NCBI GenBank assembly: GCA_029213195.1
Contig: JARGNI010000003.1
Location: 62,001-126,000, forward strand
Length of the DNA: 64,000 bases
Reading direction: 5' to 3'
Source of the DNA: Verrucomicrobiales bacterium
GTDB taxonomy: Bacteria; Verrucomicrobiota; Verrucomicrobiia; Verrucomicrobiales; DEV007
The first letter of the stretch is position 1. Each line of letters opens with the position of its first letter. The notes under the pieces are model-generated. The model did not search any database, was not told the origin of the DNA, and was given only the letters and a program-made list of their open reading frames with translations. The translations under genes and the position numbers were made by a program. Below are positions 1 to 64,000 of the stretch, piece by piece.

Positions 1-22
1 ACGAGGCACTCTCTCCCCTTCA

Positions 23-1222
23 ATGCTAACGTTTCCCAGGAACTGCTTTTCTTTTCTCATCTTTCCCTTTCTCCTTGTTTCTGCTTCCGCAAAAGAGGAG
101 ACCCGCAATCCTTTCCAGGTCGAGAGGCTGCCCGAACGAGCGTGGGGCAGCCTGGAATACTACACACTCTACCTCGAACCATCCGACTCCTTCGTTTCCG
201 GGATGTCGGATTTCAAGTTCTGGTCGTCCGGCACGCTCTGGATATTCCCGACGCGGGACAAGGAGGAACTCTTCCTTATCTTCCAGAATGCCGGGCTCCC
301 CGAGGAATGGATTACTCGTCTCCTCGTCGCCGCGAAACCCGTTCCGCAGAGACCGCTTATCGAGATCAGGCCGGATGCAGACATTGTGGAAGGCCTTTCT
401 CCGCAACAAAGGAATCGCCTCTACCCTCACATTCATACCGAGTCAAAGGAGACCGTATTCTCGGATCCATACGCGCTGATGCCGGGAGGAATCGCCGAAG
501 CAGCGCTCTTCCCGAGTGGCCTCCGACCCGAATTGATCGGACTTCTCGAACGGCTGAGCTTCCCTCGTGGCAGAACGATGCGGTTTTCAGATATCTACCA
601 CGTTCTGGGTCACACCCACAGTGAAGAGGAACGTCTCCGGGTGATGAAACTCCTCCTGCGGGAAAAAGCGATTTCCGCCCAACTCCAGATCCATCCAAAC
701 AGCGACACGCTCAAGATTGCGCAATACTGGAGTTCCGGGGAACGAAACAAACGAATTCTCCCCCTTCTCGAATCGGTTGCCGCCACCTCCGGGGTAGAGA
801 AAATCGACATCGCACACCTTCTCCCCTCACTCCCTCGGCGGCTTCTGAACACTTACCCATCGCCTGAAGGCTGGCGAACCAGGGACTTGGCCCCCGACTG
901 TTTCTGGACTTCATTCAGCTTCTTCTCGGAAAGCCCCTCCGCCCGGCTGCTCGAGAACGTCGCTCAGACTTTCGAAGAACGTTACGAGCGGGCCTCCCCT
1001 CCCCTGCAACTGGGAGACCTCATTCTGATTCGGCGTGAAGATGACAGCAGCTGGCTGCACGCTTGCAACTACATCGCCGGAGGGCTGGCGTTTACCAAGA
1101 ATGGTTCGAGTCCCGGAAGGCCATGGGCGATCCAGAGACTGGAAGACATTACCTTCCGCTACCTCGAGGAAGGCAAAGTGGGCATCTCTTTTTTCCGACT
1201 GAAGCCTGAGTATCTCCAATGA
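23..1222 (+). CDS. hypothetical secreted protein, tandem paralog of the next gene
   Basis: 399-aa ORF with hydrophobic N-terminal signal-like segment (MLTFPRNCFSFLIFPFLLVSASA); shares the WGxLEYY..LE.xDS core with 1219-2436. Confidence 0.8.
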   Translation: MLTFPRNCFSFLIFPFLLVSASAKEETRNPFQVERLPERAWGSLEYYTLYLEPSDSFVSGMSDFKFWSSGTLWIFPTRDKEELFLIFQNAGLPEEWITRLLVAAKPVPQRPLIEIRPDADIVEGLSPQQRNRLYPHIHTESKETVFSDPYALMPGGIAEAALFPSGLRPELIGLLERLSFPRGRTMRFSDIYHVLGHTHSEEERLRVMKLLLREKAISAQLQIHPNSDTLKIAQYWSSGERNKRILPLLESVAATSGVEKIDIAHLLPSLPRRLLNTYPSPEGWRTRDLAPDCFWTSFSFFSESPSARLLENVAQTFEERYERASPPLQLGDLILIRREDDSSWLHACNYIAGGLAFTKNGSSPGRPWAIQRLEDITFRYLEEGKVGISFFRLKPEYLQ

Positions 1223-2436
1223 AACAGTGTAGCCTGTTCCTTTTCCTTCTTTCAGCTTCACTCGTCTTTTCCTCGAACGGGGCCGAAAATTCTCCATCTG
1301 CAGGCGAGGGGCCATCTCTCGATAGAGAAACCGTGAAATCCGGCCCGCAGATTTTCAAATCCCGCAAGGGTCCCTGGGGGCAATTGGAATACTATTACAC
1401 CCATCTCGAGGCACCCGATTCCCTCGTGAAATCCGTTCCGACACCTTCCTCCGAGATCATCTGGCATCTCCCAGGGAAAACACGTGAAGAACAACGAAAA
1501 TTACTCGAGTCGGCAGGCATGCTGGCCTCACAGGTCGACGCGATTTTCGACAATTCGAATCCCTCCGATGAAGGAGCAGCCCTCTTTCCACCCCCCGATG
1601 TAATCGCCGAACTGAGCCAGGAGGTTCGCGGCCGAGTCTATCGCACCCTTCGTTCCTTCCCGGAGAACCCCCTCTACCGAACTCCCCTCGTCATGAATAC
1701 CGACGATGTCCACCAGTGGTTCTCCGGCGGACAGCTCACCTCGGAGACCCTGGATCTAGTCGACCTCCTCTCCTATCCCATCGGGAACACACTGGCATTC
1801 AGTGATGTGCCTTTTTTGCTCCAGCAGAGCAGTATGAGCGAACGCATGGAACGAAATCTCATCCGATCGATGACGCGGACGAGAAGCCTGATCCTGCGCC
1901 TCAGGATCGACCGGGATTCCGATCTGGCCCAAATCAAAGAGTATTGGACAGCAGGATTCAAGAACAAGGATGTCCTCCCGCTCCTCAACTCGGTATCGCA
2001 GAGTCCCGAGATTGATTATATCGATGTCATTCACCTGCTCCCGCCCATCCCCCGCCAGCACCTCAACACCTTTCCCTCTCTCGCGGAAGGTATTGATGGT
2101 TCGTATCCAGACAGCTTCTGGGCAGCCATGAATTTCTTTGAATATTTGCCTAGAAGCGAGTTCAAGGACCTCAGGCAGGTGGCACGTTACGCCGAGTTCG
2201 CCTACGAGCCTGCCAACAAACCTCTACGCTATGGCGACCTTCTGGTCATCTACGATCCCGAAAGGGATCTCTCGATCCAGGCCGCGGTCTATTTGGCAGA
2301 CTATATCGTCTACACAAAAGACGGTCGCTCGGTCTTGCGACCTTTCATTTTGACACGGCTACCCGATCTCGTCAGCCGATTCCAGGGAGAGATTCCCTTT
2401 GAAGTTCGAGCCTGGAGAAAACGGAGTCGATATTGA
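1219..2436 (+). CDS. hypothetical secreted protein, paralog of the preceding gene
   Basis: 405-aa ORF with signal-like N-terminus; ATGA overlap with upstream stop; colinear similarity to the 23-1222 product (WGQLEYYYTHLEAPDSLV; LLPxxPRxxLNTxPS). Confidence 0.8.
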   Translation: MKQCSLFLFLLSASLVFSSNGAENSPSAGEGPSLDRETVKSGPQIFKSRKGPWGQLEYYYTHLEAPDSLVKSVPTPSSEIIWHLPGKTREEQRKLLESAGMLASQVDAIFDNSNPSDEGAALFPPPDVIAELSQEVRGRVYRTLRSFPENPLYRTPLVMNTDDVHQWFSGGQLTSETLDLVDLLSYPIGNTLAFSDVPFLLQQSSMSERMERNLIRSMTRTRSLILRLRIDRDSDLAQIKEYWTAGFKNKDVLPLLNSVSQSPEIDYIDVIHLLPPIPRQHLNTFPSLAEGIDGSYPDSFWAAMNFFEYLPRSEFKDLRQVARYAEFAYEPANKPLRYGDLLVIYDPERDLSIQAAVYLADYIVYTKDGRSVLRPFILTRLPDLVSRFQGEIPFEVRAWRKRSRY

Positions 2437-2501
2437 TTCGGAGTCGGACTCATCGATCAGATGAAGAGGGGGCCCAAGGTCGAGATATCTTCCCGCTTTT
2501 C

Positions 2502-3932
2502 CTACGCAATCAGATCGCGAACGACATGGCCCTCGACATCACTGAGTCGTACATCCCGCCCTGCGTGGCGGAAGGTAAGATCCTCGTGGTCGATTCCAAG
2601 CAGGTGCTGAACAGTGGCCCAGAGATCGTAGACATCCATCTTCCCATCGACCACGTGGTAGCCGAATTCGTCAGTCGCTCCATAGACAAATCCAGGTTTG
2701 GCACCGCCTCCGGCCAGCCAGACACTGAATCCAAATGGGTTGTGATCCCTTCCATTACTGCCCTGTGAGAAAGGAGTGCGTCCAAACTCGCCGGCAAAGA
2801 TGACCAGGGTTTCATCGAGCAGCCCACGCCGCTTGAGATCGACAAGAAGTCCCGCAATGGGCTGATCGACCTGCTCGGCCATGTTACCGTGCCCTTCCTC
2901 AAGCCCACCATGCTGATCCCAGGGGTTCGCGGCCTGGCCTCCGCCTGGCTTCTGGGGGAGACAGGTCAACTCGACGAAGCGAACTCCACGCTCCACAAGT
3001 CGCCTCGCAAGGAGGGCCTGCTTTGCATAGTCCCTCGTCATGGGATTCTTCGCCCCGAATCCATAGAGCTGCTTGGTCGCCTCGGACTCTCCCGAAAGGT
3101 CGCAGAGTTCGGGAACAGCAGTCTGCATTCGATAGGCGGTCTCGTAGTTCCGGATTGCCGCTTCCACTTCGGCATGCCCCCGGGTGGTGTCGGCAAATTC
3201 CCGATCGATCGAACGAATGAAGTCGAGCCGTGACTGCTGCACCGAATCGCTTTCCCTGGGCAACACATTGCGAACCGGCTCGTCAGCATCGACCTGGAGC
3301 AGCGATGCCTGGTGCTGGGCGGGAAGAAATCCACTGCTCCATTGCCCGACACCCCCATGAGGGATCCCGGACGAGCCGCTCCGCAGGACTACATATCCAG
3401 GCAGATTCTGATTCTCCGTTCCGAGACCATAGCTGCACCAGGCGCCGGCACTGGGATGGCCGATGAAAGGAAACCCGGTATGAAAGAAAAAATTCCCCTG
3501 GGCATGCTCATTGACACTGCTCGTCATCGAGCGGATCACGGTGAGATCATCAGCACAATGCTGGCGAAGGTGAGGAAACAGATCCGAGATCGGGATACCC
3601 GAATCCCCTCCCTCGCGAAACTCCCACGGACTTCCGAAAATGTTCCCGTTGTTGTTGAACTGGGTCCGCTCCACTTTCACCGGCATTGGTTTGCCATGCA
3701 GCTCTCGAAGCTTCGGCTTCGGATCAAAAGTGTCGACATGAGAGACCCCTCCCGACATGTAGCAGAGGATGACATGCTTGGCCTTGGGACGGAAATCTGG
3801 TTTTGGCAACGCCCCGTTCGGGCCCGGACCGGCTGCAGAGGCGCGTCCGAGCCCCATTCCGGAAAGAGCAACCATTCCGAATCCGGAGGAAATCCGGCTC
3901 AGCATTTCACGACGAGAGTACGGAAGATTCAT
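2502..3932 (-). CDS. DUF1501 domain-containing protein (Tat-type N-terminus)
   Basis: ORF start moved to [23 protein letters not shown] (ATG at 3932); '[20 protein letters not shown]', '[30 protein letters not shown]' typical of DUF1501. Confidence 0.9.
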
Positions 3933-3936
3933 GATA

Positions 3937-6900
3937 TCAGCGCAGGTAAATGAACTCTTTAAAATTGAAGATGGCATGGGCGAGATCGTGCCAGCCACCC
4001 GACTGGCTCGAGAAGGCCCCGCCTTTTTGGGAATACTCGGCAAGCAGCTTCTCGACTCTGGAAATTTCCGGATCCAGCTTATCCCGCTCTTCCCATTGTG
4101 ATTCTGTCAGGTGCCTTTCGATCTCCTCGGGCGAAACAAAAATCGCCCCCCCGTTCGAAAGGGCTCGGATTTCCTCGGGACTCAGCACACGATCGTAAAG
4201 GCCTGCCTCATAAATGCGTCCCTTCAGGTTCCTCCCCCCCTGGTCGCCCGATCCGGTCGCGCGACCATGACGAAGACCGAGGAGGATCTGGGATTGCCCC
4301 TTTCCGAAATCCTGCAAGGGAGCCTTCCGAATCGGATCCCCCCAGGGTTCTCCATCTCGATAGCAGCGTATCGTCCCGTCCTTCTCATAGGTCAGCAGCA
4401 ACGCAACCGGTCGCTCAAGAGCTTCCGGATCCGACTGGGCGTTGAAGCTTGAGGTACGCCTGTGATTGTTGCTCCCCGCAAGCCATTCCCCCGGTTTCGA
4501 TTCCGCATAGACGATGCTGTCGAACAGCCCTCCCTGGAGGTCCTGGAGAGAGATCACTCCTCCGCCCCGCTGCTGATCCGTTGCCAACTGGACGCGAGCA
4601 AAAAGAGACTTCTCACCGACTCCGATCGGCAGAGGGTCGGTGGCGAGAAACCCTTTCCCGTCGAGGACGAGCGCGCCTTCTTTCACCGAAGCGCTGCCGA
4701 ACAGTTCATGCCCGATCTCATTTCCGGCCCCGGGGGATGCGTCGGAGAAATCCCAATGAATCCGGGGGGCTGCGACCGTGCTGGTTTCCGATCCCGACTC
4801 CTGCTGCTCGTTCTTTTTCTCCCAAAGGGCAGCGTGGATCGGCTCGATCAAGCTGCGCTTCTTCTCTCGAAGCAGGGAAAGCTCCTCGGCAACCTGCGCT
4901 TTCCGAGCCTCGATCCCGGCTTTTTCCTTCTCCACGGTTTCGAGAAATCGCTGAGCGCTTTCCTGTTCCGCTTCGCTCGGCGGACGTCCAAGAGCCAGCT
5001 CGAAAAACTGCTCGATTCTTTCCCCTCGATCGGCATTCCCGGAGGTAGCTGCGAGAACACGATCCGCCCATCGCCCGGCCTGGTCGATGATGAAGCGATC
5101 ATTGAGCAGGGTCAGGGATTGAGCGGGGACATTCGTGCTGCTTCGTTTCCCGACCGTGGTCGCGGGAACGGGAAAATCGAAGGTTGTAAGAAGAGGGTCG
5201 AGGTCGTTTCTCTTCACCCGCAGGTAGACGGAACGCCTCGGCGCATTTCCCGTCACCGCAGGTCCGTATCGGGTCTCATCGAGCGTGCCGGCAACAGCAA
5301 GAATCGAGTCACGTATCGCTTCGGCCTCGAGTCGGCGAGTCGTGAAGTGGGAGAGCAGCCGATTCTCCGGATCGACTGAACTGGCCTCGTCGGTCGGCTC
5401 ACTTGCCTGCAGGAAAGTTTCTGTCAGGACCAACTCGCGAATCAACGATTTAAAAGACCACTGGTGCTCGTTCCGAAAACGAGTCGCCAGGTAGTCCAGC
5501 AGCTCCGGATGCGAGGGCTCTTCTCCCAAGCGCCCGAAATTGTCCATCGTCGCAACCAGCCCATTTCCGAAGAGGTGGTACCAAACCCGATTTACGATCA
5601 CCCGCGCAGTAAAGGGATTGTCTTCTCGGAAGAGATCTTCAGCCATTTCGAGACGGCCACTTTGGTTGGTCTGGTAGGGCGATTCATCAATCGCCTCGAG
5701 GAAGCGTGCAGGGACAATCTCGAGGGGCTTGGTGTGATCCCCCCGGTCGAACAGGGGCTGCTCGTGCCGAGTATGCTCAATCATCCCCGGAGCGCGAGTT
5801 GGTGCGGGAATCTTCGCCTCCAAGGCCCGATACTTGGTCACGAGGTTTTGAACGTCCGGAGAAAAGTTATTCAGCTGATTGGAGAGCAACCCACTCTTGA
5901 GAGCCGATTCGAGAAACAGCGCCTCTTCATCGGTAAGCGAGGCTTTCGCATCCGCCCAGCGGGCAAGAACGTCCTGCAGGGCAGCCCGAACCTTTTCTTT
6001 CGCTTCTTCAGCATTCGTGGCAGAAGACTCGCCCTCTTTGAAGAGAGGCCTCAAGGATTCGTAGTCCTTTTGGATCGGGAATGCAGCGCCCTTCTTCACC
6101 AACCAGGCATCCCGAACGCCAAACCAGGAACGCGGGCGATCCGCCACGAGAATGGGCGCCTCTCCTGCCGTAGCGAACTCCAGGTGAATGCGATCGCCAT
6201 TCCAGTAATCGAGCCGCTGGTAACGGGTCCACTCCCAGTCGTCCGACTTGAGATTGGTCACCGGATACACCGTCCCCCGTCTCGGATAATGCTGAACCGC
6301 GTATCTTCCCGAAGACCCATCTCCTATCATTCGCACATAGAGATCGTAATCTCCATCGAGATCAATCGGCGGGGTGGCGAGAAAACCTCGGTGGCGAGAG
6401 GAGACCAGGTTCGAGTAGAGGCCCGCTGGAAAGATGTTGGCAACCACCCCTTCCCCATCCGAGTCCAGGGTGAAGTCACCCGCTGCTGCTGGTTCTGAAT
6501 CGAGCAACCCTTCCCCTTCCCGAGTCCATTCTCCGGCCTGCTCGGGGTCTCCAAAATCCCATCGATAGCGCGTCTCCTTCGCGGACTCCCATTCTTTCCA
6601 CGCCCGCTCCGAGGCAAGGACTTCGTCTTGGGTTCTTTGCCAGGTATCTGAGGGATTCCCGGAGGCCGCAAGCTTGGCGACCAGTTCGGCAAAGGTGTTC
6701 GCCCCCGGTTCCTCGAGCGCCTGATCCCAATCGAGCGCCCCACTCTCCACCTGCTTCTGCCAATCCAAAGCGATGGATGCGCGAATCTCTTTCTTCAGAT
6801 CGAGCAATCGTTCCCGATGCCGCGTCAGCACACCGGGAGCATCGACGGCGACGGTCGCCGGGAGTGGCGCAGTGAAGATTCCGAAGAGCGCGTAGAAATC

Positions 6901-8028
6901 TTTCTGGCTGATCGCATCGAATTTGTGGTCATGGCAGCGAGCACAGGAGACAGTCAAACCCAGGAACGCTTTCGTGACCGCATTGACCTGATCGTCGGTA
7001 AAGCGGACCCGCTCATCGAGTGCATCGGTCGGGGCGAAGCCATGAAACACCATCCGGAGATGGGCTGGTCCGATCGCACTCTCATTGATCTGCAGTTCCT
7101 CGTTGATTCTCGGCTCGGCAAGAACATCACCGGCCAGGTGCTCGATCGCCAGTTGGTCGTAGGGAACATCCTGATTCCAGGCTCGGATCAGGTAATCGCG
7201 ATATCTCCAGGCATAGGGAATCGCCGGATCCCCCTCACTCCCATGGGAATCGGCATAGCGAATCCAGTCCATCCAGTGTCGCGCCCACTTCTCTCCAAAG
7301 GAAGGTTCCGCCAGCTTTCGATCGACCAGGTCGCGGAGGGCACGGTCGGGATCTTCTTCGTAGGCCACGGAAAAGCTCTGCATCTCCTCCGGAACCGGAG
7401 GAAGTCCGGTCAAGAGAAAGGAAATCCGACGAAGGAGGACGAGTGGTTCGGCCCGAGGACTGAACTCCAGATCGTTTTCTACCAGGGCAGCAGTGACGAA
7501 TGCATCCACGGCAGCACTTCCTTCCTTGTTCCCGGGAACCGCCGGCATCTCGATCGGCTGGAAACTCCACCACCCTTTTCTTCGGTCCCGGATCGCCTCC
7601 CAGTTGGTATCCTCGGACAACTGTTCCGGAGAAGGCGGAGCATCCCTTGGGTCCGGAGCCCCCATCTCGATCCACTCCTCAAAGTCGGAGAGAACGATAT
7701 CTTCCAGCTTGGCCCCAGCCTTGGGCATCTCGAGATCCTCGACCTCATGCCGAATGCTCTGGAGGAGAAGACTGTTTTCGGGATCCCCCGGGATGATCAC
7801 CCCCGTGCCGGAATCGCCGCCTTTTTGCCAACCCGCTCGAGTATCGAGCAGCAAGCCACCCTTGGCCTTGGTCGCTTCCGAATGACATTCGTAGCACTCC
7901 TGCGCGAGAATGGGACGAATCTTCGACTCGAAGAATTCGATCTGCAGGGGAGTCGGCTCCGCGGCGAGCAACAGGGGCGTGAGCATTCCCACCCCCACCA
8001 GCACTGTAGAAAAGACACTTCGCTTCAT
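3937..8028 (-). CDS. PSCyt1 / DUF1549 / DUF1553 protein with LamG-like insertion
   Basis: Start moved to [16 protein letters not shown] (ATG at 8028); CYECH heme motif, [10 protein letters not shown], '[22 protein letters not shown]', C-terminal LamG-like segment (IHWDFSDA...[21 protein letters not shown]). Confidence 0.9.
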
Positions 8029-8831
8029 TGCTTCAATTTCTCCTCGATCTGATTCGCTGCCCGACGACACAATCCTGCGATTCCCTCGAACTCCTCTTCC
8101 CCCATGCGAATGCTCGGCGCCATGACCGTGACCGCTCCGAGAGGCTGTCCATAGGGATCGGAAACGAGAACTGCGACGCAATGGATCCCCTCGATTCCCT
8201 CGGCGCGATCCACCGCATATCCCTGTTCTCGGCAGATCTGCAGTTCGCGATCGAGATCGGCCCGCCGATGGATGGTCGAATCAGTAAACTTCCTTCTCTT
8301 TTTCCCGGGGCCCTGATACCACGACGATCGCTGGCGATCGCTCCACCCCGCGAGAATCGCTTTGCCAGGAGCGCAGGAATAGAGGGGAACGCGCATCCCG
8401 ACCTCGCCGTTGACCTGGAGAGCATGCGTTCCCCGAAACTGCTCGAGGACGAGAGACTTGCCTTCCGCTTCGATGATGAGCTGGACGGTTTCCCCGGTTT
8501 CGTCCCGCAGCCAGCGAAGAGGCTCGTTTGCCGCTGCGGCGAGGCTGACATCGCCAGAGCGAGGGCCCGACAACTCGAGGATCTTCCGGGACAACACATA
8601 GGCTCGATTGTCCTCCCGCTGAACCGCAAACCCGGTTGCCGACAAGGTCTTGAGCAGGCGAAAGACCAGGTTCTGGGTGAGCCCAGAGATCCGGACGACT
8701 TCGGCGGAGGTCAGACCCTCGGGATGCTCGGCCAGCAGCTCCAGCAAATGCAAAGTCTTCGCCCCGGTCGGAGACGGGAGGGCATCCCAGGCAATGGCGC
8801 CTGAATCAAGATCAGAAATCGATGCTTTCAT
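8025..8831 (-). CDS. IclR family transcriptional regulator
   Basis: N-terminal wHTH (AKTLHLLELLAEHPEGLTSAEVVRISGLTQNLVFRLLKTLSATGF) plus IclR effector domain ('CAPGKAILAGWS', 'GYAVDRAEGIEGIHCVAVLV'); start at 8831; stop overlaps start of downstream DUF1553 gene. Confidence 0.9.
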   Translation of the reverse strand: MKASISDLDSGAIAWDALPSPTGAKTLHLLELLAEHPEGLTSAEVVRISGLTQNLVFRLLKTLSATGFAVQREDNRAYVLSRKILELSGPRSGDVSLAAAANEPLRWLRDETGETVQLIIEAEGKSLVLEQFRGTHALQVNGEVGMRVPLYSCAPGKAILAGWSDRQRSSWYQGPGKKRRKFTDSTIHRRADLDRELQICREQGYAVDRAEGIEGIHCVAVLVSDPYGQPLGAVTVMAPSIRMGEEEFEGIAGLCRRAANQIEEKLKQ

Positions 8832-8860
8832 CGTATAAAAGAATGAATTCTCAAATACGA
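8831..8860. promoter_or_regulatory. 30-bp interrupted palindrome, candidate IclR operator
   Basis: TCGTAT-AAA-AGAAT-GA-ATTCT-CAA-ATACGA: both 6-bp outer arms and 5-bp inner arms are perfect inverted repeats, directly adjoining the IclR start codon. Confidence 0.65.
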
Positions 8861-8991
8861 TGACATGGAAACACGCCCTCCCAAATGGCGCATTAAAGGA
8901 TCTCTGCGAGGGAATCCTATGACGACGCGAGTTTCGTTGCCATTTTCGCAACGGACGATACTGGTGACTTCCGCGCTCCTCCTCACTCTCC

Positions 8992-10191
8992 ATGAATGCC
9001 CTTCGTCGTCAGTTTTTCCTCAGCTTCGCGGTGATCGGTAGCGTCATGCCGCTGATGACCGTGTTCCTGAAAGAACAAGGAGGTTTCAGCTTTCTCCAGA
9101 TTGGACTGGCGATGTCGCTGATGAGTGTCCCCATGCTGTGCTCACCCGCCCTGATCACTCTGCTCGCCGATCGAAATCTCGATTCGCGTCGTATCCTCGC
9201 GGTCGCATTCACCTGCAGTGCGACGGTTCTGTCGCTGATGTATTTTTCCAACCACATCGCGTGGACGCTGACTCTCTTCGTTTTTCACGGCCTGGCTTTC
9301 GTCGCCATGCTCCCGCTGCAGGATGGCTACTTCTTCTCTTTCGCAGAGAAACTTCGCGTGGAGGGAACCCCCGGACCGAGCTATCCGCTGGTGCGAGTCT
9401 GGGGGACTGTCGGCTTCATCCTTCCCAGCCTGCTCCTGTTCATCCCCCTTTCCCGGGGAGCGTCGGCCAGTGCCATCCTTCCCTGTGCGGTTTTCTTCTG
9501 CCTCCTCAGCCTGGCCAACAGCTTTTCCCTGCCGAAAATCGATCGTCCGATTGTCACTTCGGGACGCCTTCCCACGCGCGAAGCGCTGCGGGCCATCTTC
9601 TCGCCCCAGGCGCGCTGGCTCTCGATCGGCCTTTTCTTCGGCTTTCTCGCAGCCTCCTGCTACTATGCCTTCATCGGGAACTACCTCGATGAAGTCGTCG
9701 GGATTCCGAAACGCCACATTGGTCTGATCATCAACCTCGGCGTCGCACTCGAGATCGGGTTCACCCTTGCGATGCCCTGGCTGCAGCAAAAAATCCATCT
9801 CAAGGGCATACTCGTCGCCGGGCTCGGCTGTATGGCAGCACGCATGGTGCTGCTGACGATGTTCCCTCATCCTGTCGTCGCCGTCGTCGTCCAGATTTTT
9901 CACGGACTCGAAGTCCTCGCCCTCTACATCGGCCCCGTGATGTTTCTCGATCGACTGGCGAAGAACGAATATCGGAACTCGATCCAGGGGGTCTTCACCA
10001 TGGTCATCGGAGGAGTTGCTCGAGTCATCGGGGGACTCCTCGCCGGATTTGTCGTCATGAGATCCGGACTCGAAGGTGGCCTCATCTATGGCGCGGTGAT
10101 GGCGACGATCTCCTTCCTGATCCTGACCTTTCTGTTTTCAAGAATCCCTCCTCGAGAAGAGATTGAGGTTTCCCCGGAAGGGGCCTCGTGA
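8992..10191 (+). CDS. MFS transporter
   Basis: 399-aa polytopic hydrophobic protein; 'GGFSFLQIGLAMSLMSVPMLCSPALITLLADR' near N-terminus resembles LacY/NupG-like MFS families. Confidence 0.85.
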   Translation: MNALRRQFFLSFAVIGSVMPLMTVFLKEQGGFSFLQIGLAMSLMSVPMLCSPALITLLADRNLDSRRILAVAFTCSATVLSLMYFSNHIAWTLTLFVFHGLAFVAMLPLQDGYFFSFAEKLRVEGTPGPSYPLVRVWGTVGFILPSLLLFIPLSRGASASAILPCAVFFCLLSLANSFSLPKIDRPIVTSGRLPTREALRAIFSPQARWLSIGLFFGFLAASCYYAFIGNYLDEVVGIPKRHIGLIINLGVALEIGFTLAMPWLQQKIHLKGILVAGLGCMAARMVLLTMFPHPVVAVVVQIFHGLEVLALYIGPVMFLDRLAKNEYRNSIQGVFTMVIGGVARVIGGLLAGFVVMRSGLEGGLIYGAVMATISFLILTFLFSRIPPREEIEVSPEGAS

Positions 10192-10859
10192 TACAGGTTT
10201 CCTCCGAGTATATGGCCACCCCCGCTGCAGAAACGTCCGAACCCGCTCACTGGTCCCGTGCCGCGATCGCGAGCCCGATTCTCGGCGTCCTCGGATTCGC
10301 GACGCTCTGGCTCATCGTTGGGCTCTTTCTCTCAGCCGCAGGAGCGATCTGTGGCCATCTCGCAAGGGAAACGACCAAGGATGGTCAGTGGAAAGGGCGG
10401 CGACTCGCCACCTTAGGGGTCAGCCTCAATTACGCCTCGATGATTTTCTTCCCGATTCTCCTTCTCATCATCTCGGCATCGTTTCCCGCTCTCGACATGT
10501 GGAAATCGGAGCAGGGGGAAAGCCAGCGGATGGAAAGCCAGGCGCATGCTGCAAAACTCTATGTGGCCTGCGAAGCCTACGCTCGAGCCAATCGGGGTCG
10601 CTACCCCGCGAGCTGGGAAGAGCTTTCCGGAAAATTCATCGCAGGTCCCGAGTTGAGAAAAAATCTTCGCAGCGTCTATCCGAAAGGGAAGTCGAACGCC
10701 TTCGAGCTGGTCCCCCACGACCGTCCCGTGTTGCCTGCCTTTTCCGACTCCGTTATCGTCATCCAGGAGATTGCTCCCCCCGACGTCGAGAAGATTTCGG
10801 TCGTCTATGCAGACGGAACCGTAAAATCGATCCACAATCCTGATTACGAAAGACCATGA
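10188..10859 (+). CDS. DUF4190-like membrane protein with pseudopilin-like C-terminal region
   Basis: 'SRAAIASPILGVLGFATLWLIVGLFLSAAGAICGHLARETTKDGQWKGRRLATLGVSLNY' typical of DUF4190; ATGA overlap with MFS gene. Confidence 0.75.
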   Translation: MIQVSSEYMATPAAETSEPAHWSRAAIASPILGVLGFATLWLIVGLFLSAAGAICGHLARETTKDGQWKGRRLATLGVSLNYASMIFFPILLLIISASFPALDMWKSEQGESQRMESQAHAAKLYVACEAYARANRGRYPASWEELSGKFIAGPELRKNLRSVYPKGKSNAFELVPHDRPVLPAFSDSVIVIQEIAPPDVEKISVVYADGTVKSIHNPDYERP

Positions 10860-11365
10860 AACCGGCCCTGCTCCTCTGCTCCCTGCTGACCTTGCTGGCG
10901 ATCACCCACGCGGAAGATGCAATCTACATCCCAGCGAATGAAACCGAAGCTCTCGAGAAGAAGGAAGGGCAAAAGGTGACGGTCTACGGGGAAACCAAGG
11001 ACTCCGGGAAGTCCTCGTCGGGCACCAATTTCGTAAACTTCGAGGGAGCGGACTTCTATCTCGTTACCTTCAAGACCGACCTGAGCGGATTCTCCGAAGG
11101 GGAACCCAGTGATTTCTATGAGGGAAAGCGGATCGCCGTAACCGGGACCGTGTCGGTCTACCAGGGAAAACCGCAGATCAAGCTGACCTCTCCAGATCAA
11201 ATCAAGATCCTCCAGGACGACGAAGAATTCCCCCCGAAAGTCATGACGGTAGAGACTCCCGAGCCGGAAGCCAAGGAGGCTCCTAAAACCGAAAAACCTG
11301 TCGAGGAGGTCAAGCCGGACAAACCGAAGCCTCCCGTCGATCCCTCTCAATATTTCAAGAAGTAG
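10856..11365 (+). CDS. hypothetical secreted OB-fold-like protein
   Basis: Signal peptide (MKPALLLCSLLTLLAITHA) followed by 'GQKVTVYGETKDSG..TNFVNFEGADFYLVTFKTD..YEGKRIAVTGTVSVYQGKPQIKLTSPDQI', OB-fold-like pattern; ATGA overlap with upstream gene. Confidence 0.7.
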   Translation: MKPALLLCSLLTLLAITHAEDAIYIPANETEALEKKEGQKVTVYGETKDSGKSSSGTNFVNFEGADFYLVTFKTDLSGFSEGEPSDFYEGKRIAVTGTVSVYQGKPQIKLTSPDQIKILQDDEEFPPKVMTVETPEPEAKEAPKTEKPVEEVKPDKPKPPVDPSQYFKK

Positions 11366-11498
11366 GCCGATCGCCCCGGCGACTCGCGACCGATGATGAT
11401 CCAACCCTGTTGAGCCGATGACCTGACCCTGTTGACTCGCCATCGCGATGTCCGAGTTGTCTTCTTCCTGATCCGTCTTGCCTCCATCCTTCTGCCCC

Positions 11499-12815
11499 AT
11501 GTCCAAGCCTGCCTCCAAAGTCGGTCTGCTCACCGCGACCGCAATTGTCATCGCCAGCATGGTCGGGACAGGTGTTTTCGGAAGCCTCGGATTCCAGGTT
11601 GCGGGCATCCCCTCGGGATTTCCCATCCTCCTGCTCTGGTTCATCGGCGGAGTGCTCTCCTTTTGCGGGGCCGTCTGCTACGCGGAACTGGCCTCGATCT
11701 TCCCCAAGTCGGGAGGAGAGTATCATCTTCTCTCCAAGACCTGGTCGCCCTTCCTCGGATTTCTCGCCGGATGGCTCTCGGTCACGGTGGGGTTTGCTGC
11801 CCCGATCGCTCTGAACGCGACCCTGATGGGAACCTACCTGGGGCGAATCTTCGATACCTCGTCCCTGTTTTTCTCGCTCCCCGTGGTCGTTCTCGTAACC
11901 CTCATCCACTTCGGGAAAATCTCCTGGATCGGTCGTTTCCAGGAATGGTTTACCTACGGGAAGGTCGGCCTCATCCTTCTCCTCGGGATCCTTGCCTTTG
12001 CCCTCGGCACGAGACAACCTGTCTCATTTCTCCCCAAGGAAGGCGACCTGGATCTGATCACCTCATCCTCCTTCGCCATCTCTCTCGTCTATGTGCTCTA
12101 CGCCTACACGGGTTGGAATGCCGCCACTTACATGATGGATGAAGTCGAGCGACCGGAACGCAATGTGCCGCTCGCCCTGCTGATCGGCACCCTTGCCGTG
12201 ATGGCTCTCTACCTCTTCGTGAATGCTTCGTTCCTCTACTCCACCCCCATCGAAAAAATGAAGGGGGAAGCCGAGGTGGGACTCGTCGCTGCAGAGTCTT
12301 TTCTCGGACCCCGTGGCAGCACGGCCATGGGGATCCTGATCAGCTTCGGGCTGATTTCTTCCATCAGCTCCATGGTCTGGGCAGGGCCGCGGGTCTCGGC
12401 TGCGATGGGAAGGGATCACTCCCATTTCCGACTCCTCAGTCGCGTGAACCGCAACGGGGTTCCTGCCATTGCAATTCTCATTCAGAGCCTCATCGTCATC
12501 GCCTTGCTTCTCTCTGCCACCTTCGAGGAATTGATCAACTACGTGCAGGCCCTGCTCACGATTTCATCTCTGATGGTCGTTCTCGGGGTCTTCTATCTGC
12601 GCATCAAGCGGCCTGACATTCCTCGGCCCTTTCGTGCCTGGGGATACCCGATCACCCCGGCTCTCTTTGCCCTCGTCAGCGGATATGTGCTCTGGTTTCA
12701 GATCACGGAGAAGACGACGGAGTTTCTCTGGGGATTGGCAACCCTCGCTGTGGGAGCCGTCATTTACTTCATTCTCGCGCGCAAAGACTCCCCTGCGGAG
12801 GGAAAAAACAGTTAA
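11499..12815 (+). CDS. APC family amino acid permease
   Basis: 'VGLLTATAIVIASMVGTGVFGSLGFQ' APC N-terminal motif; ~12 hydrophobic segments; start reassigned to ATG 11499. Confidence 0.88.
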   Translation: MSKPASKVGLLTATAIVIASMVGTGVFGSLGFQVAGIPSGFPILLLWFIGGVLSFCGAVCYAELASIFPKSGGEYHLLSKTWSPFLGFLAGWLSVTVGFAAPIALNATLMGTYLGRIFDTSSLFFSLPVVVLVTLIHFGKISWIGRFQEWFTYGKVGLILLLGILAFALGTRQPVSFLPKEGDLDLITSSSFAISLVYVLYAYTGWNAATYMMDEVERPERNVPLALLIGTLAVMALYLFVNASFLYSTPIEKMKGEAEVGLVAAESFLGPRGSTAMGILISFGLISSISSMVWAGPRVSAAMGRDHSHFRLLSRVNRNGVPAIAILIQSLIVIALLLSATFEELINYVQALLTISSLMVVLGVFYLRIKRPDIPRPFRAWGYPITPALFALVSGYVLWFQITEKTTEFLWGLATLAVGAVIYFILARKDSPAEGKNS

Positions 12816-12922
12816 ATCCGGGAAAAAGGCCGACTTATCTGCGGCTGGGTCAACAAATCGCTTGCAGGGGTTGATTAAGTTTTCTTAAATAAACTTCCGA
12901 CCGCACCCGCGCCGCCGTTCCA

Positions 12923-15136
12923 TTGCCCGAATACCCTCCAGTCCGAGACGATCAAGGTTCTCAGGATCGAGATTCCGTGAATCCCGCTCCGAATCCTTTC
13001 GGCGCGCCCGGACCGCTTCCGTCGAAGCCGGAGGCCAAGGAACCGCACCACCAGCCGACACCTTCTCCTGTCACCGGCAATCCATTTGCTGCGCCCCCCT
13101 CTTCCCCTCGAAGCAACTCGAAGAACCTCGAGTGGGGAACCATCCTCGACGACCTCCCCTTCGGCCTCATCGTGCTGGATCCTCACATGGAAGTCCTGCA
13201 CGAGAACTCTACCTGCCGGGAGTGGCTCGGGATCGGGATCCGGGAAGCGGGCGGAATCGAAGCCTGGATCGCGAGACTCTGTCCCGAAGAAGAACATCGT
13301 GAGAAAGTGCTTCATTCCTGGAGAAGTCATATCTGGAGGAACCAACTCACCCGGGCCTTCTCCCTGAAAGGCACAAACCAGAAGGTTCGAGAAATCGAGT
13401 TCCGCTCCAACCTGCAACCGGACGGCGGACTCACCGTCGTCCTCCAGGATGTCTCTGAAACGTTCCGAGCACAGGAACTGCAGCGACAGAGCAAGCTGAA
13501 ATTCCGCGCCCTGTTTGATCATTCGCCTCAAGGAGTCGCCCTGCTCGACCGCGAGGAGAAGGTCCTCGAAGCAAATTCCGCTTTCCTTCGTCTCGCGGGA
13601 AGAAATCTCCGGGGAATCCGGCTCACCCCATTCGAGGATCTGCTGCACCCCTCCAGCCTCCCCTTCTGGCAGAAACGAAGTCCCACGGAAGGACGCACCC
13701 AGAAACTGGTCTTCCGAAACAACCAGGGGACAAAGGATGTCCTCGTGCGCTGTGCCCCGCGGGAAGGCAATACCGACCTCACTCCTCTGACCATGGTTTT
13801 CGTGGAGGAGAACATCCCCTCGCCTGCTTCTCATTCGGAGGAGGGACCGAAAGCAAAAATGCTGCTCAAGCGGTTGCAGACCGTCGCACGCAAAGCGCAA
13901 TCCCTGCTCGATGCCGTCCCCGACCTGATCCTGCTGGTCGATCGCGATCTCACCATCGCGGACTTCTCTGCACCTCCCGAACCGTGGAAGGAGCACCATC
14001 CCCAGGACAGCTGGAGAGGGGAATCCCTCGAAGCTGTCTGGCCGATCCTCGGTCAGCTTTTGGCCCGCTCTTACAAGAGAATCCTCGAACAAGGCAAAAC
14101 GATTCATGCCGATCTCGAGGCGCGAAACGAGGGAGCCTACTACTCGATGAGCGCATCGAACGCGGGGGACGGACAAATTCTCGTCGTAGTCCGAAACCAG
14201 AGCGAGTTGGAGCATCTTCGCCGTCAGGAAAAGAACCACTCCTCAACCCTCGATGCCCTCTCGGACGCTTTGCTCTTCTTTGACAAGAAAGGGCGAATCA
14301 CAGGAGCCAACTCAGCCGCCGAGCAACTCCTCGGTGAACCCGAAGCTCAGCTCACCCAGTCCTCTCTCCTCGAAAGAACCGGGAAGGACTCGATCCTTGA
14401 GTTGACGAAGGCGAATCGCTGGCCGTTTCGCGATCGGAGCGGGATCCCTCGGCTTCTCGAAAGCAGGGTGTTCGACGCAGGAGCGACAGGACAATACGGT
14501 GTCTTCCTCGGCTCTCCGCCCTCCCCGCAACTGCCCCAGGAAAACAGAGATGATCCCTTTGTCGCGGAGCAGGCCGAGCACCAGTTTCGCAACCAGCTGC
14601 AGCTCGCCACGAGCCTTCACCAGTTCGAACCCGTTACCCCCGAATCAAGAGAGGCTTCTCTCCGATGGCAGATTCGTCTGCGAACCCTCATGGCCACTCG
14701 CCCGGATCCCGAAACGGGCAGGCTGAGCGTTTCTGCACTCCTTCACGGAGTTGCCGGCGAAATCGGTTCTCTTTCGGGACGCGGCCCCGGCTCTCGCTGT
14801 GTCGCCATCGAAGGAGCCGAGAATCTCTGGCTCGCTCCAGAAACCATGACTTCACTGGGATTGTTTATCGGAGAGGTTCTCCGCATCGTCCTGATCGGAT
14901 CCGAACCTGCCTCTGGTCCGGATCTCCACTTCCGATTCCTCAAGGACAGCCGCGGTTTTCTCCAGCTGCAATTCCAGACCGGTCCGACGCGCCACAAGAT
15001 TTCCGAAGCCCGAGCCTGGGAAGGGGAAATCCTCGAGATTCTCGCAGCGCAGATGCAGGGTTCCCTGACGGGGCGCCCCATCGAGAACAATGAAGAGTGG
15101 ACACTGTGTGCCGCCGTTCTCGACAAGACCTCCTGA
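12923..15136 (+). CDS. multi-PAS sensor protein with HWE/HisKA_2-like H-box and degenerate ATPase domain
   Basis: Three PAS-like segments; H-box 'AEHQFRNQLQLATSL' aligns with HisKA_2 'HRVKNNLQ'; the expected N-box position reads 'IGEVLRIVLIGSE' with no Asn. Confidence 0.7.
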   Translation: MPEYPPVRDDQGSQDRDSVNPAPNPFGAPGPLPSKPEAKEPHHQPTPSPVTGNPFAAPPSSPRSNSKNLEWGTILDDLPFGLIVLDPHMEVLHENSTCREWLGIGIREAGGIEAWIARLCPEEEHREKVLHSWRSHIWRNQLTRAFSLKGTNQKVREIEFRSNLQPDGGLTVVLQDVSETFRAQELQRQSKLKFRALFDHSPQGVALLDREEKVLEANSAFLRLAGRNLRGIRLTPFEDLLHPSSLPFWQKRSPTEGRTQKLVFRNNQGTKDVLVRCAPREGNTDLTPLTMVFVEENIPSPASHSEEGPKAKMLLKRLQTVARKAQSLLDAVPDLILLVDRDLTIADFSAPPEPWKEHHPQDSWRGESLEAVWPILGQLLARSYKRILEQGKTIHADLEARNEGAYYSMSASNAGDGQILVVVRNQSELEHLRRQEKNHSSTLDALSDALLFFDKKGRITGANSAAEQLLGEPEAQLTQSSLLERTGKDSILELTKANRWPFRDRSGIPRLLESRVFDAGATGQYGVFLGSPPSPQLPQENRDDPFVAEQAEHQFRNQLQLATSLHQFEPVTPESREASLRWQIRLRTLMATRPDPETGRLSVSALLHGVAGEIGSLSGRGPGSRCVAIEGAENLWLAPETMTSLGLFIGEVLRIVLIGSEPASGPDLHFRFLKDSRGFLQLQFQTGPTRHKISEARAWEGEILEILAAQMQGSLTGRPIENNEEWTLCAAVLDKTS

Positions 15137-15251
15137 GAACGAACGAGTTCTCTTACCCTCCCATCAGGCTCGGGACAATCTTGGGAAAATAGCTCTGTAA
15201 ATATCAGAGTTTTCACGCTAGCATTCACCCACCCAACACGTCACGAATTTC

Positions 15252-17771
15252 ATGGAGAACCCTTCCCCTCATCGGCCCCGAATCCTCATTGTTGAGGATG
15301 ATCCGGTGACGGCCAGTGACATTCGTGCGGCCCTCGAGCGGAATCATTTCCCAGTGGCAGGACACGCGAAGACCCGGGAAGAGGCAGCAGAGCTCGCCGA
15401 GAATGAAACGGTCGGGATCGCGATTCTCGACATCAAGCTCGACACCATCGACGGGGGAATCGAGATTTCCCGACAACTTCAGGATCAGCACCAGATACCA
15501 TCCGTGTTTGTGACCGGCTATTCTCGAGAAGCAGTCTTTTCGAAAATCGATCACAGCGCAGCGATTGGTTACCTCCGGAAACCTTTCTCCGACGAAGAAC
15601 TTCTCGCCTGTATCGAGTCAGCCTCGGAAAACCGGGAATCGAACGACCAATTGTTGCAACAGCTTCCCGGGCTGGAGGTGATGGGGAACCGACTCGACGA
15701 GCCCTTGCTCATCGCGGATCGGAACGGCTCGATTCGTTTCGCCAACCCCGCCGCGGAGGAGATCATGGGTTGGCCCAAGGATGAAATCACCGGCCGTCTT
15801 CTCGAGGAAGTCCTCACTCCCGCCAGCGAAGAAGGGGAAGATCCAGGCGAGCTTGATCTCGGTGCGAGGAAAGTCACGCTCTCGACCCGTTCCGGAATCG
15901 AATGGCGAGGGAAGGAACGCAGCACTCCGATCAAGTCAGCCTCAGGCGATCTCGTCGGAACGATCAGCTTCTTTTCGGAAGCACCCCCCCAGGCGGGGAT
16001 CACTCCTCCAGCGAAGGATACCGAAGAGGTCAGCAGTTCTCCCGCACCGGCTGTTCGATCCAACACCCTGGAGAAGATCGCCTCCCTCTCGCGAGACCCG
16101 GCGTTTCGGGAACTGATTCGCAAACCTTCCGTTCCTGCCGCCGAAAGTAACAAGGAAGCCCCCTATGGTCTCAAGACGCCGGAGACTCCGCCCGGTGCTC
16201 CGGTTCCTGCACCGGCCCGGGAAAATCAATCCGCTTGGGAGCAGGTCGACGACCCTGTTCTCAAGGTGAATGAGAAAGGGAACATTCAACGGGCCAACGG
16301 GAGTGCTCAATCCGTATTCGGAGACGGCGCTTCGCTGCGGGAGAAACCCCTGCAGGATCTCTTTACCCCGGCAGACTACGAATCTCACGAGTCGGACTTC
16401 CTCAAGCCCTTCACTGACGGGAAGAAGCACTGTTTCGAACTCCGAGACAGTCGCAGGGAACGCAAATTCGAAGTTCGCGTCTACCGCGCGGATGACGAAC
16501 TTCTCCTCCTCTTTTCCGAGAGCAGCGATGCGGAACGACAGGAATGGGTCCGCCAGCAACGTCTCGAGGGCCTCGGGCTCCTCGCTCGCGGTTTTGCGCA
16601 CGATTTCAACAATCATCTCACGACGATCACGGGAAACGTCAGCCTTGCCCGGGAGCGCCACCCCGATGACGACGAACTTCACCAGATGCTCGGCGAGGCG
16701 CAGACCGCAGCTTCACGAGCAACCGGATTGGTGCAGCAACTGATGACCTTTGCCCAGGGCGGGCGCCCGATTCGGAAGCGCACCCGAGTCCCGGACCTGG
16801 TGCGACGCATTCTGACCGAACACCGACTTCAACACCCCGAGATCCGATTCCAGTTCCAGGGAGCCGAGGTGGATCTCGTAGCCAATGTCGATCCGGCCCA
16901 GATCAGTCGCCTGATCGAAAACCTTGTCGCCAATTCTGCAGTCGCGATGACCGATGGAGGAATCCTCATCGTCCGGTGTGCTCGGATCACCCCGGAAGAA
17001 GCCATCGAAATTCGAGACACCCATATTCCTGCGGAAGAAGACCATCTCCTCATCGAAGTCATCGATACCGGTCACGGGATGGACGAGGAATCGCTCCACC
17101 AGGTCTTCGAACCCTACTTCACCACTCGCAAGCAGGACAACGCGAGCGGAATCGGTCTCACCGTCTGTGAATCCATCGCCCGAGCCCACGGGGGTTTTAT
17201 TCAGCTGCAGTCCAAGGAAGGCAAGGGAACCATCGCCACCTTCTGTGCCCCGGTCGGACAGAGCCCCGAGATCGAAACCTCCGATATCTCAATGGCTCCT
17301 CCCGAGAACCTTCCCTCGATGCCTCCTCTCGAGGATCCCAGTTTTCAGCTTACCGCCGAAGGAGACAACATTCTCGTCGGAACCCGGATCCTCATCCTCG
17401 AGGATGATGCCCCCATCCGGCGACTCATGGCAGCGACTCTTCGAAGGGCCGGTCACGAGGTTTTCGAGACCAAAGACGGTCGGGAAACGATTGCGGTCTA
17501 TCGCGAGGCGATGGAGCGAAATGCCAAGTTTCACCTTCTCATCTGCGATCTCACGATCGAGAATGGAATGGGTGGCGTCGAAACGATGAGACAATTGACT
17601 CAACTCGATCCCTCCATTCTCGCCATTGTCTCCAGCGGCTACTCCGACGCTCCCGCGATGTCGAGTCCAGCTGCTTTCGGCTTCCGGGGAGTTCTCCCGA
17701 AACCCTACGCGCCAAGCGAACTGCGGGCCGCCGTGCACCGCATTCTCGCGGCGCACCGGATCATCGCGTAA
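15252..17771 (+). CDS. hybrid histidine kinase (REC-PAS-PAS-HisKA-HATPase-REC)
   Basis: REC1 'ILIVEDDPVTASDI..AILDIKL..FVTGYS..YLRKPF'; H-box 'ARGFAHDFNNHLTTITG'; N-box 'LIENLVANSAVAMTDGG'; G-box 'NASGIGLTVCESIARAHGG'; C-terminal REC 'ILILEDDAPIRRLM..LLICDLTIENGMGG..LPKPYAP'. Confidence 0.92.
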   Translation: MENPSPHRPRILIVEDDPVTASDIRAALERNHFPVAGHAKTREEAAELAENETVGIAILDIKLDTIDGGIEISRQLQDQHQIPSVFVTGYSREAVFSKIDHSAAIGYLRKPFSDEELLACIESASENRESNDQLLQQLPGLEVMGNRLDEPLLIADRNGSIRFANPAAEEIMGWPKDEITGRLLEEVLTPASEEGEDPGELDLGARKVTLSTRSGIEWRGKERSTPIKSASGDLVGTISFFSEAPPQAGITPPAKDTEEVSSSPAPAVRSNTLEKIASLSRDPAFRELIRKPSVPAAESNKEAPYGLKTPETPPGAPVPAPARENQSAWEQVDDPVLKVNEKGNIQRANGSAQSVFGDGASLREKPLQDLFTPADYESHESDFLKPFTDGKKHCFELRDSRRERKFEVRVYRADDELLLLFSESSDAERQEWVRQQRLEGLGLLARGFAHDFNNHLTTITGNVSLARERHPDDDELHQMLGEAQTAASRATGLVQQLMTFAQGGRPIRKRTRVPDLVRRILTEHRLQHPEIRFQFQGAEVDLVANVDPAQISRLIENLVANSAVAMTDGGILIVRCARITPEEAIEIRDTHIPAEEDHLLIEVIDTGHGMDEESLHQVFEPYFTTRKQDNASGIGLTVCESIARAHGGFIQLQSKEGKGTIATFCAPVGQSPEIETSDISMAPPENLPSMPPLEDPSFQLTAEGDNILVGTRILILEDDAPIRRLMAATLRRAGHEVFETKDGRETIAVYREAMERNAKFHLLICDLTIENGMGGVETMRQLTQLDPSILAIVSSGYSDAPAMSSPAAFGFRGVLPKPYAPSELRAAVHRILAAHRIIA

Positions 17772-17787
17772 AGAACGAAGAGTGACT

Positions 17788-20004
17788 CTACGAGCTTTCG
17801 GTCTTGGATGATTCGTCCTCTGCAGATTCAGAGGCCTCTGCCGCCGGAGAGTCCTCTTCGACGTCCTGCTCCGCCGGTTCTACTTCAGAATCGGTCGGCT
17901 CGGAACTCTCGGCAACGGCTTCCTTTTCTTCCTGGGACTCCTCCGTCGACGCTTCGATCGAGGAAGCATCTCCGGCGGATTCGGACTTCGTCGAAATCTC
18001 TTCCTCCGGAGGCTTCACATCGAGCTCCGACTCGGCGGGTTTCTCCACGGTTTCTGGGTCTCCCGAAGGATTGTCGACAGCGCTCCCAGGGCTTGCTTCC
18101 GGATCGCTGGAAGGCTCGGGCTTCTTGTCCTTGGCTTCCGATTTCTTCTCCGCCGCTTTCTTCGGTTTTTCGGGAGCCGAGGCCGGAGCCTTGGGTTGCT
18201 TGCCAAGTGCGAGCTTAGTATCGGGGAATTCGATCACATATCCTTCCGAAGTCAGCCAACGGAGGTCTTTGAGCACCTTTCGGGCTCCTTCGCTGAGTTC
18301 GAGCGATTCCGGGGGGACTCCCTTTTCCGGTTTGGTGAAGTCTTCCGCCAAGGCATCAAGGAGATCGACCACCTTGAGCGAGTTTCTCTCCAGGATCAGG
18401 TCGACGATCTTCTGCACCTGGTCTGTCAGGGAAACACTTTCGTTGATGGGACGAGGACGGACTTGCGAGACATGGAGCGCCTTCTTTCCTCGCTTGAAAA
18501 AGCGAAGGCCCTTTTTCTCAAATTCACGACAGAGAGCCTGGACCATCGGAAGAGGAAATCCACGGCGAAGTTTTTCCGTCTCCGTCTTCACATGGGCCAG
18601 CAGGGGTCGGGAAAGCGCGCTTCCGGGAATATTCCCCGGAACCTTGGCTTCTCGAACCTCCTGAACTGCCGCATCGGCAAAATGAGTCTTGAAATGCCGG
18701 GCCAGTTCTTCCGGCGCCTTGAGAACGGGTCGGTCATCCTCCGTCGGTTCGGCGTCTGCAGCAACCACCTCTTCCTCCGGCGAATCCACTGCGTCAGTCT
18801 CCGTCGTCTCCGCATTTTCGGGAACATCCTCTTCCGCCGAATCCGCGACGCTCGCTTCTGCTTCTGCTTCTGCTTCTGCTTCTGCTTCTGCTTCTGCTTC
18901 TGCTTCTGCTTCGACAACAGGTTCGGTGACGGCTTCAGGTTCCGCAGACGATTCGACAGGTGTTTCGGAGTCCTGAGGGGCCAAAGCTTCGCCGTCTTCT
19001 TCCAAAATCTCCGTTTCCTCTTTGGCATCAGAGGCGGGCTCTTCCGTTCCACCCTTCGCCTCTGGCGAGGCGTCGCCTTCGATCTCGGGAGTCCTCTCCT
19101 CCTGCTTCACCCGGTAGTGAAGCGTCTTGCTCACTTTCTCCTTCCAGCGCTCGATCGCTTCTTCGCCAGTCTCCATGACGATGCGGGATTTGAACCGATC
19201 CATCGACATGTTGGAAAACCTCTCAGCGTGGAGACGCGCTACGTTCCTCTGGTACTCATGATGATTCGGAGGCCCGAGGATTTCTCCGCTCATTCCGCAG
19301 ACAGCGATCACCGAAAAATTTCCAGACGGCGCCCCGATGTCGACTTCCTCGACATCGTAGTAGGCCTTGAGATTGTCTCCTCGAAGGGCATGCGCGATGG
19401 CCTCGTCTCGACTCATCCAGAGCGAAGAATCGAAAACGCACTGATACAGTGGCTTTCCATCGGGCTCGACCTGGAACACGACTTCGTAGCGATCACGTCC
19501 TCTCAGAAGAGCCTTGGCCAGATCAGCAACGGGGAAGGCTCGCAAGGTTTCTCGAATGTGCTTTGTGAGCCCATCGACGGCTCCGGAAGAAGGCTCGACC
19601 CGAGCAGTCACTCCAGCAGCGGGTTTGTCTTCGCGAGGACTGCGATCGGAACGCCCGTCTCTGCGGTCGCCACCGCGCCGGTCGCCACCGCGACCTCGAA
19701 AATCTCCACGTCCTCCACCCCGTCGCTCATCCCCACGGCCACCGCCGCCACCACGCCGGTCGCCACCTCGCCGGTCACTACCGTGCCCTCGAAAGTCCCC
19801 GCGGCCGCCTCCACGTCGATCGTCACCGCGACCACCTCCACGCCGATCGCCACCTCTGCGATCCCTGGGAGGACGATCTGACTCACCCTCTTCCTGATCA
19901 CGACGCGCCGGCTTGCGAGTCTCTTTGCCCTTCGGTTTTTCCTGGGCCCAGTCGGGCATCAGGTCGAAGGCCGAAAATTCGATGGGTTTTTCTGGATCGC
20001 TCAT
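17788..20004 (-). CDS. large low-complexity protein with RGG/GGDRR repeats, (EA)n tract and conserved globular segments; putative RNA-binding
   Basis: 738-aa ORF; RDRRGGDRRGGGRGDDRRGGGRGDFRG repeats near N-terminus; two non-repetitive blocks (GLTKHIRETLRAFPVADLAKALLRG... and HFKTHFADAAVQEVREAKVPGNIPGSALSRPLL...). Confidence 0.8.
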   Translation of the reverse strand: MSDPEKPIEFSAFDLMPDWAQEKPKGKETRKPARRDQEEGESDRPPRDRRGGDRRGGGRGDDRRGGGRGDFRGHGSDRRGGDRRGGGGGRGDERRGGGRGDFRGRGGDRRGGDRRDGRSDRSPREDKPAAGVTARVEPSSGAVDGLTKHIRETLRAFPVADLAKALLRGRDRYEVVFQVEPDGKPLYQCVFDSSLWMSRDEAIAHALRGDNLKAYYDVEEVDIGAPSGNFSVIAVCGMSGEILGPPNHHEYQRNVARLHAERFSNMSMDRFKSRIVMETGEEAIERWKEKVSKTLHYRVKQEERTPEIEGDASPEAKGGTEEPASDAKEETEILEEDGEALAPQDSETPVESSAEPEAVTEPVVEAEAEAEAEAEAEAEAEAEASVADSAEEDVPENAETTETDAVDSPEEEVVAADAEPTEDDRPVLKAPEELARHFKTHFADAAVQEVREAKVPGNIPGSALSRPLLAHVKTETEKLRRGFPLPMVQALCREFEKKGLRFFKRGKKALHVSQVRPRPINESVSLTDQVQKIVDLILERNSLKVVDLLDALAEDFTKPEKGVPPESLELSEGARKVLKDLRWLTSEGYVIEFPDTKLALGKQPKAPASAPEKPKKAAEKKSEAKDKKPEPSSDPEASPGSAVDNPSGDPETVEKPAESELDVKPPEEEISTKSESAGDASSIEASTEESQEEKEAVAESSEPTDSEVEPAEQDVEEDSPAAEASESAEDESSKTESS
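18854..18913 (-). repeat. hexanucleotide tandem repeat encoding (Glu-Ala)n
   Basis: About ten consecutive gcttct/gcttcg hexamers on the + strand, in frame within 17788-20004. Confidence 0.95.
19650..19880 (-). repeat. degenerate RGG/GDRR-coding repeat
   Basis: Repeated ccgcg/gtcgccaccgc-type units coding for GGDRRGGGRGD repeats. Confidence 0.85.
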
Positions 20005-20114
20005 ACTCGTTTTCGGCTTCGATCGATTCTACGCCGGTGATTCTCTCCCAGTTTGTTACGCCAGGATGAATTTTCGTTCTCCGTTACTTTGCAAACTTTT
20101 TGCAACAACACAAA

Positions 20115-21419
20115 CTACTTCAACGCCTCTCGGAGGGCTTCCTGAGTCACCTCCGCTGTCCGATCCATATCATCAGGACCGTGGGCCAGGGAAATGAAGC
20201 CAGCTTCATACTGGGAGGGGGCAAAATAGACCCCTTTGTCGAGGGCCGCCCAGAAAAACTTTCGAAACGCATCAAAATCGGCGCGCTTCACATCGTCTAC
20301 ATTGACGATTTCCTCTTCCGTGAAGAAAAGACAGAACATCGAACCGATCCGATTGAGTTGAAGATCGCGCCCGACTTCACGAAGGACCTCCCGGACGGCA
20401 TCTTCGAACTGTTGCCCGATCTCCTCCAATCGGTTCCAACCGCCATGCCGCTCCATTTCCTTCAACTGCGTGATTCCCGCTGTCATCGCCAACGGGTTCC
20501 CAGAAAGGGTTCCCGCCTGGTAGACGGGACCATCCGGGGCGAGGTGATCCATGATCTCCGCCTTTCCTCCAAAGGCCCCCACGGGTAGACCGCCTCCGAT
20601 CACCTTCCCCATTGCCGTCAGGTCTGGAGTGATCCCGACCCTTTCCTGCACGCCACCTTTGGCAAGACGAAAACCCGTCATCACTTCGTCGAAGATCAGG
20701 ACCGTTCCATGCTTCGTACAGAGATCCCGGAGCAGTTGGAGAAAGCCCTCCCGAGGAAAAATGAGCCCGGCATTCGCAGGAATCGGTTCGAGAATCACCG
20801 CTGCGATCTCGTCGCCCGACTCGGCAAAAACTTTCTCGATCGCTTCGGGATGATTGAACGGGAGAGTCAAGGTCAGGCTGGCCAGATCTTTGGGGACTCC
20901 TGCACTGTCCGGCTTTCCAAAGGTCAGGGCCCCACTACCCGCTGCCACGAGGAGAGAATCCACGTGCCCGTGGTAACATCCTTCGAACTTGATGATCTTG
21001 TCCCGACCGGTGTATCCCCTCGCCAGACGAATCGCCGTCATCGTCGCTTCCGTACCGCTGTTGACCATGCGCACCTTCTCGACGGAAGGAACGTAGTCGC
21101 AGATCATTCGCGCTATCTCGACCTCGTGGCGATTGGGAATGCCAAAACTGATTCCCTCCTTGGCAGCGTGACTGACCGCGTCGATGACGGCAGACGGGGC
21201 ATGCCCGAGAATGGCGGGGCCCCAGGTCCCTACGTAGTCGATCATTTCATTTCCATCGACATCCCAAATCCGACAACCTCTTGCTCTCTGCACGAAGAAG
21301 GGATCTCCGTCGACATTTCGAAAGGCTCTGACAGGAGAGTTGACTCCTCCCGGGATCACTTTTTTTGCTGCCTGGAAGAGTTTGGAGGAAAGGTGACGGT
21401 TGGCCATAGAGTCCATCAA
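20115..21419 (-). CDS. hemL: glutamate-1-semialdehyde 2,1-aminomutase
   Basis: 'VIPGGVNSPVRAFRNVDGDPFF', 'MVNSGTEATMTAIRLARGYTGRDKIIKFEGCYHGHVDSLL', 'LIFDEVMTGFR'; alternative start at 21407. Confidence 0.95.
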   Translation of the reverse strand: MMDSMANRHLSSKLFQAAKKVIPGGVNSPVRAFRNVDGDPFFVQRARGCRIWDVDGNEMIDYVGTWGPAILGHAPSAVIDAVSHAAKEGISFGIPNRHEVEIARMICDYVPSVEKVRMVNSGTEATMTAIRLARGYTGRDKIIKFEGCYHGHVDSLLVAAGSGALTFGKPDSAGVPKDLASLTLTLPFNHPEAIEKVFAESGDEIAAVILEPIPANAGLIFPREGFLQLLRDLCTKHGTVLIFDEVMTGFRLAKGGVQERVGITPDLTAMGKVIGGGLPVGAFGGKAEIMDHLAPDGPVYQAGTLSGNPLAMTAGITQLKEMERHGGWNRLEEIGQQFEDAVREVLREVGRDLQLNRIGSMFCLFFTEEEIVNVDDVKRADFDAFRKFFWAALDKGVYFAPSQYEAGFISLAHGPDDMDRTAEVTQEALREALK

Positions 21420-21566
21420 TCAACGCGGAACAGAGTTTACGTCAACCAGCAGTTCGAAGATGGAACTTCTGCCTATCCGACCGAGAATGAGGTCATTTTT
21501 CTGTTTACGGAATTGTCGGCACCCTTTTAGCTGGCCCTTGCCAGAATCCGGGCAGCCCCGAGTGAT

Positions 21567-22472
21567 ATGAACGTACACCATCTCGAACTTTTCTACTACG
21601 TCGCGAAGTTCGAGGGCATCACCGAAGCCGTTCGCAAGATGCCCTACGGAATTCAGCAACCTGCAGTCAGCGGCCAGATTCTCCAGTTGGAGAAATACCT
21701 CGGGGTAAAACTGTTTCACCGCCGCCCCTTCGCTCTGACGCCACCCGGAGAAGAGCTCTACGATTTCATCTACCCGTTCTTCTCGCGCCTCGATCAGATG
21801 ACTGAGCGTTTCCAGGGCGAAGAAAACCAACACCTTCGTCTCTCGGCATCAGCGGCTGCCTTGACCCATCACCTCCCTGACGTGCTTGATCGTCTTCGAA
21901 ACGAGTTCAAGCAGCTTCGGCTCACCCTGAAGGAACTGAGCGCCACCAATCTCGAGCCTTCGTTGCGGAAGCAGGAAGCCGACGTTGCGATCTCGGTGAT
22001 TCATCGAAAAGCTTCTCCGGGGATTCGCGTCATCCGCCTCATCGAACTCCCGCTCGCCCTACTGGTCCCCGAAACGTCCCCGATTCGCAAGTTTCGCGAC
22101 CTGAGTTCGAAAGCCTCCGGTGGGCAGGTCCTACTTCCGCTCATTTCGCTCCCGCCCAAGGAACCCGTCGCGGAGCTCTTCCAGAGAGGCCTGACCGCGA
22201 AAAACCTGATTTGGGAACCTTCGATGGAAGTCTCGGAACTTGGTCTCATCCAGAGTTATGTCGCTCGTGGCTTTGGCTTTGGCGTTGCCGTGGATATTCC
22301 TGGAGCCCAACTACCCGAAGGGGTGAGGAAGATCAAGCTGCCCTCCGATTTCCCCCCACTCTCGATCGGGGCGTTCTATTCGGGAGATCTCAAACCGGTT
22401 GCTCAGCGCTTCATCGAGATCACCAAGGAGCAAGCAAAATTGCTGAAGAAGAACGCGACAGCTGCCAAGTAA
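21567..22472 (+). CDS. LysR family transcriptional regulator
   Basis: N-terminal HTH 'HHLELFYYVAKFEGITEAVRKMPYGIQQPAVSGQILQLEKYLGVKLFHRRPFALTPPGEELYDF'; divergent from hemL. Confidence 0.88.
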   Translation: MNVHHLELFYYVAKFEGITEAVRKMPYGIQQPAVSGQILQLEKYLGVKLFHRRPFALTPPGEELYDFIYPFFSRLDQMTERFQGEENQHLRLSASAAALTHHLPDVLDRLRNEFKQLRLTLKELSATNLEPSLRKQEADVAISVIHRKASPGIRVIRLIELPLALLVPETSPIRKFRDLSSKASGGQVLLPLISLPPKEPVAELFQRGLTAKNLIWEPSMEVSELGLIQSYVARGFGFGVAVDIPGAQLPEGVRKIKLPSDFPPLSIGAFYSGDLKPVAQRFIEITKEQAKLLKKNATAAK

Positions 22473-22480
22473 TTCCAAGA

Positions 22481-23137
22481 ATGGACGCTCTTCTCTTCGA
22501 CTTCGACGGGCTCATTCTCGATACCGAGGTGCCGGTGTTCGAAGCCTGGCAGGCGAACTACCAGGCCCACGGGCATGACCTACCCCTCGAAACTTATATC
22601 CAATGCGTCGGGAGTGACTTTGCGCGCTTCGACCCCAAGATGCACCTCGAGTCACTCACCGGGGATTCGATCGACTGGACGGAATGGGATCAGCGTAGAG
22701 AATCCGAAGCCCTCGCCAAAGTCGAAGCCCTCGCCCCGATGCCGGGAGTCGTCGAACTGCTCGATGAAGCAAAACGGTCCGGCCTCCCCTGCGCCGTTGC
22801 CTCCAGCTCTCCCCGGAGTTGGGTCGAAAGACACCTCGATCGGCTCGGATTGCTCGGTTCCTTCGAGCTGACCCGTTGCCTCGATGATGTGGAGCAGCCG
22901 AAACCTTCGCCGGAGCTTTTCCTGGCGGCGGCGGCCGGGCTCGGGGTCGCGCCCGAGAAAGCCGTCGTCTTCGAGGACTCGTTGAATGGGCTCAAAGCCG
23001 CCCAGGCCGCGGGAAGCCCCTGCGTGGTGGTTCCGAACCAGGTGACCCGACTTCTCGAGTTTCCTGGAGCGACGCGAATCGTCCCTTCCCTTTCCAGGGT
23101 CAATGTAGAGGACTTGAGGACTCTCTTTGCCTCTTAA
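22481..23137 (+). CDS. HAD family hydrolase (beta-phosphoglucomutase-like)
   Basis: MDALLFDFDGLILDTEVPVFEAW..., 'VASSSPRSWVERHLDRLGL', 'PKPSPELFLAAA', 'VFEDSLNGLKAAQAAG'; start reassigned from 22211 to ATG 22481. Confidence 0.92.
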   Translation: MDALLFDFDGLILDTEVPVFEAWQANYQAHGHDLPLETYIQCVGSDFARFDPKMHLESLTGDSIDWTEWDQRRESEALAKVEALAPMPGVVELLDEAKRSGLPCAVASSSPRSWVERHLDRLGLLGSFELTRCLDDVEQPKPSPELFLAAAAGLGVAPEKAVVFEDSLNGLKAAQAAGSPCVVVPNQVTRLLEFPGATRIVPSLSRVNVEDLRTLFAS

Positions 23138-23159
23138 AAGATTCCGGAGACCCAAAGTG

Positions 23160-25634
23160 CTACTCCGGGAGCGGCTCTCTCACCACTTTCTTCTTTCCAA
23201 AGAGCTTCTGCCCGAGTCGACGCAAAGGGTTGTCTTCTGTTTCCACTTCTTCAATGACCTCGGCTCGATGCTCAATCGTCGGCACACCAGGCTCCGGAAA
23301 AGCAACGACAGCATCTTCACCGACATCACTCCGAACATCCTCATCATAGCTGGTCGTCACGGCCTCCTGGTTGCTGTGAACGACAACGGGCTGAATGAAG
23401 ATCATCAACTCGGAGCGCGACTTTGATCTCGTCGTATTCCGAGCCGCAGCACCGATGAGGGGCAGATCCTTGAAGAAAGGGATTCCATCCTCTCCCTCTT
23501 GTTCATTTTCCGAAATGAGCCCGCCCAGGACAATGGTCGAGCGATTCGCGACAGTAACCGTCGTATTCAATTCCTGCTTACCGATGATAGGCACATTGCT
23601 TCCGGCAACGACCTGGTTTCCGACCACCCGATCATTGACCTGAACGATATCGAGAGTCACCTCGTCATTTTCGTTGATCGTCGGCAGGACTTCCAACTTG
23701 AGGACGACTTCCTTGAAATCAATCGAGGTTCGGACCGCCGCAGTGTTGTTGATGTTCCCCGTCGCATCCGAAAGGCTCTCTACCGGCACGGGAACCTCCT
23801 GGCCGGAGGTGATCTCGGCTCGTTTTCCGTTCTGGGTGTAGACCACAGGACGGGAGAGCACGGTAAATCGATTGGTCGACTCTAGAGCGGTGATCACCAC
23901 ATCGAGGGACTGGCCAATCTGACCATACAGGTTCAATCCACTGGCTGGACCGAACGGAGTCGTCGTGATCATGTTCGAAACATCGGCGATGTTCCCCGTC
24001 GTATTCGTTTGGCCAATGATATCATTCCGCCCATTGATGAGGCCTCCAGTGAAGCCGCCTTTTCGATCGGTCCCGGAATCCCAGGGTGAAAATCGCTGGA
24101 GATAATCGACACCGAACTCGACGTCATCCGTCAGGGTCAACTCGCCAATAACCGTGGCGAGATAGACCTGCACCGGCTTCCGGTCGAGCCGATCAATCAT
24201 ATCGAGGACGATATTTTCCGACTCGCGGTTGCCGATCACGAGAATTGAATTGCTCTGGCGATCCGCAATGATCCGCGTTTTCCCCACGAGGACGGAGATG
24301 GGTGCCACCTCATCCAGGGGGAAGGCAATCTGATCGGCTCGCCCCCCAATCTCCTCCGTAGCACCGCCCTGCACTCGGTTCTGATTGTTTTGGTTGCCCT
24401 GGTTGGTGCCCGTAAGCGTCGCCAACTGAGAAGAAGTCACCGGGGTAGGGCGAGACTGGATTTGTCGTCCCCCGGGCAACTGAGTCTGACCCGTGCCCGT
24501 GTCCTGCAAAATATCGACCAGCACGGGGAGGATGTCGTTGGCTTTCACATATTGCAACTTTCGCTCGATCGGAGGCTTGGCATCCAACGGCATATCAAAC
24601 TGGCGGATCAGTTGAAGAATGTAGGCGGCGTCACTGGGGGAAGCCACCACCATGATCCGGTTCATGCGGTCGTCGGGAATGAGCTGGGCAGCCGGTTGGT
24701 TGGCTGTGCCGACACCGTTCGAATTGCTGTTCGCATTGTTTCCGCCCCGCTGATTGTTGTTGTTGTTGTTGTTCTGATTGTTGCGCGGGTCGTTGTTGCG
24801 CGGCTGGCCAGAAATGGTCCCCCGGCTTTCGCTCTGCCTGAGGCGCTCTTCCATTCTCGCATCCATCGCCGCCTGGATGATCTGGGCGACGACGTTGGCC
24901 TCGGCGTAGTCGAGATTCACGAATTCGGTGATCAATGGCGCATCCTCGATGGGATGATCGATGATCATCCGCAGCCGAATCAGTTGGCGAACAATGGGAG
25001 AAGTCTCGGTGATGAGAAGACCTCTTGGATTCAATACCGGGGTAACCCGGCCGAACTCATTCAATACAATGTGATTGCTGAAAATCGTAGCCGCATCCTC
25101 GGGATCGACGAACTCCAACTCCATGAAAAACCCGACCAAAGACTCTCCATCCGGCAAAGCGCTCGGATCCGTGTAGATGACAACACCCTCACTGAAGGAA
25201 GGACTCCCTCCCCCTTGTCGTTGGCCACCCAGCAGAACCTTGACGCTTTCTTCGCCCGGTTCGGCTACGAGGATGTAGCCGTTGACGAGAAGAGCTGCCT
25301 CGATCAGGCGAATTGCTTCCGCCTTGGGCACTTCGCGAGGAGTAACGAGACTGACCTGGGGGCCATCGAAAATCGAGCTATCCTTGACGATGGGCTTCTC
25401 GATCAGTTTTTCGTAGATATTGAGGATATCATTGACCGGATTGAGCGGGAATTGCAATGAGACATCCTCTCCCCCTCCTGGCCTCGGAGGCCCTGACGGA
25501 CGCTGAATCTGTGATGGTGCCTGAAGTGGTTGCGTTGCATCCTGCGAGAAGAGGCAAGTGACCGAAAATAGCAAAATATACCCTGCTCCGAGTCCTTTCA
25601 GACTGCGGAGCCGATTTCTCAGCTCGAGTTTCAT
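23160..25634 (-). CDS. gspD: type II secretion system secretin (GspD)
   Basis: N0/N1-type domains ('NPVNDILNIYEKLIEKPIVKDSSI', 'LIRQFDMPLDAKPPIERKLQYVKANDILPVL'), secretin core 'VPIIGKQELNTTVTVANRSTIVLGGLISENEQEGEDGIPFFKDLPLIGAA', Asn-rich linker. Confidence 0.88.
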   Translation of the reverse strand: MKLELRNRLRSLKGLGAGYILLFSVTCLFSQDATQPLQAPSQIQRPSGPPRPGGGEDVSLQFPLNPVNDILNIYEKLIEKPIVKDSSIFDGPQVSLVTPREVPKAEAIRLIEAALLVNGYILVAEPGEESVKVLLGGQRQGGGSPSFSEGVVIYTDPSALPDGESLVGFFMELEFVDPEDAATIFSNHIVLNEFGRVTPVLNPRGLLITETSPIVRQLIRLRMIIDHPIEDAPLITEFVNLDYAEANVVAQIIQAAMDARMEERLRQSESRGTISGQPRNNDPRNNQNNNNNNNQRGGNNANSNSNGVGTANQPAAQLIPDDRMNRIMVVASPSDAAYILQLIRQFDMPLDAKPPIERKLQYVKANDILPVLVDILQDTGTGQTQLPGGRQIQSRPTPVTSSQLATLTGTNQGNQNNQNRVQGGATEEIGGRADQIAFPLDEVAPISVLVGKTRIIADRQSNSILVIGNRESENIVLDMIDRLDRKPVQVYLATVIGELTLTDDVEFGVDYLQRFSPWDSGTDRKGGFTGGLINGRNDIIGQTNTTGNIADVSNMITTTPFGPASGLNLYGQIGQSLDVVITALESTNRFTVLSRPVVYTQNGKRAEITSGQEVPVPVESLSDATGNINNTAAVRTSIDFKEVVLKLEVLPTINENDEVTLDIVQVNDRVVGNQVVAGSNVPIIGKQELNTTVTVANRSTIVLGGLISENEQEGEDGIPFFKDLPLIGAAARNTTRSKSRSELMIFIQPVVVHSNQEAVTTSYDEDVRSDVGEDAVVAFPEPGVPTIEHRAEVIEEVETEDNPLRRLGQKLFGKKKVVREPLPE

Positions 25635-25796
25635 GTGTGTTCGTGTAGCGCGAGTCGCCCTTTCAGAGACCGATCAAACACCGGGACTCCGGGAGTGATT
25701 CATCTTTTTTGAGACTTTTCCGCCACTGAGTGTTTACAGCAGAGCTCGTTATCCCACAACCAGATAAACACCCGATTCCGGTTGGAATCGGACTCG

Positions 25797-27125
25797 TTAT
25801 TCAACCCGACTCTGGATCTCACCATCGGCAAGCTTGGTTCGAATTGCATTTCCGCTCTCCACCTGTGCTGTCGAAGTAATCAGGTTCCCTTTTTCATCGG
25901 TGGTGAGAGAATACCCACGTCGAATTGTCATTTCCGGACTGAGGGAACGGAGCAACTCGCCAAGCGCAGAGGATCTCTGTCGCTCTCTCTGCAGGCGATG
26001 GTTCGCCGAATCCTGTAGCCTTTCCCCCAGAAATGCGATCGTTCTTCTCCCCCCTTCGAGAGATCGCTCCGGCGAAACCGAATGAAGGGCGCTGCCGAGA
26101 TGTTGGCATCGGTGACGCCGCTCTGAAATTTCGTTGATCAGGATGCCCTCCATCCGCTCACGCAGATAATCCAGCTCCTGTGCCCTCGACTGGAGGCGAC
26201 GGCGAGGCTCGTGGGCGCGAACCTCTCTCTCGAGGGCACGGACTTCTCGACGACGACTTTCAATCGCTGCCTCGGAACGCGAATCGAACAGTTCCTGCAA
26301 AGAAGACAGGCGATGAAGCAGCGTCGTGGCGTCAGGAGTCGCATTCTCCGCCGCCGCACTGGGTGTGGGCTCTCGACGATCGGCGACAAAATCGGCGATG
26401 GTGAAGTCGATCTCGTGGCCGACTCCGGAAAGGACCGGTATCGGACAAGCCGCAATCGCCCGGGCCACCACTTCTTCATTGAAAGACCAGAGATCCTCGA
26501 TACTCCCACCACCGCGGGTCACCAGGACCAGGTCCGGCGGAGGCAGGTCACGCCCCTCGGAGATTTCCCGAATCCCTTGCGCAATCTCCTCAGCGGCCCC
26601 CTCGCCCTGCACTCGAACCGGCTGGATCAGGATCCGGATCCAGGGAGCACGACGACGCAGAACGTGGAGGATATCTCGAATCGCCGCGCCCGTCGGCGAA
26701 GTCACGATCCCGATCGAATTCGGAAAGGCTGGCAACGGCTTCTTTTTCTCGGAAGAAAAGAGCCCCTCTGCTTCCAGTTTTCGTTTCAGCTCCTCGAACT
26801 TCGCCTGGAGATCTCCCGAACCAGCGGGCTGAATGACCTGGGCAATCATTTGGTATTGCCCCCGCGCTTCGTACACTGAGACGTCCCCGTAGAGCTGAAT
26901 TTTCATCCCGTCCTGCGGCACGATCCGATTCTTTCGCGCCGCGCCTTTGAAGAGGACGCAGGAGATCTGGGCAAACGAATCCTTGAGGGTGAAATAGTGA
27001 TGCCCCGACCCGGGCAGTCGGTGGTTGCTCACCTCTCCTTCGATCCAGATGCCCTGGAACTGCTGCTCGAGACTGCCACGAATATCCGCGGTGAGATCCG
27101 AGACGCTGTAGATTTCCTCGGGCAT
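25797..27125 (-). CDS. xseA: exodeoxyribonuclease VII large subunit
   Basis: 'YSVSDLTADIRGSLEQQFQGIWIEGEVSNHRLPGSGHHYFTLKD', 'NSIGIVTSPTGAAIRDILHVLRRRAP', 'VTRGGGSIEDLWSFNEEVVARAI', 'GHEIDFTIADFVADRREPTPSAAAE'. Confidence 0.95.
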   Translation of the reverse strand: MPEEIYSVSDLTADIRGSLEQQFQGIWIEGEVSNHRLPGSGHHYFTLKDSFAQISCVLFKGAARKNRIVPQDGMKIQLYGDVSVYEARGQYQMIAQVIQPAGSGDLQAKFEELKRKLEAEGLFSSEKKKPLPAFPNSIGIVTSPTGAAIRDILHVLRRRAPWIRILIQPVRVQGEGAAEEIAQGIREISEGRDLPPPDLVLVTRGGGSIEDLWSFNEEVVARAIAACPIPVLSGVGHEIDFTIADFVADRREPTPSAAAENATPDATTLLHRLSSLQELFDSRSEAAIESRRREVRALEREVRAHEPRRRLQSRAQELDYLRERMEGILINEISERRHRCQHLGSALHSVSPERSLEGGRRTIAFLGERLQDSANHRLQRERQRSSALGELLRSLSPEMTIRRGYSLTTDEKGNLITSTAQVESGNAIRTKLADGEIQSRVE

Positions 27126-27790
27126 TACGAGCCCCGCATCTTTGAAATTGCACCGGCCATGTCGGGAGCTCGAAACAGTGAGGTTCCCGCGACCATGACA
27201 TTGGCTCCGTGAGCGGCGGCGATTTCGACGGTCTCGAGTTCGATACCCCCGTCGACCTCGATATGAAAATCCAGATTATTGGCGTCCCGAAACTCTCGTG
27301 CTGCAGCGACCTTGGGCATGGTTTCTTTCTCCATAAAAGACTGGCCGCCAAAACCCGGCACGACGGTCATGACAAGGAGTAGGTCAATCTCGTCGAGAAA
27401 GGGAAACACCTTTTCAATGGGAGTGACCGGGTTCAGAGCCAGGCCGGCCTGAAGACCCGCAGCCCGGATCTCCCGGAGTGTCGCCGAGACGTCGTGATCC
27501 GCCTCCACATGCACTGTGATTCGATCGGCTCCTGCCTCGACGAACATGGGGAGATATTTATCCGGCCGAGTGATCATGAGATGCACATCCAGAGTCGTTT
27601 CCGTGTGAGGTCGTACCGCTGCCACGAGCTGAGGACCAAAAGAAATGTTCTCGACGAAATGTCCATCCATGACATCGAGGTGAAGCCAATCCGCTCCCGC
27701 CGTGTCGGCACGTTCGATCTCTTCCTTCAAACGACTCCAGTCGGATGCAAGAATCGAAGGGGCAATGATTCGGCGGTTGCAGTCTCTCAT
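27125..27790 (-). CDS. rpe: ribulose-phosphate 3-epimerase
   Basis: 'IAPSILASDWSRLKEEIERADTAGADWLHLDVMDGHFVENISFGPQLV', 'VMTVVPGFGGQSFME', 'EVDGGI'; TAATG overlap with xseA. Confidence 0.95.
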   Translation of the reverse strand: MRDCNRRIIAPSILASDWSRLKEEIERADTAGADWLHLDVMDGHFVENISFGPQLVAAVRPHTETTLDVHLMITRPDKYLPMFVEAGADRITVHVEADHDVSATLREIRAAGLQAGLALNPVTPIEKVFPFLDEIDLLLVMTVVPGFGGQSFMEKETMPKVAAAREFRDANNLDFHIEVDGGIELETVEIAAAHGANVMVAGTSLFRAPDMAGAISKMRGS

Positions 27791-27854
27791 GTTGCGACAC
27801 TATCTTCACGTTTCTCTCCCATCGCAAAATTTTTGTCTCCCTGAATCCCTTTCC

Positions 27855-28394
27855 ATGGTTACCGATTCTCACCTCAACGATTCTCCCGAAGAGCCAACCG
27901 ACGGATGGATCGATCTTCAAAGCGATACTTTTTTCATGGGACAAGCCATGCGACAGGCGCAGAACGCTTACCTTGCTGAGGAGGTGCCAGTCGGCGCCGT
28001 CATCGTCCAGGGGAGCTCGATCATTGCACGCTCTCACAACCAGGTCGAAACCTTGAAGGACGCGACGGCGCACGCGGAAATGCTGGCGCTGACGCAGGCG
28101 CAGGAGGCTCTCGGAGACTGGAGACTGACCGAGTGCGATCTGTATGTCACCAAGGAGCCCTGCCCCATGTGTGCGGGTGCGATTGTTCATTGCCGAATCC
28201 GTCGTGTCATCTTCGGATGTGGAGACCCCAAGGGCGGAGCCGCGGGAGGATTCATCAATCTGCTCCAGCAACCGACCCTGAACCATTCCAGCGAAGTCAC
28301 GCCAGGAGTTCTCGGAGAAGAATCCAAGGCGCTTCTGAAGCATTTCTTTCTCGAGGCAAGGATGAAAAAGAAGGCTGGCGAGCCATCGAATTAG
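27855..28394 (+). CDS. tadA: tRNA-specific adenosine deaminase
   Basis: 'VPVGAVIVQGSSIIARSHNQVETLKDATAHAEMLAL' (HAE) and 'CDLYVTKEPCPMCAGAIVHCRI' (PCxxC); start reassigned to ATG 27855. Confidence 0.93.
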   Translation: MVTDSHLNDSPEEPTDGWIDLQSDTFFMGQAMRQAQNAYLAEEVPVGAVIVQGSSIIARSHNQVETLKDATAHAEMLALTQAQEALGDWRLTECDLYVTKEPCPMCAGAIVHCRIRRVIFGCGDPKGGAAGGFINLLQQPTLNHSSEVTPGVLGEESKALLKHFFLEARMKKKAGEPSN

Positions 28395-28422
28395 GCTCCA
28401 ATGTGCGCCTCTTTCTTCTTTA

Positions 28423-29790
28423 TTGATGCGATTCCACAATCTCGCTCGATTTGCCGATATCGGCTCGAACTCCTATCTTGTCGAGATCGGTAGCACTCGC
28501 ATCGTCCTCGACGCAGGGACGCACCCCAAGCATACCGGGCGAGATACGCTTCCTTTGTTTGAAACGATCGAACAAGACTCGGTTGATGGCATTCTGATCA
28601 GCCACCCTCACCTCGACCATATCGGGGGACTCCCCGTCCTCATGCAGCAGCAGGTCTCGGCGGCCGTGGCAATGACTCCTGAAACCCGGGAAAGCGGCTC
28701 GGCGCTCCTGCACAATTCCGTGAACGTGATGAAGTCACAACGGGATGAACTCGACGAACCGGACTACCCACTCTACTCACATCGAAAAGTCGATGAATTG
28801 GAGAGGCTCTGGTTCACGCGTTCGCCAGGAGAAGTCTTCTCCCTCGGCGAAGTCGACCGGGTTCAGTGCGAGTTCTACCGGGCCGGACATGTTCTTGGTG
28901 CGGTAGGAGTTCACCTCCAGGGGGAAAATGAAAGCGTCTTCTATACGGGTGATGTTCATTTCGAGGACCAGACCATGACTCGGAAGGCCGAGTTTCCGGA
29001 AGAATCCTTTGATACCCTCATCATCGAAACGACTCGAGGAGGGCTGGCTCGCGACCCGGAATACACCCGGGAAAAGGAGAAACAGCGGCTGGGTGAATCG
29101 ATCCGCAATGCAATCGAGCGAGGCGGGGCCGTCCTCCTCCCAGTTTTTGCCTTCGGAAAAACCCAGGAAGTCCTCTTCATGATCGAGGAACTTCGCGAAG
29201 AGGGGCTGCTTCCCATGACTCCGGTACACATCGGAGGTCTCAGCACCAAGATGTCTCACATCGCGGATCAGTTTGCCGATAGCGAAGGGAGAAACCACCA
29301 GGGATACTCCTTGCTCCGGGAATTCCCGGATCTCCACATTTTGCCGAGAGGCCAGAAAGAACCGGAATTTCAGCCAGGTCATATCTACGCTCTCTCCAGC
29401 GGAATGATGTCCGAGCACACCGTCTCCCACCGCTTTGCCAAGCGAATCCTGGGTTCGGAAAAAAATGCCATTTTCTTCGTCGGCTACGCGGATAGCGAGA
29501 CTCCCGGCGGGCGGGTTCTTGCGGCCGGACAGAACGGGCGCGTTCGACTGGATAGCCATCGCGATCACGAGACCCCCATCCAGTGTGAAATCAATCGCTT
29601 CGACTTCAGCGGCCATGCTCCCCGCGACCAGATCGTGGATTACGTTCTGCGTTGCAATCCGAAAAACGTGATCCTGGTCCACGGCGATCCCCAGGCGAGG
29701 GCTTGGTTCCAGGATGAGCTCGAGGCCCGAACATCCGGGATGCGAATCATTTTGCCAGCACCGGGTGAGACCGTCGATACCAGCTCTTGA
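28423..29790 (+). CDS. MBL-fold / beta-CASP metallohydrolase (putative RNase)
   Basis: 'ILISHPHLDHIGGLPVLMQQ', 'VFYTGDVHFEDQ', beta-CASP 'GAVLLPVFAFGKTQEVLFMIEEL', 'FVGYADSETPGGRVLA', 'FDFSGHAPRDQIVDYV', 'VILVHGD'. Confidence 0.92.
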   Translation: MMRFHNLARFADIGSNSYLVEIGSTRIVLDAGTHPKHTGRDTLPLFETIEQDSVDGILISHPHLDHIGGLPVLMQQQVSAAVAMTPETRESGSALLHNSVNVMKSQRDELDEPDYPLYSHRKVDELERLWFTRSPGEVFSLGEVDRVQCEFYRAGHVLGAVGVHLQGENESVFYTGDVHFEDQTMTRKAEFPEESFDTLIIETTRGGLARDPEYTREKEKQRLGESIRNAIERGGAVLLPVFAFGKTQEVLFMIEELREEGLLPMTPVHIGGLSTKMSHIADQFADSEGRNHQGYSLLREFPDLHILPRGQKEPEFQPGHIYALSSGMMSEHTVSHRFAKRILGSEKNAIFFVGYADSETPGGRVLAAGQNGRVRLDSHRDHETPIQCEINRFDFSGHAPRDQIVDYVLRCNPKNVILVHGDPQARAWFQDELEARTSGMRIILPAPGETVDTSS

Positions 29791-29837
29791 AGCCGGCGGT
29801 CAGAGCAGGCCGATGTCGAACCGAGTCTCGCGTCGAT

Positions 29838-30872
29838 TCACTCGGATTCACCGAGTTTCTTCTCCAACGCCTTGACCCGCTTGAGCAGACTTCCGAGTTG
29901 CTTGATCCGCATCGATTCCCTGCGGTCATCCTTCAAGGGACGAGCTGGATAGCCAAAGTATGTGCCGCCGATATCATCAATAGATGCAATCACCCCGGTT
30001 CGCCCGCCACAGGTAACCTGATCGGCAATCGTTAGATGGCCTGCGATCCCACATTGAGCTGCCAAGGTGACGTAATTTCCGATCGTGGTGCTTCCAGAAA
30101 TGCCCGTTTGCGCCACGATGATGCAATGCTTCCCAATCCTGACATTGTGACCAATCTGGACCTGATTGTCGATCTTGGTGCCTTCGCCGATCACCGTCTC
30201 TCCAAAACGCGCACGATCGATCGTCGTCGAGGCACCGACCTCCACATCATCCTCGATCCGCACGATCCCCCACTGCTCGATTTTCCGATGCCGGCCTTCA
30301 ACGAATTCGAAACCAAACCCATCGGCACCGATGACCACTCCAGGATGCAAGACGACACGATTTCCAAGGACACAGCCTTCACGCAAGGTGACATTGGGTC
30401 CGATTTCGCAATCCTCGCCCACTACAACATTCTCCGAAACGACACTGCCAGCCCCAATACGAGACCCCTTTCCGACTCGAACTCCTGAGGCTATCGTGGC
30501 GTTCGGCCCCACCGAGACTTCCGAAGGATCCAGTTCGACATCCTCCGCAACAAAGGCAGTGGAATGGATTCCGGCGACAAAGGCAGGCGGCTTCACTCCG
30601 TACGCCTGGATGATGGAGTCGAACGCGAGGATGGGATTTTCCACCTCGATCGCCGCCGCGCCCGCAGGAACCTCCACTTCGGCTTCAGGCACGAGGACCA
30701 AGCCAGCCCGGGTCGCTTTCAGCTGATCCAGGTATTTCGGATTCCCAAAAAAACTTACGCTCTTTTCGTCAGCTTCATCCAGGGCCGCAAAACCTGTAAT
30801 TTCCTTTTCCAGTTCTCCCTGAGTCAGCCTACCGCCCACGAGACGGGCAATTTCTCCTACGGTTGTTTTCAT
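29838..30872 (-). CDS. lpxD: UDP-3-O-(3-hydroxymyristoyl)glucosamine N-acyltransferase
   Basis: Hexapeptide left-handed beta-helix repeats; '[71 protein letters not shown]'; start at [14 protein letters not shown]. Confidence 0.95.
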
Positions 30873-30890
30873 CATCCAAGTCGATCGACA

Positions 30891-30919
30891 CAAAAAAAGC
30901 GGCGGGTAAAACCGCCGCT
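30891..30919 (-). terminator. intrinsic terminator downstream of the OmpH/Skp gene
   Basis: AGCGGCGG-TTTTAC-CCGCCGCT stem followed by TTTTTTT reading on the minus strand. Confidence 0.85.
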
Positions 30920-30947
30920 AGATTGAAAAATAACCAGGGAACCCAGA

Positions 30948-31535
30948 TCAGTTCGTCGGAGCACCTGCATTGAGAGCGGACACCACTCCTTCGGTCAGAT
31001 CCACCACATTCTCGGAGGTGTAGAGGATCGCTTTGTTCGCCTTCGGAAGAAAGGACTTATCAAAGACAAGGTCGTGACCTTCTGCTTCGACGATCGCGTT
31101 GACGGCATCCTTGATCTCGCCCACCAGGGTGGCTTCCATTTCCTGCCGAGCCTGCATTACCTCAGACGAAGCCTTGCGCTGGGCATCCTGGATCTCCTTC
31201 GCCTTGGCATCCCGCTCCTGGATCAACGCCTGAAGCTCTTGGAGAGCCGCCTTGCGCTTGTCCTCGGAAAGAAGCGTATCTCTCGCAGTCTTGTCCAGCT
31301 CCATCGCCTTGTCCGTCATTTGCTGGTAGGCAGCCTGGCGCTCATCGATGTTCTTCCGCTTCTCGTCGGCCATCGCGTTGATCTTACCCACTTCGACATC
31401 CGTCTTGTAATAGCGATTCAGAGCGTCCTGCATGTCGACAACGGCGATCTTGATCCCCTGGGCAGAGGCATCGACGGCGAAGGCAGCAAAAAGGACTGCG
31501 GTGAGAGTAAGAAGTGTAGGCAAGTTGAGCTTCAT
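30948..31535 (-). CDS. OmpH/Skp family periplasmic chaperone
   Basis: Signal peptide then 'IKIAVVDMQDALNRYYKTDVEVGKINAMADEKRKNIDERQAAYQQM', long coiled coil; directly downstream of bamA. Confidence 0.9.
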   Translation of the reverse strand: MKLNLPTLLTLTAVLFAAFAVDASAQGIKIAVVDMQDALNRYYKTDVEVGKINAMADEKRKNIDERQAAYQQMTDKAMELDKTARDTLLSEDKRKAALQELQALIQERDAKAKEIQDAQRKASSEVMQARQEMEATLVGEIKDAVNAIVEAEGHDLVFDKSFLPKANKAILYTSENVVDLTEGVVSALNAGAPTN

Positions 31536-31642
31536 TGATTTCAGGGGGAATGAAAAAATCGAGTTTCGGACACACGCGTCCGGCAAAGAGAGGGACGAAG
31601 CTGGGAGATTTTCCTTAGAGAATTCCTGCAGAGCAAAAAGTC

Positions 31643-33958
31643 TTAGAACTGGGCACCCATCGTGAACTGGAATCGACCACCTTCGTCATTGAAAGCATCG
31701 GCCTGGAGAGGGAATGCATAGTCCAATCGCACGGGAGCGTTCCCGAGGATGAAGAGACGAACACCTACCCCCCAGTCAGAATTGACTCCGCCACCGACGG
31801 ATCCAACAGGACCATCACTGACTTTACCCACGTCGTAGAAGAGAGCTCCACGAATCTTATCCACGAGAGGAACTGTGACTTCAGCCGTTCCATTCCAAGC
31901 CTGCTTTCCTCCTAGCACCTCCAGGCTGTTGGGATCCCTCGGGCCGACATCACGGAAATCAAATCCACGCAGATTGTTGGCACCACCGAGAAAGTGACGA
32001 GTGAAAATGTGATCACCATCCGAGGAGCGATTGAAATTACCACTCAGGGTTATGATAGCATCGTAAGGCAACTCGAAGTGCTGAGTGACACCGACGTTGA
32101 AGATGGAATCGTCGACATCTCCGCCAAGTCCGGCAAACTCAAACCCTGCCGAGATCTTGTTTCCTTTTCGAGGAAGGAAGAAATTGTCTCGAGTATCACG
32201 GGTGACAGTGATTCCGACGGAGTTCTTCATGAAAGATCCGCCTTCAGCCACGAAGAGCGGCGAGGCAAGAGGATCGGGATCGATGTCGATCTGCTCAGCA
32301 CGGAAGTCAACACTCCCGTAGGTGAATTCTCCCAGTGCTTTCCGGAAGGAAACAGAACCACCAACGGTCTGCTGGTCGTACTGGTCACTGAGGAAAAGAA
32401 GATCACGATAGTATCCTTCCACCGTCATGGAGAGACGCTCACCGAACATCCATGGTTCGGTGAAGGAGATGCTGAAGTCCTTCCGCTCGCTACCACCGCG
32501 AATACTCAGGCGGAAACGCTGTCCTGCCCCGGTGAACTCGGGCCAGTCGTAGAGATCGAAATTCGACTGCGTGATTTCGAGGAATCCCGTGAGGCTGTCA
32601 ATCGAACTGAATCCAGCTCCGAAGTTCATCGTTCCGGTCGGCTTCTCGACAACACGGATGAGAAGGTCCTTCTCGTCGAGGTAACTGGTGTTGAGCGGGC
32701 GAACCTCCACGTTGCTGAAGTAGTTCATGTTCTCGAGACGACGCTGGGTCACCTCGGTCCGAGTCGTATCGAATGGCTGACCCGGCTCGAGAGGAAGCTC
32801 GCGACGGATCACGTGATCCTTCGTTTTGGTATTCCCTTCGATATGGACCTGCCCGACGCGGTAGGCGCGGCCTTCCGTCACACTGAGAACCACCCGAACA
32901 GCGCCGTCACCGGCATCGTCGAGACGTGGAATAACACGAGCATCCGCATATCCACGACGCCCATACTGATCGGAAATGAGCTTGATATCATCCTTGAGCT
33001 TGTTGCCCGCAAAAGAGTCTCCCGCCTTCGTTTTCAAGTAAGGAAGAATATCTTCCTGCATGGAGAGTGCAGTGACCCCATTGACTGCGAGACTGTCGAC
33101 CATGTAGGTTTGGCCCTCGTCGATGGTGATCACCACATCGACATACTTCGCGTCGACTCGCTTACGAGAAACGTTGGTGACCTTGGCGTTGAGGTAACCG
33201 TTATCACGGTAGAAATCTTCGATCGCCCGAACGTCTTGCGCGAGAGTCTCGGCATCGGTCGCGCTACTGCCCTGCGTAAACCAGGTCACGATACCTTTCT
33301 CCTTTTGCGTCATCAGTTCCTGGAGTCGAGCGCCCGGATAGGCATTGTTCCCTACGAACTGAACGTCGCGAAGAATTCCCTGCGTTCCCTCGTCGATCGT
33401 ATAAACGACCGTGGAAAATCCGTCTGCGCTCGGGGCACCGATACGGTAAGTTACGGTTGCCTCAGAGAAACCTTTCTTCCGATACATCTCCTGGATTTCC
33501 TGGCGGGCCCCTTTGAGAACTCCCTCGTCGATGGCATCGTTGCGCTTCAGGGAAACTTTCTTCGCGAGCTTGGAGTCGTCGATCAAGGTGTTCCCACGAA
33601 ATTCAACTCCGCCGTATTGAGCACGAGTTTGCACCACGTAGATGAGCGCGACACCCCCACTTACGTTGTCGGTAAGAACACGCACGTTGTCGACGTCGCC
33701 GCCCTTGTAGAGACTCTTCACATCATCATCGACTTGCGCAATGGAGAGCTTGTCTCCAACCTTCGAAGCTATCTGAGATTTGATCCGCTGCTTGGATACC
33801 GTCTGGTTCCCAACATACTGGATATCGATCGATTTGATGGTCTTGCCGTTCTGAGCATGGGCAGAAGGGCTAAGGATAGAACTCACAATAAGAGCAAGGG
33901 TAAGGCCTGCCACTCGTAGAAGATTTGGTTTCGGCCTGACGCGAGGATTAAAATTCAT
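31643..33958 (-). CDS. bamA: outer membrane protein assembly factor BamA
   Basis: POTRA repeats ('IKSIDIQYVGNQTVSKQRIKSQI', 'YGGVEFRGNTLIDDSKLAKKV'), 'GFAGLGGDVDDSIF..', 'FLGGANNLRGFDFRDVGPRD' (RGF motif), C-terminal aromatic ...FTMGAQF. Confidence 0.95.
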   Translation of the reverse strand: MNFNPRVRPKPNLLRVAGLTLALIVSSILSPSAHAQNGKTIKSIDIQYVGNQTVSKQRIKSQIASKVGDKLSIAQVDDDVKSLYKGGDVDNVRVLTDNVSGGVALIYVVQTRAQYGGVEFRGNTLIDDSKLAKKVSLKRNDAIDEGVLKGARQEIQEMYRKKGFSEATVTYRIGAPSADGFSTVVYTIDEGTQGILRDVQFVGNNAYPGARLQELMTQKEKGIVTWFTQGSSATDAETLAQDVRAIEDFYRDNGYLNAKVTNVSRKRVDAKYVDVVITIDEGQTYMVDSLAVNGVTALSMQEDILPYLKTKAGDSFAGNKLKDDIKLISDQYGRRGYADARVIPRLDDAGDGAVRVVLSVTEGRAYRVGQVHIEGNTKTKDHVIRRELPLEPGQPFDTTRTEVTQRRLENMNYFSNVEVRPLNTSYLDEKDLLIRVVEKPTGTMNFGAGFSSIDSLTGFLEITQSNFDLYDWPEFTGAGQRFRLSIRGGSERKDFSISFTEPWMFGERLSMTVEGYYRDLLFLSDQYDQQTVGGSVSFRKALGEFTYGSVDFRAEQIDIDPDPLASPLFVAEGGSFMKNSVGITVTRDTRDNFFLPRKGNKISAGFEFAGLGGDVDDSIFNVGVTQHFELPYDAIITLSGNFNRSSDGDHIFTRHFLGGANNLRGFDFRDVGPRDPNSLEVLGGKQAWNGTAEVTVPLVDKIRGALFYDVGKVSDGPVGSVGGGVNSDWGVGVRLFILGNAPVRLDYAFPLQADAFNDEGGRFQFTMGAQF

Positions 33959-34272
33959 CGGGAAAAAGTTCTGTCCGGTCTCGGTAAAAGTTGTGTGTCG
34001 AAAGAGGTCTGCAGAAAAGCCACTTAGATAAGAGTTATCGAGCTCGGGTCAAGCTTAAATTTCTCTATCAGCGGTTCTTGAAATGGCAATTTCAGTGCCA
34101 ATTAAAGGGAAAAATGAAGACTCTGCAATCGTTTATACGATCGATACGATTCTGCAATCAAAACCTATCGACTTTTATAATTTTTAGGATATCTTAAATA
34201 TTCGTAAATACAAAAGATTTATTCACAGCCCGCAGAATTCCCTCTGGATCCCTGCGAACCTTACCGCCTCCC

Positions 34273-35295
34273 GTGACTGATCCCATTCCGACAGATCCTT
34301 CCGACCTACCCACCCAGGAGTTCGAGAAAAGTCTGCGCCCGCCGGACTTTGCCGAATTTTGCGGCCAGGCGAAGGTGAAGGAGCGCCTCATGCTGATGGT
34401 GGAGGCGGCAAAACAACGGGACGACGCCCTTGATCACGTACTGCTCTGCGGACCTCCAGGCCTTGGGAAAACGACCCTCGCCCACATCCTTTGTCGCGCT
34501 TTCGGGAGCGAGATTCATATCACGAGTGGCCCCCAGATTGAAAAGGCGGGAGATCTCGCCGGGATTCTCACCAACGTCCAGCACGGTGATTTTCTCTTTA
34601 TCGACGAGATCCACCGTCTTCATCCGGCCATCGAGGAGTATCTCTACCCCGCGATGGAGGACTACAAACTGGACATCATCATCGATCAGGGTCCGAATGC
34701 GCGATCGATTTCTCTGTCTCTCCCGAAGTTCACCCTGATCGGAGCCACGACCAAGGCGGGAATGCTGACTCGTCCGTTACTTTCTCGATTCGGGATCACC
34801 AATCGACTCGATTACTACTCCCCCGAGGAACTGGTCACCATCATCCAGCGTTCGGCCTCCCTACTCAACGTCCCGATCGAAGAACCAGGCGCTCTCGAGA
34901 TTGGAGCACGCAGTCGAGGAACTCCTCGGATCGCCAACGGGCTGCTGCGGTGGGTTCGAGACTATGCCCAGGTCCGAGCCAACAACGTTATTACCCAGAA
35001 AGTCGCCACCGACGCCCTCGCCATGCTCGATATCGATGAGGATGGATTGGATGAGATGGACAAACGCATTCTTGAGGCAGTCGTTTTCAAATATGGAGGT
35101 GGGCCAGTCGGGATCAACTCCATCGCGGTCGCAGTAGGAGAAGACGAAGCAACCATCAACGAAGTCTACGAGCCTTTCTTGATTCTGAAAGGGTTTCTCA
35201 AGAGGACACCGCGGGGAAGGTCTGCGCTCCCGCCCGCTTACGAGAAACTTGGCGTCCGTCCACCGGACCCCTCCACCCAGCAAGAGCTGCTCTAA
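34273..35295 (+). CDS. ruvB: Holliday junction branch migration DNA helicase RuvB
   Basis: '[20 protein letters not shown]', Walker A '[16 protein letters not shown]', '[22 protein letters not shown]', '[20 protein letters not shown]', '[18 protein letters not shown]'. Confidence 0.97.
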
Positions 35296-35316
35296 TACCA
35301 AGATCTCACCCAAGTC

Positions 35317-36024
35317 ATGAGTGAATTCATCATCCAGACTGAACAGCTGCTTTCCGCATTTGGAGATGCAGAATATCGCTACCTCCTGATCGAGCCCCTG
35401 ATCTTCTACGGAATTCTCATCGGAGTCGTCATGCTGATCGTCGCCCATTTCATGAAGAAGCCGAAGATCCAGATGGCCGCTCTCATCGTCGTCGGCATCT
35501 CCGCTCTGGCCCACGTCCCCTACAAAGAAGCGCGTCTGGCTGCCCAACCTCGGATCGAACAGGTCTACAAGATCAGTTCACCGGCACGGGTGAAAGGCTT
35601 CAAGGAGAATACCCAGGCCTGGGTGGCCGCCTCATGGAAATTCCGGCTCCTCATCCTCACGACTGCTCTCGCCGTCATGGTAGGCGTCAATACCAATCGC
35701 GTCGGATTTGCTCTCGGCATCCTGACGGCATTTCTCGGGCTGCTCTCCACCAAGACGGCCGTGTGGCTGCACTACCAGGATGCCATTGCCTACCATCCAA
35801 ATTTGAAGCAGCACGTCGCTCCCATCGATCAAAGGGAAAAATCCGTCCAGCCGAGTCCACCCAAAACCCGGGTGACGGTTCCGGCGGGATCGGTAAGCCC
35901 TCCGCCTCCGAGTTCCCCCCCACCGGCTGCATATCCTCAATACACGCCCTCGACGGGGCGCATCTCTCCTCCGCCCCCGGCTCCAGGGTCCGGACCACGA
36001 CCGCGGAGCGTGAAACCGCTGTAG
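35317..36024 (+). CDS. hypothetical membrane protein with Pro-rich C-terminus
   Basis: Hydrophobic segments (YLLIEPLIFYGILIGVVMLIVAHFM; LLILTTALAVMVGV; GFALGILTAFLGLLS) and a Pro-rich tail. Confidence 0.75.
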   Translation: MSEFIIQTEQLLSAFGDAEYRYLLIEPLIFYGILIGVVMLIVAHFMKKPKIQMAALIVVGISALAHVPYKEARLAAQPRIEQVYKISSPARVKGFKENTQAWVAASWKFRLLILTTALAVMVGVNTNRVGFALGILTAFLGLLSTKTAVWLHYQDAIAYHPNLKQHVAPIDQREKSVQPSPPKTRVTVPAGSVSPPPPSSPPPAAYPQYTPSTGRISPPPPAPGSGPRPRSVKPL

Positions 36025-36058
36025 CAAAAAGAAGAGCGAAGCAGAAGAGTTCGGAATC

Positions 36059-37186
36059 CTACTTTCCGAACGGAGCCGGAAAGGAATCGACGACGTTTCC
36101 TTCGATATCCCGAAGCTCCATCGTGACGACTTGTCGTGACCAGTCGATTTGGAGCAGCCCGAAATTGCGACTCTGGAAATTGGTCTTCCCGACCCGATGG
36201 CGATTGACCTCTCCACGACGACCGCCTCCCGCATTGGTCAATCCACTGGAAGTCAGTTCATAGACCGGGAAGCCGGGAGAAAGCGGATCCTCAGTACTGA
36301 GTGCCATGATTTCCCCCATGTGACGGTCTCCGCTGACGAAGATCACGGGGCCAGTTTCTTTCTTCGCAAGAAGTTCGAGAAGACGCCTTCTTTCGACAGG
36401 GAAATTTTCCCACCTCTCCCATCGATGATCCTGGGGCAACACCTGGATACTGCTTCCGATGATGCGAAGGGCCGCCGGCTCCGAGAGCTGCTTCGCCAGC
36501 CAATCCCATTGCTCTGTTCCTAAAATCGTGGCTTCGGGATCCCAATTCTCGCTGTAGGGCCCATCGGCAGATCGGTTCGGCAGCTTTCTCGGGGCATCCC
36601 GAAAGTATCGAGTGTCGAGAAGGAGGACCTGCACTCTCTGCCCGCCTGCTCCCGGGAAATAGTGAACCGAATAAATTCCTTCTCTCTTCCGCGAAGGAGA
36701 ATCGACAGGAGTGCGAAAGAATTCGTGAAAGACCTCGGCGGCTTCTTTTCGCTTCGGATATTCTTTTCCCCCATCATTCACGCCGTAGTCGTGATCGTCC
36801 CAAGTCCCGAGAATGGGACAAGTTTCGCGAAGCTTCGCAAACCCGGGTTTCTCTGCCAACTTCTGGTAGGCCGCTCGCATTTCCTCCATGTCTTCGGTGT
36901 CCGCATAGACGTTGTCGCCGAGAAAAAGAAAGAGGTCGGGTGACTCTGCGAGTATGGAATCCCAGATCTCTTGCTTCCTGTCCTGGTTTGCGCATGACCC
37001 CAGTGCAATCCGAGTCACGACCTTTGCTCCTGGAACTTCCGCCCTTGCCTGCGGCAACAGGCAATCCCAGGAAAACGAGGCCACCATAAGCGCCGCAACG
37101 ACAAGCTTCGGGAGACGGCAAACTGGTCCACGGCCATCCATCATCAGATCTCTCGATGATTTCCAGATGTTAGGAGTCATTCTCAT
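36059..37186 (-). CDS. PhoD-like alkaline phosphatase D family phosphoesterase
   Basis: 'RIALGSCANQDRKQEIWDSILAESPDLFLFLGDNVYADTEDMEEMRAAYQKLAEKPGFAKLRETCPILGTWDDHDYGVNDGG', 'VSGDRHMGEIMAL'. Confidence 0.92.
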   Translation of the reverse strand: MRMTPNIWKSSRDLMMDGRGPVCRLPKLVVAALMVASFSWDCLLPQARAEVPGAKVVTRIALGSCANQDRKQEIWDSILAESPDLFLFLGDNVYADTEDMEEMRAAYQKLAEKPGFAKLRETCPILGTWDDHDYGVNDGGKEYPKRKEAAEVFHEFFRTPVDSPSRKREGIYSVHYFPGAGGQRVQVLLLDTRYFRDAPRKLPNRSADGPYSENWDPEATILGTEQWDWLAKQLSEPAALRIIGSSIQVLPQDHRWERWENFPVERRRLLELLAKKETGPVIFVSGDRHMGEIMALSTEDPLSPGFPVYELTSSGLTNAGGGRRGEVNRHRVGKTNFQSRNFGLLQIDWSRQVVTMELRDIEGNVVDSFPAPFGK

Positions 37187-37266
37187 ACTTGCAAGCTAGC
37201 GTGGCATTGGGATTGCGACACAAATTGTTTTCGCAATCCCCTCGAACGTGTTGTAACTCCGATGCC

Positions 37267-40074
37267 ATGCCCTCCTCTCACTCCATCGACCAGGAACGCC
37301 AGCAGGAAGATGAGCGCCTGACCGAGCTAAAGGCCTCCTCGGGCAAGTCCTCTCGACTGACGATCTATCGCGAGTTCCTCAAGTCGGGGCGAAGAACCAT
37401 TCGAGAACTTCACCGGGGTGGAGCAAGCGGTATGGAGATCGCTCGAAAGCGATCCGCCCTGATGGACTCGCTCCTGGCAGATGTTTTCCACGAGTTTCTC
37501 GAGGAGACCCGTGCCGTGGAAAAAACGGGGGACGAAACCCCGATCACCCTGGTCGCCAGTGGAGGCTATGGGCGAGGACACCTCAACCCAGGTAGCGACA
37601 TCGACCTCCAGTTCCTCGTCCCGGGTTCGAGTCACAAGCTGGACGACAGTCTCAAGGAATTCGTCAATCAGTTCTCCCTTCTTCTCTTCGACCTTGGGCT
37701 GGACGTGAGCTACCCGATTCGCTCGATCAAGGAGGCCTGCAAGTTCGCGAACAAGGATCACCAGACCAAGACAACTCTTCTCGACGCCCGATTTATCGTG
37801 GGTGACAAGAAGCTGTTCGACAAATTCCAGAGTGAATTCTTCGAGCACTGCATCCGAGGGCACGAAAAAAGCTATCTCAGCGAGCGAAGCCGTGACATTC
37901 GAACGCGGCACAAAAAATACGGAGGCACGATCCATCTCCAGGAGCCCAATGTAAAAGAGGGATGTGGCGGGCTTCGAGACTACCACAATCTGATCTGGGT
38001 GCTCTGGGTGCTTCGGGAATCGCGCGACCTCAAGGCTCTGATCGAAGAAGGGCGGCTTACCCAGATCGCATACGACGAGATCATGGAGGCCTTCGAGTTC
38101 CTCCTCCAGGTTCGAAACGAACTTCACTATTCTCAGAAAGGGCGGGCTGGTGACATCCTGACATTGCGCTTGCAGGGAGTCGTCGCCACGAATCTCAAGA
38201 TCCCGGGTAAGAACATTCTTCGGAAGAGTGAGACCTTCATGCGGGATTACTATCGGCACACCAAGAATCTCTTTCACCACAGCACCTCCCTGATGCAGAG
38301 CTTCGAACTCGAGGTGGTCGGCGATGACACGAAACGAATTCCTGTTTTCAATTTCCTCGCTCGCCAGGCCACCGACGAGGAAATTTTCGACGGCTTCTAT
38401 TCTCGGGGAGGTCTCATCTATCCGGAGCACGACGACATCTTCAAGGAGGATCCGAAGCGGCTGATGCGGTTCTTCCTGCACACCCAAAGAAGACATCTTC
38501 GTACGAGCCCGGATATTCGTCGACTCTTCAAACTGAACTGGAACCTCATAGACGGGAACTTCCGCCGAAACCGTTCCAATCGCGAAACCTTCGAAGAAAT
38601 CCTGCAGAACCGAGGACAGGTCGCTCACATCCTCCGGAGAATGCATCGAAACGGATTTCTCGGAAGATATATCCCGGAATTCGGGAAACTGACCGACCTC
38701 GTCCAACATGAATTTTTTCATCGCTACTCCGCCGACGAGCACACCCTGCGCTGCATCGACGTCCTCGACAGCCTGATCCACTCGGACAACCCCAAGGAGA
38801 AATTCTTCCGGAAGATCTTCCAGGAGATGGAAGATCCGGTCGCGATGTATATCGCCCTTCTGATGCATGACACGGGTAGGTCGGAAGAAGTTCGCCATCA
38901 CGAGGATGCCAGCGCCATCCTCGCGGCCCAGGTCTGCAAACGCCTGCGATACACAGGACATCGCCTCAAGATGATCATGTTTCTCGTTGATCATCACCTG
39001 ACCTTCTGGAGAACCGCCACGACCAAGGACATCAGCGATCCGAACACCGTGGCGGACTTCGCCGGAGCAGTCAAAAACCCCTCATGGATGGAGGCCCTGC
39101 ACCTTTTCACCTACGTCGACTCGAACGGGACGAATGAGGAGGCATGGAACGATTGGAAGGCCTCCCTGATGAAACAACTCCACCGCTCGACCGACTCCTT
39201 CTTCTCGGATCGAAAATCTTTCCAGGAGCAGTTCAATCGTCCGACCGCGGAAACCAAGAACCGCGTCATCTCCAGACTCCCCGAATCCTACCAGGAAGAG
39301 ATCGAAGCGCACTTTCAGTCCATGCCGGAACGGTACTTTCGGCATCGTGGTTCCACCAGCATTGTGCGTCACATCAAACTTTTCCGACGGTTCTTCAAAT
39401 CGGTCCACCGGAGCACCCACGAAAGCCTCGTTCCCAAGCTGGGATGGGAAGCACGACCCGATGAGGGATACAGCCTGCTCGAGGTTGCAGGGTGGAACCG
39501 TCATCTTCTCCTTGCCAAGGTTGCGGGCGCCCTCGCGGCGAGAAACATCAACATTCTCTCCGCCGATCTATTCACCCGAAGTGATGATCTCGTCCTCGAT
39601 ATCTTCCGAGTCTGCACCTCGACCTTCAATCCCATCACGTCACCCAAGGAGATTGAGAGGATCCAGAAGTTGATGGACGAAGAATTCGGAATCAAGGAAT
39701 GCGACGTCGATTTTTCTGCCTTGATCGAAAAGCAGGAGGCTCCCTCGATCATCGAATCCGAACCACCGAACTTCGATATTCCCCAGCGGGTCTATCTTTC
39801 CAATCACGACGAGGAGGTCGCGACGGTGCTCGAGATCCAGGCCCAGGACCGAATCGGATTGCTTTACGACATCTTCACCGTCCTCGGAAAAATGAATGTC
39901 CAGGTCCTGCATGCCCGCATCAGCACCCAGGCCGGAGCAGCGATCGATCGATTTCATATCGTAGACGCCACGACCGAACAGAAACTGGAGGATGGCACGC
40001 AGCTCCAGAACCTTCGAGACGAAATCAAATCCTGCCTCGACTTCGAGACCACGATCGATCCGCTGATCGTCTAG
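37267..40074 (+). CDS. glnD: [protein-PII] uridylyltransferase
   Basis: NT domain 'LVASGGYGRGHLNPGSDIDLQFLV', HD domain 'ALLMHDTGRSEEVRHHEDASAILA', two C-terminal ACT domains ('HLLLAKVAGALAARNINILSADLFTRSDDLVLDIFRV'; 'DRIGLLYDIFTVLGKMNVQVLHARISTQAGAAIDRFHIVD'). Confidence 0.94.
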   Translation: MPSSHSIDQERQQEDERLTELKASSGKSSRLTIYREFLKSGRRTIRELHRGGASGMEIARKRSALMDSLLADVFHEFLEETRAVEKTGDETPITLVASGGYGRGHLNPGSDIDLQFLVPGSSHKLDDSLKEFVNQFSLLLFDLGLDVSYPIRSIKEACKFANKDHQTKTTLLDARFIVGDKKLFDKFQSEFFEHCIRGHEKSYLSERSRDIRTRHKKYGGTIHLQEPNVKEGCGGLRDYHNLIWVLWVLRESRDLKALIEEGRLTQIAYDEIMEAFEFLLQVRNELHYSQKGRAGDILTLRLQGVVATNLKIPGKNILRKSETFMRDYYRHTKNLFHHSTSLMQSFELEVVGDDTKRIPVFNFLARQATDEEIFDGFYSRGGLIYPEHDDIFKEDPKRLMRFFLHTQRRHLRTSPDIRRLFKLNWNLIDGNFRRNRSNRETFEEILQNRGQVAHILRRMHRNGFLGRYIPEFGKLTDLVQHEFFHRYSADEHTLRCIDVLDSLIHSDNPKEKFFRKIFQEMEDPVAMYIALLMHDTGRSEEVRHHEDASAILAAQVCKRLRYTGHRLKMIMFLVDHHLTFWRTATTKDISDPNTVADFAGAVKNPSWMEALHLFTYVDSNGTNEEAWNDWKASLMKQLHRSTDSFFSDRKSFQEQFNRPTAETKNRVISRLPESYQEEIEAHFQSMPERYFRHRGSTSIVRHIKLFRRFFKSVHRSTHESLVPKLGWEARPDEGYSLLEVAGWNRHLLLAKVAGALAARNINILSADLFTRSDDLVLDIFRVCTSTFNPITSPKEIERIQKLMDEEFGIKECDVDFSALIEKQEAPSIIESEPPNFDIPQRVYLSNHDEEVATVLEIQAQDRIGLLYDIFTVLGKMNVQVLHARISTQAGAAIDRFHIVDATTEQKLEDGTQLQNLRDEIKSCLDFETTIDPLIV

Positions 40075-40146
40075 ACTGTCGACCCAATGCCGAGCGACCC
40101 GGGCGAACTCTCCCGGCGATTTCACCGACCAGGGTGGCGAGATCCG

Positions 40147-41136
40147 CTACTCCGATTCGCTCTGGGACCGTCCCTGGTCGTAGGCTTCGATGATTCGGGC
40201 GACGACAGGGTGCCTCACCACATCGTCCTTGGAAAAGTGCGTGAATGAAACCCCTTCGATCCCGTGAAGCAATGACATCGCTTCGAGGAGCCCGGACTTG
40301 GATTTGGGGCGGAGATCAATCTGCGAGGGATCGCCCGTGACGACGCACTTCGACTCCTCGCCCAGCCTCGTGAGAAACATCAGCATTTGTTCCCGGCTCG
40401 CATTCTGGGCTTCGTCGAGGATGACACAGGCGCGATTGAGAGTCCGCCCCCGCATGTAGGCCAGGGGAGCAATCTCGATCAGGTTCTTCTCCGCGTATTT
40501 CACCGCCTCCGAAGCATCGAGCATATCGCTCATGGCATCATAGAGTGGTCGGAGATAAGGCAGGACTTTCTCTTCAAGAGCTCCAGGAAGAAACCCGAGT
40601 GCTTCGCCCGCTTCCACCGCAGGTCGTGTCAGCATGATCCGATCGATCTTGCGATTCTTGAGAAGATCGAGCGCATACGCCATCGCGAGATAGGTCTTCC
40701 CCGTTCCGGCAGGACCGACGCCGAAAGATACGTCGTGAGCATCCAGCGCCTGGAGATACTCTTTCTGAGTCTGCGTCCGCGGGGTCACTGCGGGTTTCCC
40801 CCCTCCGGTAAGAAGCTGGAAATCGAACAGATCACTGACTCCATTCCCGGGCGACTCGCTTTCCTGATTCATACCTAGTTTTGCCGAATTCACTGCGTAG
40901 CGAAACGAATGCGGAGATATGGGTCCACCTCGACGTCGAGCTCTTTCCAGATCTTCGAAGAGCGCAGCTCCTCTCTCGACGGCGGGGGCTTCGCCCTGCA
41001 ACTTCACCCAACTGTCTCGAGTCGTGACCTGCAGAGACAAGGCCGATTCCAGCTCTCGGAGCAGTCCCACATCGTCCGCAAAGAGACTGTGGAGAAAATG
41101 GGGACTCTCAAATTCGAAGGTCTTTTCCAACATCAT
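40147..41136 (-). CDS. PhoH family protein
   Basis: 'YLQALDAHDVSFGVGPAGTGKTYLAMAYAL', 'RIMLTRPAVEAGEALGFLPGALEEKVLPYLRPLYDAM', 'CVILDEAQNASREQMLMFLTRLGEESKCVVTGDPSQIDL'. Confidence 0.95.
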   Translation of the reverse strand: MMLEKTFEFESPHFLHSLFADDVGLLRELESALSLQVTTRDSWVKLQGEAPAVERGAALFEDLERARRRGGPISPHSFRYAVNSAKLGMNQESESPGNGVSDLFDFQLLTGGGKPAVTPRTQTQKEYLQALDAHDVSFGVGPAGTGKTYLAMAYALDLLKNRKIDRIMLTRPAVEAGEALGFLPGALEEKVLPYLRPLYDAMSDMLDASEAVKYAEKNLIEIAPLAYMRGRTLNRACVILDEAQNASREQMLMFLTRLGEESKCVVTGDPSQIDLRPKSKSGLLEAMSLLHGIEGVSFTHFSKDDVVRHPVVARIIEAYDQGRSQSESE

Positions 41137-41191
41137 GGAGCGATGGAATACGACGCACGAACGCGAGGAGGTTCAAACGACGTCGAGTCTG

Positions 41192-41716
41192 CTAGCGATA
41201 GCCGTAGACTAATCCCCAGTCCACGGTGCCGGAAAACTCTCCGACGCCATCAACCGCATCGGCAAAGCCTTCTTCTGCTTTCTTGGCTGCCTCGGGATCG
41301 TACTGGGTCACGACGCGGATAAAGTAAGTCCCGGTCTTCTTGGGAAGAGCCCTTACCCCGGCAAAGGATCCTTTCGCAAAGGACTCGAGTCCCACGGAAT
41401 TCCCTTTGCTGTCGAAAATGTCGACCTTGATCGTCGCTCCAGGCCAACTCGTGCCACCCCAGAACCAATACTCATTGCCTCGGAAGAGCTGGTGTCTCAC
41501 CAGGAGCGGTTTCCCGGGCGCCACCTCGCCCGACCAGTTGTCCTCCCGGACTTCAAAGCCCTCCTCGACATAGGGCGTCGCCGCCTCGAGGGCGAGGGAG
41601 ATCGCTTCGTTGACAAAAGCCCAGCCGCGTTCACTGAGAACAATCAGAGACAAAGCTCCTGCAAAGAAGCACAGGCCCCGCCGCACGAGGGAATAGTTTT
41701 CGATCGATGAGATCAT
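41192..41716 (-). CDS. hypothetical exported protein
   Basis: 174-aa ORF with N-terminal hydrophobic segment; beta-rich domain 'APGKPLLVRHQLFRGNEYWFWGGTSWPGATIKVDIFDSKGNSVG..TGTYFIRVVTQYDPE'. Confidence 0.7.
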   Translation of the reverse strand: MISSIENYSLVRRGLCFFAGALSLIVLSERGWAFVNEAISLALEAATPYVEEGFEVREDNWSGEVAPGKPLLVRHQLFRGNEYWFWGGTSWPGATIKVDIFDSKGNSVGLESFAKGSFAGVRALPKKTGTYFIRVVTQYDPEAAKKAEEGFADAVDGVGEFSGTVDWGLVYGYR

Positions 41717-41725
41717 AAGTTTCGA

Positions 41726-42598
41726 TTAATTCTCGTCTGCACTTCCCACTTCTTCCTTCGAAAAATAGTATTGCTTCAACATGCCTTCGCTGATGTCGCG
41801 AAGTCCCAGGACATCCTCCTGCGAGACTGCCCCCTCCGAGACGATGATGGCTTCGAGCCGTGCCAGACCATTCGAAATCTCACGAATCTGGGGGGAAGTC
41901 TTCGAGGGGCCTTTCATCTCGTTCAGCATCTCGCGAAAGTGCGTGACCAGCGCAGGCTGATTCAACAACTCCGCCTTGTCCTCCCGATAGTCGTCTCCAA
42001 TGAATCGAGTCACGACATGGGTTCCACGAAGCCAGCCACCCAGGCTGACCAATCCCGAAAGCTCGGTATCGCGCAGGCTGTCCATGGTCTTGCGGACGGT
42101 CTGCTGGGTGCTGTCGAGTTCTTCCCGAACCTTCTCCCAATCTTTCTCACCCGCCGCTTCGATGATGGCAAGACTGTGAGGGCGAACCGCATTCGCCAAT
42201 CCCAGGGCCTGGGAAATCGTCAGCACCTCTCTGCCAATCTTCTGAATATCATCGGCACTCTTGGCCTGAACCGCAATGAAGCCCTCGCCGACGAGACTTC
42301 CGAAGGTCAGGGCCAGGATGGCACGCTCTCGAGCATTCCCGGCATTCTCCGGAATCTGAATGCCATTGCTCCAGTTCGGTTCGCCCAGCTTATCGAGCAC
42401 GGTAAAAATCTCGGCCGGAATCGGCACGACCACTTGGTCGACAATTTCTCCGGGAAAGTTTGTCAGATCGATTCTCTCCGGGACATCGGTTTTCGTTTCG
42501 TCCTGGGCGGAGAGGGAGAAAAGGGAGCCTGCACCCAGAACCAATCCGAGAGCCGGAACTCGGAAAAATCGAGTGATGGAGTATAGAGGATACATCAT
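41726..42598 (-). CDS. hypothetical secreted protein
   Basis: Signal-like N-terminus (ITRFFRVPALGLVLGAGSLFSLSAQ), ~290 aa, co-directional with 41192-41716. Confidence 0.75.
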   Translation of the reverse strand: MMYPLYSITRFFRVPALGLVLGAGSLFSLSAQDETKTDVPERIDLTNFPGEIVDQVVVPIPAEIFTVLDKLGEPNWSNGIQIPENAGNARERAILALTFGSLVGEGFIAVQAKSADDIQKIGREVLTISQALGLANAVRPHSLAIIEAAGEKDWEKVREELDSTQQTVRKTMDSLRDTELSGLVSLGGWLRGTHVVTRFIGDDYREDKAELLNQPALVTHFREMLNEMKGPSKTSPQIREISNGLARLEAIIVSEGAVSQEDVLGLRDISEGMLKQYYFSKEEVGSADEN

Positions 42599-42696
42599 GG
42601 GGGTAGGAGAATATCGCAGAAATTGACCAAGTATCAATCTGACATCACTTCCGATTCCAGATGCTGTCGGTCGAGATTCTACTGGAGAAATTCGGG

Positions 42697-43656
42697 CTAG
42701 GACGCAGAAATTCGACGTCTCAGTCGATCACAATATTCACTCATCCGGTGGGCCGTGAGCCAGTCGGGAGGCCGCTGGAGTTCTCGATGAAGGGCGGCAC
42801 GGGAGAACGGCAGACGATCTTCCTCCTCGCGATCGAAGTCGTCCCTCCACTGCCCGTCAGGTTGCAACACCTTCGGAGCTACCCCGTGGGTCAGCACCCG
42901 ATCTCCCTGCCGCAAATCGGGAAGAGGCAGCCGTGGCACGACATCGGCCTCATTGACAATGCGCCAGATTTCCGTCGATTCCTGTAGGGTATGGAAAAGC
43001 TCGTTCGCTACTTTGGGAGCGCCGAAACTGCATACGAGGTCCGGTTCCGTGACTCCCGAGGCGAGGTTGGCAAGCGCCCCACCGAGAGAATGTCCCGTAA
43101 AGATCCAAGGGCGAGGGCAATCCTCCAACTCGGTGAGCAAGAGTGGCCAGACCCGTTTGAGCAGCACGTAGAAACCCGAGTGAACAAATCCGCCTTCGGG
43201 TTCCCCTTCGCGCCGAAACCGCCGCCAGCCATGAGGCCGGATCAGGGTATTCATGATCCACTGCCGAAGCTTGCTGGATCCTCGGAAACAGACAATCGCG
43301 CCAGGACGTCCATCACGGAACCGGTAGATCGAGGCGTGATTTCCACTCTTGTGGACGGACTTGATCTCCTCGAAGGGAGTCCGCTCTTCGAGAATCCTGG
43401 CCCGACGGGGAAGGCGCTCCTTCTTGTCCCTTCCGACCTCGATATGATCCGGTGTGTAGGCGAGTCGGCACAACTCCGCCATCCACCAGGCAAGAACGGG
43501 ATCGAAAGCATCCCAAGGCAGCTCAGGGGAACCAATTTCTTCCCAACCCTGAAAAAACGACTCCTCCGGATCGATGCCGAAGGCCCCATCCCATTCCGAG
43601 AGTCGAGCCTGAAAATCACGGTTCCACTCGCGTCGCTGTCGGTCCGAGTCGTTCAT
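42697..43656 (-). CDS. lipase (class 3-like) family protein
   Basis: Nucleophile elbow 'WIFTGHSLGGALANLAS', 'CFRGSSKLRQWIMNTLIRPHGW', 'VCSFGAPKVANELF', 'RIVNEADVVPRLP'. Confidence 0.88.
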   Translation of the reverse strand: MNDSDRQRREWNRDFQARLSEWDGAFGIDPEESFFQGWEEIGSPELPWDAFDPVLAWWMAELCRLAYTPDHIEVGRDKKERLPRRARILEERTPFEEIKSVHKSGNHASIYRFRDGRPGAIVCFRGSSKLRQWIMNTLIRPHGWRRFRREGEPEGGFVHSGFYVLLKRVWPLLLTELEDCPRPWIFTGHSLGGALANLASGVTEPDLVCSFGAPKVANELFHTLQESTEIWRIVNEADVVPRLPLPDLRQGDRVLTHGVAPKVLQPDGQWRDDFDREEEDRLPFSRAALHRELQRPPDWLTAHRMSEYCDRLRRRISAS

Positions 43657-43710
43657 CCCCTCCCCCTAAGCTGCAGGCGAGCCAGAAAGCCCCGGGCAGT
43701 GGGCCGAGTC

Positions 43711-44421
43711 TCAGACGCTGGCCTGAGACACCGCGATATCGCCGCCAAAGCAGACATCGACATCGCTCCCCTCTCTCCGCGGTCTTTCGTGATAGTTTCC
43801 CACATACCGAACCTCAGTGTCTCCAATCTGCTCGTAGCCGACAAGCAAGGGATGCCGTTCCTGCGGACAAAAAACGACTTCAGGTTCTTTGTCCTCGGTC
43901 TCATTGTGAGGAAGGTTGACGGTCCAGAATTCCCCTGGGGAGAAATTCGTTCCGGGTTTCCCGTCGTCCGACAAATCCGCAAACGCCCGAATGCATCGCT
44001 CTCCCGCGATTGGCCAGTCGAGCGGCAATCCGCGTTTCATGAAATGCGAAAAAGCAATCCCCGGGATGCCCGCAAAGGCACCCTCCCGCACCGCAGCCAC
44101 CGTTCCCGAGATCACGAAATCGTGTCGTCCGAGGTTTCCTCCGTGATTGATTCCGGCAAAGATCCAGTCCGGTTTCTCCGGCATGAGGTGAGCTAGGGCG
44201 ATTCTCGTGCAATCCGCCGGAGTACCATGGATAGCAAAGGTGCGAGTATCCCGCTCTTCGTATCTCAGGGGGCTCGAGGTGGTGACGCGATGGCCGATCT
44301 CCGACATCTGGGAGGCAGGAGCTACTGTCCAGATTTCGTCAAAGAGCGGTTCACAAGCGGAACGGAGAGCGGCAAGGCCCTCGGCATCGATGCCATCGTC
44401 GTTGGTCAGGAGCAGTCTCAT
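43711..44421 (-). CDS. surE: 5'-nucleotidase SurE
   Basis: 'MRLLLTNDDGIDAEGLAALRSACEPLFDEIWTVAPASQMSEIGH', 'GTPADCTRIALAHLMPEKPDWIFAGINHGGNLGRHDFVISGTVAAVREGAFAGIPGIAFS'; start at ATG 44421. Confidence 0.95.
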   Translation of the reverse strand: MRLLLTNDDGIDAEGLAALRSACEPLFDEIWTVAPASQMSEIGHRVTTSSPLRYEERDTRTFAIHGTPADCTRIALAHLMPEKPDWIFAGINHGGNLGRHDFVISGTVAAVREGAFAGIPGIAFSHFMKRGLPLDWPIAGERCIRAFADLSDDGKPGTNFSPGEFWTVNLPHNETEDKEPEVVFCPQERHPLLVGYEQIGDTEVRYVGNYHERPRREGSDVDVCFGGDIAVSQASV

Positions 44422-44501
44422 CGAAACAAAGTTACGCGCGAAGATCTTGCGGCAACCAGGAGAATGCTCTGGCACCGTAGCAGGACCTCGTCTATCTCTC
44501 A

Positions 44502-45431
44502 GTGGTGGAGCAAAGGCAAGAAATCGTTTTTTTCGACCGATACCAGGAGCAGGAAGTTGTCGAGGAGATCTATGGAGAAGGCCCCTTGCGGTGGGCTTAC
44601 GAGACTTCTCCCGGCCGTTTCTTTCTCGAGACCCTGATCCGGAAACCGTGGTTCTCTCGTCTCTATGGCCGCTGGGCGGATTGCTCCTGCTCCCGCAAAG
44701 AGATCGCAAAGTTCATCGAGAAATTCGACGTCGATGTCAGCGAGTTCAAAGAATCCGCGGAGTCCTTTGCGACTTTCAACGAGTTCTTCTCACGCGAACT
44801 CCAATCTTCGGCCCGTCCCATCGATGACGAAGACTCCAGTGTCATTTTCCCGGCCGACGGCCGTCACCTCTTTCTCCCCGACCTCTCGAAGACCGAGCGG
44901 GTCTACGCCAAGGGACAGGGATTCCCGCTTTCGCTGCTGCTCGGTGACGAGGCCTTGGCTTCGGAATTCCGAGACGGAGCGGCCCTGCTCTCCCGTCTTT
45001 GCCCGACCGACTATCATCGATTCCACTTTCCTCTCTCGGGTACGCCCGGGGAGTCCCGACTCGTCAACGGACCGCTCTACTCGGTCAACCCCATCGCCCT
45101 GCGGCGTTCGATCCGCTATGCCTGCGAAAACAAGCGACAATTGACAATCCTCCGCGATTCCCCGGTCGGAAAAACCCTGTTCCTTGAGGTCGGGGCGACC
45201 AATGTCGGCACGATCGTTTTGACCTCGGACCCCGACACTCCCGTTTTCAAAGGCCAGGAAAAAGGGTATTTCCGGTTTGGAGGGTCCATGGTCATGACCC
45301 TGTTTCCCAAAGGTGCGATCACCCCCGAACCGGATCTCGCAAAGCAGTCGGCCAATGGAGTCGAGCTGTATGCAAAGATGGGAGACCGCATGGGAACGAT
45401 CTCGGGATCGCAAGCGCCCCGAGATCGCTAG
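44502..45431 (+). CDS. psd: phosphatidylserine decarboxylase
   Basis: 'FATFNEFFSRELQSSARPI', 'SRLCPTDYHRFHFPLSGTPGESRLVNGPLYSVNPIAL', pyruvoyl-forming site region 'KGYFRFGGSMVMTLFPKG'. Confidence 0.93.
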   Translation: MVEQRQEIVFFDRYQEQEVVEEIYGEGPLRWAYETSPGRFFLETLIRKPWFSRLYGRWADCSCSRKEIAKFIEKFDVDVSEFKESAESFATFNEFFSRELQSSARPIDDEDSSVIFPADGRHLFLPDLSKTERVYAKGQGFPLSLLLGDEALASEFRDGAALLSRLCPTDYHRFHFPLSGTPGESRLVNGPLYSVNPIALRRSIRYACENKRQLTILRDSPVGKTLFLEVGATNVGTIVLTSDPDTPVFKGQEKGYFRFGGSMVMTLFPKGAITPEPDLAKQSANGVELYAKMGDRMGTISGSQAPRDR

Positions 45432-45435
45432 CTCC

Positions 45436-45582
45436 TCACTTCGTGTATCCGTATTGAGCAGGAGCCGTCGGATAGGCGTGGAGGGGGGCTTTGGCTCCGC
45501 AGCAGTGCTTCTTCCGGTGTTTGCAGGCTCCGAAAAGCAGGCTGACGGAAAGTATGCAGAGAATAAGAGTGGTTCGTTTCAT
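45436..45582 (-). CDS. small Cys/His-containing lipoprotein (48 aa), not in the ORF track
   Basis: Manual translation: MKRTTLILCILSVSLLFGACKHRKKHCCGAKAPLHAYPTAPAQYGYTK*; lipobox LFGAC; paralogous to 45764-45886. Confidence 0.75.
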   Translation of the reverse strand: MKRTTLILCILSVSLLFGACKHRKKHCCGAKAPLHAYPTAPAQYGYTK

Positions 45583-45680
45583 GGTTCGTTTGGGTGGAAT
45601 TCATTCGCGCAATTCACATGCGCTTCTCCCAAAACGTTGCTCGTCCCGATTTCTTTCAGAAAACCGTGCTTCGTGGACAC

Positions 45681-45718
45681 AAAAAAGCGATCGCCCCACC
45701 AGGAACGATCGCATTTTT
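45681..45718. terminator. bidirectional-looking intrinsic terminator
   Basis: GCGATCGccccaccaggaaCGATCGC stem (45687-45712); T6 on the minus-strand side (45681-45686) and a T5 run on the plus-strand side (45714-45718). Confidence 0.75.
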
Positions 45719-45763
45719 GAAATGTATCAGCAAAAGCCTCTGGGCCTTGCTGAGAGCTGCGGA

Positions 45764-45886
45764 CTAGTAAGCGTCGCAGCAGACAGACTTGGCGGAGCAG
45801 GATCCGCAGCAGCTGCTCTTATGGGCGCAAGCTCCGAGGAAGAGAGCAGCAGAAGCAAGGATGGCGATAGTAAGAATTCTTTTCAT
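45764..45886 (-). CDS. small Cys-rich lipoprotein (40 aa), not in the ORF track
   Basis: Manual translation: MKRILTIAILASAALFLGACAHKSSCCGSCSAKSVCCDAY*; lipobox FLGAC; CC..C..CC pattern; terminator downstream at 45681-45712. Confidence 0.8.
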   Translation of the reverse strand: MKRILTIAILASAALFLGACAHKSSCCGSCSAKSVCCDAY

Positions 45887-46044
45887 GAGAATAGATTCGA
45901 GTGAAGGGTAGTTACTTGTTGATTTGATTTTGCAGACTTTTGAATTACGTCAGCAAACCTCAAGCGGTTCCACTTTCGTCCAATCCGACAGTCTACCAAG
46001 TCTATAATAACTAGAATTTAAATCTTGTCCACAATTAAAGTGTC

Positions 46045-47058
46045 ATGAATCATTCTGCTCAACACCTTGCTGTCGTGGGAGCGACCGGTGCCGTCGGGAT
46101 CGAAATCTTGAAGTGTCTCGAGCAAAGAGACTACCCGGTGGGTCAGCTCACCTTGCTCGCTTCCGCTCGATCGGCTGGGAAAAAACTGAGCTTTCGAGGA
46201 GAAGAGATCGAGATCCAGGAACTCACTCCCGACTCCTTCGCTGGCGTGGACGTGGCTCTTTTCAGCGCCGGTGGAGGCATCTCGAAGACCTTTGCTCCCC
46301 ATGCCGTCGAGGCCGGGGCCGTCGTCGTCGACAATTCCTCCGCTTTCCGGATGGACGAAGCCGTGCCCCTCATCGTTCCCGAGATCAATCCTGATGACGC
46401 GGCCTCTCACCAGGGCATCATCGCCAATCCGAACTGCACGACCATCGTCACCTTGATGGCCCTGAACCCCATGCACGAGGCATTTGGAGGGGTGACGAAA
46501 ATTCTCGCCTCCAGCTACCAGGCCGTCTCCGGGAGTGGTGCCCATGGCATCGCCGAGTTGGAGGAACAGGTCGAAGCCCTCGCACAAGGGAAACCCTGTC
46601 CTGCAGGCTCGGTCTACCCCAAGCAGATCGCCTTCAACGTCATTCCCCAGGTCGATGTCTTTCTCGAGAATGGCTACACCAAGGAGGAAATGAAGATGCA
46701 TTTCGAGGGGCAGAAGATTCTTCATGCTCCCGATCTGAAAGCCTCGGTCACCTGCGTTCGAGTCCCTGTCTTCCGCTCCCATGCCGTGGCGGTTACCGCA
46801 GCATTCGCAAACCAGCCTTCCGTAGAAGCCGCCCGCGCTGCGATCGATGCCGCTCCCGGTGTCCAGGTCGTGGACGAGCCCTTTGCGGAGTCACCCGCCT
46901 TCCCCACGCCGCTCGACTGCACCAATGGCGATGACTGTCTCGTCGGTCGAATTCGGGAGGATCTCGTTCTCGAAAATGCGCTGACATTCTGGGTCGTTGG
47001 GGATCAGGTCCGAAAGGGAGCTGCTCTCAATGCCGTTCAAATCGCGGAAATCCTCTGA
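46045..47058 (+). CDS. asd: aspartate-semialdehyde dehydrogenase
   Basis: 'LAVVGATGAVGIEILKCLEQRDYPVGQLTLLASARSAGKKL', 'VVDNSSAFRMDEAVPLIVPEINPDDA', 'IIANPNCTTIVTLMALNP', 'ASSYQAVSGSGAHGIAELEEQ'. Confidence 0.96.
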   Translation: MNHSAQHLAVVGATGAVGIEILKCLEQRDYPVGQLTLLASARSAGKKLSFRGEEIEIQELTPDSFAGVDVALFSAGGGISKTFAPHAVEAGAVVVDNSSAFRMDEAVPLIVPEINPDDAASHQGIIANPNCTTIVTLMALNPMHEAFGGVTKILASSYQAVSGSGAHGIAELEEQVEALAQGKPCPAGSVYPKQIAFNVIPQVDVFLENGYTKEEMKMHFEGQKILHAPDLKASVTCVRVPVFRSHAVAVTAAFANQPSVEAARAAIDAAPGVQVVDEPFAESPAFPTPLDCTNGDDCLVGRIREDLVLENALTFWVVGDQVRKGAALNAVQIAEIL

Positions 47059-47061
47059 TCC

Positions 47062-47955
47062 ATGAGTGACTCCTTCTCCTCCTATTTGAAAGAGCGCTGC
47101 AAGACCGTCGATCGCGCCCTCAACGGATACCTGCCCCAGGCCCGGACCCGTCCAGGAACAATTCACGAGGCGATGCGCTACAGCCTTTTTGCCGGAGGCA
47201 AACGTCTGCGCCCCATCCTCAGCCTGGCCGCTGCGGAAGCCTGCGGAGGAAACCTGGAAGAGGCTCTCGCTCCCGCTTCGGCCGTCGAGTGCATTCACAC
47301 TTATTCGCTGATCCATGACGACCTGCCCTGCATGGACGATGACGACCTCCGTCGCGGAATGCCCACGAGCCACGTGAAATACGGGGAAGGGATCGCGGTC
47401 CTCACCGGCGATGCCCTGCTCACCATTGCTTTCGAAATTCTCGCCCAGACCCCACCGACGAAACGCTATGACGTCGGGGCCTATGTGACCGAGCTCGCCA
47501 CCGCCTCCGGCAGTCGCCACCTCATCGGAGGACAGGTCATGGATCTTGAGGGAGAAGGGAGCGACGTCCTCTTGAGCCCGCCACAGCTGAAATTCATTCA
47601 TCAGAGCAAGACGGCCGCCCTCCTGACTGCGTCAATCCGGCTCGGAGCAATGACGGCCAATGTGACTCCCGGGAAACTGGAAGCCCTCACGGTTTACGGC
47701 CAATCCCTTGGTCTCGCTTTCCAGGTCATCGATGATATCCTCGATGTCACCCAGACCAGCGAAAAGCTGGGCAAGAGCGCGGGGAAGGATGAGGCGACCA
47801 ACAAGTCGACCTATCCAGCACTCTTCGGCCTCGAGAAAAGCCGCAAGGAAGCAGCTCGTCTCACGAAGAAAGCGCACGAAGCCCTCAAGCCTTTCGGAAA
47901 GAAAGGTCAGCGTCTCGGGGAAATCGCCGAGTATCTGCTCAACCGCGACTATTGA
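47062..47955 (+). CDS. ispA: polyprenyl synthetase (farnesyl/geranyl diphosphate synthase type)
   Basis: 'FAGGKRLRPILSLAAAEACGG', FARM 'SLIHDDLPCMDDDDLRRGMPTSH', SARM 'GLAFQVIDDILDVTQTSEKLGKSAGKDEATNKSTYPALFG'. Confidence 0.92.
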   Translation: MSDSFSSYLKERCKTVDRALNGYLPQARTRPGTIHEAMRYSLFAGGKRLRPILSLAAAEACGGNLEEALAPASAVECIHTYSLIHDDLPCMDDDDLRRGMPTSHVKYGEGIAVLTGDALLTIAFEILAQTPPTKRYDVGAYVTELATASGSRHLIGGQVMDLEGEGSDVLLSPPQLKFIHQSKTAALLTASIRLGAMTANVTPGKLEALTVYGQSLGLAFQVIDDILDVTQTSEKLGKSAGKDEATNKSTYPALFGLEKSRKEAARLTKKAHEALKPFGKKGQRLGEIAEYLLNRDY

Positions 47956-47989
47956 CCCGAGCGCTCCGACCCCGGATTTGCCCGGAACT

Positions 47990-49315
47990 TTAGGGGAGGA
48001 TGAGCCACTCTCCGTCCTGTTCCTTGTTGGCGAAGCGAAGAGGTTTCCCACCCTTCATGGGATTCGGCACCCGGATTCGAAACTGTCCCGTCGCGTCGAC
48101 TGCGGTTTTCCAGAGTCTCTCTTCTCCCGGCAGGAGACCTTGCAGATCAAAGATCGCGATACGCTTCTCTCCGAGAAAGAGCTCCACGGGCCAGTCGTGA
48201 TAGAACGGAGCCACACCTCGATTCTCCACCCGGATCTGAATCGCCCCTTTCTCCTCGCGCCAACCTGCGACATGAAACTCGTAGCCCATGGACTGGGCCG
48301 CACGAATCGCTCGCTGTTTTCGCTCCGGGGGTAGAGGAATCTCGTGAGAAAACAAACCCGTGTCGAGAAGCCAGGTCACATGGGTCGCTTCGACACAGCG
48401 CGCAAAGCCCTGGGCCCTGGGATGAGGGTCGTCGGTGAAACTCGACTTCCACAATTCGGGACGAACTTCCCCAGCAATCGGAAAGCGTTTCCACTTATCC
48501 ACAGCACCGGCATCTTTGAGCAAAGGTACGAAGAACCAGCTGTCCTCCTCACGCCCCGTGTCGAGCGTCGCCCAATCGAAAGAGTCATCATGATACCCGA
48601 AGGAGCGATCCACATTCGCCGCCTGGTTGTAGTGCCCTTCTTTGGCAGGATAACGAAGAAGAACCGGAGTTTTCTTGAAAGCCTTCTCATAACCATCGAG
48701 GACGACTCGCTGCGTTTCCTCGGAAGCCCACAAATCGGAGCGCGGATAGGTATGCCATTCTCCCCACGACCCGAGCAGTCCCGCGGTGAGAAAGCCGATC
48801 CTCGGATCCCCGTCATACTTCTCTCCAAAGGCTGCGAGAAACTGCTCCAGGGCTCGACGGACCCGGGGATCCTCGTAATCAGGGGTAAAACTGACCCCCT
48901 GTGAGGAATCCTCCGGTTCCCAGCGAATCAACTCGACTCCTTCGTCGACGAGAAACTGCGGAAGCCCCGTCGGTTTTCCGGGATATTCCAGCACGACTCG
49001 GAAGGTGAGCTGACAACCTCTTTCCCGGGCGAGGTTCAATTTCTCTTCGAGGGGCCCCCAGTCGAAGGACTCGTAGCCCAGCATCAGTTCGCGCAGCGAC
49101 AAATAGCAGAACTCCATGCTGTGCGGGAACCGCTCCCTCGCGGCGCTGCTGAGATAGGGGACAAAACCCTTCAGCGGGTTGTCCGGTGGAGCGGGTGAAT
49201 ATTCGAGCCGATTCTCTTCCGCGGAAAGAAAACTGGCGAGCCCAAAGAACAGGAACACGCAGGCCCAATGCTGAAAAGACGAGCGTACGGGTCGGGAGCA
49301 AGAGGATCGCAACAT
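47990..49315 (-). CDS. DUF4832 domain-containing protein (glycoside hydrolase-like)
   Basis: 'YSPAPPDNPLKGFVPY..FPHSMEFCYLSLRELM..YESFDWGPLEEKLNLARERGCQLTFRVVLEYP', 'GFLTAGLLGSWGEWHTYP', C-terminal 'VAGWREEKGAIQIRVENRGVAPFYHDWPVEL'. Confidence 0.85.
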   Translation of the reverse strand: MLRSSCSRPVRSSFQHWACVFLFFGLASFLSAEENRLEYSPAPPDNPLKGFVPYLSSAARERFPHSMEFCYLSLRELMLGYESFDWGPLEEKLNLARERGCQLTFRVVLEYPGKPTGLPQFLVDEGVELIRWEPEDSSQGVSFTPDYEDPRVRRALEQFLAAFGEKYDGDPRIGFLTAGLLGSWGEWHTYPRSDLWASEETQRVVLDGYEKAFKKTPVLLRYPAKEGHYNQAANVDRSFGYHDDSFDWATLDTGREEDSWFFVPLLKDAGAVDKWKRFPIAGEVRPELWKSSFTDDPHPRAQGFARCVEATHVTWLLDTGLFSHEIPLPPERKQRAIRAAQSMGYEFHVAGWREEKGAIQIRVENRGVAPFYHDWPVELFLGEKRIAIFDLQGLLPGEERLWKTAVDATGQFRIRVPNPMKGGKPLRFANKEQDGEWLILP

Positions 49316-49475
49316 GGGGAGGAGCCGTATCCTTACATGACGGAGGGGATCGGTTCCAATGGGAAAACCTCTGCCCCTCGTCTCGCTCGCGGAACCGGAT
49401 ACCGAACCATTACGCGCAAAGTCCTACCGCAATGACGCTGTTGGGGCAGCAACCCACTCCCGCCTACCTTTCTCC

Positions 49476-52370
49476 ATGATTTCTCGCAGGTTGTTTGCCC
49501 TCGGTCTCGCTGCCATCTATCTGCCTTCTCCGGCGGAAGAGACAGTCAGCTTTGCCCGGGACATTCGTCCCATCCTCAACGCCAAGTGCACGGGATGTCA
49601 TGGTGGCGTCAAACAGGCAGGAGGGGTCTCCTTCGTCTACGAGGATCAGGTCATCAATTTCGAAGGGGAAACAGGCAACCCTGTCGTCGTCCCTCGCGAT
49701 GCGGATGTCTCCGAACTCTTTTTCCGGATCGCCCTTCCGGCCGACGACCTCGATCGCATGCCTCCAGCCGACGAGCATCCGAAAGGCCTTTCGGAGAGCG
49801 AGATCGACCTCATCAAGCGGTGGATCGAACAGGGTGCGGAGTGGTCGGAACACTGGTCCTTCGAAACCCCACAGCGCCCCAAGATCCCGGAACTGGAATC
49901 GGCCGCGACACCGATCGACCAGTTCGTGCACGCTCGATTGCAGAAGGAAGGGCTCTCCCCGGCTTCGCCTGCGGAACCCGCGCGACTCCTGCGGAGGCTC
50001 TCTCTCGACCTGACCGGACTCCCGCCTTCTCTCGAGGAACTGGATCAATTCCTCGAAGATCACACCAAGGATCCCGAAAAAGCCATCGCGGCAAAAGTGG
50101 ACGAACTCCTCGCTCGCCCCGCCTTTGGAGAAAAATGGTCCTCGATGTGGCTCGACCTCGTTCGCTATGCCGACTCCCGCGGACTGGGGCAGGATGGAAA
50201 ACGAAACATCTGGCCCTACCGGGACTGGGTCGTCTCCGCCTTCAATGAGGACATGCCTTTCGACCAGTTTACGATCCGGCAACTCGCAGGAGACCTGCTC
50301 CCCGACCCAACCCTGAACGACCTCATCGCGACGGCAGCCCACCGCAATACCCAGACCAACAACGAGGGGGGGACCGATGACGAGGAATTCCGGATCGAAG
50401 CCGTGATCGATCGCGTCAATACCACCTGGCAGACCTGGGGCTCGATCACCTTCGGCTGCGTGCAGTGCCACGATCATCCCTACGAGGCCTTTCATCACGA
50501 CGACTACTACGAGTTCATGGCGTTCTTCAACAACACCGCCGACTCGGACCTGAACAACGACGAACCCCTCCTGCGTGTTCCAAACGACCCGCAGCAATTC
50601 GAAACTGCTGCCCGACTGGACAAGGAAATCCGCTCTCTCCAGGTCGAACTCTGGAAAAGAGGTCGCGAGGTCACGGGGGCAGTTCCCTGGAAACCCCTGC
50701 CTCTCGAAGGGGCCACCACGAGCAACAATACCAAGCTCGAGATCGAATCCCGGGGGGGACAGGATTTCTTCCGCACCGTCGGCACGGTCCAGCGTGGCCC
50801 CGTCTACGAGCTCACGAGCCCCCAGGCAAAGCGCGCGCAACCGATCACGGGATTGAAACTCACCGTGACCCCTGCAAACCCTGACAAAGCGCTCAAAGAC
50901 TCAGAATGGGGATTCGATATCAGCGACCTGACCGTTGAAATCGTGGGAGCCGACAAGAAGGCAACCGCGATCCCTTTTGCAGCCTCCGTCATCGATGTCC
51001 CCTACCTCCCTCACAGCCACGACACGACCGTTGGCGCATCGGGAAAAGGCTTCAGGGCCTGGACACGAATCCATCATGATCGGGAGCTCGTCATCATTCC
51101 AAAGAATTCGATCGAGCTCGGCGAGCAAACTCTCCGGATCCGCATCTCCAACAAGGCCTACATGCTGGGCGCGTTTCCGCTCGTCGTGAAACGCGGGACC
51201 TTCCACTACAGCACGGCTCCCGAACTCCTCGAGTTCGGATCCGACCCGGAGAGACTTGAGGGTGTGAGGCAACTCGCCAAGTTCCAGGCCGATCGCAAGG
51301 CGATTCCCTCGTCCACCCTCCCGGTCATGGCGGAGCGCCCCGCTTCGATCGCTCGCCCGACTCATGTCTTCGCCCGAGGCAACTTCCTGGAGAAGGACAA
51401 GCTCGTCACCGTGGGTCTTCCCGACAGTCTCCCCGAACTACCGAACAAGGACTCCGCCACCCGGCTCGATATGGCCAAGTGGTGGGTCTCGGGAGAGAAT
51501 CCGCTGACAGCACGGGTCTTCGTAAATCGTCTCTGGGAGCAACTCTTCGGCACGGGCCTGGTCGCGACCCTCGAGGACTTCGGCTCTTCGGGTGAAAAGC
51601 CGAGCCACCCCGCGCTTCTCGACTACCTCGCTCTCCGCTTCGAGGAAGACTACCAGTGGAGCATCAAGTCGACCCTTCGCGAGATCGTCCTTTCTTCGAC
51701 CTACCGGCAGTCATCAAAAGCATCGCCCGATGCGATCGAGCGCGACCCCGCCAATCGCCTTCTCGCCCGCGGGCCGAGGAATCGCCTTCCTGCGGAGGTG
51801 CTCCGGGACCAGGCGCTTGCGATCGCGGGACTCCTCACCGAAAAGGTCGGCGGCCCGCCCGTGCACCCTCCCATTCCTCAAGGCGTCTGGAAGCCCTTCC
51901 AGGGCGGCGACAAGTGGGCGACGCCCAAAGCTGGGCAGGAGAATCGTTACCGTCGGGCACTCTACACCTACACCAAGCGGAGCATTCCCTACCCCACCAT
52001 GGCGACCTTCGACGCCCCTTCCCGGGAATTCTGCAGCCCTCGCCGGCTCGTTTCGAACACGCCTCTCCAGGCGCTCACGATGCTCAACGATGAAGCCTTT
52101 GCCGAGGCAGCCCAGGGACTCGCCCGTCGCATAAAATACGATACCGAGGGCACGGTCGCGGAAAAGCTCGCCACCGGCTACCGCATCGCTACGGCACGGC
52201 CCCCGACGCAGGAGCGCCTTGATGAACTGGTCGGTCTCTACGACAAGCTGGAAGCGCAATACCAGTCCGAACCCAAGCTCATGGCGGGCATGGCCGGCAC
52301 CCCCGACGGAGCGGCCTTCACCATTGTGGCCCAGGTCATTCTCAACCTCGACGAAGTCCTCACCAAGTAA
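49476..52370 (+). CDS. PSCyt1 / DUF1549 / DUF1553 domain-containing protein
   Basis: Start reassigned to MISRRLFALGLAAIYL (ATG 49476); CTGCHGG heme motif; 'FGCVQCHDHPYEAFHHDDYYEFMAFFNNTADSDLNNDEPLL', 'NPLTARVFVNRLWEQLFGTGLVATLEDFGSSGEKPSHPALLDYLA'. Confidence 0.93.
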   Translation: MISRRLFALGLAAIYLPSPAEETVSFARDIRPILNAKCTGCHGGVKQAGGVSFVYEDQVINFEGETGNPVVVPRDADVSELFFRIALPADDLDRMPPADEHPKGLSESEIDLIKRWIEQGAEWSEHWSFETPQRPKIPELESAATPIDQFVHARLQKEGLSPASPAEPARLLRRLSLDLTGLPPSLEELDQFLEDHTKDPEKAIAAKVDELLARPAFGEKWSSMWLDLVRYADSRGLGQDGKRNIWPYRDWVVSAFNEDMPFDQFTIRQLAGDLLPDPTLNDLIATAAHRNTQTNNEGGTDDEEFRIEAVIDRVNTTWQTWGSITFGCVQCHDHPYEAFHHDDYYEFMAFFNNTADSDLNNDEPLLRVPNDPQQFETAARLDKEIRSLQVELWKRGREVTGAVPWKPLPLEGATTSNNTKLEIESRGGQDFFRTVGTVQRGPVYELTSPQAKRAQPITGLKLTVTPANPDKALKDSEWGFDISDLTVEIVGADKKATAIPFAASVIDVPYLPHSHDTTVGASGKGFRAWTRIHHDRELVIIPKNSIELGEQTLRIRISNKAYMLGAFPLVVKRGTFHYSTAPELLEFGSDPERLEGVRQLAKFQADRKAIPSSTLPVMAERPASIARPTHVFARGNFLEKDKLVTVGLPDSLPELPNKDSATRLDMAKWWVSGENPLTARVFVNRLWEQLFGTGLVATLEDFGSSGEKPSHPALLDYLALRFEEDYQWSIKSTLREIVLSSTYRQSSKASPDAIERDPANRLLARGPRNRLPAEVLRDQALAIAGLLTEKVGGPPVHPPIPQGVWKPFQGGDKWATPKAGQENRYRRALYTYTKRSIPYPTMATFDAPSREFCSPRRLVSNTPLQALTMLNDEAFAEAAQGLARRIKYDTEGTVAEKLATGYRIATARPPTQERLDELVGLYDKLEAQYQSEPKLMAGMAGTPDGAAFTIVAQVILNLDEVLTK

Positions 52371-52374
52371 ACTC

Positions 52375-53856
52375 ATGCAGCCTGACACTCTTCTCAACGA
52401 ACTCCGCAAGCGACAGCTCGAAGCGGATACTCGTCGGCAGTTCCTGAAGACCTGCACGACCGGCATGGGGAGCTTCTTCCTCGCCGATCATCTTGTCGGG
52501 GCCGCCGCCTCCACGCCGCAGCATTCAGACGGCGATCCGCTGGGCGCCCTGCAGCCTCATTTCAATCCCAAGGTGAAGCGGGTCATCTACCTCCACATGA
52601 TCGGTGCTCCCAGCCAGTTGGAGCTCTTCGATTACAAGCCGGAGCTGGAGAAGCTCGATGGCAAACCCTGTCCCCAGGAATTTCTCGAGGGCAAACGTTT
52701 CGCCTTCATCCAGGGGACCCCCAACATGATGGGGCCCCAGGCGAAATTCCGACAATACGGAGAGTCGGGCGCCTGGATCTCGGATCGACTTCCCCACCTC
52801 GCAAAGCACGCAGACGATCTCTGTTTCATCAAGACGATGAACACGGATCAGTTCAACCATGGTCCCGCCCAACTCATGGTCCACACCGGACACGCCCAGA
52901 TCGGGTATCCGTCGATCGGATCGTGGGTGACCTGGGGCATGGGATCGGAGAATGCCGACATGCCTGGGTTCATGGTGCTCTTGTCAGGGGGAAGACTCCC
53001 GCGAGTTGGCAAAGCACTCTGGAGTGCTGGTTTTCTCCCCTCCGTCTACCAGGGAATCCAGTGCCGTTCCGTCGGTGATCCCGTTCTCAATGTTTCCAAT
53101 CCTGCGGGAACCAATCGTGAGATCCGACGCACCGCGCTCGATGCCCTGAGCCGTCTCAACGAGAAGACCTACGACGAGTTTGGGGATCCCGAGACCCTGA
53201 CCCGGATTGCCCAGTATGAGATGGCCTATCGCATGCAGACCGCCGTACCCGAGGTGATGTCGATCGACGACGAGCCAGAGCGCATTCACGAGATGTATGG
53301 AACCCAACCAGGGAAAGAGAGCTTCGCCAACAACTGTCTCCTCGCCCGTCGTCTTGCCGAGCGCGGGGTCCGCTACATCCAGCTCTTCGACTGGGGGTGG
53401 GATTCCCACGGAGCCAGCAAGGGCGAGGCCCTCAACGGTGGCTTTCTCGACAAGTGCAAACAAGTCGACCGCCCCATCTCGGCTCTTCTCACGGACCTCA
53501 AGCAAAGAGGAATGCTTGAAGACACCCTCGTCGTCTGGAGTGGCGAATTTGGCCGCACCCCGATGCGGGAGAATCGCGGGGGCCAGGAGATGGCGTTGAA
53601 AGGTCGCGATCACAATCCAAGCGCCTTCACCCTCTGGATGGCCGGTGCCGGAGTCAAAGCCGGTACGACCTACGGGGAAACGGATCCCATCGGGTATGAC
53701 GCCGCAATCGACCCTGTGCGGGTCAACGATTTCCATGCGACCCTGCTCCACCTCCTCGGGTTCGACCACAAGCACCTCACTGTCCCCTTCCAGGGATTGC
53801 AGCAGAAGCTGACCGGGGTGAATCACGCATCGGTGGTGAAAGGAGTTTTGAGCTAG
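52375..53856 (+). CDS. DUF1501 domain-containing protein
   Basis: Tat-like 'DTRRQFLKTCTTGMGSFFLADHL', 'KVKRVIYLHMIGAPSQLELFDYKPEL', 'VVWSGEFGRTPMRENRGGQEMALKGRDHNPSAFTLWMAGAG'; start reassigned to ATG 52375. Confidence 0.93.
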   Translation: MQPDTLLNELRKRQLEADTRRQFLKTCTTGMGSFFLADHLVGAAASTPQHSDGDPLGALQPHFNPKVKRVIYLHMIGAPSQLELFDYKPELEKLDGKPCPQEFLEGKRFAFIQGTPNMMGPQAKFRQYGESGAWISDRLPHLAKHADDLCFIKTMNTDQFNHGPAQLMVHTGHAQIGYPSIGSWVTWGMGSENADMPGFMVLLSGGRLPRVGKALWSAGFLPSVYQGIQCRSVGDPVLNVSNPAGTNREIRRTALDALSRLNEKTYDEFGDPETLTRIAQYEMAYRMQTAVPEVMSIDDEPERIHEMYGTQPGKESFANNCLLARRLAERGVRYIQLFDWGWDSHGASKGEALNGGFLDKCKQVDRPISALLTDLKQRGMLEDTLVVWSGEFGRTPMRENRGGQEMALKGRDHNPSAFTLWMAGAGVKAGTTYGETDPIGYDAAIDPVRVNDFHATLLHLLGFDHKHLTVPFQGLQQKLTGVNHASVVKGVLS

Positions 53857-53865
53857 GACGGGTCA

Positions 53866-53899
53866 CAAAAAAAGCCCGACCGGAAACCGGACGGGCTTT
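53866..53899. terminator. intrinsic terminator between convergent DUF1501 and Ni-SOD-like genes
   Basis: AAAGCCCGaCCGG-AAA-CCGGaCGGGCTTT stem (53871-53899) with T-rich tail on the minus strand. Confidence 0.85.
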
Positions 53900-53925
53900 G
53901 AGAAAGAAGATTCGACTTCTCGCGA

Positions 53926-54396
53926 TCAGTGGCTGTGAAAGTCGGGCTCTTTGCCTTCGTAAGCACGGTAGAGATCGAAGATGGCCGTTTTGAGGGCCTC
54001 GGCCACTTCAGCGGAAGGATCCTGTTTTGCTTTCATCGCAGCACGCATCACATTGTGAGCGGCAATGAGAGCCTTCTCGTAGTTGTCGGCATCGGGCTTG
54101 ATCCGCTGGGCCATGAAATACTGGGCCACGGACTCCATCACTTTCTTGCAGTGATCTTCCTTCGTCATGATCCAGCGAGCGGCCTGGTTGGCATTCAGCG
54201 GGGTATTTTCCTGGATCAACTCCGCCATCTGCACGTTTGCCTTGGCAATCGTGGTTTGCGCTTCGAGAAGCTTCTCGAACTCGAGTTGGTCCGCGAAGAT
54301 TCCACAGGGAACCTGGCAGTGGGCCGATGCGTTTTGAACAGTGAATGCGGAAAGAACCGCAACAGCGAGGGTGGAAAAGAGCAGTTTGGTTTTCAT
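53926..54396 (-). CDS. sodN: nickel-type superoxide dismutase-like protein with Sec-type signal peptide
   Basis: MKTKLLFSTLAVAVLSAFTVQNASA|HCQVPCGIF...; the HCxxPCGx(Y/F) Ni-hook directly follows an AxA cleavage site; 'MTKEDHCKKVMESVAQYFMAQRIKP' resembles the helical core of Ni-SOD. Confidence 0.82.
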   Translation of the reverse strand: MKTKLLFSTLAVAVLSAFTVQNASAHCQVPCGIFADQLEFEKLLEAQTTIAKANVQMAELIQENTPLNANQAARWIMTKEDHCKKVMESVAQYFMAQRIKPDADNYEKALIAAHNVMRAAMKAKQDPSAEVAEALKTAIFDLYRAYEGKEPDFHSH

Positions 54397-54464
54397 AGAT
54401 GTTCGACGTTACGATAAGCGAGAGGATTCTGCCGACGAAAATCGGTCACGTTTTCGAGGAACCC

Positions 54465-54902
54465 CTACTCGTCTATATCGCTCAAGGCGACAGGACCCGT
54501 GACTCCTTCGAATTCTTTCCGCCAGGCAGCCGCTTGCTCGGCAGTCACGACATCATCGTGACCTCCCCACTGGTTCCTGACCCAGGTCATGACGGCAGCG
54601 AGACTGCGATCGTCGTAGATCTCCCCCATCCCGGCCATGGCTCCCGTGAAATCCTCGTCCTCTCTCAGCACCCCCTTGAGAATGATCAAAGCCAGCTCGC
54701 GCCCGTCTCCCTTGAGAATTTCGGAGTCTGCATACCCTGGCGCAACCCACTTGCCGTCACGCTCGATTCCCTTGCCATCCATCCCATGACACGCGGCACA
54801 GGACATGGCCTTCATCCGCCCCAAACGCATCGCCGTGGCTTTGGCCTGCTCGTCCGCGATAGCTTCCCAGGCAGGAGCGAGGACCAGGAGCGAAGTCACC
54901 AA
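54465..54902 (-). CDS. small c-type cytochrome
   Basis: Single CAACH heme motif (KAMSCAACHGMDGKGIERDGKWVAPGYADSEILKGDGRELALIILKG), distal Met in 'GAMAGMGEIYDDRSLAAVMTWVRNQWG'; TTG start in the track; N-terminus ambiguous (see findings). Confidence 0.8.
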   Translation of the reverse strand: MVTSLLVLAPAWEAIADEQAKATAMRLGRMKAMSCAACHGMDGKGIERDGKWVAPGYADSEILKGDGRELALIILKGVLREDEDFTGAMAGMGEIYDDRSLAAVMTWVRNQWGGHDDVVTAEQAAAWRKEFEGVTGPVALSDIDE

Positions 54903-55127
54903 AGGAGAGTATATCGATCAACTTTCATGGATTTGGAAAAAACTTTGAAAAACGAACGTCAGGTACTCCAAATCGGATTCCTGAAAAGAGCAGATTTCCA
55001 GTTTTCTCAACTGGGCTGTCTTTCCATTCTCGGAGAACTCCATCGAGCCGCAACCTCCATAGGGCGGAAACGCTTTGGCCCGATCCCGTCCTCGACTGCC
55101 TCGATCCCACTCGGTAGCCTCCCGATC

Positions 55128-56612
55128 ATGAATCGAGTTTCCGTTTTCGTCGTCGCCCTGGTCACCTTCGCAGCGAGTGCAATTCCTTCCTTCGCGGAAA
55201 AGCCCAACATCATTCTCATCATGGCGGACGATCTCGGTTGGGCGGATATCGGCCCCTATGGGAACGATTTCATCGAAACTCCTCATCTCGATCAGTTGGC
55301 CGAAGAGGGAATCAAGTTCACGGATTTCTATGCTGCCGGGGCGGTGTGTTCTCCGACGCGCTGTGCAGTGCAGTCTGGGCAGAACCAGGCGAGAATCGGG
55401 ATCACAGCCCACATCCCGGGGCACTGGCGCCCCTTCGAGCGCGTTCAGACGCCTCTCACGACCATGGCGCTCCCTTTGGAGACCGTGACGATCGCCGAAA
55501 CCCTGAAGTCCGTCGGCTACACAACCGGTTATGTCGGGAAGTGGCATCTCGGCTGGGATCCCGCCTTCCAACCGGAACACCAGGGGTATGACTGGACCGC
55601 GGTCGTTGGAGGCCCCTTCCTTCCCGGCCGATTTCGCGTCCAACATGGAAACGCCGGGATCCAGCCCGAGGCCGATCAGTTTCGGACCGACTTTGAAGCG
55701 CAGTTGGCCGAAACCTTTGTGAAAGAAAAAGGCGGAGAACCCTTCTTTCTCATGGTCTCTCCCTATGCGGTCCACATCCCCCTCGCCTCTCGCTCCGACC
55801 TGGTCGAGAAATACCAGAAGAAGGCCACCGAGATGGGGCGTGAGCTTCCCCATCCCGTCTACGCCGCCATGACCGAAGAACTCGACGACCTGGTTGGTCG
55901 CGTGGTCGAGGCAGTCGACGAGGCAGGAATCACCGAGAAAACGATGATCGTCTTCACCTCCGACAATGGCGGACTCTATCGCCGCTACGACTACAACCCG
56001 GAAGCCGATGACGATGTCACAAGCAATGCTCCCCTGCGAGGCGAAAAAGGGCAACTCTACGAGGGAGGGATCCGCGTCCCCCTGATTGTAAAATATCCGG
56101 CCATGATCCCCGCAGGATCCGAGTCCTCGGCCATCACGATCAGCTACGATTTCTATCCCACCTTTGCAGCACTGGGTGACGCCAGCTTACCCGCGAATCA
56201 GCCTATCGATGGAGAAAGCCTCGTCCCGATTTTGAAGAAACCAGATGCCACCCTCTCTCGGAAAGCGATTCACTTCCACTACCCCCACTATCACCATCAT
56301 CGCCCGGCCGCGGCGATCCGGGAAGGCGACTGGAAATTGCTGCAGTATCTCGACAACACCAACGAAGTCGAACTCTACCACCTCGCAAATGACCTCGGGG
56401 AGACCCAGGACCTTTCCGGGGAGAAAGCGGGTCGCGTCGCGGATCTGAAGAAGAAGCTTCAAAGATGGCACACCGAGGTCATCGCGAGAATGCCCATTCC
56501 CAACCCCCATTTCGACGAATCCCGGGCCGGTGAATGGTGGAGCTTGCGGAATGGCAAACCCGTCGACAGTGCGGCTCGAAAGCGTTTTCCGCCTACCGAA
56601 AAAGACCTTTGA
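55128..56612 (+). CDS. sulfatase (arylsulfatase-type, formylglycine signature)
   Basis: 'KPNIILIMADDLGWADIGPYGNDFIETPHLDQLAEEGIKFTDFYAAGAVCSPTRCAVQSG' with CSPTR; 'TGYVGKWHLG'; start reassigned to ATG 55128. Confidence 0.95.
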   Translation: MNRVSVFVVALVTFAASAIPSFAEKPNIILIMADDLGWADIGPYGNDFIETPHLDQLAEEGIKFTDFYAAGAVCSPTRCAVQSGQNQARIGITAHIPGHWRPFERVQTPLTTMALPLETVTIAETLKSVGYTTGYVGKWHLGWDPAFQPEHQGYDWTAVVGGPFLPGRFRVQHGNAGIQPEADQFRTDFEAQLAETFVKEKGGEPFFLMVSPYAVHIPLASRSDLVEKYQKKATEMGRELPHPVYAAMTEELDDLVGRVVEAVDEAGITEKTMIVFTSDNGGLYRRYDYNPEADDDVTSNAPLRGEKGQLYEGGIRVPLIVKYPAMIPAGSESSAITISYDFYPTFAALGDASLPANQPIDGESLVPILKKPDATLSRKAIHFHYPHYHHHRPAAAIREGDWKLLQYLDNTNEVELYHLANDLGETQDLSGEKAGRVADLKKKLQRWHTEVIARMPIPNPHFDESRAGEWWSLRNGKPVDSAARKRFPPTEKDL

Positions 56613-56687
56613 TTCCCGAGGGTCTGACCCAGAACGAGCCCGCTTCAAGCCAGCGCATAGGGCTGGAAAAAGAACGTATCGCGACGC

Positions 56688-56718
56688 AACAGGGTTGGAC
56701 CGGTGATCGAACCCTGTT
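56688..56718. repeat. inverted repeat AACAGGGTT...AACCCTGTT between sulfatase and NdpA-like genes
   Basis: Perfect 9-bp arms 56688-56696 and 56710-56718, no T-tract. Confidence 0.6.
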
Positions 56719-56742
56719 AGGTTCGATCTTCTTCCCCCACCC

Positions 56743-57798
56743 ATGTCCTTCACTCCGAATTTTCGCAAAGCCAAGCTGACCGCGATGTCCCTCGCCAAGG
56801 TCGGCAACCCGGTCAAGAACGAACCGCTCCAGACCTCGCAGACCCTCTGCCATTTCCAGGATGAGGAGGCGGAACTGCTGACTCACTGTTTCCTGAAGTC
56901 CTTCCGTTCGCTGGAGCTGCATCACCTCGATCACCACACCTCGGTGGAGAGCAATGAGCTCTTCGCCTATACCGCCGCCATCTTCGACGACAACGAATGC
57001 CTGCTCGAAAAAGGGGGGCAAATCGCGCGTCATCTCTACTCCCAGTCGAAACACCCCAATATCAAGTCGGGAGATCTCTGTGTCGCGCTGATCCAGGATA
57101 TCGGAATCGGAGGAGAGCCGACCCAGGCGATCAGCATCGTGAAATCGGAAAGCAAGGTGCCCTTTCTCCAGATCTCTGAGAAAGACGGAGATCTGGTCCT
57201 GACCACGGAACAGGGTATCTACCCCGACAAGATCGACAAAGGGTGTCTCATTCTGAATCACGGAAGAGCGGATGGGTTCTCCGTCTATCTCTTCGACAAG
57301 AGCGGAGGGAATACCCAGTTCTGGGTGCGTGAGTTTGTCGGGGCAAAACCGGTCAAGGATGATGATTTCCTGACCCGACGGTATTCGGAGCTCTGTGTCG
57401 AGTTTGCAGAGAAAGGCCTCCCCGAGGAAACCGCTTCCGAAGATCGCATGCAGGTCGCGAGTCGAGCCATGACCTATCTCAACGAGAACGACACCTTCGA
57501 ACTCGAAGAATTCGTATCGACCGCTCTCGAAGAACCCGAGCGGATCGAGCAATTCAAGAGCTTCAAGAACGACTTCGAAGAAGAACGAGGGGAAGAACTG
57601 GACGAGTCCTTCACCGTCTCGAAGAAAGAAGCGGAAAAAGCGGAGAATCGCCTCAAGAGTCGCATGAAACTGGATGTGGGAGTGACCATGCAGTTTTCGG
57701 CAGGCTTCATCCACGAGGCGGAGAGATTCCTCGAACGTGGTGTCGACGAGGAAAAGGGCATGCAGTTTGTGAAGATCTATTTTCACAAAGAAACCTGA
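56743..57798 (+). CDS. nucleoid-associated protein (YejK/NdpA-like)
   Basis: 351 aa; 'SNELFAYTAAIFDDNECLLEKGGQIARHLYSQSKHPNIKSGDLCVALIQD', 'GIYPDKIDKGCLILN' resembles 37-kDa nucleoid-associated protein family. Confidence 0.75.
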   Translation: MSFTPNFRKAKLTAMSLAKVGNPVKNEPLQTSQTLCHFQDEEAELLTHCFLKSFRSLELHHLDHHTSVESNELFAYTAAIFDDNECLLEKGGQIARHLYSQSKHPNIKSGDLCVALIQDIGIGGEPTQAISIVKSESKVPFLQISEKDGDLVLTTEQGIYPDKIDKGCLILNHGRADGFSVYLFDKSGGNTQFWVREFVGAKPVKDDDFLTRRYSELCVEFAEKGLPEETASEDRMQVASRAMTYLNENDTFELEEFVSTALEEPERIEQFKSFKNDFEEERGEELDESFTVSKKEAEKAENRLKSRMKLDVGVTMQFSAGFIHEAERFLERGVDEEKGMQFVKIYFHKET

Positions 57799-57885
57799 TT
57801 GTCACCCGGCTCACTGAGATAGTCGAAACTCTGTGATTGTGCTACGACTGCCCATCCGCTACACTGAAAGCACTGTGGAGACCTC

Positions 57886-58452
57886 ATGATCCTGAAAAAA
57901 ATTACCGTGCGCGCCCGAGTCGTGCTCACGACTCTTGCCCTCGGTTTGGCGCTCCTGACCTCGTCCTGTGGTCTCATCGGAGCGACCGTTTCGACCGCCG
58001 TCGCCCTCGCTCCTCTCAAGCTCCTCTTTGCCTGTCTCCCCGAAGGAACCGAGATCGATCTCCCCGGAAGAGAAACCCAGCCGATCGAGGACCTGCGGTC
58101 GGGTGACGTGGTCATGGGATATGGTGGAAAGCCTGTCAAGATCACCCAGATCCACGGATACCTCGAGGATCCCGAAGAAACGGACTTCTACGAAATCACT
58201 TTCTCGAACGGAGCGTCCGTCGACCTCTGCGGGATGCATCGCATCGAGGACATCCGGGCACAGGATCTCAAAGTCGGATCCACTCTCCCGAGCGGACTTT
58301 CCGTGGTCGCGATGCAGACCTATCGAGGAGTCGAGCGTTCCTACGACATCCTCACCGAGGACAAAGGCTACCAGGTCGGTGGTGTTTCCGTAAACAGCAT
58401 GATCGAAGAGATGTATCGTACCGGTCGCCAGAACGACTTGCCCGGCGAATAG
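57886..58452 (+). CDS. putative lipoprotein with C-terminal Hint (hedgehog/intein-like) domain
   Basis: Lipobox LLTSSC (Cys28); Hint start 'CLPEGTEIDLPGRETQPIEDLRSGDVVMGYGG' (Cys50); block-B-like 'ITFSNGASVDLCGMHRI'; end 'YQVGGVSVN|SMI' (Asn170-Ser171). Confidence 0.75.
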   Translation: MILKKITVRARVVLTTLALGLALLTSSCGLIGATVSTAVALAPLKLLFACLPEGTEIDLPGRETQPIEDLRSGDVVMGYGGKPVKITQIHGYLEDPEETDFYEITFSNGASVDLCGMHRIEDIRAQDLKVGSTLPSGLSVVAMQTYRGVERSYDILTEDKGYQVGGVSVNSMIEEMYRTGRQNDLPGE

Positions 58453-58528
58453 TCGGTGCCCCCGCCGAATCGGCATTGCGTGGAGACTTGACCGTTTCCC
58501 TCTTCTCCTGTTCACTCGGTGGCATCGC

Positions 58529-60694
58529 ATGAAGGGCCACTCCTCCACACTCGCCATCTCGCGTCCTCTTCCGGGTCGACTTTTCCGAGCGCTTCCCGCG
58601 GTCTCCCGATTTCGGCCCTGGACCTTTGCTCTCCTTGTCCTTCTCGCCATCGGAATTCCCTCTCGGCCCAGCGCCCAGATCAAGGTGGAAATCCAGACAG
58701 CCCAGAAGGAAATCGAGTCCAAGAAAGAGGCTGAAAATGCGGAGCCCGAGGACTCTCCCGAAGTCATCGAAGAAAGGAAACAGGAGCTGTTTCGCCGATC
58801 CTCGGAAGCGTACCTGAAGCGAAGTGGTCATCTCGATTACCTCGAAGCCACGGCTGAGGAATTGAAGAAGTCGATTCGTCTCGGTGAGATCCGGGGCGCC
58901 GAAGTCGACAAACTGGTCGAAGCCACTTTCGAGGAACTCATCGGGCTGGGGGTTCCCGCCATCGCCGAGCAATTTTCCAAATACAGCGACTCCTATCGCG
59001 AAGGCCGCCTCGCCAGCGAGCGCGCCGCGCTTCGCAACATCTCGGTCTCTTCCATGCCGGACCTTCCCGATCCCTGCGAAACGAAAACCTGGACCGAAGG
59101 CATCGCAAAGTTGCTGGATCGACAGGAAGCGAAGACCTGGAAAGGAAAGCTCACCCAGCAGCGGAAGAAAGAGCGCAAAGAGGATATCGAAAATCTCGAA
59201 GAGATCCTGGATTTCCGCCAGGAGCGCGATGAGAAATTCCTCAAGAACTGGATCGATCAGAGGGTCGTCCGCATCATCGCCGACCTTTCTCTTTCCGAGG
59301 AAAAGGAAGAGACCATCCGGACCACGGGAAAATCGTTCCTGGAGGACAGCCTCAAGTCGATCGCGGCAAGTTCTCTCGAGCAGATCAAGGAAGCCGCTCC
59401 CCTCGAACGGAAGCGCATCCTGAAAATGGCTCCGAGCCGATCCCCCATCCACGTTCGACCCGAGGAGGAGAGCCAGAAGCTCTGGGAGACCGCGATCTCA
59501 AAACATCTCACAAAAGACCAACTTGAGCGTCTTGCTGCGCAGAAGGAGAAGCGACTCGAACGCAATGTCGAAGCGGTGACCCTTCTCGCCTATCACTCCC
59601 TCGACCGATACCTCCGCTTCAGCGTGGAACAGGAATCCGAAATCCTGCCCATCATCCGAGAAAGAGTCCAGACCCGGGCGGAGCAGTATCCTCGCCCCCA
59701 CCTTCCGCCCCTGACCATGTCGAGCCTGATCGCCGAAGTCCGTCGCGAGGAGTTTCTCGAGAAGCTCGGAGAAGTCCTCGCCCCGGAGCAAAAGGAGCAC
59801 CTCTCCCTCCTCGTCAACAGCTTCACCAACTTCTCCACCGTTCTCGATTTGAGCGAAGCGAACGCGGAAGACCAGGACGAAAAGTTCCCCGAATCGGTCG
59901 CGACACAGCGTTTCGTCGGTCTCTACATGAAGGAACGGCTCGATTGGGAGAGAAAGCGCCGCATGATTCCCCTGCTCTCGCGGATCGATGAACTCCACCG
60001 CGAGTTTGGCCTCGACGAATCCGACGACTGGAAACTCCGGATCGCCGCGAAGGGTGCCGTAACCCGTGAGATCGCTCCTCTCGACGAGAGTCTTCCCAGG
60101 TCGGTAGAAAGTCAGATCGAGCGGGCTATCAAGGCCGGGAACGAAGAACAACGCTTGCAGATTCACATGAATCTTCCATCCAACCACCTCAGGGCAGAAA
60201 AAACCTCCCTCTGGAAGGACACGGTTTTCGCGGTTCTCGCTTCCGAGGAAAAAACCGAGTTCGAGGAGATGCAGAAACTCCGGCTCGAATCGGAAATAGC
60301 GGCTGTCGTCGAGATGGCGCTCTCCGAGATCGATTCCATCCTCTTTCTCAGTGATCGGCAGCGAAAGAAACTCCGCCCACTCTTCGAGAAGGGGCTCCGT
60401 GAATACCTGCCCTACTTCAAGCGCTCACAGATCTTCTCCCGCAACTGGTTCGAATTCTTTTCCGGAGGAGTCATGGTCGCCCTCAAGACCATTCCCGAGG
60501 AAGAGCGGGACTTTATTTTCACGGTCGATCAAATGGAGATCTGGGACTCCCAATACGAAAGACGCGTGCAAAGTTCCTGGAACCGTGTCGTTCAGATCCG
60601 GGAAGAAGAGGAGAAGGCAAAGGCGGACCCACAGCCCGAAAACCTCGAGGAGGGAGTCCAACTTCAACTTCGTGGCGCGCTGCCCCAATTCTAG
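58529..60694 (+). CDS. hypothetical large secreted helical protein
   Basis: 721 aa, N-terminal hydrophobic segment (FALLVLLAIGIPSRPSAQ), highly charged helical remainder with recurring L(T/S/A)xxQ-like segments. Confidence 0.75.
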   Translation: MKGHSSTLAISRPLPGRLFRALPAVSRFRPWTFALLVLLAIGIPSRPSAQIKVEIQTAQKEIESKKEAENAEPEDSPEVIEERKQELFRRSSEAYLKRSGHLDYLEATAEELKKSIRLGEIRGAEVDKLVEATFEELIGLGVPAIAEQFSKYSDSYREGRLASERAALRNISVSSMPDLPDPCETKTWTEGIAKLLDRQEAKTWKGKLTQQRKKERKEDIENLEEILDFRQERDEKFLKNWIDQRVVRIIADLSLSEEKEETIRTTGKSFLEDSLKSIAASSLEQIKEAAPLERKRILKMAPSRSPIHVRPEEESQKLWETAISKHLTKDQLERLAAQKEKRLERNVEAVTLLAYHSLDRYLRFSVEQESEILPIIRERVQTRAEQYPRPHLPPLTMSSLIAEVRREEFLEKLGEVLAPEQKEHLSLLVNSFTNFSTVLDLSEANAEDQDEKFPESVATQRFVGLYMKERLDWERKRRMIPLLSRIDELHREFGLDESDDWKLRIAAKGAVTREIAPLDESLPRSVESQIERAIKAGNEEQRLQIHMNLPSNHLRAEKTSLWKDTVFAVLASEEKTEFEEMQKLRLESEIAAVVEMALSEIDSILFLSDRQRKKLRPLFEKGLREYLPYFKRSQIFSRNWFEFFSGGVMVALKTIPEEERDFIFTVDQMEIWDSQYERRVQSSWNRVVQIREEEEKAKADPQPENLEEGVQLQLRGALPQF

Positions 60695-60820
60695 GGATTG
60701 CTCAGCAGTTCGCGAAACGCCGAGTCGAGATCCTTCGGAGCTGGGTAGGAACGAGGAAAAGTTCCCTCTTTTCATCCGTTCCTCGCGAAAATCCCGATTG
60801 AACCGAGACGAGAGCCATTC

Positions 60821-60860
60821 GCAAAAAGAAAGAGCCTGTTTCCCGAAACGAGAAACAGGC
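60821..60860 (-). terminator. intrinsic terminator downstream of the candidate selenoprotein
   Basis: GCCTGTTTC-N9-GAAACAGGC stem (60834-60860) followed on the minus strand by TCTTTCTTTTTGC. Confidence 0.75.
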
Positions 60861-60892
60861 CCTGAATGAAAGGTTGGAAATGTGGGGATGAT

Positions 60893-61393
60893 CTATTCGC
60901 CCTTGAGCTTGGCGAGGACCTTGTCCCGATCGTTCGTGACCATCGTGCCATCAGGATTGACGAGCACCATGTTGGGAATGTAGCCGGTCTTCCCGAGCTC
61001 GGCGAGATCCTTGACGTCTCCCATGTCCGCCTTGTTGACACATGGGAATGGAATACTCGAATCCATCAGATACTTCTCGACGCCGTCCTGGCTCCTGTCG
61101 TATCCGAACAGAACGATTTCGAATTTCCGATCTTTTCCTGCGTCCTTATAGAGCTGCACCAACTGTGCAGTTACAGGTTTGCAGCCGCCTCACCAGGAAG
61201 CCGAGTGATAGAGCACATAGAACTCCGGAGAGCCGGCGAGCGCGGCCTCAGCCACTTCACCGTCCTGAACCTGGATGATCTTGCCTTTGAGTTTCTCGGC
61301 GACCGCAGATTCCTCTGCCTGGATGCCGACCATTCCGAAAATGGCAGTGAGGAAACCCACTGCTGCCATTCTTCCTAACCGATTTTTTTTCAT
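60893..61393 (-). CDS. thioredoxin-like protein with in-frame UGA (candidate selenocysteine) at codon 68
   Basis: Concatenation across UGA 61190-61192: MKKNRLGRMAAVGFLTAIFGMVGIQAEESAVAEKLKGKIIQVQDGEVAEAALAGSPEFYVLYHSASW-U-GGCKPVTAQLVQLYKDAGKDRKFEIVLFGYDRSQDGVEKYLMDSSIPFPCVNKADMGDVKDLAELGKTGYIPNMVLVNPDGTMVTNDRDKVLAKLKGE*; same frame both sides (61190-61582 and 60893-61162 in the track); signal peptide; cis-Pro-like 'YIPNMVLVNPDG'. Confidence 0.78.
61153..61185 (-). promoter_or_regulatory. candidate bacterial SECIS hairpin within the coding sequence
   Basis: Hand fold directly after the UGA: GCUGCA/UGCAGC lower stem, CC/GG, bulged UGU, AACU/AGUU upper stem with loop GCAC beginning ~21 nt after the UGA. 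Confidence 0.5.
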
Positions 61394-61481
61394 CGCCCGA
61401 ACATGGTCAGAAAAGGCGGGAAAAGTAAATCTCGGATTGTCCACAATTCCGCAGGGCGTATCTTTCCGAATCCAGCCGAAA

Positions 61482-62177
61482 ATGAAGGCACTCATGAAAT
61501 CCCTACTCGCCGTTGTTCTCCTCCTCACCAGTCCTGCGCTGGCCTTCGATCCTGTCACCCGGGAGATGGAGGGCTGGACCATTCACATCGATCCCGCCCT
61601 GCTCTCCGATGATCCTCAGTCGGAAGAAAGCCGGTCTCTTCAGATGCTCCGGAATCATCTATTCTTCATCACAAACCTGATTCCCGAAGCCCGTCTCAAG
61701 GAGCTGAAAACCCTTGAAATCTGGATCGAGAAAGATCATCCGACGCTCAAGGCCATGCAATACCACCCCAGCCGCCAGTGGCTGGTCGACAACAAGCACG
61801 ATCCTCGTCTCGCGAAGAAGGTTCACATTCCCGTGGCGCGACAGCTCGTATCGAGGTCTCAGATCATGAAGCACCCCATGGTCGTGCTCCACGAACTGGC
61901 TCATGCCTACCATGATCAGATCCTCGGGTTCGACGATCCGAGAATCCTTTCCACTTTCCAAGCGGCCAAGGATTCAAAGAAATACCGAAGTGTCCTTCTC
62001 TACAACGGGCGTCGCGTCCTTCACTACGGGATGACGAATCACAAGGAGTATTTTGCCGAAGGCACCGAAGCCTTCTTCAACCGCAACGATTTCTATCCCT
62101 TCGTCCAGGCCGAGCTCAAGGAACACGACCCCAATCTCCACGCCCTTCTCGAGGAAATCTGGGGAAAGACTCCGTAG
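61482..62177 (+). CDS. putative secreted zincin-like metallopeptidase
   Basis: Signal peptide (MKSLLAVVLLLTSPALA), 'HPMVVLHELAHAYHDQ' (HExxH) and downstream 'NHKEYFAEGTEAFF' Glu-containing motif; start reassigned to ATG 61482. Confidence 0.8.
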   Translation: MKALMKSLLAVVLLLTSPALAFDPVTREMEGWTIHIDPALLSDDPQSEESRSLQMLRNHLFFITNLIPEARLKELKTLEIWIEKDHPTLKAMQYHPSRQWLVDNKHDPRLAKKVHIPVARQLVSRSQIMKHPMVVLHELAHAYHDQILGFDDPRILSTFQAAKDSKKYRSVLLYNGRRVLHYGMTNHKEYFAEGTEAFFNRNDFYPFVQAELKEHDPNLHALLEEIWGKTP

Positions 62178-62194
62178 GAACGAAGCATTGCCTT

Positions 62195-63517
62195 CTAGCG
62201 GAAATCGAGCGCTCCCCCGGAGATCTCGTATTCGATCCCGGCTCCGAAAGGCGCGGTGCGCTTGCTCCCGTCTTCCATCTTGAACTTTCCCTCGTCCCGG
62301 TCGTTGGGTGGATCGAGGAATGTCGATCCGTGATACAGGGTCACGACGTTTTTCGTGCCCTCCTTGATTTTCAGATCTTCGTAGGACCCGAAGCGACAGT
62401 TTTCGAAGAGGCAGTTCTTCGTGATGTAGAGAAAGCTCTGAGGAATCACACAGTCGATGAAATGACAGTTCTCCACCGTCAGCCAGTCTCCCTGTGCTTC
62501 CCGGGTGGGATCGTCCCCTTCCTTGAACACGATCGGATCCAGATCGCAGTCGACGAAGGTGGTATTCGTGATCTTGAATCCCATCGCAGGTTTTCCGGGA
62601 CGGCGGAAGTTCGATTTGTAGAGCACACAATGATCAAGAATGATCTTGGCGGAGTACCCGCTCATCCAGGCACCACCCTTCGCAAAAATCACTTCATCGA
62701 AAAGGCTGCGTTTTGCCTCGTAGGTGCCCCCGAGGTCGGCACTGAGGAGGATCTGCCGAAAGCGACTTCCTTCGGCGATCAAGTGCCCTTCATCGAGGTA
62801 AAGAGTCTCCCGCTCCAGGCTGGTCCCCTCGGGTAGGGTGAGCGTCACTTGGCGAAGCTTGCTTTCCTTGGGGAGCGATCCATCGCCACCGATCAGTTTC
62901 TCCTGCAAACGATACACCCCGGGGGTCAGCTCGATCTCTCCGCCCTTTTCGTCGACGAGCCGCGGCGTTTTGATCATGCCCCTTGGACTAGCGACCACTT
63001 CCTGCGGTTTGGAACTGGCGAGAAGGCCATCTCCTTCTTTGCTCTTCAATTCGAGGATGTCGTCGCGCACTGCCAACGCCTCTTCCAGCTTGCCCGCTTT
63101 CGTCAACTCGACCTTTAGGATCTCGAGTCGCTTCACGAAGCGGTCTTTGACCGGCACCTTCGCGTCGGCGACCTCCGCCCTGATCTTCGCCTCTTCGTCC
63201 GCTAGTACGGCACGCATCCTCTCGATCCCGGGAAAGTCCTCGGTTCCGGCTTCCTGCTCTTCGAGGGCGAGCTCCAATTCCTTGTTGGCCTTGATCGTAT
63301 TATCGAGGTTCCCATCGGCTTGAAATTGATCTCGGAGTCGGGCCACCCCTCCAGCGTATTTACGGTAGAGATCGTCGATACGATCCTGACCTTTGGCCTC
63401 GATCATGAGGATCTCCACATTGTAGGCTTTCCGCGCCTCCTCGACGGTATCCGCATGGAGCCCCGACCAGGCTCCCAGCACGGCTATTCCTATCCCTACC
63501 CAGAGAGTCCTTTTCAT
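62195..63517 (-). CDS. hypothetical secreted protein: coiled-coil N-terminus plus beta-helix-like C-terminus
   Basis: MKRTLWVGIGIAVLGAWSGLHA signal; 'RIDDLYRKYAGGVARLRDQFQADGNLDNTIKANKELELAL'; C-terminal repetitive 'IILDHCVLYKSNF..ITNTTFVDCDLD..VENCHFIDCVI..TKNCLFENCRFG'. Confidence 0.75.
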   Translation of the reverse strand: MKRTLWVGIGIAVLGAWSGLHADTVEEARKAYNVEILMIEAKGQDRIDDLYRKYAGGVARLRDQFQADGNLDNTIKANKELELALEEQEAGTEDFPGIERMRAVLADEEAKIRAEVADAKVPVKDRFVKRLEILKVELTKAGKLEEALAVRDDILELKSKEGDGLLASSKPQEVVASPRGMIKTPRLVDEKGGEIELTPGVYRLQEKLIGGDGSLPKESKLRQVTLTLPEGTSLERETLYLDEGHLIAEGSRFRQILLSADLGGTYEAKRSLFDEVIFAKGGAWMSGYSAKIILDHCVLYKSNFRRPGKPAMGFKITNTTFVDCDLDPIVFKEGDDPTREAQGDWLTVENCHFIDCVIPQSFLYITKNCLFENCRFGSYEDLKIKEGTKNVVTLYHGSTFLDPPNDRDEGKFKMEDGSKRTAPFGAGIEYEISGGALDFR

Positions 63518-63666
63518 GATTTCATAGTAAAGGAAGACCTTCTCGATTCCAGCACGGGATTCAGTGACGGTTTTCTTGCTCAAGAGGAGTAACCTTTTCG
63601 CGTCTTGGGGTATGCCAAAGGAGCAATCCGTGCGATCGGTCTTGGGAGCCTTCCTCCCTTTCCTCC

Positions 63667-64000
63667 ATGAGTTCGTATTGCGATATCGCCCCCGGACATC
63701 CGTTTCACGGTCCCTATCATGACAAGGCCTATGGGTTCCCCGTCCTGGGAGACCGCCCCCTCTTCGAGCGGCTCATTCTCGAGATCAACCAGGCGGGACT
63801 TTCCTGGCTGACGATCCTCAAGAAGCAGGAAAATTTTCGCGAGGCCTATGACCAATTCGATATCGAAGCCGTGGCAAACTATGGAGAAGCAGAGCGAAGC
63901 CGCCTGCTTTCCGATGCGGGAATCATTCGAAATCGTCTCAAGGTCGATGCCGCGATTCACAATGCGCAGACCATCCTCGCCCTGCAGGAGTCCCACGGAT
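63667..64000 (+). CDS. tag: DNA-3-methyladenine glycosylase I (truncated by window end)
   Basis: Manual translation: MSSYCDIAPGHPFHGPYHDKAYGFPVLGDRPLFERLILEINQAGLSWLTILKKQENFREAYDQFDIEAVANYGEAERSRLLSDAGIIRNRLKVDAAIHNAQTILALQESHG...; no stop before the end, so absent from the ORF track. Confidence 0.92.
   Translation, partial: MSSYCDIAPGHPFHGPYHDKAYGFPVLGDRPLFERLILEINQAGLSWLTILKKQENFREAYDQFDIEAVANYGEAERSRLLSDAGIIRNRLKVDAAIHNAQTILALQESHG

Follow-up and report, generated by a model that had tools for sequence, protein, structure and literature searches.

Identification of a putative Ni-SOD gene with a predicted export signal

A gene on the reverse strand of the window, the whole 64,000-nucleotide stretch of DNA analysed here, raises the question of how a nickel superoxide dismutase (Ni-SOD) could bare the N-terminal histidine of its nickel-binding hook when SodX, the usual dedicated protease, is not encoded beside it. 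The features relevant to this question are as follows.

53926..54396, minus strand: putative exported Ni-SOD precursor gene, 156 aa plus stop; open reading frame with ATG start and Sod_Ni (PF09055) match
54322..54396, minus strand: predicted Sec-type signal peptide, 25 aa, MKTKLLFSTLAVAVLSAFTVQNASA; from hydropathy and the (-3,-1) register in relatives
53929..54321, minus strand: mature protein, 131 aa, predicted four-helix bundle; from the AF2 model and PDB fold matches
54295..54321, minus strand: Ni hook HCQVPCGIF (His1, Cys2, Cys6, Phe9); His1, Cys2, Pro5 and Cys6 in 151/151 exported rows
54295..54297, minus strand: codon of Phe9 (Tyr9 in Streptomyces Ni-SOD)
54151..54153, minus strand: codon of His57, in the same column as Streptomyces Arg47 by sequence alignment only
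54148..54150, minus strand: codon of the extra cysteine Cys58 (mature numbering), helix 2, in KEDHCKK
53874..53892, minus strand: terminator-like hairpin 3' of the Ni-SOD gene, weak alone (2 such matches in the stretch versus 1.5 expected in shuffles)

The precursor translates as MKTKLLFSTLAVAVLSAFTVQNASA directly followed by HCQVPCGIFADQ. It matched the Pfam family Sod_Ni (PF09055) with 93.1 bits (E 2.6e-26; curated cut-off 25), which excludes a chance match and bears out the family identity proposed in a preliminary description of this DNA. In contrast, the NCBI equivalog model for sodN, TIGR02753, scored 29.8 bits against a cut-off of 90, which counts against the Ni-SOD reading. His1, Cys2 and Cys6 of the HCxxPC motif are all present, with His1 predicted to form the free N-terminus. 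Three further details of the preliminary description were read from the translation and proved correct: ASA directly precedes HCQVPCGIF, Tyr9 is replaced by Phe, and an additional Cys occurs in KEDHCKK, which sits in helix 2.

Predicted fold of the mature protein

The preliminary description had also proposed structural modelling, and an AF2 model was calculated for the 131-aa mature protein as a monomer, using an alignment of 59 sequences from the window and the fetched loci. The model had a mean pLDDT of 92.7 and comprised helices at residues 11-35, 41-73, 81-100 and 104-122; the first ten residues, forming the hook, were poorly defined in this monomer (pLDDT about 56). Searches of PDB sequences returned no match with phmmer and the window sequence as single query, and only weak matches to Ni-SODs with a profile, so that a fold search was needed. 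Its top 11 matches in the PDB were all Ni-SOD chains (probability 0.99-1.0, none of them passing an E value of 0.001), and the Y9F mutant 3g4x was among the top matches with a TM-score of 0.81 by target length. The window protein is thus predicted to adopt the four-helix fold of Ni-SOD. A library of viral structures yielded no meaningful match to the model.

Relatives and variation around the active site

Sod_Ni genes occurred in 62 of 388 genomes sampled from the phylum and in 21 of 59 genomes of the family; 80 genes from these genomes were read with their flanks, two more being truncated by contig ends. From a contig scan came another 80 loci of Verrucomicrobiota, Planctomycetota and, in a few cases, Pseudomonadota, which partly overlap the first set, and a plasmid collection added one locus from Ilyobacter, a fusobacterium. 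After deduplication, the exported set comprised 151 rows (Verrucomicrobiota, Planctomycetota, few Pseudomonadota and one Fusobacteriota). As reference for mature Streptomyces SodN, the alignments and the tree contained a sequence that closely resembles that of 1q0d but differs from it at some positions.

The nearest relatives of the window gene belong to MAGs of Verrucomicrobiales and Akkermansiaceae. The exported-type gene of Ilyobacter polytropus (L214) resides on a megaplasmid. The exported Ni-SOD of a congener of the window organism (genome G406, locus L104) grouped with those of Ferrimonas and Methyloceanibacter, and that of the window near Rhodopirellula, a pattern for which horizontal transfer is possible.

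Tyr9 and Arg47 lie near the active site in Streptomyces Ni-SOD, and their replacement in the window protein by Phe9 and, by alignment column, His57 counts against the Ni-SOD reading. Position 9 is Tyr in 123 exported rows and Phe in 28. On a tree computed by a quick method with the position-9 column removed, which does not tell the direction of each change, Tyr9 and Phe9 interchanged at least 13 times, indicating that Y9F is a recurrent natural substitution. Such repeated natural changes from Tyr9 to Phe offer ready-made comparisons on the role of Tyr9, which has been summarized with respect to anion access (PMC8910529). Cys58 was found in 11 of 153 rows, all 11 of which also carry Phe9, with 2 changes on the tree; it is confined to the close group of the window gene, and Phe9 is common to several other lineages. 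In the oxidising periplasm, disulfides could form among Cys2, Cys6 and Cys58, a further point against the Ni-SOD reading. In the sequence alignment, where identity is low, His occupies the Arg47 column in 150 of the 151 exported rows, and Tyr68, in the column of Streptomyces Tyr62, is Tyr in all 151.

The variable position 9 and the His in the Arg47 column would also fit a protein of Ni-SOD fold that is exported to capture or store nickel and has little SOD activity, a role like that of the exported N-terminal-His proteins reported as Ni-binding, their oxidase/peroxidase activity being weak or absent (PMC12537917). We consider such a role unlikely: HCxxPC with both thiolate ligands and Tyr68 are invariant in the 151 rows, Lys75 and Lys99 are nearly invariant, and no metal-transport gene is a conserved neighbour.

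The hook follows the predicted signal peptide in register

An exported Ni-SOD matured by the housekeeping signal peptidase I, the reading we favour, draws on the position of the hook, which directly follows the signal peptide in 136 of the 151 exported rows. The exported layout, initially described as a peculiarity of the window gene, is therefore a property of the whole clade; the window gene is an ordinary representative, and what deserves attention is the clade more than the single copy. Applying a lenient (-3,-1) signal peptidase rule (any of A, V, S, G, T, I, L or C at -3; A, G or S at -1), we found it to hold exactly at His1 in 135 of the 136 direct-type rows; each alternative register satisfied it in no more than 33%. 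The maximum 8-residue hydropathy of the window leader was 2.58, and two cytosolic leaders reached 0.56 and 1.21. In Nonomuraea, the cytosolic leader likewise has ASA just before His1, so that the cytosolic and exported clades share a similar junction.

A different arrangement occurred in a Pirellulaceae subgroup, in all 15 rows of which a Pro-rich linker with Pro at -1 separates the hook from the signal peptide (L156, L167, L169, L170, L173, L174, L177, L178, L182, L184, L186, L187, L188, L190 and L192). Since Pro stands directly before His1, signal peptidase alone cannot free His1 there, and the subgroup would need a second protease. Hence, the proposal that signal peptidase I alone bares His1 gains support from the comparison for the direct type, with its recurring register and without SodX, and fails for the linker subgroup. 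Two-step maturation thus probably exists within the clade, and for the window protein, too, signal peptidase might cut at another site or a second periplasmic protease might complete the N-terminus. This is very unlikely, as His1 is the only register that nearly always obeys the rule in direct-type relatives.

Leader type is linked to the presence of sodX

A search of the window genome for sodX, as suggested in the preliminary description, yielded nothing over the curated cut-off of TIGR02754 in this MAG, which is 95% complete and may miss genes. The sole match was partial (25 bits) and located inside a 403-aa ORF reading as signal peptidase I. Likewise, none of the 388 genomes of the phylum, including the 62 with Sod_Ni, had a match over the cut-off. 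This cut-off is strict: SodX proteins adjoining sodN scored 36-61 bits in four Pseudomonadota and 44 bits in Novosphingobium. Some true SodX proteins thus score below it, and adjacency is the stronger test. With a SodX profile built from the SodX sequences of two cytosolic loci, whose recovery shows only that those loci hold SodX, no homologue was detected in the neighbourhood of any exported gene. This includes the window gene, in agreement with the earlier statement that no sodX-like gene is adjacent, and the locus has no dedicated SodX beside sodN as in a SodN-SodX system.

Among the cytosolic Ni-SODs with flanking sequence, sodX was found next door in 6 of 6. In the Pseudomonadota sample, a SodX match adjoined all four genes with a cytosolic leader and neither of the two with a Sec leader. 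A tree of 49 rows contained one branch, with a support of 100/100, that parts the exported from the cytosolic leader types. At the level of sequence, leader type is linked to presence or absence of sodX across the clade, and in the exported clade the role of SodX has most likely passed to signal peptidase I.

Proposed maturation and comparison with known systems

We consider it quite probable that the window gene encodes a periplasmic Ni-SOD that is exported by Sec and matured by the housekeeping signal peptidase I, for which the window genome holds a candidate gene. The precursor would pass through Sec, signal peptidase I would cut between ASA and H and thereby bare His1, and the HCQVPCG hook would then bind nickel in the periplasm, where the enzyme would remove superoxide. 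For the window protein itself, we infer these steps as well as its oligomeric state and catalysis. A wider proposition, for which we judge the chances to be even, is that Ni-SODs fall into two deep clades by the release of His1: a cytosolic one processed by SodX, and an exported one processed by the housekeeping signal peptidase I at a similar AxA-H junction, which would acquire its nickel outside the cytoplasm. In this view, SodX would be the equivalent of signal peptidase in the cytosol, and the linker subgroup of Pirellulaceae would represent a third route.

With Streptomyces Ni-SOD (SodN; PDB 1Q0D, 1T6U; Y9F 3G4X) the window protein shares the predicted four-helix fold, the HCxxPCG hook, Tyr in the Tyr62 column and PF09055. 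It differs in having a Sec signal peptide where the Streptomyces enzyme has a short cytosolic leader, in the lack of SodX, and in Q/E for Asp3, Phe9 and His in the Arg47 column, at about 14% identity. The Rhodopirellula baltica Ni-SOD (L143) belongs to the same clade and its signal peptide ends directly before the hook His, but it retains Tyr9 and lacks Cys58. Proteobacterial SodN (four Pseudomonadota and Novosphingobium RL4; hook HCDIPC) is likewise of the Sod_Ni family; however, its leader has no hydrophobic core and a SodX match follows immediately downstream. Signal peptide and His are similarly arranged in Roseiconus lacunae WP_230780104.1 (PMC12537917 Table 1), and this arrangement served as a search query in that study, so the layout was already known.

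A description of an exported Ni-SOD clade tied to sodX absence was not found in the literature searched; subscription papers were outside its scope and may hold an earlier one. On exported Ni-SODs as a class, PMC12537917 was the sole paper to come up, and the literature searched yielded no experimental work on the clade, which counts against the proposed reading. As far as searched, two points are new: the linkage of leader type to sodX throughout the clade, and the Pirellulaceae subgroup with the Pro-rich linker. Cyanobacterial NiSOD has been called cytoplasmic, and strains without sodX were treated as possibly unable to use NiSOD (PMC8346466). If the exported clade needs no SodX, a wider range of organisms would be credited with a working Ni-SOD, and the clade would illustrate how Ni-SOD could dispense with its usual dedicated protease.

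Genome context of the Ni-SOD gene

Previously, sodN has been listed in planctomycetes and verrucomicrobia, and sodC was reported absent from verrucomicrobia (PMC8346466). The window genome encodes one Fe/Mn SOD, the likely start of which shows no signal peptide, and no Cu/Zn SOD was found in it. Among the SOD families searched, Ni-SOD would be the sole exported SOD of this genome and, if the proposed reading is true, would give Verrucomicrobiota, for which that study reports no Cu/Zn SOD, a means of scavenging superoxide beyond the cytoplasm.

Nickel permeases of two families, NicO and HupE/UreJ, were not found in the window genome, which agrees with nickel loading outside the cytoplasm. This absence, the oxidising periplasm and the three cysteines might also suit a hook that carries another metal, e.g. 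Cu, or is oxidised, in a protein working unlike Ni-SOD, but we regard this as highly improbable, the ligand set being exactly that of Ni-SOD and kept in the clade without exception.

No conserved partner gene was found across the clade beyond synteny among close relatives. A gene for a small c-type cytochrome (54465-54902, minus strand) precedes the Ni-SOD gene by 68 bp in the same orientation. In the relatives compared, a counterpart at the same place occurred only in the close relative L108 (L134 is the same contig), leaving a functional pair of cytochrome c and Ni-SOD unsupported. A convergent PSCyt1/PSD1 and DUF1501 gene pair (49359-53856, plus strand) stops about 70 bp short of the Ni-SOD gene, and the terminator-like hairpin is located between the two.
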